A stretch of 36,218 nucleotides of DNA from Gaiellales bacterium (GTDB taxonomy: Bacteria > Actinomycetota > Thermoleophilia > Gaiellales > JAICJC01): NCBI GenBank assembly GCA_036273515.1, contig DASUHM010000051.1:1-36218 (forward strand), in the 5' to 3' direction. This document shows positions 1 to 36,218 of the stretch, piece by piece. The notes under the pieces were generated by a model. The model saw only the letters and a program-made list of their open reading frames with translations. It had not been told where the DNA came from and ran no database searches. Made by a program: the position numbers and the translations under genes. The stretch's first letter is position 1. Every line of letters starts with the position of its first letter.

Positions 1-138
1 CAGCGGGCGGCCACCCGTGACCGCGTCGAGCGGGCTGCCCGGGGCGAGGTAGACGGCGCCGTAGACGATGAAGCTCGTCGCGAGCAGGGTGGCCACGAGG
101 GCGGCGATCCTGCGGGCGATGAACGCGCCGAAGGCCAC
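1..138 (-). CDS. Dipeptide/oligopeptide ABC transporter permease, DppB type (N-terminal part, cut by window edge)
   Basis: Only the first 46 codons are in the window. They read from a GTG at 138 through FIARRIAALVATLLATSF to LAPGSPLDAV, the typical first membrane helix and start of the first periplasmic segment of DppB/OppB permeases. The start lies 3 bases beyond the stop of the binding-protein gene, so the two are co-transcribed. No clear Shine-Dalgarno sequence is visible, which fits translational coupling. The inner-membrane permease would pair with a DppC partner beyond the edge and with the ATPases encoded at 6710-8561 on the other strand. The family call rests on a short segment but the match in style is good. 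Confidence 0.8.
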   Translation of the reverse strand, partial: MAFGAFIARRIAALVATLLATSFIVYGAVYLAPGSPLDAVTGGRPL

Positions 139-141
139 CGG

Positions 142-1857
142 TCAGGTGGCTCCGACGTCCCGCGCCCAGGGGTAGTAGAGGTAGCAGAACGAGGCCGGCG
201 CGCCGGTGACGCGCGAGTTCAGGAACAGCGGCACCGCCGGGGAGACGAGCGGCAGGTTGGCCGGCTGCTGGGCGAGCACGCTCTGCGCCTTGATGATGAG
301 CGCGGCCCGCTTGTTGTCGTCGGACTGCCCGATTGCCGAGTTGAGCGCCGCCGTGACCGTGGGGTTGTTGTAGTCGTTGAAGTTGTAGGAGACGGCGGCG
401 TCGGCCGGCTGGGGTGTCACCGTGGCGTACAGCGTCTCGAGAGGTTCGGGGATGTCGGCGTAGTTCTCGGACACGAACAGGTCGATGCCCTTGCGCGCGT
501 CCGACGAGAAGAACAGGTTGCCGTAGTCGTTCGGGTTGATCGCCTTGATCTGGACGTTGAGGCCGATCTTCTTGCCCGCGTCCTGGATGATCGAGGCGAT
601 GTTGATGTAGCGCTGGAAGGACGCGCGGGTGGCGATCACGACCGTCCCGCTGGTGTCGCCCTTGGCGGCGAGCTTCTTGGCCCCGGCGATGTCGACCTTC
701 GGCTGGGGCAGCTTGGCGTACGCGGCCGCGGCCTGCGGGCGGGCGTATCCCCACTGGCCCAGCGGGATCTGCGTGTTCGGAAGCGGCGTCGCGGCGCCGT
801 TGTAGACCGTCTGCGCGAGCGCCTTGCGGTCGACCGCCATGAGCAGCGCCTTGCGGATGTTCACGTCCGCCATCGGCCCGGTCGTGGTCGAGATGTAGAT
901 GACGGTGAAGATCATGCTCTTGCCCAGGTAGAGCTTCCCGGCGGACGCCGACTTGAGCTGGTTCAGGCCGCTGTATGGCGTGTGGTAGGCGCCGTCGATC
1001 TCGCCGCTCAGAAGCCCGGTCGTCATCGTCGACTCCTCGGGGATGAAGCTAAACTGGATCGCCTTCGTCATGGGCGCGTGCGCGGTGTCCCAGTAGGCGT
1101 CGTTCCGGGCGAGGGCGATGTTCGCGCCCTGGTTCCAGCCCGTGAACTTGAACGGCCCGGTGCCGACCGGGCCGGCGGCGGGCGTGCCGTAGTTCTTGCC
1201 CTTCGCCTTCACGTAGGCCTCCGGGCCGACGCCGCCGGCGGGCGTGGACATCAGCCCCGGGAAGGTGACGTCGGCCTTCTTCATCCGCACGGTCACCTCC
1301 CACGGCCCGGTCTGGTCGACGCTCTGCACGTTCGCGTAGGCGAAGAACCAGTACGAGTTCGGGTTCTGGTTCCGCTTCAGGCTGTAGATGACGTCTGCGG
1401 TCGTCATCGGGGTGCCGTCGTGGAACTTCACGGCCTGGCGGATCGTGTAGACGTGGGTGAGGTCGTCGGCGAGCTTGTAGGCCTGGGCCAGCGACGGGAT
1501 GATCTCGAACTGGGGCGTGAGCCGCATCAGGCACTCGGTCACGTTGGTGACAACCGTGTTCTCCTCGTAGTTGTACGAGTAGATCCAGTCCAGGGAGGAG
1601 GGCTCGTAGAAGAGCCCCCACTTGAGCTGGGCGAGCTCGCCGCTCGGGGCCGGCGTGGTGACGTCCGTGCCGATCTGGGTCACGCCCGCCGGGCTCAACG
1701 AGCCGGACGTCGACTTCGATGTGTTGCCGCAGGCGGCGGCGATCGCCGCGATCGTCGGCACGGTGAGTCCGAGGGCGGCCCCCCGCCGGAACAGGTCGGA
1801 CCGGGACAGCCCGTCCCGGGTCAGCTCCTCGTACAGGTCGAAGCGGTCCTCAGTCAT
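142..1857 (-). CDS. Peptide-type ABC transporter substrate-binding lipoprotein (SBP_bac_5 family)
   Basis: This is a 571-residue extracellular solute-binding protein of the DppA/OppA family. The N-terminus has a twin-arginine pair (LFRRGAALG, residues 22-30) and a lipobox ending at Cys43 (IAAAC), so it is probably a Tat-exported lipoprotein. Family features follow, including KFHDGTPMTTADV and later VNIRKALLMAVDRKAL. I chose ATG 1857 over the upstream ATG at 1905 because a GGGGGAGG ribosome-binding site precedes it and it overlaps the regulator stop by 8 bases (ATGACTGA). It sits between the GntR regulator and the permease in one leftward operon. The ligand cannot be read from sequence. A gamma-glutamyltransferase and a ligase in the divergent arm suggest a peptide or gamma-glutamyl compound, which is inference. 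Confidence 0.93.
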   Translation of the reverse strand: MTEDRFDLYEELTRDGLSRSDLFRRGAALGLTVPTIAAIAAACGNTSKSTSGSLSPAGVTQIGTDVTTPAPSGELAQLKWGLFYEPSSLDWIYSYNYEENTVVTNVTECLMRLTPQFEIIPSLAQAYKLADDLTHVYTIRQAVKFHDGTPMTTADVIYSLKRNQNPNSYWFFAYANVQSVDQTGPWEVTVRMKKADVTFPGLMSTPAGGVGPEAYVKAKGKNYGTPAAGPVGTGPFKFTGWNQGANIALARNDAYWDTAHAPMTKAIQFSFIPEESTMTTGLLSGEIDGAYHTPYSGLNQLKSASAGKLYLGKSMIFTVIYISTTTGPMADVNIRKALLMAVDRKALAQTVYNGAATPLPNTQIPLGQWGYARPQAAAAYAKLPQPKVDIAGAKKLAAKGDTSGTVVIATRASFQRYINIASIIQDAGKKIGLNVQIKAINPNDYGNLFFSSDARKGIDLFVSENYADIPEPLETLYATVTPQPADAAVSYNFNDYNNPTVTAALNSAIGQSDDNKRAALIIKAQSVLAQQPANLPLVSPAVPLFLNSRVTGAPASFCYLYYPWARDVGAT

Positions 1858-2620
1858 CGTCCTCCCCCGTCCTCTCGACTCGTGACTGGCCGGCGTCGTC
1901 GGCACCCATCACCAGGCTCGCGACACCGCGGATGTGATCGGTCATCGCCCGCTCAGCCGTCTCCGCGTCGCCCGCCTCGATCGCGGCCAGGATGGCGCGA
2001 TGGGCTTCGCGTGAGAGCCGCCGCCGCTCGGGCGTCTGCAGGTTGCGGCGGCGGGTCTGGTTCAGCACCTCCATCGACGTCTCCACGAGCTTGACCAGCA
2101 CGTGGTTCCGGGTCGCGAGCGCGATCGCGTGGTGGAACTGGGCATCGAGGTCGGCGGCCCGCTCGGGATCCGCCTCCGACTCGAGCTGCGCCGTGATGCG
2201 CTGCAGCCGCTGAACGTCGACGGCCGTCGCCCGCTCGGCGGCGCGGGCGGCGATGGGCGGCTCGAGCGCCTCGCGGAAGTCGAGCAGCTCGGCCACCTCG
2301 CGGGCGTTCTGCGTCAGGTAGCCGATGATCGCGCCGGTGAACTCCGACCGGTACGGCCCCCGCACCTCGGTGCCGCGGCCCTGGCGGCGGGACACGAGCC
2401 CCTTCAGCGCCAGCTCGTGGATCGCCTCGCGGACGAGGCCGCGCGACACCCCCAGCAGCTGGGCCAGCTCGCGCTCCGGCGGCAGCTTCCGGCCGGGGGC
2501 CAGCTCGCCCGACACGATCATCGCCTCGAGGCGCGCGGCGACCGACTCCGAGAGGCGCACGGCCCGCGGGCTGAGCGCACCCCAGTCGACCGCTGGAGCC
2601 GGATTCTCGGCCCCGCTCAC
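1850..2620 (-). CDS. GntR-family transcriptional regulator, FadR/FCD subfamily
   Basis: The protein has 256 residues. Residues about 20-85 form a winged helix with the GntR signature (GELAPGRKLPPERELAQLLGV, then SRGLVREAIHEL). Residues about 100-230 form an all-helical FCD ligand-binding domain with metal-binding-type His residues in DAQFHHAIALATRNH and REAHRAIL. FCD regulators usually bind a small organic acid and derepress nearby catabolic genes. The gene opens the leftward ABC-transporter operon and faces the ligase operon across a 97-base gap that holds a FadR-like palindrome. The start is GTG with no strong Shine-Dalgarno sequence. It probably represses both arms and itself; the effector is unknown. 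Confidence 0.93.
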   Translation of the reverse strand: MSGAENPAPAVDWGALSPRAVRLSESVAARLEAMIVSGELAPGRKLPPERELAQLLGVSRGLVREAIHELALKGLVSRRQGRGTEVRGPYRSEFTGAIIGYLTQNAREVAELLDFREALEPPIAARAAERATAVDVQRLQRITAQLESEADPERAADLDAQFHHAIALATRNHVLVKLVETSMEVLNQTRRRNLQTPERRRLSREAHRAILAAIEAGDAETAERAMTDHIRGVASLVMGADDAGQSRVERTGEDDD

Positions 2621-2636
2621 CTAGAGGCGGATGTGG

Positions 2637-2667
2637 TAGGGTTGCCGCAATGGTCGGACCATCCGAC
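2637..2667. promoter_or_regulatory. Candidate FadR-type operator and rightward promoter between divergent operons
   Basis: ATGGTCGGACCAT at 2650-2662 is a perfect 13-base palindrome. Its TGGTC-G-GACCA form fits the TGGT-N3-ACCA pattern typical of FadR-subfamily operators. A second overlapping inverted repeat, GTCGGA-CCA-TCCGAC, runs 2653-2667. A -10-like TAGGGT lies at 2637-2642 on the plus strand, which would put the palindrome on the start site of the rightward transcript, a repressing position. No convincing -35 hexamer is seen. Assignment to the adjacent regulator is inference. Confidence 0.55.
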
Positions 2668-2717
2668 CGCGAACGTATCACCGACGTCCGCTCGCGTCAA
2701 CCGTCATCATCACATCC

Positions 2718-4217
2718 GTGACGAAGCTCCCCGAACCGCTCCTCGAGCTGATCCGATCGGACGGGGCACGTCCCGCGCTCGTGTGTCCCGACGACGGCGA
2801 GCGGGTCACCCACTCCGAGCTGCGGGAGCGGGCGGCGGCGATCGCCGCCCGGTTGCGCGCCGCCGGGGTCGAGCGGGGCGGGCGGGTGGCCATCGTGCTG
2901 CCGAACGGGCCGGAGATCGTCGAGGTACTGCTCGGCGTGGCCGCCGCCGGCGCCGCGGCGGCGCCGCTCAACCCGGCCTACACGGAGCCGGAGTACCGCT
3001 TCTATCTCGAGGATCTGGCACCGCAGCTGCTCGTGGTCGGTGCGGGCGCGGCCCCCATCGCCCGGGCCGCCGCCGACGCGACCCCGGTCGTCGAGGTCAC
3101 GCCGCGCGCGGGCGCCGAGCCGCTGCTCACGCGGGACGGTGTCGATCTCCCCGCCGACCGCGACGGCGCCGGCGGCGGCCCCGAGGACGTCGCCCTGCTG
3201 CTGCACACGAGCGGGACGACGTCACGGCCCAAGCAGGTGCCGCTCCTGCAGCGCAACCTGACGTCCCAGGCCCGCTCGATCGCCGCCCACTACCAGCTCT
3301 CGCCCGAGGACGTGTCCTACTGCGCGATGCCGCTCTTCCACGTTCACGGGCTGCTCGCCTCGACGCTCGCCCAGCTGGCCGCCGGCGGCACCGTGATCGT
3401 GCCCCGCCGGTTCAGCCCGCGCCGCTTCTGGGGCCAGGCCGAGACGCATGGCGTGACCTGGGTGTCGGCCGGGCCGACGCTGCACCAGATGGTCCTCGAC
3501 CAGCCCGGCACCGCGCCCGGAACGCTGCGCTTCACCCGCTCGTGCAGCTCGGCGCTCTCGCCGCGGCTTATGCGCGACGCCGAGGCCCGCTACGGCGTCC
3601 CCATGATCGAGGCCTACGGAATGACCGAAGCGGGCCACCAGATGACCTCGAACCCGCTCCCCCCCGCGGCCCGGCTCGAGGGCTCGGTGGGGATCTCCGC
3701 CGGAGCCGAGATCCGGGTCGTCGACACCGCGGGCCGCGATGTCGTGCCCGGGGCGGCCGGCGAGGTGGCGATCCGCGGGCCGGGCCTCACCCCCGGCTAC
3801 CTGAACAACGAGCGCGCGAACGCCGAAGCGTTCTTCGACGGCTGGTTCCGCACGGGCGACGAGGGCACGCTGTGCGACGGCTACCTGCGGCTGCGCGGCC
3901 GTCTCAAGGAGATGATCATCCGCGGCGGCGAGAACATCTCGCCACAGGAGATCGAGGCGGTCCTGCTCTCCCACCCCGACGTCGGCGAGGCGGTCGTCTT
4001 CGGCGTCGACGACGACAAGTACGGCCAGACCGTCGCCGCCGCGGTCGTCCTCACCGGCTCGGCCGCTCCCGACGAGCTGCGGACGCATGCGCGCAAGTCG
4101 CTCGCGGCGTTCAAGGTGCCGGCCACGATCCACGTCCTCTCCGAGATCCCGAAGACGCCGACCGGGAAGGTGCAGCGCTCGCGGATGCCGGCCCACCTGG
4201 CGGGCGGGGGCTCGTGA
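2718..4217 (+). CDS. AMP-forming acyl-CoA ligase, oxalate--CoA ligase (Pcs60/AAE3)-like
   Basis: This is a 499-residue adenylate-forming enzyme that should couple an acid to CoA through an acyl-AMP. Visible motifs are TSGTTSRPKQVPL (residues 164-176), YGMTEAGHQ (300-308), RTGDEG (378-383) and the C-terminal PTGKVQR with the catalytic Lys484. The SRPKQVPL version of the P-loop and the short total length resemble oxalyl-CoA synthetases of the Pcs60/AAE3 group, but substrate is not settled by motifs alone. The GTG start at 2718 lacks a clear ribosome-binding site. It heads a rightward run of six genes joined by overlaps (GTGA with the next gene), divergent from the GntR regulator. Confidence 0.92.
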   Translation: MTKLPEPLLELIRSDGARPALVCPDDGERVTHSELRERAAAIAARLRAAGVERGGRVAIVLPNGPEIVEVLLGVAAAGAAAAPLNPAYTEPEYRFYLEDLAPQLLVVGAGAAPIARAAADATPVVEVTPRAGAEPLLTRDGVDLPADRDGAGGGPEDVALLLHTSGTTSRPKQVPLLQRNLTSQARSIAAHYQLSPEDVSYCAMPLFHVHGLLASTLAQLAAGGTVIVPRRFSPRRFWGQAETHGVTWVSAGPTLHQMVLDQPGTAPGTLRFTRSCSSALSPRLMRDAEARYGVPMIEAYGMTEAGHQMTSNPLPPAARLEGSVGISAGAEIRVVDTAGRDVVPGAAGEVAIRGPGLTPGYLNNERANAEAFFDGWFRTGDEGTLCDGYLRLRGRLKEMIIRGGENISPQEIEAVLLSHPDVGEAVVFGVDDDKYGQTVAAAVVLTGSAAPDELRTHARKSLAAFKVPATIHVLSEIPKTPTGKVQRSRMPAHLAGGGS

Positions 4218-5185
4218 GGTTCGCCGTCCTCGGCGCCGGGGCGATCGGCGCCTACGTCGGGGCGGCGCTCGATCGCGGCGGCGCCGACGTCGTCCTGATC
4301 GCCCGCGGCGCGCACCTGCAGGCCATGGCCGAGCACGGCGTGCGGGTCGAGAGCCCGCGCGGCGACTTCGAGGCCCATCCCGCGGCCACCGACGACGTCG
4401 GCGCGATCGCCGAGGCCGACGTGATCGTCCTCGGGCTGAAGTCCTACGGGCTGCCCGAGATGGCGCCCCGCATCGGCGAGCTGCTGCGGCCGGGCGCCGC
4501 GGTCGTGTTCGCCCAGAACGGCATCCCCTGGTGGTACTTCCAGGGCGTCGACGGGCCGTTGAGCGGGCGCACGCTCGAGAGCGTCGACCCCGGCGCCGTC
4601 GTCACCCGGTCGATCGGGCCCGAGCACGTCGTCGGCTGCGTCGTCTACTGCGCGACCGAGATCGTGGCCCCGGGCGTCGTCCGCCACATCGAGGGCACGC
4701 GGTTCACGATCGGGACGCCGGGCGGGGAGCGCACCGACGCCTGCCGGGCGATCTCCGAGGCGTTCGTCGGCGGCGGCCTCAAGTGCCCCGTCGAGGACGA
4801 CCTGCGCCCCCAGATCTGGCTGAAGCTGGTGGGGAACGCGGCGTTCAACCCGCTCACCACGGTGACGCGGGCGACCCTCGGCGGCCTCGGCACCTCGAAG
4901 TCGGCAACGGCCTTCGCCCGCACCGTGATGGAGGAGTGCGCCGCGGTCGCCACCGCGCTCGGGATCGAGCTGCCGGTGTCGCTCGACCGCCGGCTCGAGG
5001 CCGGCCTCGCCGTGGGCGACCACCGCACGTCCATGCTGCAGGACTGGGAGGCCGGGAAGCCGCTCGAGACAGACTGCATGACCGGCGCCGTCGTCGAGAT
5101 CGCCGGCATGGTCGACGTTCCCGTCCCCAACACCCGAGCGCTGCACGAGCTCACACACGCCGTCGAGGAGCTGCGCGATGCCTGA
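4214..5185 (+). CDS. 2-dehydropantoate 2-reductase family oxidoreductase (PanE/ApbA-like)
   Basis: The 323-residue protein starts with the NAD(P)-binding glycine motif LGAGAIGA (residues 6-13). It carries the reductase signature WLKLVGNAAFNPLTT with candidate catalytic Lys204 and Asn208, then HRTSMLQDWEAGKPLE with Ser273 and Glu285. These match the PanE residues that bind and reduce a 2-keto acid. GTG at 4214 overlaps the ligase stop (GTGA), so expression is coupled. Context is catabolic rather than pantothenate synthesis, so it may reduce a different 2-oxo acid produced in this pathway. That reassignment is inference. Confidence 0.9.
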   Translation: MRFAVLGAGAIGAYVGAALDRGGADVVLIARGAHLQAMAEHGVRVESPRGDFEAHPAATDDVGAIAEADVIVLGLKSYGLPEMAPRIGELLRPGAAVVFAQNGIPWWYFQGVDGPLSGRTLESVDPGAVVTRSIGPEHVVGCVVYCATEIVAPGVVRHIEGTRFTIGTPGGERTDACRAISEAFVGGGLKCPVEDDLRPQIWLKLVGNAAFNPLTTVTRATLGGLGTSKSATAFARTVMEECAAVATALGIELPVSLDRRLEAGLAVGDHRTSMLQDWEAGKPLETDCMTGAVVEIAGMVDVPVPNTRALHELTHAVEELRDA

Positions 5186-6713
5186 TCCCGCCCACGGCGG
5201 CGCCTATGCCGTCGCCTCCCCCCACGCCGACGCGACCGAGGCCGGCCGGGCCGCCTTCGCCGCCGGCGGAAACGCCGTCGACGCCGCCCTGGCCGCCGCC
5301 TGCGCGCTCACGGTCGTCTACCCGCACATGTGCGCGGTGGGCGGCGACATCATGGCGCTCGTCCACGACGGCGATGCCCACGCGATCAACGCGAGCGGCC
5401 GCGCGCCGGCCGCCGCATCCGCCGGGGGCCAGGTGCCCGAGCGCGGCGTCCACACGATCACGGTGCCCGGCGCCGTCTCGGCGTGGCACACGATGGCCGA
5501 GCGCTGGGGCTCGCGCCCCGCGGCGGCGGCGATCGAGGTGGCGGCGGAACTGGCCGAGCGCGGCGTCCCGGTGGCGCGTTCGCTGGCGGGCGCCCTTGCC
5601 GACGAGGCCGAGCTCGTCGCCGCCGATCCCGGCATGCGCCGGGTCTTCTCGAGCGAGGGGCGCGTGCTGCGGATGGGCGACACGCTGATCCAGCCGGCGC
5701 TCGCCGCGACCCTGCGGCGGCTGGCCGCGAACGGCGCCGATGAGCTCTATCGCGGCGAGACGGGCGAGCAGCTGGTGGCGGGCCTGGCGGCCCTGGGCTG
5801 CCTGCTGACCACGGCCGATCTTGCCGCCCACCGGGCCGACGTCGAGCCGTCGCTCGACCTCACCGTCGGCGGCCTCGAACTGCACACGATGGGCGCGAAC
5901 TCGCAGGGCTTCTGCCTGCCGCAGATCATGGCGACGGTCGCGCACATGGGGCTCGCCGATCCGCTCGGCGCCGGCGCGCCGATGCTCGCGGCGATCTTCC
6001 GCGAGTCGGCCCGCGACCGCGACACCCACCTCGCCGACCCAGCCGCGATGACGCGCCCCGTCGAGGCGCTTCTGGCGCCGGAGCACATCGCCGATCTGGC
6101 GGCGCGCGCGGTGTCGTCGGCGGCCCGGCCCGAGATGACGACGCCGGCGCACGGCGACACGATCGCCGTCGTCGCGGCCGACGCGACCGGCCTCTCGGTC
6201 TCGCTCATCCAGAGCGTCTTCTCGGGCTTCGGATCGGGCGTCCTCGAGCCCGAGACCGGCATCCTGCTCCACAACCGCGGCGCCTGCTTCTCGTCCGACC
6301 CGGCCAGCCCGAACGCCCTCGGCCCGGGCAAGCGGCCGCTGCACACGCTGATGCCGCTGATCGGGACGACCGACGGACGTCCGACGTGGGTGGCCGGGAC
6401 GATGGGCGGGCGCGCCCAGGCCCAGATCCACGCCCAGATGCTGCTGCGGCGGCAGGCGGGCGCCGACGTCGTCACGGCGGTCTCGGCGCCGCGCATGATC
6501 GTGGGCGATCTCGAGGCCGGCGGCCGCGACGTCGCCGTCGAGGAGGACTTCGCCGCCGCCCGCGACGCCCTCGCGCGGGCCGGCGTCGAGCCGGCCGTGA
6601 TGCCGCGCCTGAGCGAGGCCGCCGGGCATGCGCACGCGATCGTCCCGACCGGGAACGGCTCGTTCGAGGCCGCGTCGGACCCGCGCAGCGACGGGGCGGC
6701 GGTCTGCTCGTGA
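5178..6713 (+). CDS. ggt: Gamma-glutamyltransferase family (Ntn-hydrolase) protein
   Basis: The protein has 511 residues, slightly short for the family (usually about 530-580), with no signal peptide, so it is probably cytoplasmic. The N-terminal part has ATEAGRAAFAAGGNAVDAAL, typical of GGT. The autoprocessing region reads HGDTIAVV with candidate nucleophile Thr328, followed by SLIQSVFSGFGSGV and TGILLHNRG, as in GGT small subunits. The family cleaves or transfers gamma-glutamyl groups; some members are cephalosporin acylases or act on other amides. ATG 5178 overlaps the preceding stop by 8 bases (ATGCCTGA), and its own stop overlaps the next GTG. It sits next to peptide-transporter ATPases, which suggests hydrolysis of an imported gamma-glutamyl or amide compound. 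Confidence 0.91.
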   Translation: MPDPAHGGAYAVASPHADATEAGRAAFAAGGNAVDAALAAACALTVVYPHMCAVGGDIMALVHDGDAHAINASGRAPAAASAGGQVPERGVHTITVPGAVSAWHTMAERWGSRPAAAAIEVAAELAERGVPVARSLAGALADEAELVAADPGMRRVFSSEGRVLRMGDTLIQPALAATLRRLAANGADELYRGETGEQLVAGLAALGCLLTTADLAAHRADVEPSLDLTVGGLELHTMGANSQGFCLPQIMATVAHMGLADPLGAGAPMLAAIFRESARDRDTHLADPAAMTRPVEALLAPEHIADLAARAVSSAARPEMTTPAHGDTIAVVAADATGLSVSLIQSVFSGFGSGVLEPETGILLHNRGACFSSDPASPNALGPGKRPLHTLMPLIGTTDGRPTWVAGTMGGRAQAQIHAQMLLRRQAGADVVTAVSAPRMIVGDLEAGGRDVAVEEDFAAARDALARAGVEPAVMPRLSEAAGHAHAIVPTGNGSFEAASDPRSDGAAVCS

Positions 6714-7738
6714 GCGCCGCGCCCGCCGTGGCCGACCCGCTGCTCGACGTCTCCGGCCTGCACGTCGAGCTCATGATCGACGGCGTGCTGCGGCCGGTGA
6801 TCCACGACGTGTCGCTGCAGATCCGGGCGGGCGAGGCGGTCGGCCTGGTGGGCGAGTCCGGCTCGGGCAAGTCGATGACCGCGCGGGCGATCGCGCGGCT
6901 GCTGCCGGCGGGCGCCGTCGTCGACGGCCGCATCTCCTTCGGCGGCCGCCAGGTGCTCGAGCTCGGCCCGCGCCAGCTGCGCGGCTACCGCACGGACGGG
7001 ATCGCGATGATCTTCCAGGACCCGCGCGCACACACGAACCCGGTGCGCCGCATCGGCGACTTCCTCACCGAGGCGCTGCGGACGTCGAAGGGCGTCCGCG
7101 AGGACGAGGCCAAGCGGCGCGCGGTGGCGACCCTCGCGGAGGTCGGGATCGAGGACGGCGCCCGGCGGCTGCGCCAGTTCCCGCACGAGCTCTCCGGCGG
7201 GATGCTGCAGCGGGTGATGATCGCGGCCGCGCTGCTGTCGGAGCCGCAGCTGCTGCTGGCCGACGAGCCCACCACCGCGCTCGACGTCACCACCCAGTCC
7301 GAGGTGATGGCGATCCTCGACGACCTGCGCCGCGAACGCGGCCTGGCGATGCTCTTCATCACCCACGACCTCGAGCTGGCCGGCGCCGTCTGCGACCGCA
7401 CGTGCGTCATGTACGCCGGCTCGATCGTGGAGCAGCAGTCGAGCGCCGGCCTGAACACCGACCCCCTCCACCCCTACACGGCCGCGCTGCTCGCGGCCCG
7501 GCCTCGCCTGGACGCCACCGCCGATCGCCTGGCCGCGATCGCGGGGCGGCCGCGCTCGGCCTTCGAGGCGCCCGACGGATGCGCGTTCGCCGACCGCTGC
7601 CCGTATCGCGAGCCGCAGTGTACGGCGGAGCAGCAGGTGCTGCGGCCGCTCGGGGCCGGTCTCGTGCGCTGCCGCCGCGCCGAAGAGGTGCACGCCGATC
7701 TGCGGGCGCTGAGCGAGAAGGCGGGTGCACGTGGCTAG
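6710..7738 (+). CDS. Oligopeptide/dipeptide ABC transporter ATP-binding protein, DppD/OppD type
   Basis: This 342-residue ATPase has Walker A GESGSGKS (48-55), a Q-loop in IFQDPRAHTNP, signature LSGGM (161-165), Walker B LLLADEP (181-187) and the switch histidine in FITHD. The C-terminal oligo_HPY extension carries four cysteines (Cys291, Cys297, Cys304, Cys321) in the CAFADRCPY pattern, which in this family commonly bind an iron-sulfur cluster. GTG 6710 overlaps the GGT stop. It should energise the permease encoded at the left window edge, so the transporter genes are split between two divergent operons. Confidence 0.95.
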   Translation: MSAAPAVADPLLDVSGLHVELMIDGVLRPVIHDVSLQIRAGEAVGLVGESGSGKSMTARAIARLLPAGAVVDGRISFGGRQVLELGPRQLRGYRTDGIAMIFQDPRAHTNPVRRIGDFLTEALRTSKGVREDEAKRRAVATLAEVGIEDGARRLRQFPHELSGGMLQRVMIAAALLSEPQLLLADEPTTALDVTTQSEVMAILDDLRRERGLAMLFITHDLELAGAVCDRTCVMYAGSIVEQQSSAGLNTDPLHPYTAALLAARPRLDATADRLAAIAGRPRSAFEAPDGCAFADRCPYREPQCTAEQQVLRPLGAGLVRCRRAEEVHADLRALSEKAGARG

Positions 7739-8561
7739 CGCCGTCCTCGAGGTGGCACGGCTGCGCAAGGTGTTCCGGGTGCGCGGCGCCGGCCGCGGCG
7801 AGGAGATCGTCGCCGTCGACGACGTCAGCTTCACGGTCGCGGAGGGCGAGTCGCTGGCCGTGGTGGGCGAGTCCGGCTCCGGCAAGACGACGCTGGCGCG
7901 GATGCTGGTCGGCCTGGAGACGCCCACGTCCGGCCGCATCGCGGTCGCCGGCGCCGACCGCAGCGCTCCGGCCCGCAGGGCGTCCGAGCGGCGCCGGCGC
8001 GGCCGGGAGACCCAGATCGTGTTCCAGGATCCGTACAGCTCGCTGGACCCCCGCCAGACGCCGGCGTCCTGCATCGACGAGGTCCTGCGCCTGCACTTCG
8101 ACCGCACCGGCGACGAGCGCGCCGCCCGCGTGGCCGAGCTGGGAGACCAGGTCGGCCTCGACGACCGCCAGCTCAATGCGCTCCCCGGCGCGCTCTCGGG
8201 CGGCCAGCGCCAGCGGGTCGCGATCGCCCGCGCGCTCGCGGCCGAGCCGCGTGTGCTCCTGCTCGACGAGGCGGTCGCGTCGCTCGACGTGTCGATCCAG
8301 GCGCAGATCCTGAACCTGCTCGCGGACATCCGTGCGGCCACGGGGATCAGCTACGTCCTGATCAGCCACGACCTGGCCGTCGTGCGCCAGATCACGGACA
8401 CGACGATCGTCATGCAGCGCGGTGTTGCGGTCGAACAAGGTACGACTACCGACATCCTCGACGCGCCCCAGCATCCGTATACGCAGCTCCTGCGCGGGAG
8501 CGTGCCCGGTCCCGGGTGGAAACCCGTGCGCCGCAGCCGGAACGGCGGTGCCGGAGCCTGA
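7725..8561 (+). CDS. Oligopeptide/dipeptide ABC transporter ATP-binding protein, DppF/OppF type
   Basis: The second ATPase of the transporter has 278 residues, with Walker A GESGSGKTT (48-56), signature LSGGQRQRV, Walker B LLLDEA and switch LISHD. It lacks the long cysteine-containing tail of its partner; only a short end follows HPYTQLLRGSVPG. The start is either GTG 7725 or GTG 7731. The latter would give an 8-base overlap (GTGGCTAG) like other junctions in this operon. Walker B has Ala rather than Pro after Glu, a common variation. It would form a heterodimer with the 6710 gene product under the DppB/DppC channel. Confidence 0.95.
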   Translation: MHVASAVLEVARLRKVFRVRGAGRGEEIVAVDDVSFTVAEGESLAVVGESGSGKTTLARMLVGLETPTSGRIAVAGADRSAPARRASERRRRGRETQIVFQDPYSSLDPRQTPASCIDEVLRLHFDRTGDERAARVAELGDQVGLDDRQLNALPGALSGGQRQRVAIARALAAEPRVLLLDEAVASLDVSIQAQILNLLADIRAATGISYVLISHDLAVVRQITDTTIVMQRGVAVEQGTTTDILDAPQHPYTQLLRGSVPGPGWKPVRRSRNGGAGA

Positions 8562-8562
8562 G

Positions 8563-9969
8563 ATGAGCGGGATGGGTATGGCGGACCTCGAGGCGCGCTA
8601 CCGCGCGCGCAGCCTGTGGCTCGACGGGATCGAGTCGTCGCTCGCGCCGCGGCCGTCGCTGCCCGGCGGCGTCGACTGCGACGTCGCCATCGTCGGCGCG
8701 GGTTTCACCGGCCTGTGGGCCGCCTACCACCTGGGCCGCGCGCAGCCGGACATGCGGATCGTCGTCTGCGAGCGCGAGATCGCCGGCTTCGGGCCGTCGG
8801 GCCGGAACGGCGGCTGGGTGTCGGGCGGCCTGATCGGGAGCGCCGACACGTACGCGCGCGAGGCCGGCCCGGACGCGGTGCTGCGCGCCTACCGGGAGAC
8901 GTACGCGGCCGTCGACCACGTCGGCGGGGCCGTCGAGCGCGAGGGCATCGACTGCGGGTTCCGCAAGGGCGGCTCCCTCTTCGTGGCGACCACGCAGCCG
9001 CAGCTGGCCCGGCTGCGGGCGCGGCAGCACGAGCTCGACGCCGTCGGCCTGGGCGAGGAGGACTCGCGGGTGCTCGGCCCGGCGGAGACGAACGCCGTCG
9101 TCGGCGTCGCCGGCTGTCTGGAGGCGGCCTACTCGCCCCACTGCGCCCGCATCGATCCGGCCCGGCTCGTCCGAGGGCTGGCCGAGGCGTGCGAGCGGCT
9201 CGGAGTCACGATCTACGAGCGCACGCCCGTCACCGCGCTCGGCCCGCGGCGGCTGGTCACGCCGCACGGCAGCGTCAAGGCCGACGTCGTACTCCAGGCC
9301 ACGGAGTCCTACTCCGTCCAGCTGCCCCGCCAGCGCCTGCGCTACCTGCCGCTCTACTCGCTCATGATCGCCACCGAGCCGTTGCCGGAGCAGGTGTGGG
9401 ACGAGATCGGCTGGACCGACGGCGTCGTCGTGAGCGACATGCGCCACCTCTTCTTCTACGCGCAGCGCACCCGGGACGGCCGGATCGCGATCGGCGGGCG
9501 CGGCGCGCCCTACCGGCTGAGCCGGCCGATCGACGACGAGAACGAGCGCAACGCCGAGGTGCGGGCGCGGCTCGAGCGGGTGATCCGGCGCCACTTTCCG
9601 GCTGCCGCCTCGGCTCGGATCACGCACCACTGGGGCGGCCCGCTCGGCGTGCCCCGCGACTGGTCGATGGCGGTGCACTTCGACCGCGGCTCCGGGTTCG
9701 GCTGGGCGGGCGGCTACGCCGGCCACGGCGTGGTCGCTGCGAACATCGCCGGGCGCACGCTGGCCGACCTCGTGCTCGGCCGCGACACCGATCTCGTGCA
9801 CCTGCCGTGGGTGGGCCATCAGAGCCGGCGGTGGGAGCCGGAGCCGCTGCGCTTCGTCGCCTCGCGCGCGATCGTGCGCATCCTGGGCAGCGCCGACCGC
9901 AGCGAGGACGCGACCGGCAGGCCCGCCCGGCGCACGCGGCTGCTCGCGCCGGTGCTCCCGCCGCACTGA
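8563..9969 (+). CDS. FAD-dependent amine/amino-acid oxidoreductase (DAO family, PuuB-like)
   Basis: The 468-residue enzyme has the Rossmann motif VAIVGAGFTG (41-50), an acidic residue at the second strand end (Glu70) and SGRNGGWVSGG, the FAD-contacting motif of gamma-glutamylputrescine oxidase and related deaminating oxidases. The C-terminal GYAGHGVVAANIAG closes the FAD site. I start at ATG 8563, one base after the ATPase stop, because GGAG lies six bases upstream. Extending further would run through the ATPase gene. It ends the rightward operon. Oxidation of an amine released from or attached to a gamma-glutamyl compound would fit its neighbours, but substrate is inference. Confidence 0.92.
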   Translation: MSGMGMADLEARYRARSLWLDGIESSLAPRPSLPGGVDCDVAIVGAGFTGLWAAYHLGRAQPDMRIVVCEREIAGFGPSGRNGGWVSGGLIGSADTYAREAGPDAVLRAYRETYAAVDHVGGAVEREGIDCGFRKGGSLFVATTQPQLARLRARQHELDAVGLGEEDSRVLGPAETNAVVGVAGCLEAAYSPHCARIDPARLVRGLAEACERLGVTIYERTPVTALGPRRLVTPHGSVKADVVLQATESYSVQLPRQRLRYLPLYSLMIATEPLPEQVWDEIGWTDGVVVSDMRHLFFYAQRTRDGRIAIGGRGAPYRLSRPIDDENERNAEVRARLERVIRRHFPAAASARITHHWGGPLGVPRDWSMAVHFDRGSGFGWAGGYAGHGVVAANIAGRTLADLVLGRDTDLVHLPWVGHQSRRWEPEPLRFVASRAIVRILGSADRSEDATGRPARRTRLLAPVLPPH

Positions 9970-9970
9970 C

Positions 9971-10005
9971 GCGCACCAGGCGGGGTCAGACCCCTATTGG
10001 TGCGC
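9971..10005. repeat. GGGGTC-core palindromic repeat, copy 1
   Basis: An outer inverted repeat, GCGCACCA (9971-9978) and TGGTGCGC (9998-10005), encloses the inner palindrome GGGGTCAGACCCC (9982-9994). It starts one base after the oxidoreductase stop. Two further elements with the same core occur at 12365 and 29679. It could end transcription of the operon as a hairpin, although no T-tract follows. Confidence 0.65.
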
Positions 10006-10044
10006 GGTCGAGAGGGCGTTCGCTACCCCCGAGAACGCGTCCGT

Positions 10045-10237
10045 CGCGGCGTTCAAGCGAGACGAAACACGCCGCTCAAGACGACCGAGTTCTGGGCGTA
10101 CCTCGCCTCCGTGGCGGGCGTTCTGAGCCTGGCTGATCGTCGCGATCCTCACGGTCGGCGACATGGTCAGCCGCGGTCTGGCGAAGTCGGGCAGCCGCGA
10201 GCCGTACTGGGCTGTCGAGAACACCGACCGGCGCTAA
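10045..10237 (+). pseudogene. Frameshifted remnant of a small membrane-protein gene
   Basis: Two coding-like pieces lie in different frames. The first, from about 10069, reads TPLKTTEFWAYLASVAGVL. The second, from 10130 to the TAA at 10235-10237, reads WLIVAILTVGDMVSRGLAKSG followed by SREPYWAVENTDRR. From memory this matches a small actinobacterial protein with two membrane helices that begins PLKTTEFW and has YMVSRGLAKSGSR near its end. The connecting stretch is missing and the frame is broken, and no start codon is seen. This is an observation of decay, not a functional call. Confidence 0.45.
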
Positions 10238-10262
10238 CGGTGCCGGCCGATTGGTGCTCATG

Positions 10263-10285
10263 CGTCCCCGGTCCACGCGGGGGCG
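10263..10285 (-). terminator. Candidate hairpin terminator downstream of tRNA-Leu
   Basis: CGTCCCCG and CGGGGGCG can pair as an eight-base stem with one G-T pair around a seven-base loop. It lies just beyond the 3' end of the leftward tRNA-Leu gene. No T-tract follows, so termination is plausible but not shown. Confidence 0.35.
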
Positions 10286-10294
10286 AGCGGAAAG

Positions 10295-10376
10295 TGCGGG
10301 CGAGAGGACTCGAACCTCCACGGCCAGGGCCACCGGCTCCTAAGGCCGGCGCGTCTACCAGTTCCGCCACGCCCGC
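10295..10376 (-). tRNA. tRNA-Leu (anticodon UAG)
   Basis: The 82-base leftward gene has a perfect seven-pair acceptor stem (GCGGGCG with CGCCCGC), a long variable arm as expected of tRNA-Leu, GGTTCGAGTCC in the T arm, and anticodon loop CTTAGGA read as TAG. The discriminator base is A. The CCA end is not encoded. Confidence 0.97.
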
Positions 10377-10408
10377 GTGTAGGCGAAGTATCCTACGACC
10401 GCAACGCG

Positions 10409-10482
10409 GTGGCCGTAGCTCAGCTGGTGGTAGCCCCTGGTTGTGGTCCAGGAGGTCGCGGGTTCGAGTCCCGCCGGTCACC
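10409..10482 (+). tRNA. tRNA-His (anticodon GUG)
   Basis: The acceptor stem GTGGCCG pairs with CGGTCAC, the anticodon stem CCTGG/CCAGG encloses TTGTGGT, giving GTG, and the T arm is GCGGGTTCGAGTCCCGC. A G at 10408 faces the C discriminator at 10482, the G-1:C73 pair characteristic of histidine tRNA. No CCA is encoded. Confidence 0.97.
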
Positions 10483-10570
10483 CTCGCAAGGCGAGCTCCA
10501 ACCCCGTGGGCTCCGGAACGGGGAGCCACGGAGCAGCCACAACCGAACATCGGGCGCAGCCGCAGGCCGG

Positions 10571-10705
10571 TCACCCGTCTACCACGTCCAGGTGCGCCGG
10601 GCGTCGCACCCGGTCTCCGAATGGGTGGCGGTCGACGTCGCCGAGGACGAGCGCGAGGCCGCGCGGATCGCGGTGCGCCGCGGGAACGTCCGCCGTCAGT
10701 GGTAG
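10571..10705 (+). pseudogene. Short coding-like remnant after tRNA-His
   Basis: The frame ending with TAG at 10703-10705 reads VYHVQVRRASHPVSEWVAVD and then VAEDEREAARIAVRRGN. The composition looks like protein rather than antisense noise. No ATG or ribosome-binding site is present; the only near start is GTG 10592. It may be the 3' end of a lost gene or a small unannotated protein. I recognise no family. Confidence 0.25.
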
Positions 10706-11760
10706 TAGGCGGCGAACGGGCCCCCGCTGTTGCCGTCGCTGCTGAGGCCCATCCCGACCGCCCATAGCTGGGTTGAACCGGGTGCTCGGGTCATGTTCTC
10801 GACCCACCCGTTGGCGAGTCCGGCAGGGGCGACGGTGTGCCACGCCGACCCGGTCCAGTGGAAGGTCACGTTGCTGGGGGCGGTCAGGGACGTGCCTGAC
10901 GCCCAGACGTCGTTCGCGCTGAGTGCCGCCACGCCGTCGAGTACTGCTCCTGCGCCAGGTGGGTTGTGCGCTTTCCAGCTCGTGCCGTCGTAGTAGATGG
11001 CGACGGGCTTCTTGGTCGCCATGTCGGTTCCGACCACCCAGAGATGCGTCGTGCCAGGGATGCGGGTGATCTGGCCGAGGTTGGTGGTCGATGTGATCGG
11101 TACTGCGACGGTCGCCCACTTCGTGCCGTTGTAGTGCTCGACCACGTGCCGCTCACCGATCGCCCACACGTTGGAAGCGCTCACCGCCTTCACGCTCACC
11201 AACGGCCCTGGGCCCGGAGTGGCGACGACGCTCCATCGTGTGCCGTTCCAATGCTCCGCCAGCGACCGCCCCAGGGACTGGTCGCCGACCGCCCACACGT
11301 CGGATGGCGTCAGCATCGACACCGACTCCAACACTCGGCTTCCGCCAGCCAGCGCGGGCGTTGCAACGACGCTCCACGACGACCCATTCCAAAACGCCGC
11401 AAGCGCCCCCGACCCGGGCGAGTCCTGCCAGCCGACCGCCCACGCATCGCTGGTCGACAACGCCGACACCCCCATGAGGCCGCCCTGATAGTCGTCCAGC
11501 TGGTTCGCCAGGGACATCTCATCCCATGCCGTGCCGTCCCAGTGCGCGGCGACCGGCATCGAGGAGTCCGCGTCGTTCTCACCCACCGCCCACACATCCG
11601 TCGACGACGACGCGCCCACGCCAACCAGTTCGGGGATATCGGGATAGCCGGGCCGCGGCGTCATCTGCGTCCACACCTCCGCCGACGCGACCGACGCCGT
11701 CGCCGCGCAGGCGACCATGACCGCCAGCACCACAACCAGCCTCCGCACGGCCCGAGTCAT
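10696..11760 (-). CDS. Secreted seven-repeat beta-propeller-like protein
   Basis: The 354-residue product has a signal peptide (basic MTRAVRR, hydrophobic core, likely cleavage after ASA at about residue 27). The mature part consists of about seven repeats of roughly 45 residues, each with a DVWAVG-like motif (WAVG, WAVG, WAVG, WAIG, WVVG, WASG, WAVG), several preceded by an AHWNGTSW-like strand. Seven such units suggest a seven-bladed propeller, as in Kelch/BNR-type extracellular proteins. No catalytic residues are recognisable. Base composition is lower in GC than the flanking operons, hinting at a different history. A TACGCT box eight bases upstream of ATG 11760 could serve as a -10. Function is unknown; surface binding is likely. 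Confidence 0.85.
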   Translation of the reverse strand: MTRAVRRLVVVLAVMVACAATASVASAEVWTQMTPRPGYPDIPELVGVGASSSTDVWAVGENDADSSMPVAAHWDGTAWDEMSLANQLDDYQGGLMGVSALSTSDAWAVGWQDSPGSGALAAFWNGSSWSVVATPALAGGSRVLESVSMLTPSDVWAVGDQSLGRSLAEHWNGTRWSVVATPGPGPLVSVKAVSASNVWAIGERHVVEHYNGTKWATVAVPITSTTNLGQITRIPGTTHLWVVGTDMATKKPVAIYYDGTSWKAHNPPGAGAVLDGVAALSANDVWASGTSLTAPSNVTFHWTGSAWHTVAPAGLANGWVENMTRAPGSTQLWAVGMGLSSDGNSGGPFAAYYH

Positions 11761-11888
11761 CTCTCACGAGCGTACCCGCAGAAGCGAGCGCCGCATAGCC
11801 CGGCGGGGAGGCCGAATCGAGACTGGACTCCCGGGACGCCGTTAGGATGGCCGCGTCAGAGGCGAACGCGGCTTCTGGACTGAAATCG

Positions 11889-11961
11889 GCGCCCGTAGCT
11901 CAGGGGATAGAGCAGCAGACTTCGAATCTGCGTGTCGGAGGTTCGAATCCTCCCGGGCGCA
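11889..11961 (+). tRNA. tRNA-Arg (anticodon UCG)
   Basis: The 73-base gene has acceptor stem GCGCCCG/CGGGCGC, D arm GCTCAGGGGATAGAGC, anticodon stem GCAGA/TCTGC around CTTCGAA (TCG) and T arm GGAGGTTCGAATCCTCC. The discriminator is A and no CCA is encoded. Confidence 0.97.
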
Positions 11962-11998
11962 TCCTTGCGAGCCTGCACCCGACCGGAGACTGACGCTC

Positions 11999-12358
11999 GT
12001 GCTCCCGGACCCACCCGGCCATCGTCGACGCACGATCGCCGGTGGGATTGTGGGTGTGGCGGTCCTCGTCGTGCTCTACGCGCTTGTGAGCGTGTACCTC
12101 GTCGGCCTGGCATGGCCCTACCCGGTCGTTCTGCCGGACAGCTTCACGCTCGACGGCTACACGTACCATCGCCAGGCCGAGTGCCGGCCGCTCTCGGCCT
12201 GGGGGATGCACCTCCGCGAGGTGGGCTCGCTGGCCAGCGCCGCCTGGGTGGGCAGCCGTCCGGTCTACTCCTACCGGCGAGGCTTGTCGCCGTACGCCTG
12301 GGTCGTCGTTCGCGACGACGGCTGCTACCGGTTCTACGGCGGCGACGTGGGCGGCTGA
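11999..12358 (+). CDS. Small single-span membrane protein, unknown function
   Basis: The 119-residue product begins at GTG 11999, with GGAG about ten bases upstream. After a basic start (PPGHRRRT) there is one hydrophobic helix (IVGVAVLVVLYALVSVYLVG, about residues 18-37), then an exported domain with two cysteines (Cys62 in the ECRP segment and one in DDGCYRFYGG near the end) that could form a disulfide. I recognise no family. It lies 37 bases after tRNA-Arg and is followed within six bases of its stop by a composite repeat. Codon use looks like that of a real gene. Confidence 0.7.
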   Translation: MLPDPPGHRRRTIAGGIVGVAVLVVLYALVSVYLVGLAWPYPVVLPDSFTLDGYTYHRQAECRPLSAWGMHLREVGSLASAAWVGSRPVYSYRRGLSPYAWVVVRDDGCYRFYGGDVGG

Positions 12359-12364
12359 CCAATG

Positions 12365-12433
12365 TGTCACGAAAGGCGCACGGAACTGCAACGCTCAGCG
12401 TTCGGGGTCTGACCCCGCTTGGTGGTCGTGACA
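12365..12433. repeat. GGGGTC-core composite palindromic element, copy 2
   Basis: Outer arms TGTCACGA (12365-12372) and TCGTGACA (12426-12433) form a perfect eight-base inverted repeat. Inside are two adjacent palindromes: AACGCT-C-AGCGTT (12390-12402) and CGGGGTC-T-GACCCCG (12403-12417). The second shares its core with elements at 9971 and 29679. The element begins six bases after a stop codon and lies just before a histidine-kinase remnant. Nested arms of this type resemble REP or MITE structures. Confidence 0.55.
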
Positions 12434-12462
12434 ACTGGCGACACCACGTCTACACTGCGCCG

Positions 12463-12662
12463 CTTGTTGGCTGCCCGACACACGAGGCGCTCGCGAACGC
12501 GCGCAAGCACGCCAGCCCCGCCGCCATCACCGTGCGGCTCGGCGAGAACGGCGGCACGGGCCCGGTCGGCGAGGTGACCGACGATGGGCGCGGGTCGAGC
12601 TGACGTCGACGCCTGACCGCGGCACGCGGGTCGCCTTCTCGGTGCCGCTTTCGCTCGGACGG
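12463..12662 (+). pseudogene. Remnant of a NarL-type sensor histidine kinase (ATPase domain)
   Basis: One frame reads HEALANARKHASPAAITV and then TDDGRGSS before a stop at 12601-12603, matching the N box and G1 box of a HisKA_3/HATPase kinase. Directly after, in another frame, DRGTRVAFSVPL (about 12615-12650) matches the C-terminal strand of the same domain. The catalytic-domain part between them, including the G2 box, is missing, as is everything upstream. It is therefore an internally deleted, frameshifted relic. It lies immediately upstream of the next small gene. Confidence 0.55.
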
Positions 12663-12713
12663 GACTCGCGCGCGCCGGTTTCACCGTCGCCAGGCCGGGG
12701 TAGGCCAGAGGGC

Positions 12714-12971
12714 ATGACCCAGGACCGGATCCCCCGAGAGAACGCACGCGAGACCGAGCGTCAGGCAGACACGAGCGAGACGACCGCGGCCACGGCCGCG
12801 AAGAACACGGGCCGGGCGCTGCTCTGGCTCCTCATCGCGGTGGCGATCGTCGTCGTGATCATCGGCGTGTTCCTGCTCGGCCCGCTCGGGCTCTTCATCC
12901 TCGTCCCGGCGGTCCTGATGATCTGGTTCGTCTCCGGCCTCGCGGCCGGCGGCCCGGCAACGGGCGCCTAG
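12714..12971 (+). CDS. Small two-helix membrane protein, unknown function
   Basis: The 85-residue protein starts at ATG 12714 with AGAGGG about six bases upstream. It has a charged N-terminus (RIPRENARETERQ) and two closely spaced hydrophobic helices (about residues 35-56 and 58-77) joined by LLGPLG. No family is recognised. Its stop overlaps the stop of the convergent histidine-kinase gene in the sequence CCTAGG, so the two genes end back to back with no terminator between them. Confidence 0.72.
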   Translation: MTQDRIPRENARETERQADTSETTAATAAKNTGRALLWLLIAVAIVVVIIGVFLLGPLGLFILVPAVLMIWFVSGLAAGGPATGA

Positions 12972-14260
12972 GCCGGCGCGCCGGCGGGCGGGAACCGCAC
13001 CGCCGCAAGCGTCCCACCCCCCGTGGCCGGCTCGAGCGTGAGCACCGCCCGGTGGCGCTCGCAGATGGCCTGCGCGATGGCGAGGCCAAGGCCGCTCCCG
13101 GAGATGCCGCTCGAGGCCGACCCGCGGTAGAAGCGGTCGAACGCGCGCTCGCGATCCTGCGGCGTCAGGCCGCGGCCGCGGTCGGTCACGGTCAGCGTCG
13201 GGCCGGCGAGGTCGCTGACCGTGACGAGCACCGGCGAGCCGGCCGGGCTGTACTTGAGGGCGTTGTCGACCAGCACCCGCACGAGCTCCCCCAGTCGGCG
13301 CTCGTCGCCCGACACGGTCACGGGCGCGAGCGACGCCTCCAGCGGCCGCTCGGGGTCGAGCGCGCGCATCTCCTCGCAGGCCTCGGCGGCGACGACGTCG
13401 AGCCTGACCGGCACCGAGCGCATCGCCGGGCTGCCGGCCTCGGCCAGCGAGAGCAGCTCGGCCACGGTCGCCGACACGCGCCGCGTCTCGTGCCCGATGA
13501 CCGCCGCCGACTCCTGGACGAGATCCCACTCCTCCCGCTCGACCGACCGGGCCAGGATGCGCGCATGCCCCTGCAGGGCGGTGAGCGGCGTCTTCAGCTC
13601 GTGCGAGGCGTCGGCGACGAACCGCTGCTGCTGCTGGGCTGCGAGCTCGGCCCGCTCGAGCAGCCGGTTGAACGCGTGCGCCAGGCGACCCAGCTCGTCC
13701 GGCCGGCCCTCGGTGATGCGGCGGTCGAGCGCGTCGCCGGGAATGTCGTCGACCTGCTGGCGCATGCGATCGACGGGCCGCAGCGCCCGTCGCGCCAGGA
13801 ACGCCCCCATGAGGCCCGCCGCGATGAGGATGCCGATCCCGACGGCCACCAGCGTGCGCAGCAGCGTGTCGAGCGTCGAGGCGACGCTGCGGTTCGCGAG
13901 CAGCACGATCGCCTGGCCCCCGTCGCTGCGGGTGACCCGCGCGCTGGTCGCGCCGGACGGGGCGCGGGCGATCGCCCTGCGCACGCCGGCGAGGGTATGC
14001 CCGGGGGCGCCCGTCGTCGAGTTGAGGACGACACCGCCCGCGCCGGTGACCCAGATCCGGTCGCCCGGGGCGGCCATGCCGTCGAGGCGCAGCTCGTTCG
14101 GCTCTCCCCGGGCCGCGGCCCGGGCCAGCCGCTTCGCCGAGCGCTGGGCCTCGCCGCGCAGGTCGGAGCGGACGATCGCGTACGTGATCGCCGAGGTGGC
14201 CACCACCAGCACCGCCATCACGAGCACGAACCAGGCCGCCAGGCGAAGGCGGACGCTCAC
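12968..14260 (-). CDS. Membrane sensor histidine kinase (HAMP, HisKA, HATPase)
   Basis: The 430-residue kinase has membrane helices at about 8-28 and 135-155 around a short extracytoplasmic sensor of about 100 residues. A HAMP linker follows (ALRPVDRMRQ), then the dimerisation/phosphorylation motif ADASHELKTPLTAL with His220. The ATPase domain has N box VLVDNALKYSP (Asn333), G1 DRGRGL, F box FDRFYRG and G2 GSGLGLAI. GTG 14260 overlaps the regulator stop (GTGA), so the pair is translated together. The sensor domain has no recognisable ligand-binding family. The family senses envelope or environmental signals; the specific signal is unknown. Confidence 0.95.
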   Translation of the reverse strand: MSVRLRLAAWFVLVMAVLVVATSAITYAIVRSDLRGEAQRSAKRLARAAARGEPNELRLDGMAAPGDRIWVTGAGGVVLNSTTGAPGHTLAGVRRAIARAPSGATSARVTRSDGGQAIVLLANRSVASTLDTLLRTLVAVGIGILIAAGLMGAFLARRALRPVDRMRQQVDDIPGDALDRRITEGRPDELGRLAHAFNRLLERAELAAQQQQRFVADASHELKTPLTALQGHARILARSVEREEWDLVQESAAVIGHETRRVSATVAELLSLAEAGSPAMRSVPVRLDVVAAEACEEMRALDPERPLEASLAPVTVSGDERRLGELVRVLVDNALKYSPAGSPVLVTVSDLAGPTLTVTDRGRGLTPQDRERAFDRFYRGSASSGISGSGLGLAIAQAICERHRAVLTLEPATGGGTLAAVRFPPAGAPA

Positions 14261-14937
14261 CGGCGAATCGTGTACCCGACGCCGCGCACCGTGCGGATGA
14301 TCGACCCGTCCTCGGACGTGTCGAGCTTCCGCCGCAGCGCCGACACGAAGAAATCGATCACCTTGCTCTCGCCCAGGTAGCTGAAGCCCCAGACGCCCTC
14401 GTAGATCTGCTCGCGGGTGAACACCCGGCCGGGCGCATGCATGAGGAAGGCGAGCAGGTCGAACTCCCGGGCGGTGAGCTCGACCGCGGCGCCGTCGACG
14501 GTCACGTCGCGCGACTCCAGGTCGAGCCGAACGGGGCCGGCCTCGAGCGTCGTCTGGTCGCTCCCAGCTCGGCGACTGAGCGCGCGCAGGCGGGCCAGGA
14601 GCTCCTCGATCGCAAACGGCTTGGCGAGGTAGTCGTCGGCCCCCGCGTCCAGCCCGACCACCCGGTCGCCGACACGATCGAGCGCGGTCAGCATCAGGAT
14701 CGGCATGTCGTGGCCGGAGCGGCGCGCCCGGCGGCACACGCTCAGGCCGTCCATGTCCGGCAGGCGCACGTCGAGGACGACCAGGTCGGGACGGTCGCGC
14801 TCCATGGCGGCGAGGCCGTCACAGCCGGCCGGTGCGACCTCGACCCGATACCCCGCCTCGCCCAGCTCCAGCTCGAGCACGCGCGCGATGGCCGGATCGT
14901 CCTCGACGACGAGCACGCGCTGCGTGGAGGCGTTCAC
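14257..14937 (-). CDS. OmpR/PhoB-family response regulator
   Basis: The 226-residue regulator has a receiver domain with acidic pair EDD at 12-14, phosphorylation site Asp56 (VVLDVRLPDMDG), Thr/Ala in MLTALD and Lys105 in LAKPF. A winged-helix output domain follows (LTAREFDLLAFLMHAPG, VIDFFVSALRRKLD, IRTVRGVGYTI). I chose GTG 14937 because homology begins immediately after it and a TATCGT box ends six bases before it, which suggests a leaderless message. Upstream ATGs would add an unlike 30-residue extension. It is paired with the adjoining sensor kinase. Two CGTAAG repeats 22 bases apart upstream suggest autoregulation. Confidence 0.95.
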   Translation of the reverse strand: MNASTQRVLVVEDDPAIARVLELELGEAGYRVEVAPAGCDGLAAMERDRPDLVVLDVRLPDMDGLSVCRRARRSGHDMPILMLTALDRVGDRVVGLDAGADDYLAKPFAIEELLARLRALSRRAGSDQTTLEAGPVRLDLESRDVTVDGAAVELTAREFDLLAFLMHAPGRVFTREQIYEGVWGFSYLGESKVIDFFVSALRRKLDTSEDGSIIRTVRGVGYTIRR

Positions 14938-14943
14938 GCGCCC

Positions 14944-15004
14944 ACGATAGCGGTGGCCACGGCCCCTCTCCGAATCCTTACGGACGGCCGGGCGAACGCT
15001 TACG
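14944..15004 (-). promoter_or_regulatory. Candidate leaderless promoter with OmpR-type direct repeats
   Basis: On the minus strand CGTAAG occurs at 15004-14999 and again at 14982-14977, exactly 22 bases apart, the usual period of tandem half-sites for OmpR/PhoB regulators. A -10-like TATCGT lies at 14949-14944, six bases before the GTG start of the regulator gene. The repeats would sit roughly at -62 and -40, an activating position. Binding is inferred. Confidence 0.4.
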
Positions 15005-15062
15005 CGCGCCATCCCGGAGGCTCGCATTCGCGGCCTACCGTGACGCTGGCGTGAAGACCGAC

Positions 15063-15350
15063 TCAGCCGGCGGCAGGGACCTGGCCCCAGGCGGACGTGA
15101 CCGCGATGTCGGCCATCCCCTTCGCCCGCTCGCCGTCGTCCTTCGGGGTATGCACCCGCACGCGGTAGGGCGTGTCGCCCATCGGCGAGACGACGGTGCC
15201 GTACAGGCCGGCCGACGCGGAGCGCACGACGTCCTCGGAGCTGCCCGCCGCGACGGTCACCCAGCGATCGGGGCGGAAGACGTTGAAGCGCACCTGCGCG
15301 AAGACGACATCGTCGTTGACATCCACTTCGAATCCCACGCTAGCGGCCAC
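15063..15350 (-). CDS. Small hypothetical protein
   Basis: The 95-residue reading frame starts at GTG 15350 (or a little further in) and encodes a soluble, beta-rich-looking protein with segments VGFEVDVNDDVVFAQVRFNV and PYRVRVHTPKDDGERAKG. There is no signal peptide, membrane helix or known motif. AAAGGGGAT lies upstream, further away than is ideal for a ribosome-binding site. It is divergent from the phosphoesterase-like gene across a 121-base, relatively AT-rich gap. I do not recognise it; composition and codon pattern favour a real gene. Confidence 0.55.
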   Translation of the reverse strand: MAASVGFEVDVNDDVVFAQVRFNVFRPDRWVTVAAGSSEDVVRSASAGLYGTVVSPMGDTPYRVRVHTPKDDGERAKGMADIAVTSAWGQVPAAG

Positions 15351-15459
15351 CCGAACCGCCGTCGATCCCCTTTACAAAGGTTCTCAACAAAATTCGCAAG
15401 TCGTCACAAACCGGTCGGGCAGATCGCAATTCGCATATTCCACTACAACCAGGCGCACG

Positions 15460-15465
15460 TACACT
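15460..15465 (+). promoter_or_regulatory. Candidate -10 box (TACACT) for a leaderless transcript
   Basis: TACACT fits the TANNNT form of a -10 box and ends exactly six bases before ATG 15472. No Shine-Dalgarno sequence precedes that ATG. The same geometry occurs before the genes starting at 14937 (minus) and 33964. A -35 element is not obvious. Confidence 0.35.
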
Positions 15466-15471
15466 GGGGTG

Positions 15472-16503
15472 ATGTGGAGATGGGTACTCCCGGTCGCGGT
15501 CGTTGTCGCGGTCCTCTTCGGGTTCATGGCGAGCCGCAACGGACCGACCGAGCACAAAGGGGCGCACGCCACGCCGACCATCACGACGCCTCCGACCACG
15601 GCCGCCTCGACGGTCGCGCCGATGTGCGGCTCGACGCAAGGCCAGGCGGCCAGGGTGCGCCACGTCGTCTGGATCTGGATGGGCACGCAGGCCTACACAC
15701 ACATGATGGGCAAGCTGCGCGTCGCCCCGTACATCAACCAGCTCGCCCAGGCCTGCGGGGCCGCGGTCCGGTACACCACGATCACCCACCCGGCGATCTC
15801 GAACGACGTCGCCGTGCTGACCGGCAACATCAACGGCCTCGTCCACAACTCGTGCGACACGACGTGCACGACGACGGCCCCGAGCCTCCTCTCGCAGGTG
15901 CCGTCCTGGCGGGCGTTCATCGGCGGCATGCCGGGGGCATGCCGGAAGCTCGCCGGAGCGAGCTATTCCCGTCTCTCCAATCCCCCCACCTACGTCACGC
16001 CGCCCGGGTGCGCGAAGTACGACCTGCCGCTGGGCACGCCGAGGCAGGGCCCGCTGCAGCGCGCGCTCGCGCAGAACGCGCTGCCGGCCTTCACGCTGAT
16101 CGCGCCGGACGGCTGCCACGACAGCGGCTTCGACAAACACTGCGGCGGCAAGCTGAAGCGGGCGGCGTTCCTGGCCCGGGCCGACCTCTGGCTGCAGGGC
16201 TGGATCAACGCGCTGACGAGCTCTCCGGCCTACAAGTCGGGGGCGACGGTCATCTTCGTCACCTGGAACCAGGGCGCGCCTGCGAAGCCGCTGCGAATCG
16301 CCTGCACGAGCGGTCCGGCCCGCGGCGCCTGCCAGGTGCCGCTGATCGTCCTCTCGCCGCACGTCAAGCCAGGGTCGGGGACCGCGGAGCGCCTCAGCCA
16401 CTACAGCCTGCTCGGCGCGACCGAGACCCTGCTGGGCGTCCCGCGCCTGGGGAATGCCGCGGGCCCGTCCGGCCAGGCCCTCCTGCGAGCGTTCGGCCTG
16501 TGA
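15472..16503 (+). CDS. Phosphoesterase (PF04185-like) fold protein with substituted catalytic residues
   Basis: The 343-residue protein has an N-terminal membrane anchor (VLPVAVVVAVLFGFMA, 5-20), a Thr/Pro-rich linker and an extracellular domain with ten cysteines. The fold follows the phospholipase C/acid phosphatase family: HVVWIWMGTQAYTHMMG, THPAISNDVAVLTGN, VIFVTWNQG and VPLIVLSPHVKPGS with HYSLL. At the first three motifs the active family normally has metal-binding Glu-Asn, a nucleophile Ser and Asp-Glu. Here they are Gly71-Thr72, Ala108 and Asn266-Gln267. It therefore looks catalytically dead or repurposed. It overlaps the GH5 gene (GTGA) and faces the polysaccharide operon, so a surface-glycan binding role is possible. 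Confidence 0.82.
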   Translation: MWRWVLPVAVVVAVLFGFMASRNGPTEHKGAHATPTITTPPTTAASTVAPMCGSTQGQAARVRHVVWIWMGTQAYTHMMGKLRVAPYINQLAQACGAAVRYTTITHPAISNDVAVLTGNINGLVHNSCDTTCTTTAPSLLSQVPSWRAFIGGMPGACRKLAGASYSRLSNPPTYVTPPGCAKYDLPLGTPRQGPLQRALAQNALPAFTLIAPDGCHDSGFDKHCGGKLKRAAFLARADLWLQGWINALTSSPAYKSGATVIFVTWNQGAPAKPLRIACTSGPARGACQVPLIVLSPHVKPGSGTAERLSHYSLLGATETLLGVPRLGNAAGPSGQALLRAFGL

Positions 16504-17777
16504 GGCTAGCCGCCCTCGCGGCGCTTGGCTGCGCACTGGTCCTGGCGGCCGCGTGCGGCGGCAGCGGCGGCGCCACGGACGACGGCGGCGTCGGCTCCGG
16601 CCCGCTGCCGCCTCCCCCGCCGCCGGTCAGCACGAACAAGGCCTCCGACATCGTCAAGCCGTGGGTGACGACGTCGGGCGGCAGGTTCGTCGACCAGAAC
16701 GGGCAGCCGGTGATCCTGCACGGGTTCGACATGTCGGTCGGCATGTCGCATCTGGCCCCCGTGGCCCAGCAGCTGGGCGCGAACATGGCCCGCGTGTACG
16801 TCGGCTGGGACGCGATCCAGCCCGAGGCGCCCAGGAACGGCCACTACCGCTGGGACGCGAAGACGCTCGGCAAGCTCGACAAGATCGTCGCCGCGTTGCG
16901 GGCCGTGCACATCAACGTCCTCATCGACTTCCACCAGTTCCACTGGTCGCCCTACTTCGCGCAGGCGACCTGCAAGGCGGGCAAGACGGTCTGCCGGGCG
17001 AGCGGCGTGCCGGCCTGGTACTACGCCGGCGGCCGCTTCCCGGCGACGCGGAGCGGCTCGTCACACGCCGAGGCGGCCTTCTTCACGACCGAGGCGTCGC
17101 GCTCGCAGGCCTACTACTCCGCCTTCGCCAGCATGATCGCCGCCCGCTATGCCCGCGACGCCAACGTCATCGGCTACGAGATCCTGAACGAGCCGCACCC
17201 GGGCAAGCTGGGCGACACGACCGAGGCGACGAACACCATGCTGCGCTGGCAGGCCGGGATCCGCCGCGCCATCCAGAAGGTCGACCCCACCCGCACCGTC
17301 TTCATCATGTGCCGCGGCGGCGGCGAGGGCGTCGGCACGGCCGACCTGAAGCCGTTCGGCTCGCTCGACCACATGGCGCTCGACTGGCACGACTACTTCA
17401 ACGGGCTCTCGGGCGGCCTCGACGCGGCCGGCGACAACTGGGTGCCGTCCTGGGCGGACACCCACAACCAGGAGACGTCGTCGTACACCGGCACCGAGGC
17501 GGCGCAGGCCCGGGTGCTCCAGGTGCCGCTCGAGCGGGCCAAGTCGTGGGGGATCCCGCTGCTCATCGGCGAGTGGGGATTCCACACCGGCGCGCCCGGG
17601 AGCGACACGTACCAGCAGCAGATGCTCGACCTGTTCCAGAAGCACGGCGTGAGCTGGACGCGCTGGGTGCTCGCCACCGGCGGTGGCTTCGCCCTCCTGA
17701 ACGCCGACGACACGCCGACGCCCGAGGCCGACCAGCTCGGAGCGGCGATGCGCGCCACCACCGCCACCACGCCTTAG
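16500..17777 (+). CDS. Glycoside hydrolase family 5-like lipoprotein
   Basis: The 425-residue product starts at GTG 16500, overlapping the previous stop. It has a lipoprotein signal ending at Cys19 (VLAAAC), a Gly/Pro-rich tether (about 20-45) and a TIM-barrel glycosidase. Family signs are VILHGFDMS, NVLIDFHQFHW, YEILNEP with the acid/base Glu231, DWHDYF, and LLIGEWG with the nucleophile Glu358. The pattern resembles endoglycoceramidase-like and cellulase-like GH5 enzymes. It would sit on the outer face of the membrane and cleave a beta-glycan. Its position converging on a polysaccharide synthesis operon suggests trimming or release of that polymer, which is inference. Confidence 0.92.
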   Translation: MRLAALAALGCALVLAAACGGSGGATDDGGVGSGPLPPPPPPVSTNKASDIVKPWVTTSGGRFVDQNGQPVILHGFDMSVGMSHLAPVAQQLGANMARVYVGWDAIQPEAPRNGHYRWDAKTLGKLDKIVAALRAVHINVLIDFHQFHWSPYFAQATCKAGKTVCRASGVPAWYYAGGRFPATRSGSSHAEAAFFTTEASRSQAYYSAFASMIAARYARDANVIGYEILNEPHPGKLGDTTEATNTMLRWQAGIRRAIQKVDPTRTVFIMCRGGGEGVGTADLKPFGSLDHMALDWHDYFNGLSGGLDAAGDNWVPSWADTHNQETSSYTGTEAAQARVLQVPLERAKSWGIPLLIGEWGFHTGAPGSDTYQQQMLDLFQKHGVSWTRWVLATGGGFALLNADDTPTPEADQLGAAMRATTATTP

Positions 17778-17796
17778 AAGCCCACTCCGGCGGGCA

Positions 17797-17985
17797 TATA
17801 CGAGGCGCCTCTCGAGCCTGATCGGGCTCGAGCGCGAGTTCCGGCAGCGCAGCGCCGGCCTCCGCACCTACACGCTCGTCCGGTTCGGCGCCGCCCTCTT
17901 CATGCTCATCAGCAAGTATGGCGGCGGTCTGATCTTCGTCCGCCGCGACGCCTTCGAACGTCGCTGGCTCAGCCGCCCGCCCTGA
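17797..17985 (+). pseudogene. MgtC/SapB family remnant
   Basis: The frame ending with TGA at 17983-17985 reads LSSLIGLEREFRQRSAGLRT and then LVRFGAALFMLISKYGG. This matches the N-terminal helix and conserved GLERE...AGLRTH...GAALF segment of MgtC/SapB membrane proteins. It then jumps to LIFVRRDAFERRW, resembling the later GxIFRRGD segment, so the middle is deleted. No start codon is available. It lies between the GH5 gene and the end of the convergent operon. It is a clear relic rather than a gene. Confidence 0.6.
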
Positions 17986-17996
17986 CGGCGTCGCGG

Positions 17997-19580
17997 CTAG
18001 GTGGTGACCGGCTGGGCGCGGCGGCGCCGGCGCGTGCGCAGCGTGCCGCCGAGCAGTACGAGCTCGACGCGGTCGCGGAACCTCCACAGGATCCACGCGT
18101 AGCCGGCGGTGCCGACCACGATGCAGATCAAGAGCGCCGGGATGGTCGTGCCCATCGTCAGCCGGAGGGCCATCCCGAGCACGCCGTAGCAGAGCAGGGA
18201 GGCGCCGGCCGCGACCGGGAACCCGCGCCCGAACGGGTGCACCTTGAGGAACGCGCGCACCTCGGCGAGCGGGGCGACGTTGTTCACGAGCAGGCTGCCC
18301 GCCCAGGCGATGGCCGCGCCGACGATGCCGATCTGCGGGATGAGCAGGAGCCCGAGCGCGATGTTGACCGTCAGGGCGACGATGACGTTGAAGAGGTTCC
18401 AGAAGCTGCGCCCGCCCATCAGGAGCACCATGTCGACGGGCCCGATGCCGGTGGCGACGAGCATCGCGATCGCCAGGATCTCGAGCGTCGACGTCCCGCT
18501 CACGTACTGCGGCTTGAAAACCCTCAGGAGGAGCGGCGCGAACACGGCCAGGCCGATGTACATCGGCCAGGCCATCATCATCAGCCACGCGGTCGCGACC
18601 TGGTAGACGTCCTGTGCCCGCTCGCGCGCACCGGCCGTCAGGAGCTCGGAGAGCTTCGGGCCGATGGCCTGGATGATTGCCAGGTTGACGACGCTGCCCG
18701 CGACCAGGTACCGGCTGGACGCCGTGTAGATCGAGGCGCTGGCGGTGTCCATCAGCGACCCGACCATCAGCGTGCCGACCCACAGCGTCGTCACCTGGAA
18801 GATGCCGGTGAGCCCGCGCGGCGCGGTGAAGACCCAGAACTCGCGGTAGAGGCGGCGCATGTCGGTCGGCGGCTTCGTCGCCCGCTCGCGCCGCTCGACC
18901 CGGTGGACGAGCCGGCCCAGCCACAGCAGCGTGATCGCGAACGCGATCCCGATCGGCAGGCTCCACGCGACTGCGACCGCGAAGCTGCCGCCGCCGGCGA
19001 GCACGGCGAAGGCGACCGCGAGCGTCTGCGCGCCGGACTTCGCGATCCGGTCGAGGAGCGCGTTCGGCACCATCGTCCCGAAGCCGCGCGTGGCCGCGAT
19101 GGCCACGGTGTAGGCGGACGAAAGTGGCAGGAACACCGCCAGCACCTGGATGTACGTCGCGACGGCCTCGGCGTCCTGGTGGCGGTGATTCGTGAAGACG
19201 GCCGCGAGCGGAGCCGCGAAGGCGAAGGAAATCGCCGCGAGCAGCACGCCGGCCGCGAACGACGGGACGAGCCCCACGCTGAGGCTGCGGCGCACGTCCC
19301 CGATCCGGCCGCTCACCCGGTAGCTCGGGATCATGCGCGTGAGCCCGGTGTCGGCACCGCACTCGGCCGTGTTGGAGAGGATCAGGAAGAGGGCGATCGC
19401 CTCGAAGAAGGCGCCCGACTCGTTGCGCGTGAGCGCGCGCGTGACGACGACCACCAGCGCGAACTGGAAGAGCCCGTTGGCGACCGCTCCGATGAAGTTG
19501 AGCGACCCGCCCCGGGCGACCATCTTGAGGTCGTCGGTACGCGCCCGCTGTGCAACCGCGGGCTCGTCCACAGCGGTCAC
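17997..19580 (-). CDS. Polysaccharide flippase, Wzx/MATE-like (oligosaccharide exporter)
   Basis: The 527-residue membrane protein has about 12-14 hydrophobic helices and the N-terminal pattern of polysaccharide exporters: ARGGSLNFIGAVANGLFQF followed by VVTRALTRNESGAFFEA. It should flip lipid-linked repeat units across the cytoplasmic membrane. I chose GTG 19580 because it overlaps the upstream sulfotransferase stop (GTGA). A start at 19613 is possible but would overlap by 37 bases. It is the last gene of the eight-gene leftward operon. Confidence 0.93.
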   Translation of the reverse strand: MTAVDEPAVAQRARTDDLKMVARGGSLNFIGAVANGLFQFALVVVVTRALTRNESGAFFEAIALFLILSNTAECGADTGLTRMIPSYRVSGRIGDVRRSLSVGLVPSFAAGVLLAAISFAFAAPLAAVFTNHRHQDAEAVATYIQVLAVFLPLSSAYTVAIAATRGFGTMVPNALLDRIAKSGAQTLAVAFAVLAGGGSFAVAVAWSLPIGIAFAITLLWLGRLVHRVERRERATKPPTDMRRLYREFWVFTAPRGLTGIFQVTTLWVGTLMVGSLMDTASASIYTASSRYLVAGSVVNLAIIQAIGPKLSELLTAGARERAQDVYQVATAWLMMMAWPMYIGLAVFAPLLLRVFKPQYVSGTSTLEILAIAMLVATGIGPVDMVLLMGGRSFWNLFNVIVALTVNIALGLLLIPQIGIVGAAIAWAGSLLVNNVAPLAEVRAFLKVHPFGRGFPVAAGASLLCYGVLGMALRLTMGTTIPALLICIVVGTAGYAWILWRFRDRVELVLLGGTLRTRRRRRAQPVTT

Positions 19581-20500
19581 CGCTCGGCCCGGTCGCGTTC
19601 GCCCGCCGGCCATCCCATCCGCATGCCCAGGAACTCCTCCAGCCTCCGGTTCGGCTCGGCGTAGTGCCGCTCGAGCCGCTCACGTGTCTCGGCCGCCATG
19701 CCCGCAGCCGGACGTGCATTGTAGGCCTTGAACCCGGGCGCGCTCGGCGGGTCGGGCAGGCCGAGGAAGCGCAGCACGCCGGCGTAGGTCGACGCGGGGT
19801 TGGAGAAGAACCGCTCGGCGCAGATCACGTGCATCTGCTCGGCCGGGAAGTGCTCCCGCCAGGCCGCCAGCTGGTCGACGTACTCGCCCCGGGCCACGTA
19901 GGCGTGGTGCTGCACCGCCGGGCTGGCGTACGTCGGGTCGGCCAGCATGTGCTCACGCTCGCCGGCAAGGCGCGACGGCTCCAGGTCGAGCGCCTCCTCG
20001 AACGTCTCGGCGTCCTCGAACCCGCGCGCGTACTCCTGGCGGTAGTGCGAGTAGGCCCGCTCGACCGGGTCGCGCAGCATGGCGATCACGCGGGCCTGCG
20101 GCACCGCCGCCGCCGCCCGGGCCGGGCCATGCGGATGAAACAGGTAGTAGGGGCTGCCCTCGCCCGTGACGACCGGGCCGCCGTGGCGGTGCTCACGCGC
20201 CCGCCGCGCCCGCTCGGTGGGGAAGTGGGCCCGGTACCAGCGCAGGGAGCGGTCGGGGTGCAGGTCGAAGTAGTGCACGCCCTTGCTCGGCATCGCCGGC
20301 ATCACCTGCGGGTGCTCGAGCAGGTAGCGGTAGAGCGAGGTCGTGCCGCTGCGCTGGGCGCCGATGATGAGGAAGTCGGGCAGCGGCCGCTGCGACGCGG
20401 TCAGCATGTTCCAGCCGGTGACCGCCTCCCGGCCCGCCGTGATCACCGGCGCGGGCAGGCGCGAGTAGTTGTCGTTCTTCGATCCCCGTTCGCGCGGCAT
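19577..20500 (-). CDS. Sulfotransferase, heparan-sulfate-type domain (operon copy 3)
   Basis: The 307-residue protein shows the PAPS-binding 5' loop in FLIIGAQRSGTTSLYRYL (about 43-60), with GVHYFD further on, and the 3' phosphate-binding motif RDPVERAYSHY (143-153). These are diagnostic of the Sulfotransfer_1 family, which moves sulfate from PAPS to a sugar hydroxyl or amine. No signal or membrane segment is visible, so it acts in the cytoplasm before export. ATG 20500 shares one base with the upstream stop (TGATG). It lies between another sulfotransferase and the flippase, which supports modification of the repeat unit. Confidence 0.92.
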   Translation of the reverse strand: MPRERGSKNDNYSRLPAPVITAGREAVTGWNMLTASQRPLPDFLIIGAQRSGTTSLYRYLLEHPQVMPAMPSKGVHYFDLHPDRSLRWYRAHFPTERARRAREHRHGGPVVTGEGSPYYLFHPHGPARAAAAVPQARVIAMLRDPVERAYSHYRQEYARGFEDAETFEEALDLEPSRLAGEREHMLADPTYASPAVQHHAYVARGEYVDQLAAWREHFPAEQMHVICAERFFSNPASTYAGVLRFLGLPDPPSAPGFKAYNARPAAGMAAETRERLERHYAEPNRRLEEFLGMRMGWPAGERDRAER

Positions 20501-21312
20501 CAGCGCACTCCCTGCAGAGGCGTCAGCGTCTGCGGCTTCCGGAGGCTGTAGCCGAAGCGGGCGACCCGCTCCTCGAGCGTCTCCATCGCCTTCTCGATGT
20601 CCGACCCCGTACCCGGGTTGTGGCGCGCAAGCGACCAGCGCCGGAAGTACGAGTCGTTGATGTCGGTGCGCACGTGAAGGCCGCTCGGGCGCGGCTCGAG
20701 GCCGAGGAACCGGTAGACGTCGGCGAGCCGCTCGTCCGGGCTCGAGACGAACTCCTCGTAGCGCATGACGAGCATGTGATCGATCGACCCCGCGTCCTCG
20801 AGCATCAGCTCGTGGCAGTGCAGCCAGTGCTCGACGAGCGAGGAGTAGGACATCCGCCGCCACGTCCGCCGCTTGCGCCCGAACCGGCGCGTCGCGGCCG
20901 CCACGGCGATCGGGTGGCGCAGGATCATCACCATGCGCGAGTCGGGGAAGAGCGCCTGCAGGAAGCGCGAGCGGATCAGGTTCGGCGGCGACTTCTCGAG
21001 CAGCACCGGCCGGGTCGCATCCCAGTACTTCCCCCACTGCTCGAGCAGGCGGGTGCGGCTGGCGTCGGAGACGAGCGCCGAGGTCTCGGTGAGATGCGCC
21101 TCCGGGTCGAAGCCGAACCGCCCCGGCCCGCCGTAGGCGCGCCCAGGCTGGTAGACGTTCTGGAGGTGCTGGCCCTCGTCCTCGGGCGCGCGCGTGCCGG
21201 AGAAGCCGCTCACGTCGGGGTGCTCGGCCAGACAGCGGGCGAGCAGCGTGGTGCCGCTGCGATGCAGGCCGCCGACAAAAACGAACCTGTGGTCCTGCCA
21301 GTCCATCGTCAT
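20500..21312 (-). CDS. Sulfotransferase family protein (operon copy 2)
   Basis: The 270-residue protein has the PAPS loop FVGGLHRSGTTLLARCLAEH (about 12-31) and the second motif MVMILRHPIAVAAATRRFGR. SPPNLIRSRFLQALFPDSR precedes it, as in Sulfotransfer_3-type enzymes. ATG 21312 overlaps the polymerase stop (ATGA); a second ATG lies two codons downstream. It is distinct from the neighbouring sulfotransferases in sequence, suggesting different acceptor positions. Cytoplasmic, PAPS-dependent sulfation of the polysaccharide is inferred from context. Confidence 0.9.
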   Translation of the reverse strand: MTMDWQDHRFVFVGGLHRSGTTLLARCLAEHPDVSGFSGTRAPEDEGQHLQNVYQPGRAYGGPGRFGFDPEAHLTETSALVSDASRTRLLEQWGKYWDATRPVLLEKSPPNLIRSRFLQALFPDSRMVMILRHPIAVAAATRRFGRKRRTWRRMSYSSLVEHWLHCHELMLEDAGSIDHMLVMRYEEFVSSPDERLADVYRFLGLEPRPSGLHVRTDINDSYFRRWSLARHNPGTGSDIEKAMETLEERVARFGYSLRKPQTLTPLQGVR

Positions 21313-22649
21313 GCCGGGACGAGCGCCCTCCGCCGCGCCGGTTTGATCGGTCGCTCCGGGGCCGGTTCGGACTCCGTCTCGGTCTCCGGGCCTCGCATCA
21401 TCACACGGTAGGCGATCGCGGCGGCCACCAGCATGATCGGGAGGCGTTCGGTGATCTCGTAGTACGGCACCTGGATGAGCGCGATCAGCAGCGACACGTG
21501 TGCCCAGAACGCCCAGGGGGAGCGCCACCGGGCCGACCGGAAGAGGGTGTAGAAGAACCACAGCATCCAGAGGCCCAGGCCCGGGATCCCATGGGAGAAC
21601 ACGAGCAGGAAGATCTCGCTCTCCGTGCCGACGGAGCTCTGGGTCGGATCGGACGAGGGCAGCGGCGCGGCGAACCCGAGCAGCGGCGACTCGAGCAGCC
21701 GCTGCTGGGCCTCCTGGTCGCGCTGGATGCGGCCGGCGTCACCGGTCTTGTGCTGGAACCGCCCCTGGGCGAGGTCGCCGAGCGGGCTCAGCGACACCAC
21801 CGCGGCCAGGATCGCGATGACCGCGAGGACGCGGCCGACCTGGCGGAAGTCGCCGCGCATGCCGAAGCGGATCATCGCGTAGACGATGCCGATGCCGAGG
21901 CTGAGCCAGAGTCCGCGGTTGAGCGAGAAGACGACCGGGACGAGCGAGAGCGCCATCGAGATCTGGAGCGTCCGCCTCCACGCCCGGGCCTTCGCCTGGG
22001 TCATCGCGCAGATGGCGAACGGCGTCAGCATGGCGAAGCTCGAGCCCCAGGCGTTCGTGTACGGGAAGAACGTCTCGGGCCGTCCGACCGGGAAGCCGAG
22101 AAAGTGCTGCACCTCCGCGAACTGCAGGTGGACGTGCTCGAAGACGTACTGGTTGTGCAGGAACCCGTGCGGGAGCAGGTACTGCATCGGGCTCGCGAAG
22201 CTGACGTTCGGGAAGAGCACGCCCAGCCAGCCGCCGAACACGATCAGGATCCAGTAGAAGGCGAGCGCGTTCACGATCGACCGGATCGAGACCTTCCAGT
22301 CGGGGACGTTCACGATGTAGAGGAAGATCACGGTCCCGGCCATGTAGAACGATGCCCGCCAGGCCCAGGCGATCATGCGGCCGGTGTTGGTGAGCTCCAT
22401 GGCCGAGGCGCAGATCCACAGCACGAGCAGCAGCCAGATCCCGAACCGGCGCGGCACCTGCACGTCGCCCCGGCGCAGCGCCAGCGATCCCGCCAGGGGG
22501 ATCGCGATGAGCACCCAGACGATCGCCGAGAGCCCGATCAGCCAGAAGAGCGGCAGCAGCGCGAACATCGCGTACGCCTGCCAGCCGTGGGGCAGCACCC
22601 ACCCCGGAGGCAGGTTGAGATTGACTGGGGCAGCCTGGATCCGACGCAT
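21309..22649 (-). CDS. Wzy/O-antigen-ligase-like polysaccharide polymerase
   Basis: The 446-residue integral membrane protein has about ten or more hydrophobic segments and a large loop between later helices (LAQGRFQHKTGDAGRIQRDQ then EAQQRLLESPLLGFAAP). In Wzy/WaaL proteins a loop of this kind, often carrying such Arg/His-rich and SPLLGxG motifs, holds the active site. It should polymerise flipped repeat units on the outer face of the membrane. It starts ten bases after the preceding sulfotransferase stop, the only junction in the operon without overlap. The C-terminus is charged and cytoplasmic (ETETESEPAPERP). Assignment as polymerase rather than ligase follows from the monoderm context. 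Confidence 0.85.
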   Translation of the reverse strand: MRRIQAAPVNLNLPPGWVLPHGWQAYAMFALLPLFWLIGLSAIVWVLIAIPLAGSLALRRGDVQVPRRFGIWLLLVLWICASAMELTNTGRMIAWAWRASFYMAGTVIFLYIVNVPDWKVSIRSIVNALAFYWILIVFGGWLGVLFPNVSFASPMQYLLPHGFLHNQYVFEHVHLQFAEVQHFLGFPVGRPETFFPYTNAWGSSFAMLTPFAICAMTQAKARAWRRTLQISMALSLVPVVFSLNRGLWLSLGIGIVYAMIRFGMRGDFRQVGRVLAVIAILAAVVSLSPLGDLAQGRFQHKTGDAGRIQRDQEAQQRLLESPLLGFAAPLPSSDPTQSSVGTESEIFLLVFSHGIPGLGLWMLWFFYTLFRSARWRSPWAFWAHVSLLIALIQVPYYEITERLPIMLVAAAIAYRVMMRGPETETESEPAPERPIKPARRRALVPA

Positions 22650-22659
22650 CTCGTGAGCC

Positions 22660-23601
22660 TCAGCCGTGCTGGCGCAGGTAGCCGTACCGGAGCAAGAGCG
22701 GCCACGTCACGAGCACGACGATCGACCGCGTCTTCGCGGCCATGCCGGTGCGCCAGGCCTCGTCGGTGCGCACCTTCTGTCGCCCGTGTGCGAACCGCAT
22801 CGGGTTGCCGCGGACGCTGTGCTGGCCGGACACCTCGACCGAGTCGCCCACCGCCGAGAGGTCGTGCTCGCCGGCCTCGCCCATCTCGGCGAACATGCGC
22901 TCGAGCTCGCCGCGGGGGTCGGCCGCGAGCGCCTCGTACCGCATGCCGACCGTAGGCACGCGCAGCCGCCGCAGCGCCTCGAACGCGAGGTTGCACTCCA
23001 TCCAGCGGACGCCCGCCTTGAGGGGCGAGAACTCCTGGAAGAAGGCGTCGCCGTTCGTGATCTCGGGCCGGGCCATCCGCTTCGCCCACGAGTGGGCGGC
23101 GCCGCGGCTGTCGCGGACGAGGTGCAGCACCCGCAGCCGCAGCCCGGACGCCTGCGCGGCCCGCAGGAAGTAGGCGTACGGCGGGTTCTTGGTCGAGTCG
23201 ACCACCACCTCGGCGCCGGACACCTTCTGGATCGCCCGGTAGAGGCTCGCCGTCAGCTCGGCGTAGCGCTTGACCTTGCGCTCGTGCTCGGGCGCGAGCT
23301 TCCCCATCAGGAGCAGCGGGACGTTGCGGTGGCGCAGGACGGCGCTCTCGAGCGCGAGCACCTCGTTCACGTCGATGTTCTCCCAGCCGCCGAACGCCTC
23401 CTGTCCGACCGCCGTCCAGAACGGGCACTCGTCGAACGTGAGGCCGCAGCCGCAGAGCTCGTTGGCCTCGGGGCCGGCCTGCCAGACGTAGCGCAGCTCG
23501 CCGACCGAGACGAAGCCCGGCACCTCGGCGAGGACGTGGGCGAGCAGCGTCGAGCCGCTCCTCCCCCACCCGCCGATGTAGAGGACGGGGACGCCGCTCA
23601 C
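22660..23601 (-). CDS. Sulfotransferase family protein (operon copy 1)
   Basis: The 313-residue protein opens directly with the PAPS loop VLYIGGWGRSGSTLLAHVLA (6-25) and has a second motif LHLVRDSRGAAHSW. A Cys-rich CGCGLTFDECPFW segment between them is typical of a bacterial sulfotransferase subgroup. GTG 23601 overlaps the upstream glycosyltransferase stop (GTGA). It is the first of three sulfotransferases in the operon and the one nearest the glycosyltransferase pair. Cytoplasmic action on a lipid-linked sugar is inferred. Confidence 0.9.
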   Translation of the reverse strand: MSGVPVLYIGGWGRSGSTLLAHVLAEVPGFVSVGELRYVWQAGPEANELCGCGLTFDECPFWTAVGQEAFGGWENIDVNEVLALESAVLRHRNVPLLLMGKLAPEHERKVKRYAELTASLYRAIQKVSGAEVVVDSTKNPPYAYFLRAAQASGLRLRVLHLVRDSRGAAHSWAKRMARPEITNGDAFFQEFSPLKAGVRWMECNLAFEALRRLRVPTVGMRYEALAADPRGELERMFAEMGEAGEHDLSAVGDSVEVSGQHSVRGNPMRFAHGRQKVRTDEAWRTGMAAKTRSIVVLVTWPLLLRYGYLRQHG

Positions 23602-24176
23602 GCCGACCGCCGGGTCGCGGGATCCGAGCCCACGGCTCGACGCTTGGGCGTACGCGTCTTGTTGAGGAGCTCGTCGATCAGCTGCTCGAACGCCGCCACG
23701 GCGGGTCCGGGGCCGGCGCCGGCGGGCGGAAGCTCGGCGGCCGAGCCGGCCAGGCCGAGCGCGCCGTCGAGGCACGAGCGCAGCTCGTCGTCGGACTGGG
23801 CCAGGAGGATCGCCCCGTCGCGGGCGATGCGCTGGGCGAAGGCGAGCTGGTGGTCGTCCACGTGCTCGCCGAACTGCTTGCGCCGGGGGACGACGATCGG
23901 CCGCTTGCCGAGGGTCGAGGCCAGCATGATCGTGCCCGGCCCGCCGTGGCAGACCACCACGGTCGCCTCGCGCACCATCGCGTCCATCTCCTCGTGGCCG
24001 AGGTACTGGCGGTGCTCGGCCAGCTTCGGAACGGCCGACGTGCCGGTCTGCACGAAGCAGCGGGCGACCTCGGAGCCGCCGCCCTCGAGCCAACCGTCGA
24101 TGAAGCGCGACATGCGGTCGAACGGGTGGTAGTCCGTCCCGACCGTGACGAAGACGAGTGGCAGCCGGGCGCTCAG
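23598..24176 (-). CDS. Glycosyltransferase catalytic subunit, Alg13/PssE/EpsF-like (GT28 C-terminal domain)
   Basis: The 192-residue protein is a single GT-B C-terminal half. It begins LVFVTVGTDYHPFDRM and carries VVVCHGGPGTIMLASTLGKR and PIVVPRRKQFGEHVDDHQ, the UDP-sugar-binding motifs of Alg13-type subunits. Such proteins need an Alg14-type membrane partner, encoded immediately upstream. Family members start a few residues before VFVTVGT, but no ATG, GTG or TTG lies there. CTG 24176, overlapping the partner's stop as CTGA, is the best start, in line with other junctions here. The only alternatives lie far upstream within the partner gene. The sugar donor is unknown. Confidence 0.9.
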   Translation of the reverse strand: MSARLPLVFVTVGTDYHPFDRMSRFIDGWLEGGGSEVARCFVQTGTSAVPKLAEHRQYLGHEEMDAMVREATVVVCHGGPGTIMLASTLGKRPIVVPRRKQFGEHVDDHQLAFAQRIARDGAILLAQSDDELRSCLDGALGLAGSAAELPPAGAGPGPAVAAFEQLIDELLNKTRTPKRRAVGSDPATRRSA

Positions 24177-24622
24177 AACAGCCCGCCGATCACGCGCGCG
24201 CCGGGATAGAACTTGCGCTGCTCCTCCCACTGCACCACGAACAGGCTCGTGAACGGCCGGCACAGCTTGCCGGTCAGCGTGGGCGAGTCGATCCGGTCGT
24301 ACACCTCGAGATAGACCGTCGGCACGCGCATGACCCGGGCCACGATGAAGAACGGGAAGGCCACGCCCGCGCCGTCCGACACGACCACGTCCGGGCGGTA
24401 GCGCGGCACCATCCGCGCCGCGAGGACGAGGTTCCGGATGGTGTTGCGCAGGTTGCGCGTCGTCGGGAAGTGCGCCCAGGCGACGTCCTCACCCTCGAGC
24501 AGCGAGCGGCTGTCGGGCAGGTCGAAGGTGACCCACTTGCGCTCGTGCTTGCTCCACCACGGCTTGAGTTGGTGAAGCTGGATGAGATGGCCGCCGGACG
24601 AGCAGACCAGCATCACCTTCAC
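24173..24622 (-). CDS. Glycosyltransferase membrane subunit, Alg14/PssD/EpsE-like
   Basis: The 149-residue protein begins VKVMLVCSSGGHLIQLHQLK, the signature of Alg14-like subunits, and has DVVVSDGAGVAFPFFIVARV, a hydrophobic membrane-contact segment, then YLEVYDRIDSPTLTGKL. It forms the acceptor-binding, membrane-tethered half of a split GT-B enzyme with the next gene product. GTG 24622 overlaps the upstream stop (GTGA). In exopolysaccharide clusters such pairs add the second sugar of the repeat unit. No priming phosphoglycosyltransferase is seen in the window. Confidence 0.92.
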   Translation of the reverse strand: MKVMLVCSSGGHLIQLHQLKPWWSKHERKWVTFDLPDSRSLLEGEDVAWAHFPTTRNLRNTIRNLVLAARMVPRYRPDVVVSDGAGVAFPFFIVARVMRVPTVYLEVYDRIDSPTLTGKLCRPFTSLFVVQWEEQRKFYPGARVIGGLF

Positions 24623-26316
24623 AGGAGCTCTGTCTCCCGCGTCTGGCTGGGATGCGGCATGGCCTCCGTCGGGGCCGTCCCGCCGAGGTAGCCGCCGTAC
24701 TCCTGCGACTCGTCCTGGGTGCCGCCCACGAAGACGAAGCCCAGGCGGGGCGCGGCGCACGCGTCGAGCGCGCGGCCGAGCGCGACCAGGTGGGGCCGGC
24801 TGGCGAGCCGGGCGCGGGCGACCGCGACCACGGCGTCGACCTTCGTGCCGAGCACCATCGCGTCGGTGACGGGCAGCATCGGCGGGGCGTCCACGAGGAC
24901 GACGTCCGCGCGGCCGCGCAGCTCGCGCAGGAGCTCGGTCATCGCCCGGCTGTCGAGCAGCTCGGCCGCATCGCCGGGGATCGGGCCGGCCGGCAGCACC
25001 TCGAGCAGGCCGCCGCCGCTGGTCGTCGACGTGCCGTTGGAGCCGACCTCGACGGGATGCTCGCGGCTCACGTCGACGATCGTCAGGGCGTCGCCGAGCT
25101 GGCTGTGGCCGGAGAGGATGTCGCTCACGCCCATGCGGTCGTCGAGGCCGAAGAAGCTCCCGAGGGCAGGCCGGCGCATGTTCGCGTCGACGACGACCAC
25201 ATGCTGACCGGCGCGGGTGAGCGCGACGGCGAGGTTCGCGACGGTGGTCGACGTCCCCTCGTCATCGGAGGCACTCGTGAACATGATGACCTTCATGCCG
25301 CGGCGCAGCGTCGAGGCGAGGTTCAGCTTGAAGATGCGGTACGCCTCGGCGGTCGGCATCTGGGCGGCGCCCTGCGGCGAGAGCAGGACGACGGCGTACT
25401 CGCGCAGCGCGCGCGGCCGGGCCGGGATGCTCGCGAGCAGCGGCAGCCGCAGCCGGCGGCCGACCTCGGCCACGGTGCGGACGCGCGTGTCGAGCAGGTC
25501 CTGGAGGAAGGCCAGGATGATGCCCAGGATCAGGCCGAGCACCAGGCCGATGGCGGCGTTGCGGCTCGTCTTCGGCTGGGTCTGGCTGGCGGGCTGCGCC
25601 TGCTTGGGGGCGAGCTGGTTCGTGACGCTCTGCTTCGAAATCTGCTTCTGGACGATCTTTGTACCGTCGGCCGTGATCGTGTTGGTAAGGATCGAGGCCG
25701 AAGCCGGTGTGATCGTCCGCGTGATCGTCTCCCCGTCGACGTTCACCGTGACTGTGACGGTCGTCTGCGCGGTCGCGGCCTTCTTGTCCTGATACGCCTG
25801 CGAGAGCGCCTGCGCGATGTCCTGCTGCTTGGTCAGGTTCGCGATCGACGCCTCGATGCCGGCCTGGTCGAGCCGGTTCGCATACGAGCCGCTCTGGACC
25901 GCCCAGAGGTTGGCCAGGCGCTGCGCGGTCGCCGCATTCGGGTCGGTGACCGTGAAGTCGATTGCGTCGACGAGCGGGTCGGCCGCCACCTTGGTCTCGC
26001 TCAGGAGCTGTGCGGCGCTGAGGCCCTTGAGCCCCGACTGCTTGACGACCCAACTCGCGGCCTGGGTGGTCGCAAGGAGTGGTGCATGCGCGGCCGACCA
26101 GGCGTTGGTGGGGGCGTTCTTGCCCGAGGAGGTGTTCGCGGCGGCGGTCGTGTTCACAAGCTGCGAGGTCGCGGCGTAGAGCTTCTGCTGGCGCTCCGAG
26201 AACCCGACGGCGGCCGCCGTGACCATGACGGTCACGAGCAGGACGATCCACTTGCGCCGCCAGACGACACCGATGTAGTCGCTCAGTGAGACGGACTCAT
26301 ACCAACCGTTTTCCAC
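24619..26316 (-). CDS. Wzz chain-length/tyrosine autokinase fusion with altered Walker A
   Basis: The 565-residue protein has a Wzz-type N-terminus: YIGVVWRRKW, membrane helix at 23-39, a long extracellular coiled and Thr-rich region, and a second helix near GLVLGLILGIILAFLQDLLD. It is fused to a BY-kinase domain. Walker A' (VVVVDANMRRP) and Walker B (DVVLVDAPPML) are intact. The P-loop reads SDDEGTSTT instead of the usual GEGKSTT, so the ATP-binding lysine is Thr355. The C-terminal tail has only two tyrosines (QEYGGY) instead of a cluster. I chose GTG 26316 for the GAGAGGA seven bases upstream. It heads the polysaccharide operon and probably controls chain length, perhaps without kinase activity. 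Confidence 0.93.
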   Translation of the reverse strand: MENGWYESVSLSDYIGVVWRRKWIVLLVTVMVTAAAVGFSERQQKLYAATSQLVNTTAAANTSSGKNAPTNAWSAAHAPLLATTQAASWVVKQSGLKGLSAAQLLSETKVAADPLVDAIDFTVTDPNAATAQRLANLWAVQSGSYANRLDQAGIEASIANLTKQQDIAQALSQAYQDKKAATAQTTVTVTVNVDGETITRTITPASASILTNTITADGTKIVQKQISKQSVTNQLAPKQAQPASQTQPKTSRNAAIGLVLGLILGIILAFLQDLLDTRVRTVAEVGRRLRLPLLASIPARPRALREYAVVLLSPQGAAQMPTAEAYRIFKLNLASTLRRGMKVIMFTSASDDEGTSTTVANLAVALTRAGQHVVVVDANMRRPALGSFFGLDDRMGVSDILSGHSQLGDALTIVDVSREHPVEVGSNGTSTTSGGGLLEVLPAGPIPGDAAELLDSRAMTELLRELRGRADVVLVDAPPMLPVTDAMVLGTKVDAVVAVARARLASRPHLVALGRALDACAAPRLGFVFVGGTQDESQEYGGYLGGTAPTEAMPHPSQTRETELL

Positions 26317-26460
26317 TACCAGATCCTCTCGGGTCGTCTGCGTGCCTACGGGCTCGGCGATCGCCGAGCATGGTGCCGCCACCAATCGGCTCCGCCCGGC
26401 GCGGGGACGCCGGTTTGCTGCAGGAGTGCTGGTACGTCCAGGTACACCTCCGGCCTCCCT
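26317..26460 (-). promoter_or_regulatory. Structured 5' leader of the polysaccharide operon
   Basis: The roughly 140-base leader between the predicted promoter and GTG 26316 holds two strong hairpins: a perfect 18-base palindrome GCTCGGCGATCGCCGAGC (26352-26369), and CCGGCG/CGCCGG with a six-base loop (26396-26413). GGTAC occurs at 26431, 26441 and 26468. No known riboswitch consensus fits. It could be an RNA control element or protein-binding site. Confidence 0.3.
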
Positions 26461-26465
26461 CACCA

Positions 26466-26493
26466 ATGGTACTCACGGCCTCTGTCGCGTCAA
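26466..26493 (-). promoter_or_regulatory. Candidate sigma-70-type promoter for the polysaccharide operon
   Basis: On the minus strand TTGACG (26493-26488) and TACCAT (26471-26466) are separated by 16 bases, a good match to housekeeping -35 and -10 hexamers. Transcription would start near 26459 and run through about 140 bases of leader to the first gene. Confidence 0.45.
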
Positions 26494-26562
26494 CCCTGCA
26501 CATTGGCAGTATTAGCACGTGATTGACGGATTCTGGGCCCACACACGGGTACGGTGTTCGGC

Positions 26563-27774
26563 ATGAGGGATGCCGACGCCTGCATGCGGGGACTGGCTGC
26601 CGCCGACGATCGTGTGCGGGTCGGACCGGCGCCGCCACCCGGATTCCGGTGCGTCGACGCCTACGTCGTCCTCCCGTCCCTGCGCCGGCCGGGGATGCTC
26701 GTGCCGGCGGGAGCCCGCCGCGGGGCCGCCGCGGCGGCGCGCCAGTATCTGCTCCTTCCCGGCCGAAAGGGGACGGCGGCGACGAGCGTGGCGGCGGCGG
26801 CACTGCTCAGCGGCCTGCCCCAGCGGCTCGGCCGCAGCCGCCTCGGCGTGCACGTGGCGGCGGGCGTGAGCGAGGCCGAGCTGCCCGATCTCGTGCTGCG
26901 GCACCGGCTGGCCGCGCTCCTCGGGACGCGCGACGTCGAGCTCGTCGTCCGGGTCGGCGCGAACCGGCCCAACGGCAAGCCGGTCGTGCAGGTCGGCGAC
27001 CCGGCCGGCCGCGTGCTCGCGTACGCGAAGGTGGGCTGGAACGAGCTCACCCGCCCGCTCGTCGCCGCCGAGGCCGATGCGCTGGTGAGCTTCGCCGCCC
27101 GCCCCGATCCGCCGCGCACCTTCAAGGTTTCCCGCCTGCTGCACGCGCTCGAGTGGCAGGGCAACACCGTCACGGTCGTCGAGCCGCTCGTCGGCGGGGA
27201 GCCCGTGTCGGCGTTCGATCCGCCTCGCGACGCCACCCACGAGCTCGCCCTCGGTGGGATCGTCACGCGGTCGACGCTCGCCGAGAGCGGCTGGTGGGCC
27301 GACGTGCGGGCGCGGATCTCCGCGGTCGGCGCCGACCTCGACGCCGCCGCCGACGCGATCGCCGCCGGGGCGGGCGGGACGCTGCTCGGCTTCGGGCGCG
27401 GGCACGGCGACTGGACGCCCTGGAACATGCGCCGCCTGGACGGGCGGCTGGTGGTCTGGGACTGGGAGCGCAGCCGCGAGGGCGTCCCGGTCGGCATCGA
27501 CGCCGTTCACTACGGCCTGCTCATGGCGCTGAACGCGCGCAAGCTGCCGCCGCCGCGCGCGGTCGCCGACACGCTCGAGCGCACGCCCGGCTGGCTCGCC
27601 GGCCTCGACCAGCCCGCCGAGGCGGCGCACGTCATGGTATGTCTCGAGCTGCTCGAGATGTCGCTGCGCTATGCCGAGGCCCGCACGGCCGGGGTCACGC
27701 TGCGGAGCGACCGATTCGGTATAGCCCTTCACCGGCTCCTCGATTTACCGCCCGACACGGCACCCGTACCATGA
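26563..27774 (+). CDS. APH/choline-kinase-fold phosphotransferase
   Basis: The product, about 403 residues, has kinase-like motifs: a strand lysine in VLAYAKVGWNE, a candidate helix glutamate in AAEADAL, the catalytic loop GHGDWTPWNM (HGD with Asn five residues on) and the metal-binding VVWDWERS. These are the features of the aminoglycoside/choline kinase fold, and all key residues are present. An N-terminal extension of about 130 residues resembles no resistance kinase. The start is ATG 26563, seven bases after a TACGGT box, or GTG 26554. It diverges from the polysaccharide operon, so phosphorylation of a sugar or surface-glycan precursor is a possibility. Antibiotic resistance is not supported by the sequence. 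Confidence 0.82.
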   Translation: MRDADACMRGLAAADDRVRVGPAPPPGFRCVDAYVVLPSLRRPGMLVPAGARRGAAAAARQYLLLPGRKGTAATSVAAAALLSGLPQRLGRSRLGVHVAAGVSEAELPDLVLRHRLAALLGTRDVELVVRVGANRPNGKPVVQVGDPAGRVLAYAKVGWNELTRPLVAAEADALVSFAARPDPPRTFKVSRLLHALEWQGNTVTVVEPLVGGEPVSAFDPPRDATHELALGGIVTRSTLAESGWWADVRARISAVGADLDAAADAIAAGAGGTLLGFGRGHGDWTPWNMRRLDGRLVVWDWERSREGVPVGIDAVHYGLLMALNARKLPPPRAVADTLERTPGWLAGLDQPAEAAHVMVCLELLEMSLRYAEARTAGVTLRSDRFGIALHRLLDLPPDTAPVP

Positions 27775-27783
27775 GATCGCAGG

Positions 27784-27912
27784 ATGAACATCTCCATCTC
27801 CAGCCTCGTCTCCCTTGCGCCCGTGTTCGGCGTGGTCGTGCTCGCGGTGATCATGGCGTTCCTGCTCGCCCGCGGAGATGACGCGATCCGCAGGCGACTC
27901 GAGCGTCGCTGA
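27784..27912 (+). CDS. 42-residue membrane peptide
   Basis: ATG 27784 opens a 42-codon frame: MNISISSLVSLAPVF, then a hydrophobic stretch VVVLAVIMAFLLA, then a basic tail (RGDDAIRRRLERR). One membrane helix with a positive cytoplasmic end is typical of small regulatory or stabilising peptides. It overlaps the start of the sensor kinase gene by 35 bases, suggesting coupled expression. There is no good ribosome-binding site, but a TACCAT box at 27767-27772 could give a very short leader. No homologue is recognised. Confidence 0.55.
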   Translation: MNISISSLVSLAPVFGVVVLAVIMAFLLARGDDAIRRRLERR

Positions 27913-29035
27913 GCCCTCCGGGGCGGCGCTGCGCGCAGTCGGCGAGGTGATCGCCGCGATGGCGGTGGCGCCCTCGCTGGAGGCCACCCTCCAGGGACTC
28001 GTGCGCGCGGCCCGCACGCTCGCGAGCTGCCGCTACGCCGCGGTCGGCGTGCCGGACGGGAGCGGCGGCTTCTCGCACTTCATCACCGCCGGGATGAGCG
28101 CCGAGCTGATCGCCGCCATCGGCCGGCTGCCACGCACGCACGGGCTGCTGAGCGCGATGCTCGAGCGGCCGCAGCCGCACCGCACCTCGGACATCTCGAA
28201 GGATCCACGCTTCGAGTGGTGGCCGGCGGCGCACCCGCGCATGACGTCGTTCCTGGGCGTCCCCATCCTGTCGGCCGGCGAGGTCGTCGGCGCCTTCTAC
28301 CTGACCGACAAGATCGGCTCCGACGAGTTCTCCGACCAGGATCAGGAGCTCATCGAGCTCTTCGCCGCCCACGCCGCGGTGGCGATCGCCACGGCGCGCG
28401 TGCACGAGCGGAGCCGCGAGCTCACGGTCGTCGAGGAGCGAAACCGGCTGGCGCGCGACCTGCACGACGCCGTCTCGCAAACGCTCTTCTCGCTCACGCT
28501 CACCGCCGAGGCAGCGTCGGAGCTGCTCGACCGCGACACGGAGGCCGCCCGGGCACAGCTGGCCGAGGTGCGCCGGCTGGCGGGCGAGGCGCGCGAGGAG
28601 ATGCGCTCGCTCGTCTTCCAGCTGCGGCCCGCCGACCTCGAGGCCGACGGGCTCGTCGCCACGCTGCGAAAGCATGTCGAGGTGCTGGGCCGCGTGCACG
28701 CGGCCGACGTCGAGCTGACGGTGCGCGGGCGGGCCGAGCCGGACGCCTCCGTCCAACGGGAGGTCTACCGGATCGCCCAGGAGGCCCTGCAGAACGCGCT
28801 CAAGCATTCGGGCGCCGGCCGGATCGGCGTCGAGCTCGACCTCGAGCCCGCGCTGACGCGGCTCGTCATCACCGACGACGGGTCAGGGTTCGACCCCGCC
28901 GACCCGCGGGTGCGCTCGCAGCACCTGGGCGTCACGGTGATGGCCGAGCGCGCGCGTGCCGTCGGCGGCCGGCTCGACCTGCGCTCGGCGCCGGGCGAGG
29001 GCACGACGGTGACGGCCGAGGTGCCCGGTGGCTGA
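27878..29035 (+). CDS. Cytoplasmic GAF-domain sensor histidine kinase, NarL/DosS-like class
   Basis: The 385-residue kinase has no membrane helices. Residues about 30-175 form a GAF domain (TLASCRYAAVGV, SDISKDPRFEWWP, SFLGVPILSAGEVVGAFYLT). The HisKA_3 motif ERNRLARDLHDAVSQTLF contains His196. The ATPase domain has EALQNALKHS (Asn306), DDGSGF (333-338) and ends GEGTTVTAEVP. Such kinases sense redox, oxygen or small ligands through GAF; no haem-specific residue can be asserted here, though Cys51 lies in the first strand. The stop overlaps the response-regulator start by 8 bases (GTGGCTGA). Confidence 0.95.
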   Translation: MTRSAGDSSVAEPSGAALRAVGEVIAAMAVAPSLEATLQGLVRAARTLASCRYAAVGVPDGSGGFSHFITAGMSAELIAAIGRLPRTHGLLSAMLERPQPHRTSDISKDPRFEWWPAAHPRMTSFLGVPILSAGEVVGAFYLTDKIGSDEFSDQDQELIELFAAHAAVAIATARVHERSRELTVVEERNRLARDLHDAVSQTLFSLTLTAEAASELLDRDTEAARAQLAEVRRLAGEAREEMRSLVFQLRPADLEADGLVATLRKHVEVLGRVHAADVELTVRGRAEPDASVQREVYRIAQEALQNALKHSGAGRIGVELDLEPALTRLVITDDGSGFDPADPRVRSQHLGVTVMAERARAVGGRLDLRSAPGEGTTVTAEVPGG

Positions 29036-29678
29036 CCGGCCGATCCGGGTGCTGATCGCCGACGATCACCCGGTCGTGCGCCAGGGTCTTCGCACCTACC
29101 TCGAGCTGCAGCCGGACATCGAGGTCGCCGGCGAGGCCGGCGGCGGATTCGACGCAGCCGCCCAGGCCGAGAAGCTCTCGCCCGACGTCGTCCTGCTCGA
29201 CATGGTGATGCCGGAGGGCGACGGCCTCGAGGCGCTGCGCCGGATCCGCGCCGGCCGGGGCACGCCCCGCGTCGTCGTGCTGACGAGCTTCCCCGCCGAC
29301 GACCGCGTCGTCGACGCGATGCGGGCGGGCGCCGCCGGCTACCTGCTCAAGGACGCCCAGCCGGCCGAGCTCCTGGCCGCGATCCGCTCGGCGCACTCGG
29401 GCGGCTCGCCGCTCCACCCCGAGGCGGCGGCCCGGCTGGTGGGCGAGCTGCGCCGCCCGGCCGACGCCGCGGCCGAGCTGACCGCCCGCGAGCGCGAGGT
29501 GCTCGAGCTGATCGCCCGCGGCATGCCGAACAAGGCCATCGCCCTTCGGCTGTCGCTCTCGGAGAAGACCGTGAAGGCCCACGTCTCCGCGATCCTGCGC
29601 AAGCTGGACGTGACCGACCGCACCCAGGCGGCGCTGAAAGCCGTGCGCGAGCACCTGGTCGACCTCGACGGCGGATAG
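29028..29678 (+). CDS. LuxR/NarL-family response regulator
   Basis: The 216-residue regulator has receiver residues ADDH (11-14), phosphoacceptor Asp58 (LLDMVMPEGDG), TSFP and Lys in YLLKDAQP. A LuxR-type helix-turn-helix follows: LTAREREVLELIARGMPNKA and LSEKTVKAHVSAILRKL. It is the cognate partner of the overlapping GAF kinase. The GTG 29028 start is inside the kinase stop. The stop codon touches the third GGGGTC palindrome, which may terminate the operon. Target genes are unknown. Confidence 0.96.
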   Translation: MADRPIRVLIADDHPVVRQGLRTYLELQPDIEVAGEAGGGFDAAAQAEKLSPDVVLLDMVMPEGDGLEALRRIRAGRGTPRVVVLTSFPADDRVVDAMRAGAAGYLLKDAQPAELLAAIRSAHSGGSPLHPEAAARLVGELRRPADAAAELTAREREVLELIARGMPNKAIALRLSLSEKTVKAHVSAILRKLDVTDRTQAALKAVREHLVDLDGG

Positions 29679-29711
29679 CGCACCAAACGGGGTCAGACCC
29701 CTTTTGGTGCG
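29679..29711. repeat. GGGGTC-core palindromic repeat, copy 3
   Basis: CGCACCAAA (29679-29687) and TTTGGTGCG (29703-29711) form a perfect nine-base outer stem, and GGGGTC-A-GACCCC forms the inner one, so almost all 33 bases can pair. It starts at the base after the regulator stop and lies 24 bases before tRNA-Arg. It is the best-preserved of the three copies. The CCCCTTTT run could help termination. Confidence 0.68.
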
Positions 29712-29735
29712 ACACTTCACCTGGAGAGGATCCGT

Positions 29736-29808
29736 GGGGGCGTAGCTCAGGGGATAGAGCAGCAGCCTTCTAAGCTGACGGTCGCAGGTTCGAATCCTGC
29801 CGCCCCCG
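29736..29808 (+). tRNA. tRNA-Arg (anticodon UCU)
   Basis: Acceptor stem GGGGGCG/CGCCCCC, D arm GCTCAGGGGATAGAGC, anticodon loop CTTCTAA (TCT) and T arm GCAGGTTCGAATCCTGC are intact. The anticodon stem GCAGC/GCTGA has a G-A mismatch at its outer pair (27-43). The discriminator is G and no CCA is encoded. Confidence 0.96.
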
Positions 29809-29916
29809 CCTTCAGCCCGCGATCGGTGGCGCCGCCCCGTACTCGGCGTCGCTGACGTGATCGCCCCACTCGACGACGTTGCCGCCCTCGTGACGTTCGG
29901 GTCCTTGTGCCCCGCG

Positions 29917-29945
29917 CCCCGGGCCGGCGCGACGCCGGCCCGGGG
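29917..29945 (-). terminator. Strong GC hairpin after the ScyD-like gene
   Basis: CCCCGGGCCGGCG and CGCCGGCCCGGGG form a perfect 13-base stem with a three-base loop. It lies 11 bases downstream of the stop of the leftward gene at 29957. No T-tract follows, as is common in actinobacterial terminators. The 29809-29916 stretch beside tRNA-Arg shows no gene. Confidence 0.5.
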
Positions 29946-29956
29946 AGAGGCTCACG

Positions 29957-31081
29957 TCACGGGAGGATCCGCAGGATCCGTCCCTGGCCCGCACCGAAGC
30001 CGAAGCCGCGGTCGGAGACGTAGAACGCGCCGTCGGGGCCGACCGTGACGCCGGTCGGGAAGTCGAGCCCCGAGGCGATGGTCTGCGCCGGCCGGCCGTC
30101 GTGCAGCCGGACAAGCGCGCCGGTACCCGGGGTCGGGCCGCCCGGCGTCGTGCTCATCTCGAGCGCGTAGAGCCGGCCCTGCCTGAAGGCGAGGCCGAGC
30201 ACCTGCTCGAGCCCGGACGCGCGTACCTTGGCGTGCCCGCGCCGGGTGATGTCCCAGACGCGCTCGTTCGGGGTGGTGCCGTCGGCGGCGCCGAACAGCC
30301 CCAGGTTCGCGAACGAGAAGCGGCCGTGGTGGTTCGCGAGCGCCGTCGGCACGACATGGCCGAGCTGTGCCGAGATGTCGAGGACCCGGTGGATCCGCCC
30401 GTTCGGGGTGACCCGGTCGAGCTCGCCGTGGTTCGAGTCCATCGGGTAGAGCGCCCGGCCGACGGCGATCATGCTGAACCAGGTGCCGTCGGGCTCGAAG
30501 TCCTCCGCCTCGGGCTGCGCCACGGGATGCGTGCGCTGGAAGCGGCTCAGGTTCGCGATCACCGACCAGCTGCCGTCTCGGTGCACGCGGATGACCCCGT
30601 TGGGGACGTTGGGGACGCCGTGCGAGCAGCCGGCCCCGGCGAGCAGCGCATACAGGTGGTGGCCGACGAACGCGACGCTCGAGACGCCGCTCACCAGGCT
30701 GCCGAGCGCGGGGCTCGTCTGGCTCGACGGCAGCCCGCGGACGACGACCGAGCGCGCGCCGGCCGGCGTCACCCGCGAGATCCGGCCGCCGAGCACCGGG
30801 TTTCCGCTGCTCCCGGTGTACGGCGCGGCCGCGCCCGACGCCTGCTTGCACTTGCCGACCGTCGAGTGCGACCCGCCGAGGCCGCCCTCGGCCACGTACA
30901 GGTCTCCGTTCGGGCCGAACACGAGCCCGCGCGGGTTGTTGAAGCCGGTCGCGAAGACGCTCACCCGCGCGGCGTGCGTCCCCGCCCCGGTGGCATGGCC
31001 CGCCGCCGATGCGGCCTGGCCGCCCGCGACGAGCCCGGCAGCCACGGCGAGCGTCGCCGCGGCCAGGGTTGTCCGTTTCAT
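29957..31081 (-). CDS. Secreted ScyD/ScyE-like six-bladed propeller protein
   Basis: The 374-residue product has a Sec signal peptide (MKRTTLAAATLAVAAG, likely cleaved near ASA at about residue 26) and begins its mature part with VFATGFNNPRGLVFGPNGDL. It continues with YVAEGG and later LDFPTGVTVGPDGAFYVSDRG, the NHL/SMP-30-like repeats typical of ScyD/ScyE family proteins. ATG 31081 is supported by GGGAGGG about nine bases upstream; in-frame upstream extension would lack a signal peptide. Named members sit in scytonemin clusters of cyanobacteria, but most homologues are extracellular proteins of unknown role. It is a single-gene unit with a hairpin at its end. Confidence 0.88.
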   Translation of the reverse strand: MKRTTLAAATLAVAAGLVAGGQAASAAGHATGAGTHAARVSVFATGFNNPRGLVFGPNGDLYVAEGGLGGSHSTVGKCKQASGAAAPYTGSSGNPVLGGRISRVTPAGARSVVVRGLPSSQTSPALGSLVSGVSSVAFVGHHLYALLAGAGCSHGVPNVPNGVIRVHRDGSWSVIANLSRFQRTHPVAQPEAEDFEPDGTWFSMIAVGRALYPMDSNHGELDRVTPNGRIHRVLDISAQLGHVVPTALANHHGRFSFANLGLFGAADGTTPNERVWDITRRGHAKVRASGLEQVLGLAFRQGRLYALEMSTTPGGPTPGTGALVRLHDGRPAQTIASGLDFPTGVTVGPDGAFYVSDRGFGFGAGQGRILRILP

Positions 31082-31257
31082 GGACGATCCCTCCCTTGTG
31101 GTGGAGATGGTCGGGCTCGACCCTAGGAACCGCCCCCGCTCGCCGCATCGGAAGATCTGCCCAGTTTTCGAGGGTCGAAGTAGCAGGCGGGCGGCCGAGG
31201 GTGTAGCCTCATCGTCGATCCCGGCCCCCATCCGGGAGTTGCGACCCCGCTGCACAC

Positions 31258-31617
31258 GTGGCTGGCTACGAGCATCACACAGACCGGGCGTACCCGCGCC
31301 CCCATCTCGCTGCCGTGAGCGACCGCGTCGGGCGTGTCACCGGCACGGGCGTGCGCCCGGGCGAGCCGCAGGTGTTCGACTCGCTCACCGTCTCGTGCCA
31401 CGGCTGCGGCCGCTCCATCGCGCCGGGCGAGGTGTTCACCCGCTATCCGACGCCGGACGACAAGCGGCGCGACCTGACGTCGCCGTTCTGCCAGACGTGC
31501 CGGCCGATCGGCCCGCCGGAGCCGGCTGCCGAGCCGAGCTCCACGCAGGATCTGCTGAGCGCGCTTAGGCGCGGGCTCGAGCGCCAGGCCCAGACCGAGA
31601 GCGGCACGGACGGGTAG
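31258..31617 (+). CDS. Small zinc-ribbon protein, unknown function
   Basis: The 119-residue frame contains two CxxC pairs, CHGCG and CQTC, about 30 residues apart around a short beta-rich segment (GEVFTRYPTPDD). This is a probable zinc ribbon. The C-terminal part is charged and helical (DLLSALRRGLERQAQ). The start is GTG 31258, or GTG 31315 which would remove a poorly protein-like N-terminus; no clear ribosome-binding site decides. It diverges from the ScyD-like gene. No family is assigned. Confidence 0.72.
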   Translation: MAGYEHHTDRAYPRPHLAAVSDRVGRVTGTGVRPGEPQVFDSLTVSCHGCGRSIAPGEVFTRYPTPDDKRRDLTSPFCQTCRPIGPPEPAAEPSSTQDLLSALRRGLERQAQTESGTDG

Positions 31618-31623
31618 GTGATC

Positions 31624-31712
31624 GGTTCCACGCCCCCGCGCGCCTGGACGTCAGGCTGCTAGCCGGGGGTTCGGTTCCTGGCTGGCTGCGACTGTCACGG
31701 CGACGTGGAACC
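31624..31712. repeat. 89-base segment bounded by a nine-base inverted repeat
   Basis: GGTTCCACG (31624-31632) and CGTGGAACC (31704-31712) are exact inverted copies with no gene between them. The inside is rich in CC/GG runs that can fold on themselves. It lies between two convergent genes, so a terminator or a small mobile scar is possible. Confidence 0.25.
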
Positions 31713-31718
31713 AACCAC

Positions 31719-32180
31719 CTAAGCCGTGCGCGCGAGCTGGATGCTCGCGGCGACCGCGCCGGCATGCTCGGCGACGAGCGCGGCCATCCGCAGCTGCGGC
31801 GTGCACAGACCCTGGGCGCGGCCGAGCAGGATCACGCCGGCGGGCGCGCCGTCGGCCCAGACCGGCACCGCGGCGACGGTCGGCGGCCGGCCCTGGGAGT
31901 AGACGCACCGGTCGGCCAGCGCGGCGGCGGCGACGTGACCGTGGGGCTGGTCGGCCGGGTTGCCGGCGTAGGCGGAGGCGGGAGTGAACGTGGCCCAGTC
32001 GGCACCGACGAGGGCGGGCAGCTCGTGCGCCGCCAGGTGGGCGGCGTCCTCCGGGGATGCGCACCCGGGCAGGCGCCGCAGGAGGCGCTCGGCCTCCTCG
32101 ATCGCGGGGTCGTCGGCGGGCCGCATGAGCAGCTCGTCGCGGACGGACGCGGCGGGGCGGTCGCTAGATGAGGTAGCCAC
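31719..32180 (-). CDS. GAF-domain-like protein
   Basis: The roughly 153-residue product contains one GAF-like domain: ALVGADWATFTPASAYAG, then VAAVPVWADGAPAGVILLGR, then MAALVAEHAGAVAASIQLA, the usual strand-and-helix end of GAF modules. No output domain is attached. The start is GTG 32180 or TTG 32186, both overlapping the end of the upstream 48-residue gene, so translation is coupled. It may be a stand-alone sensor or a shortened regulator similar to ANTAR/GAF proteins without the ANTAR tail. The ligand is unknown. Confidence 0.75.
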   Translation of the reverse strand: MATSSSDRPAASVRDELLMRPADDPAIEEAERLLRRLPGCASPEDAAHLAAHELPALVGADWATFTPASAYAGNPADQPHGHVAAAALADRCVYSQGRPPTVAAVPVWADGAPAGVILLGRAQGLCTPQLRMAALVAEHAGAVAASIQLARTA

Positions 32181-32310
32181 CGGCAAGCGCTTTGAACTCG
32201 CGGGTCTGTGCGTAGTTGCGGGGCCGCGTCAGCCGGTAGGCGGAGAGGGCGACCGGGACCGCAAGCGCGGCCAGGGCGGCCAACCCGACAATTCCCGATG
32301 ATCGTTTCAC
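32164..32310 (-). CDS. 48-residue single-span membrane protein
   Basis: GTG 32310 is preceded by a strong AAGGAG ribosome-binding site seven bases upstream. The peptide begins MKRSSGIVGLAALAALAVPV (Met from GTG), forming a membrane helix, and continues with a polar end (YRLTRPRNYAQTREFKALAG). The end overlaps the GAF gene by 17 bases. No family is recognised. The ribosome-binding site and overlap make it a convincing small gene. Confidence 0.7.
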   Translation of the reverse strand: MKRSSGIVGLAALAALAVPVALSAYRLTRPRNYAQTREFKALAGGYLI

Positions 32311-32429
32311 GGCGGTGCTCCTTGGGAGGGACAAGGGCGTCACTCCGGTGTATCGGCCGCTCGGCCGCGATTCTGTAGCCCCGCCGCGTGCCTCAAGGGT
32401 CGAGCGCTGCGTGCCGATGAGGGTCGTCC

Positions 32430-33182
32430 ATGCGTTGGACGATTTCCCTGCTCGCAGCCATTTCGGCGCTCTCCGCGGCGCCCTCTGCGAGCGCGATGGT
32501 GCTGCAGACCGTGCCCCTCGGCCACGCCGTCCCGGCAGTGCGACCCGAGACGGGTTCCGCCCCGCGAAGACATGCACCCGGACATCGGTTCACGCTACTC
32601 GACGAGTCGGCCGGAACCGCCGTCCGGGCCCGTCCCGCCGGGCGCGTGCTGGGGACGCTCGCCGGCCGCACTCCGCTGGGCACCCCGACGTGGCTCTGGG
32701 CGGTCGCGTTCAGCCGTAACGACGGCTGGGCGCAGGTCGTCCTGCCGTGGCGCCCGAACGGCCGCACCGGCTGGGTGCGGACGCGCGGCCACCGGGTCGT
32801 CCACACCCGGACCTGGGTGCAGGCCGACCTCTCGCGGCGGCGGGTGATGCTGATGCACGGGTCGCGCGTCGCGCGCTCGTTCCCGGCCGCCGTCGGCGCG
32901 CCCGACTCCCCCACCCCGACGGGCCGCTTCAGCGTCACCGACCCGATCTCGACGGGCGACCCGTCCGGCCCCTACGGCTGGTACGCGTTCGGCCTCTCCG
33001 GCCACCAGCCCAACCTGCCGCCGGGCTGGACCGGCGGCGACCAGCTCGCGATCCACGGGACGAACGACCCCGCGTCAATTGGCACGGGCGCATCCGCCGG
33101 TTGCCTGCGCGTCTCGGCGGCGGCGCTCTGGGTGCTGAAGCGCGCGCTGCGGCCGGGCACGCCCGTCGTCATCCACCCGTAG
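32430..33182 (+). CDS. L,D-transpeptidase (YkuD domain), secreted
   Basis: The 250-residue protein has a signal peptide (MRWTISLLAAISALSAAPSA, cleavage near ASA). A central SH3-like segment follows (TAVRARPAGRVLG, DGWAQVVLPWRPNGRTGWV). The C-terminal YkuD domain has VGAPDSPTPTGRF, IHGTNDPASIG with His209, and SAGCLRV with the nucleophile Cys225. It should form or modify 3-3 peptidoglycan cross-links outside the membrane. The SxGC motif has Ala where His is common. GAGGGT lies about seven bases upstream of ATG 32430. It diverges from the 48-residue membrane gene. Confidence 0.93.
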   Translation: MRWTISLLAAISALSAAPSASAMVLQTVPLGHAVPAVRPETGSAPRRHAPGHRFTLLDESAGTAVRARPAGRVLGTLAGRTPLGTPTWLWAVAFSRNDGWAQVVLPWRPNGRTGWVRTRGHRVVHTRTWVQADLSRRRVMLMHGSRVARSFPAAVGAPDSPTPTGRFSVTDPISTGDPSGPYGWYAFGLSGHQPNLPPGWTGGDQLAIHGTNDPASIGTGASAGCLRVSAAALWVLKRALRPGTPVVIHP

Positions 33183-33186
33183 GGGC

Positions 33187-33939
33187 CTACTCCGCGAGAA
33201 GGTGGCGGAGGTACGCGCCCGGCCCGTCGAGGAACGTCCGCCACGACTGCACGAGCTCGAGCTCGTCGTAGGCGGCGGGCCGGATCCCCCACTCGCCCAG
33301 CTCGAGCAGCGCGGCGCCCGGGAGCGCGACGAGAAGCGGCGAGTGGGTGGCGACGATCACCTGGCTCCCCTCGGCCCGCATCTCGTCGAGGAGCGCGATC
33401 AGCGCGAGGCACGACCGGAACGAGAGCGCTGCCTCCGGCTCGTCCATGAAGTAGACGCCGACCTCGCCGAAGCGGTGGCGCAGGACGGCCAGGAACGACT
33501 CGCCGTGGGACCGGGTCGAGAGCTCCTCGTCACCCCACGCCCCCGCCTGCCCGGGGTCGGCGTCGATGCCGGCGAGGTACTGGTGCATCGCCTCGGCGCG
33601 CAGGAAGAACCCGGCCGGGGAGGCCCGCGGGTGCGTCCGCGCGCGCAGGTGATAGAGCAGCGGCGAGTCCTCCACGCTCTCGCCCGGCCCCAGCTTGTCG
33701 GCGAACGGCGTCGCGAACCCACGCCGCGGATAGATCGCCGCCAGCGCCTCGACCAGGGTGCTCTTGCCGCTGCCGTTCTCGCCGACGAGGAAGCTGACCC
33801 CTGGCGGGATCTCGAGGCCGCCCGCGGCGATCAGCTGGGCCACGGCGGGGATCGAGTACGGCCACGCCGAGAGGTCGGGCGGGTGCTCCCGGGACGGACT
33901 CCAGTCGACCCGCTCGAGCTGACGGGGGAACTCGGTCAC
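33187..33939 (-). CDS. AAA-type ATPase (ABC/SMC-like head, AAA_21 type)
   Basis: The 250-residue protein has Walker A LVGENGSGKSTLVEALA (about 51-67), Walker B VGVYFMDEPEAALS, and the switch histidine in VIVATHSPLL. SHGESFLAVL occupies the place of the ABC signature. There are no membrane segments or transporter partners. Stand-alone ATPases of this kind are widespread and poorly characterised. GTG 33939 is chosen because upstream codons run into the promoter of the divergent gene. It converges on the L,D-transpeptidase gene, with four bases between stops. Confidence 0.88.
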   Translation of the reverse strand: MTEFPRQLERVDWSPSREHPPDLSAWPYSIPAVAQLIAAGGLEIPPGVSFLVGENGSGKSTLVEALAAIYPRRGFATPFADKLGPGESVEDSPLLYHLRARTHPRASPAGFFLRAEAMHQYLAGIDADPGQAGAWGDEELSTRSHGESFLAVLRHRFGEVGVYFMDEPEAALSFRSCLALIALLDEMRAEGSQVIVATHSPLLVALPGAALLELGEWGIRPAAYDELELVQSWRTFLDGPGAYLRHLLAE

Positions 33940-33951
33940 CGGCGGCCAGAC

Positions 33952-33957
33952 TATCGT
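33952..33957 (+). promoter_or_regulatory. Candidate -10 box (TATCGT) for a leaderless transcript
   Basis: TATCGT ends six bases before ATG 33964 in a 24-base gap between divergent starts. The same hexamer and spacing precede the response-regulator start at 14937. No ribosome-binding site is present, so leaderless initiation is likely. Confidence 0.38.
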
Positions 33958-33963
33958 TCGGGT

Positions 33964-34374
33964 ATGGCCACCGTCAGCGTCCGCTACATCGTCCACGACG
34001 TCGACGCGGCGATCGCGTTCTACTCCGGCGAGCTCGGGTTCCAGGAGGTCATGCACCCGGCGCCGGCGTTCGCGATGCTCTCGCACGGCGACCTGCGGCT
34101 CGTCCTGAGCGCCCCCGGCGGCGGCCCGGGCGGCGGCGCGGCGATGCCCGACGGGACGGTGCCCGAGCCCGGCGGCTGGAACCGCTTCTCGCTCGAGGTG
34201 TCCGACATCGAGGCGACGGTCGAGCGCCTGCGCAAGGCCGGCGCCCGCTTCCGAAACGACATCGTCACGGGCGTCGGCGGCAAGCAGATCCTGGTCGAGG
34301 ATCCCTCCGGGAACCCGGTCGAGCTCTTCGAGCCGACGCGGGACGACGCCCGGCTCGACCGCCCGGCCGGCTGA
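33964..34374 (+). CDS. VOC (glyoxalase/bleomycin-resistance-fold) family protein
   Basis: The 136-residue protein has the paired beta-alpha-beta-beta-beta modules of the VOC superfamily: VRYIVHDVDAAIAFYSGELG near the start, WNRFSLEVSDIEATVERL in the second module, and VEDPSGNPVELFEP at the end. The terminal Glu in VELFEP is a usual metal ligand; the first-module position holds His11. Substrate cannot be inferred. ATG 33964 appears leaderless. Confidence 0.92.
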   Translation: MATVSVRYIVHDVDAAIAFYSGELGFQEVMHPAPAFAMLSHGDLRLVLSAPGGGPGGGAAMPDGTVPEPGGWNRFSLEVSDIEATVERLRKAGARFRNDIVTGVGGKQILVEDPSGNPVELFEPTRDDARLDRPAG

Positions 34375-34422
34375 GGCCGCGGACGGCCGCTGCGAGGGCT
34401 GTCACGTACACTGGCCGCCAGA

Positions 34423-34496
34423 CGGGACGTGGCGCAGCCTGGTAGCGCACCTGCTTTGGGAGCAGGGGGTCGCGAGTTCGAATCTCGCCGTCCCGA
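34423..34496 (+). tRNA. tRNA-Pro (anticodon UGG)
   Basis: Acceptor stem CGGGACG/CGTCCCG, anticodon stem CCTGC/GCAGG around TTTGGGA (TGG) and T arm GCGAGTTCGAATCTCGC are complete, with discriminator A and no encoded CCA. A TACACT box ends nine bases upstream. An IS-end-like scar follows. Confidence 0.97.
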
Positions 34497-34539
34497 CCTT
34501 CTTTACTGGAGCCAAATCTCGCCTCCTCGAATTCGGCTT

Positions 34540-34608
34540 GGACTAATGTCTGGACGAAAATCGGGCCACTTTTAGTCCAGAATCGGGCCGCTGGGGGCAA
34601 TGTCTGGA
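34540..34608. repeat. Clustered short repeats, possible IS-end scar beside tRNA-Pro
   Basis: AATGTCTGGA occurs at 34545-34554 and 34599-34608, AATCGGGCC at 34559-34567 and 34581-34589 (22 bases apart), and GGACTAA/TTAGTCC (34540-34546, 34572-34578) form an inverted pair. The stretch is more AT-rich than its surroundings. Multiple internal repeats like this are found at the ends of some insertion sequences, but no transposase is present. The rest of 34497-34700 shows no gene. Confidence 0.4.
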
Positions 34609-34700
34609 GCTGGAGTTTCCTCGGCAGTCTCGGCGCTATTCAGCAGGTGGCTAAGTCGTTGGCCGCGACGCCAGCCGAGGCCTTGATCTCCAGCGCGGGC

Positions 34701-35138
34701 TCAAGCGCCCGTCACGTTCGGAATGCGGTCGGCCGGAATCACGGCGGTGGCATCGATCTCAACGACCCACTCCGGCCGTGCGAGACCGTCGACGACCACG
34801 CCGGTCGAGCACGGGAAGACCTCCTTCATCCAGCGTCCCATGACCTGGTACACGGTGTCGCGGTAGCGGACGTCGGTCAGGTCGACGACGATTTTGCAGA
34901 CGTCTTCCATGCGGGCGCCGGCCTCGGTGAGCAACGTGTCGATGTTGGCCATCGCCTTGTCGGTCTGGGCCGCGACGTCGCCGATCCCGACCGACTCGTT
35001 GGTGTCGATGTCCAGGCCGACCTGGCCGCGCAGGAACACCATGTTGCCGGCGACGACCGCCTGGCACAGGTCGTTGTCCAGGTTCTGCTCGGGGTAGGTG
35101 TCCCTGGTGTTGAACTTCCGGATCCGGGTGTGGCTCAT
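34701..35138 (-). CDS. RidA/RutC-family (YjgF-like) protein
   Basis: The 145-residue protein carries QAVVAGNMVFLRGQVGLD, AQTDKAMANIDTLLTEAGA and DLARPEW-like GLARPEWVVEIDATAVI near its end. The Arg and Glu of that last segment match the substrate-binding residues of imine deaminases. The family hydrolyses reactive enamine/imine intermediates or acts on specific amino-carbonyl compounds. AGGAGGA precedes ATG 35138, and the start overlaps the upstream amidohydrolase stop (ATGA). The pair is probably one degradation step with its clean-up enzyme. Confidence 0.92.
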   Translation of the reverse strand: MSHTRIRKFNTRDTYPEQNLDNDLCQAVVAGNMVFLRGQVGLDIDTNESVGIGDVAAQTDKAMANIDTLLTEAGARMEDVCKIVVDLTDVRYRDTVYQVMGRWMKEVFPCSTGVVVDGLARPEWVVEIDATAVIPADRIPNVTGA

Positions 35139-36218
35139 CGAGTCCTCCTGTCTGGTTTGCACTGCTGGACATCGCCGCCGATGACCACATCGGAGACGAC
35201 GCTCTGGCCGACGGCGAGCGTCAATTCGTTGGGGTGCTCGATGTCGAGCACGGTCAGATCGCCGCGCTTCCCGGCCTCGAGCGACCCGCGGTCGCCTTCG
35301 AGCTTTAGGGCGTACGCGGCGTTCAGCGTCGCGCCGACGATCACCTCGGCGGCGGTCATCCGAAACCAGGGCGCGGCCACGCCGAGCGTGGTGGTCAGCG
35401 ACGTGGCGTGGATCGACGAGCAGTAGTCGGTCGCGATCGCGACCGGCACCTGCTGGTCGATCAGGAGCCGCGCGTTGGCCCGGCGTTCGGTCATGTAGAC
35501 GAGCTCGGCCTGCGGCAGCAGCACGGCGATCGTGTCGGTGCTGCCGACGGCGCGGATCTCCTCGTCGGGCGTGTACGTGAGGTGCTCGGCCGAGACGGCG
35601 CCGCCGGCGACCGCCGTCTCCCAGCCATGTGAGCTCGCCCAGGCGTCGGCGTGGGCCTTCGTCGGGATGCCGCGCACGCGGGAGGCCTCGAACATGGACG
35701 ACGCCTGCGCGGGGGTGAACAGCCCCGCCTCGCAGGTGATGTCGTGAAACGCCGCGATGCCCTGGTCGATCACCGCCGGCAGCGTCTCGAGCACCTCGCT
35801 GGTGTAGGCGTCGGCGCTGACGCCGTCCGGCACGACGTGCGCGCCGAGGTACGAGACGACCAGCGAGAGCGGCGTGATCGCGCGGCTTCGGTCCAGCAGC
35901 TCGAGCTGATGCAGCTCGTGCGCCGGGGTGAGCCCGTATCCGGACTTCACCTCGAGCGTGGTCACGCCGGCGGCGAGGATCCGCGCGTACGCCGAGTCGA
36001 GCGCGGCCGTCAACGTCTGGTCGCTCGCCTCGCGGGTGGCGACCACGGTCGACCAGATCCCTCCGCCCGCCGCGGCGATCTCGCCGAGGGACGCCCCGTC
36101 CAGCCGCAGCTGGTACTCGGCGTGGCGCTTGCCCGAGAAGAGCGGATGCGAGTGGCATTCGATCAGCCCGGGCAGCACGGTCTTGCCCGACGCGTCGAGC
36201 GTCGTGACGCCATCCTCT
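35135..36218 (-). CDS. hutI: Imidazolonepropionase-like amidohydrolase (5' part beyond window edge)
   Basis: About 360 residues are present; the N-terminal strand domain continues beyond 36218. Motifs follow HutI: PGLIECHSHPLFSGKRHAEY with the HxH metal site, LRLDGASLGEIAAAGGGIWS, TTLEVKSGYGLTPAHE, KAHADAW, SAEHLT and a final ATDYCSS in place of the usual ATDxNPG. The enzyme opens the imidazolone ring in histidine degradation. No hutH or hutU is visible in the window, and a RidA-family gene follows instead. A related cyclic-amide substrate is therefore possible. Confidence 0.84.
   Translation of the reverse strand, partial: EDGVTTLDASGKTVLPGLIECHSHPLFSGKRHAEYQLRLDGASLGEIAAAGGGIWSTVVATREASDQTLTAALDSAYARILAAGVTTLEVKSGYGLTPAHELHQLELLDRSRAITPLSLVVSYLGAHVVPDGVSADAYTSEVLETLPAVIDQGIAAFHDITCEAGLFTPAQASSMFEASRVRGIPTKAHADAWASSHGWETAVAGGAVSAEHLTYTPDEEIRAVGSTDTIAVLLPQAELVYMTERRANARLLIDQQVPVAIATDYCSSIHATSLTTTLGVAAPWFRMTAAEVIVGATLNAAYALKLEGDRGSLEAGKRGDLTVLDIEHPNELTLAVGQSVVSDVVIGGDVQQCKPDRRTR

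Follow-up and report, generated by a model that had tools for sequence, protein, structure and literature searches.

The window analyzed here is one whole contig (C51) of 36,218 bp, drawn from the 4.07-Mb genome of an uncultured actinobacterium, assembled in 98 contigs and 96.6% complete. Eight tightly packed genes occupy its minus strand at 17997-26316, in the order Wzc-like, PssD, PssE, ST1, Wzy, ST2, ST3, and Wzx, and a plus-strand gene lies on either side:

26554-27774, plus strand: kinase-like gene, WpsI-like, aminoglycoside-phosphotransferase fold; divergent from wzc
26316-24619, minus strand: wzc, 565 aa, GTG start with GAGAGG upstream; PF02706 (Wzz) and TIGR01007
24622-24173, minus strand: pssD, 149 aa, PssD/Alg14-like glycosyltransferase subunit; NF041549 at 114.9 bits (cut-off 110) and PF08660
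~24176-23598, minus strand: pssE, PssE/Alg13-like glycosyltransferase subunit; PF04101, NF046028 C-terminal half (PssE/WelK), and NF041548 at 76.7 bits, below its cut-off of 120
23601-22660, minus strand: ST1, WpsB-like, CGCG-type sulfotransferase; PF13469 at 2.8e-9
22649-21309, minus strand: wzy, Wzy-like polymerase of the O-antigen ligase/Wzy_C superfamily; PF04932 at 2.5e-7 and 31.1 bits (cut-off 31.7)
21312-20500, minus strand: ST2, EDEGQHLQ-type sulfotransferase; PF13469 at 1.2e-27
20500-19577, minus strand: ST3, WpsH-like, heparan-sulfate 3-O-sulfotransferase type; PF13469 at 4e-17
19580-17997, minus strand: wzx, Wzx-like flippase; PF01943 at 6.8e-10, and a tree
16500-17777, plus strand: gene for a secreted or lipoprotein glycoside hydrolase of family 5 (GH5), convergent with the operon; PF00150 at 4e-28

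A sequence-only reading had described a compact eight-gene operon here, and every one of the eight genes was found at its position, on the minus strand, and in its proposed family, including the three sulfotransferases, all of which match PF13469. The boundary drawn around them was too narrow, since the kinase-like and GH5 genes, which that reading missed, are both part of the conserved locus. Start-stop overlaps had been claimed for nearly all junctions and are indeed present as GTGA (wzc/pssD, pssE/ST1, and ST3/wzx), ATGA (wzy/ST2), or TGATG (ST2/ST3). The exceptions are ST1/wzy, the sole clear nonoverlap, with a 10-nt gap, and the unsettled pssD/pssE junction, which offers no ATG, GTG, or TTG and where pssE could start at a CTG (24176) overlapping the stop or at a GTG (24263). 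Flippase, polymerase, and co-polymerase, as expected of a Wzx/Wzy-dependent pathway, all lie in this one locus.

Two further genomes of the genus keep the eight genes in the same order and orientation, with amino acid identities of 78-96% in one (G002) and 51-81% in the other (G001), and the kinase-like and GH5 genes hold the same positions in all three. In G001, most neighbors other than the cassette, kinase-like, and GH5 genes are missing from the flanks. All ten genes have dN/dS values compatible with purifying selection (0.07-0.43 between the window and G002; 0.24-0.75 between the window and G001, or 0.24-0.72 for the eight operon genes alone). The locus is real and conserved beyond chance.

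To place the locus in a wider context, we scanned 84,980 species genomes with ST1 and surveyed the neighbors of the 80 best relatives within the available flank; these loci, picked by ST1 similarity, are taxonomically uneven with a few genera overrepresented, and nearly all belong to Actinomycetota (Micromonospora, Nocardiopsis, Glycomyces, Actinomadura, Nocardioides, Dactylosporangium, Acidimicrobiales, Euzebyaceae, and others). ST1 is accompanied by ST3 in 67 of the 80 loci, by Wzy in 62, by Wzx and by the kinase-like gene in 61 each, by a GT2 glycosyltransferase in 60, by a glycoside hydrolase in 50, by Wzc in 38, and by a phosphoglycosyltransferase (PGT) in 26. PssD/E (48/80) and WecG (23/80) are mutually exclusive, never occurring together (0/80). 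Defining the core as ST1, ST3, Wzx, Wzy, and the kinase-like gene, we find all five in the window locus and in 52 of the 80 loci (45/64 among loci longer than 15 kb), while the noncassette genes of the window recur in no more than 6 of them. A glycoside hydrolase is present in sister loci as GH26 or another family, with no GH5 counterpart among the 80. In one single-contig genome of 4.6 Mb, a single run comprises PGT, Wzc, Wzx, ST3, kinase, Wzy, GT2, ST1, PssE, and PssD. With the kinase family as a marker, the cassette appears sporadic: within the class, 7 of 399 genomes have it, and a phylum sample of 396 genomes gave 20, weak matches among them.

The earlier suggestion that dedicated sulfation is uncommon in non-marine bacterial capsules does not make this organism a rarity: sulfotransferase cassettes akin to this one occur widely among Actinomycetota, and one member, wps-1 of Actinoplanes missouriensis, was published in June 2026 as a predicted sulfated exopolysaccharide cluster (Tezuka & Ohnishi 2026, PMC13390465). 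wps-1 encodes a GT2, a sulfotransferase, a WecG-type glycosyltransferase, a DUF4262 protein, a GH26, a methyltransferase, Wzx, a heparan-type sulfotransferase, a protein-kinase-like protein, Wzy, and Wzz; single mutants are all impaired except that in DUF4262, and sporangia are squashed in the GT2, WecG, wzx, wpsH, wpsI, wzy, and wzz mutants (PMC13390465). Deletion of the adjacent Sat/APS-kinase gene causes severe sporangium defects (PMC13390465). Its authors state that sulfate, never shown chemically, awaits verification (PMC13390465). Our literature search found no actinobacterial sulfated-exopolysaccharide cluster beyond wps-1. Loci from Rhizocola (L116), Planosporangium (L121), and Dactylosporangium (L126) repeat the wps-1 gene order, with DUF4262 left out of the comparison, and the WpsB-like and WpsH-like families occupy the ST1 and ST3 places in all three.

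Closer to the window, 121 genomes of its order were compared. Relatives of ST1 turned up in 7 of them and relatives of ST3 in 34; the kinase-like protein is confined to 4, each a carrier of the cassette. One of these four, from another family of the order (G069), has a PGT-PssD-PssE-Wzy-kinase-ST3 run with Wzx, GT2, ST1, and GH26 nearby, on two contigs linked by a 141-bp overlap. This cassette thus contains the primer that is absent from the window locus. Vertical inheritance of a single cassette by the window genus and G069 was considered and not adopted, as their Wzx proteins stand apart in the tree, with weak support and long branches.

The sequence-only reading had named two checks in the genome, a PAPS-synthesis pathway and a phosphoglycosyltransferase, and both came out in favor of sulfation. 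APS kinase is present in two pieces, one at an end of contig C91 and the other at an end of C1, with ATP sulfurylase adjoining, so the objection that the genome might have no PAPS pathway falls away. The fragments have 141 bp in common at the contig ends, and we therefore treat them as one gene cut by the assembly and reject the alternative of two broken genes. These genes lie on contigs other than C51, near a ComA-like phosphosulfolactate synthase and TauE exporters, neighbors that suggest that PAPS may also serve other pathways. As had been noted, the window locus itself contains no priming enzyme (no PF02397 gene); three PF02397 transferases are encoded elsewhere in the genome: that on C35 is an orphan, a second lies on C72, and the third belongs to a separate exopolysaccharide cluster on C6. 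The C35 orphan is the closest in type to the PGT found inside related cassettes, that of G069 included (47%), and is thus the probable primer. Based on these genes, both PAPS and a primer appear to be available. A close WpsA-type GT2 was not found in the genome, the best match being 35% identical, on C49; with neither primer nor GT2 in the locus, the repeat must either depend on enzymes encoded elsewhere for its completion or consist of very few sugars.

The genome has nine PF13469 sulfotransferase matches, three of them in the window locus. All three of these sulfotransferases keep the PAPS-binding 5' and 3' phosphate motifs (RSGST/RSGTT and RDS/RHP/RDP). The AlphaFold model of ST1 matches PAPS sulfotransferases, best the tyrosylprotein sulfotransferases (E about 1e-6); a phmmer search of ST1 against the PDB gave no credible match, so its fold is a predicted one. 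ST2 matches tyrosylprotein sulfotransferase 2 by phmmer (3e-9) and ST3 matches 3-OST-3A1 (7e-20). Most of the sulfotransferase domain can be aligned between ST3 and the heparan sulfate 3-O-sulfotransferases and NDST, from which ST3 differs in being bacterial, in having no membrane segment, and in carrying in its KGVHYF motif a Gly in place of the catalytic Glu of 3-OST and NDST, the residue (Glu184) that serves as the catalytic base of 3-OSTs (PMC8341778). This replacement recurs across the cassette clade as Gly or Ser; in a tree of 81 sequences, the KG/KE difference amounts to one change, and Ser appears in four members (Nocardioides, Leucobacter). Either another residue would act as the base, a conserved His being a candidate, or ST3 would not be a conventional enzyme. 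ST2 is found in only 1 of the 80 other cassette loci and is a lineage-specific addition; only ST1 and ST3 are core. The three genes had been taken to mean up to three modified positions, and although the gene count holds, the number of positions is uncertain, because ST1 and ST3 alone are core, ST2 is lineage specific, and ST3 does not have the usual catalytic Glu.

The Wzc-like protein reads EGTSTT where an intact Walker A has EGKSTT and so does not have the Walker A lysine of a BY-kinase; its ATPase domain is degenerate. The Wzc encoded on C6 of the same genome keeps EGKSTT. Most cassette Wzc proteins also have no Walker A lysine, those of Micromonospora, Glycomyces, and Dactylosporangium being more degenerate than that of the window, and two (L074 and L100) retain EGKS/EGKT. 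Neither this loss nor that of the ST3 Glu was found reported in the literature. The kinase-like protein has no Pfam match; Lys159, Glu173, HGD284-286, Asn291, and Asp303 are invariant among its relatives, and Foldseek matches its predicted structure to fructosamine-3-kinase, glucosamine kinase, and aminoglycoside phosphotransferases (APH), so that in the model it is apparently an intact small-molecule-kinase fold. A separate kinase-like protein is core to the cassette although the Walker A of its Wzc is mostly decayed. The GH5 protein begins with a signal or lipoprotein-like N terminus and contains the acid/base NEP and nucleophile GEW motifs.

We propose that the locus probably encodes a Wzx/Wzy-dependent pathway for a sulfated short-repeat exopolysaccharide and is a divergent form of the actinobacterial cassette that wps-1 exemplifies. 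The sulfated exopolysaccharide advanced by the sequence-only reading is still the best account, with PAPS and primer both favorable to it, and we infer the sulfate on the polymer from the gene content. A PGT encoded elsewhere, probably the C35 orphan, would start the repeat on undecaprenyl phosphate, and PssD/PssE would add the second sugar, giving a putative disaccharide. The soluble, PAPS-dependent ST1-ST3 would then modify the lipid-linked unit in the cytoplasm, using PAPS made by the ATP sulfurylase and APS kinase that the genome encodes. Wzx would flip the unit and Wzy polymerize it, and the Wzc-like protein, which probably has no kinase activity, would set chain length. The kinase-like protein probably phosphorylates a pathway sugar, a precursor, or a partner protein, and the secreted GH5 may trim or release the polymer, as GH26 presumably does in sister loci. 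A bolder proposition, which we regard as possible but doubtful, is that of a phylum-wide system for a sulfated and possibly phosphorylated surface polymer, in which the Wzc kinase has decayed and a dedicated sugar-kinase-like protein stands in for it, and in which a residue other than Glu is the base of the heparan-type sulfotransferase.

Among the alternatives, that in which the Wzy_C protein is a ligase, placing a sulfated glycan on protein or the cell wall instead of releasing a free exopolysaccharide, fares best and is nevertheless improbable: PF04932 spans ligases as well as polymerases and the match falls slightly below its cut-off, yet a Wzz/Wzc-type co-polymerase within the operon and an adjoining secreted glycoside hydrolase fit a polymer better. 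It is less probable still that the sulfotransferases have a small molecule, lipid, or protein as their target, their place in a polysaccharide operon being a coincidence. The affinity of ST1 and ST2 to tyrosylprotein sulfotransferases, by structure or by sequence, would suit such a role, as would the breadth of the PF13469 family and the presence of ST1/ST2 paralogues on C43, outside a Wzx/Wzy locus. However, the locus contains no small-molecule biosynthetic gene, the genes for Wzx, Wzy, and either PssD/E or WecG accompany ST1 and ST3 throughout the phylum, and deletion of wpsH gives the same squashed sporangia as deletion of wzx or wzy (PMC13390465). Least likely, and only slightly credible, is an unsulfated polysaccharide with inactive, structural, or acceptor-binding sulfotransferase homologues, an idea to which the Gly/Ser of cassette ST3 at the Glu184 position (PMC8341778) and the decay of the Wzc ATPase in the same loci lend something, against which stand the conserved PAPS-binding motifs of ST1 and ST2, the genes for PAPS synthesis or PAP recycling (CysD/CysN/CysQ, Sat, or APS kinase) beside ST1 in 38 of 80 sister loci, and the disruption of A. 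missouriensis sporangia by loss of the adjacent Sat/APS-kinase gene (PMC13390465).

Animals, algae, and cyanobacteria are the organisms to which sulfated polysaccharides are commonly attributed. The Actinoplanes report of 2026 suggested, without chemistry, one exception among actinomycetes, and the comparison made here indicates a cassette that extends across Actinomycetota; what would be new to a specialist is this cassette across the phylum, together with the losses at the two active sites. Predictions drawn from the comparison are that the second glycosyltransferase is exchangeable between PssD/E and WecG, that the kinase-like protein is a core part of the cassette, and that the heparan-type sulfotransferase does not have the standard base. 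Micromonospora, Nocardiopsis, Glycomyces, and Dactylosporangium are culturable carriers, which makes the sulfation claim testable at the bench.

Among known systems, the synechan (xss) cluster of Synechocystis 6803, whose sulfate has been verified chemically (PMC8205485), resembles the window in coupling Wzx/Wzy exopolysaccharide synthesis to sulfotransferases of different subfamilies within the cluster; it differs in its cyanobacterial host and its eight glycosyltransferases, and the gene list, in the part of that report drawn on here, includes neither a kinase-like gene nor a glycoside hydrolase (PMC8205485). wps-1 shares with the window the WpsB-like ST1, the WpsH-like ST3, the WpsG/J/K-like Wzx/Wzy/Wzz, the WpsI-like kinase, and a secreted glycoside hydrolase. 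In contrast to wps-1, the window has PssD/PssE in place of the WecG/TagA/CpsF-type WpsC, GH5 in place of GH26, an added ST2, no WpsA-type GT2 or methyltransferase, and no adjacent PAPS genes. The PssD/E-type cassettes of Micromonospora, Nocardiopsis, Actinomadura, Acidimicrobiales, and Euzebyaceae share PssD, PssE, ST1, Wzy, ST3, Wzx, Wzc, and the kinase-like gene with the window, and some loci (L074, L117, and L170) are nearly collinear with it. In these cassettes a GT2 is usually retained along with a GH26-like enzyme, and in many a PGT and CysD/N/Q are present as well, whereas the window lineage has no GT2, GH26, or PGT in the locus and carries ST2 and GH5 instead; the window locus is therefore a relative of wps-1 rather than a strict member of its type.

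Sulfotransferase copy number varies in the Actinomycetota exopolysaccharide cassette, since in a sister locus of the same class (L086/L165) both ST1 and ST3, two of the three sulfotransferases of the window cassette, are duplicated. Elsewhere in the window's own genome (G000), a group on contig C43 (9380-14432 of L016, G000:C43:93001-113000) comprises an ST2 paralogue (57%) adjoining a polysaccharide deacetylase, an ST1 paralogue (47%) and, as the third of its sulfotransferase-like genes, one further ORF; no Wzx or Wzy genes were found near this group. Close to the end of contig C4 (L020, 10668-16506), Wzy_C and Wzx genes lie with a second sulfotransferase alongside, possibly constituting another sulfated-polysaccharide locus of this genome.

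At the C91/C1 contig junction (L023 and L024), a ComA-family phosphosulfolactate synthase adjoins APS kinase and ATP sulfurylase, whose further neighbors encode an FAD protein, a protein with a fumarase C-terminal domain, and exporters of the TauE/SafE type, a gene set that may serve sulfonate metabolism.

In the window, an ordinary arrangement places a two-component pair downstream of the tRNA genes:

tRNAs for Leu, His and Arg: 10294-10483 and 11889-11961

Contig C6 (L019, 5398-14299) carries an exopolysaccharide cluster of conventional type, with a priming transferase, several glycosyltransferases, and a Wzc whose Walker A motif is intact.
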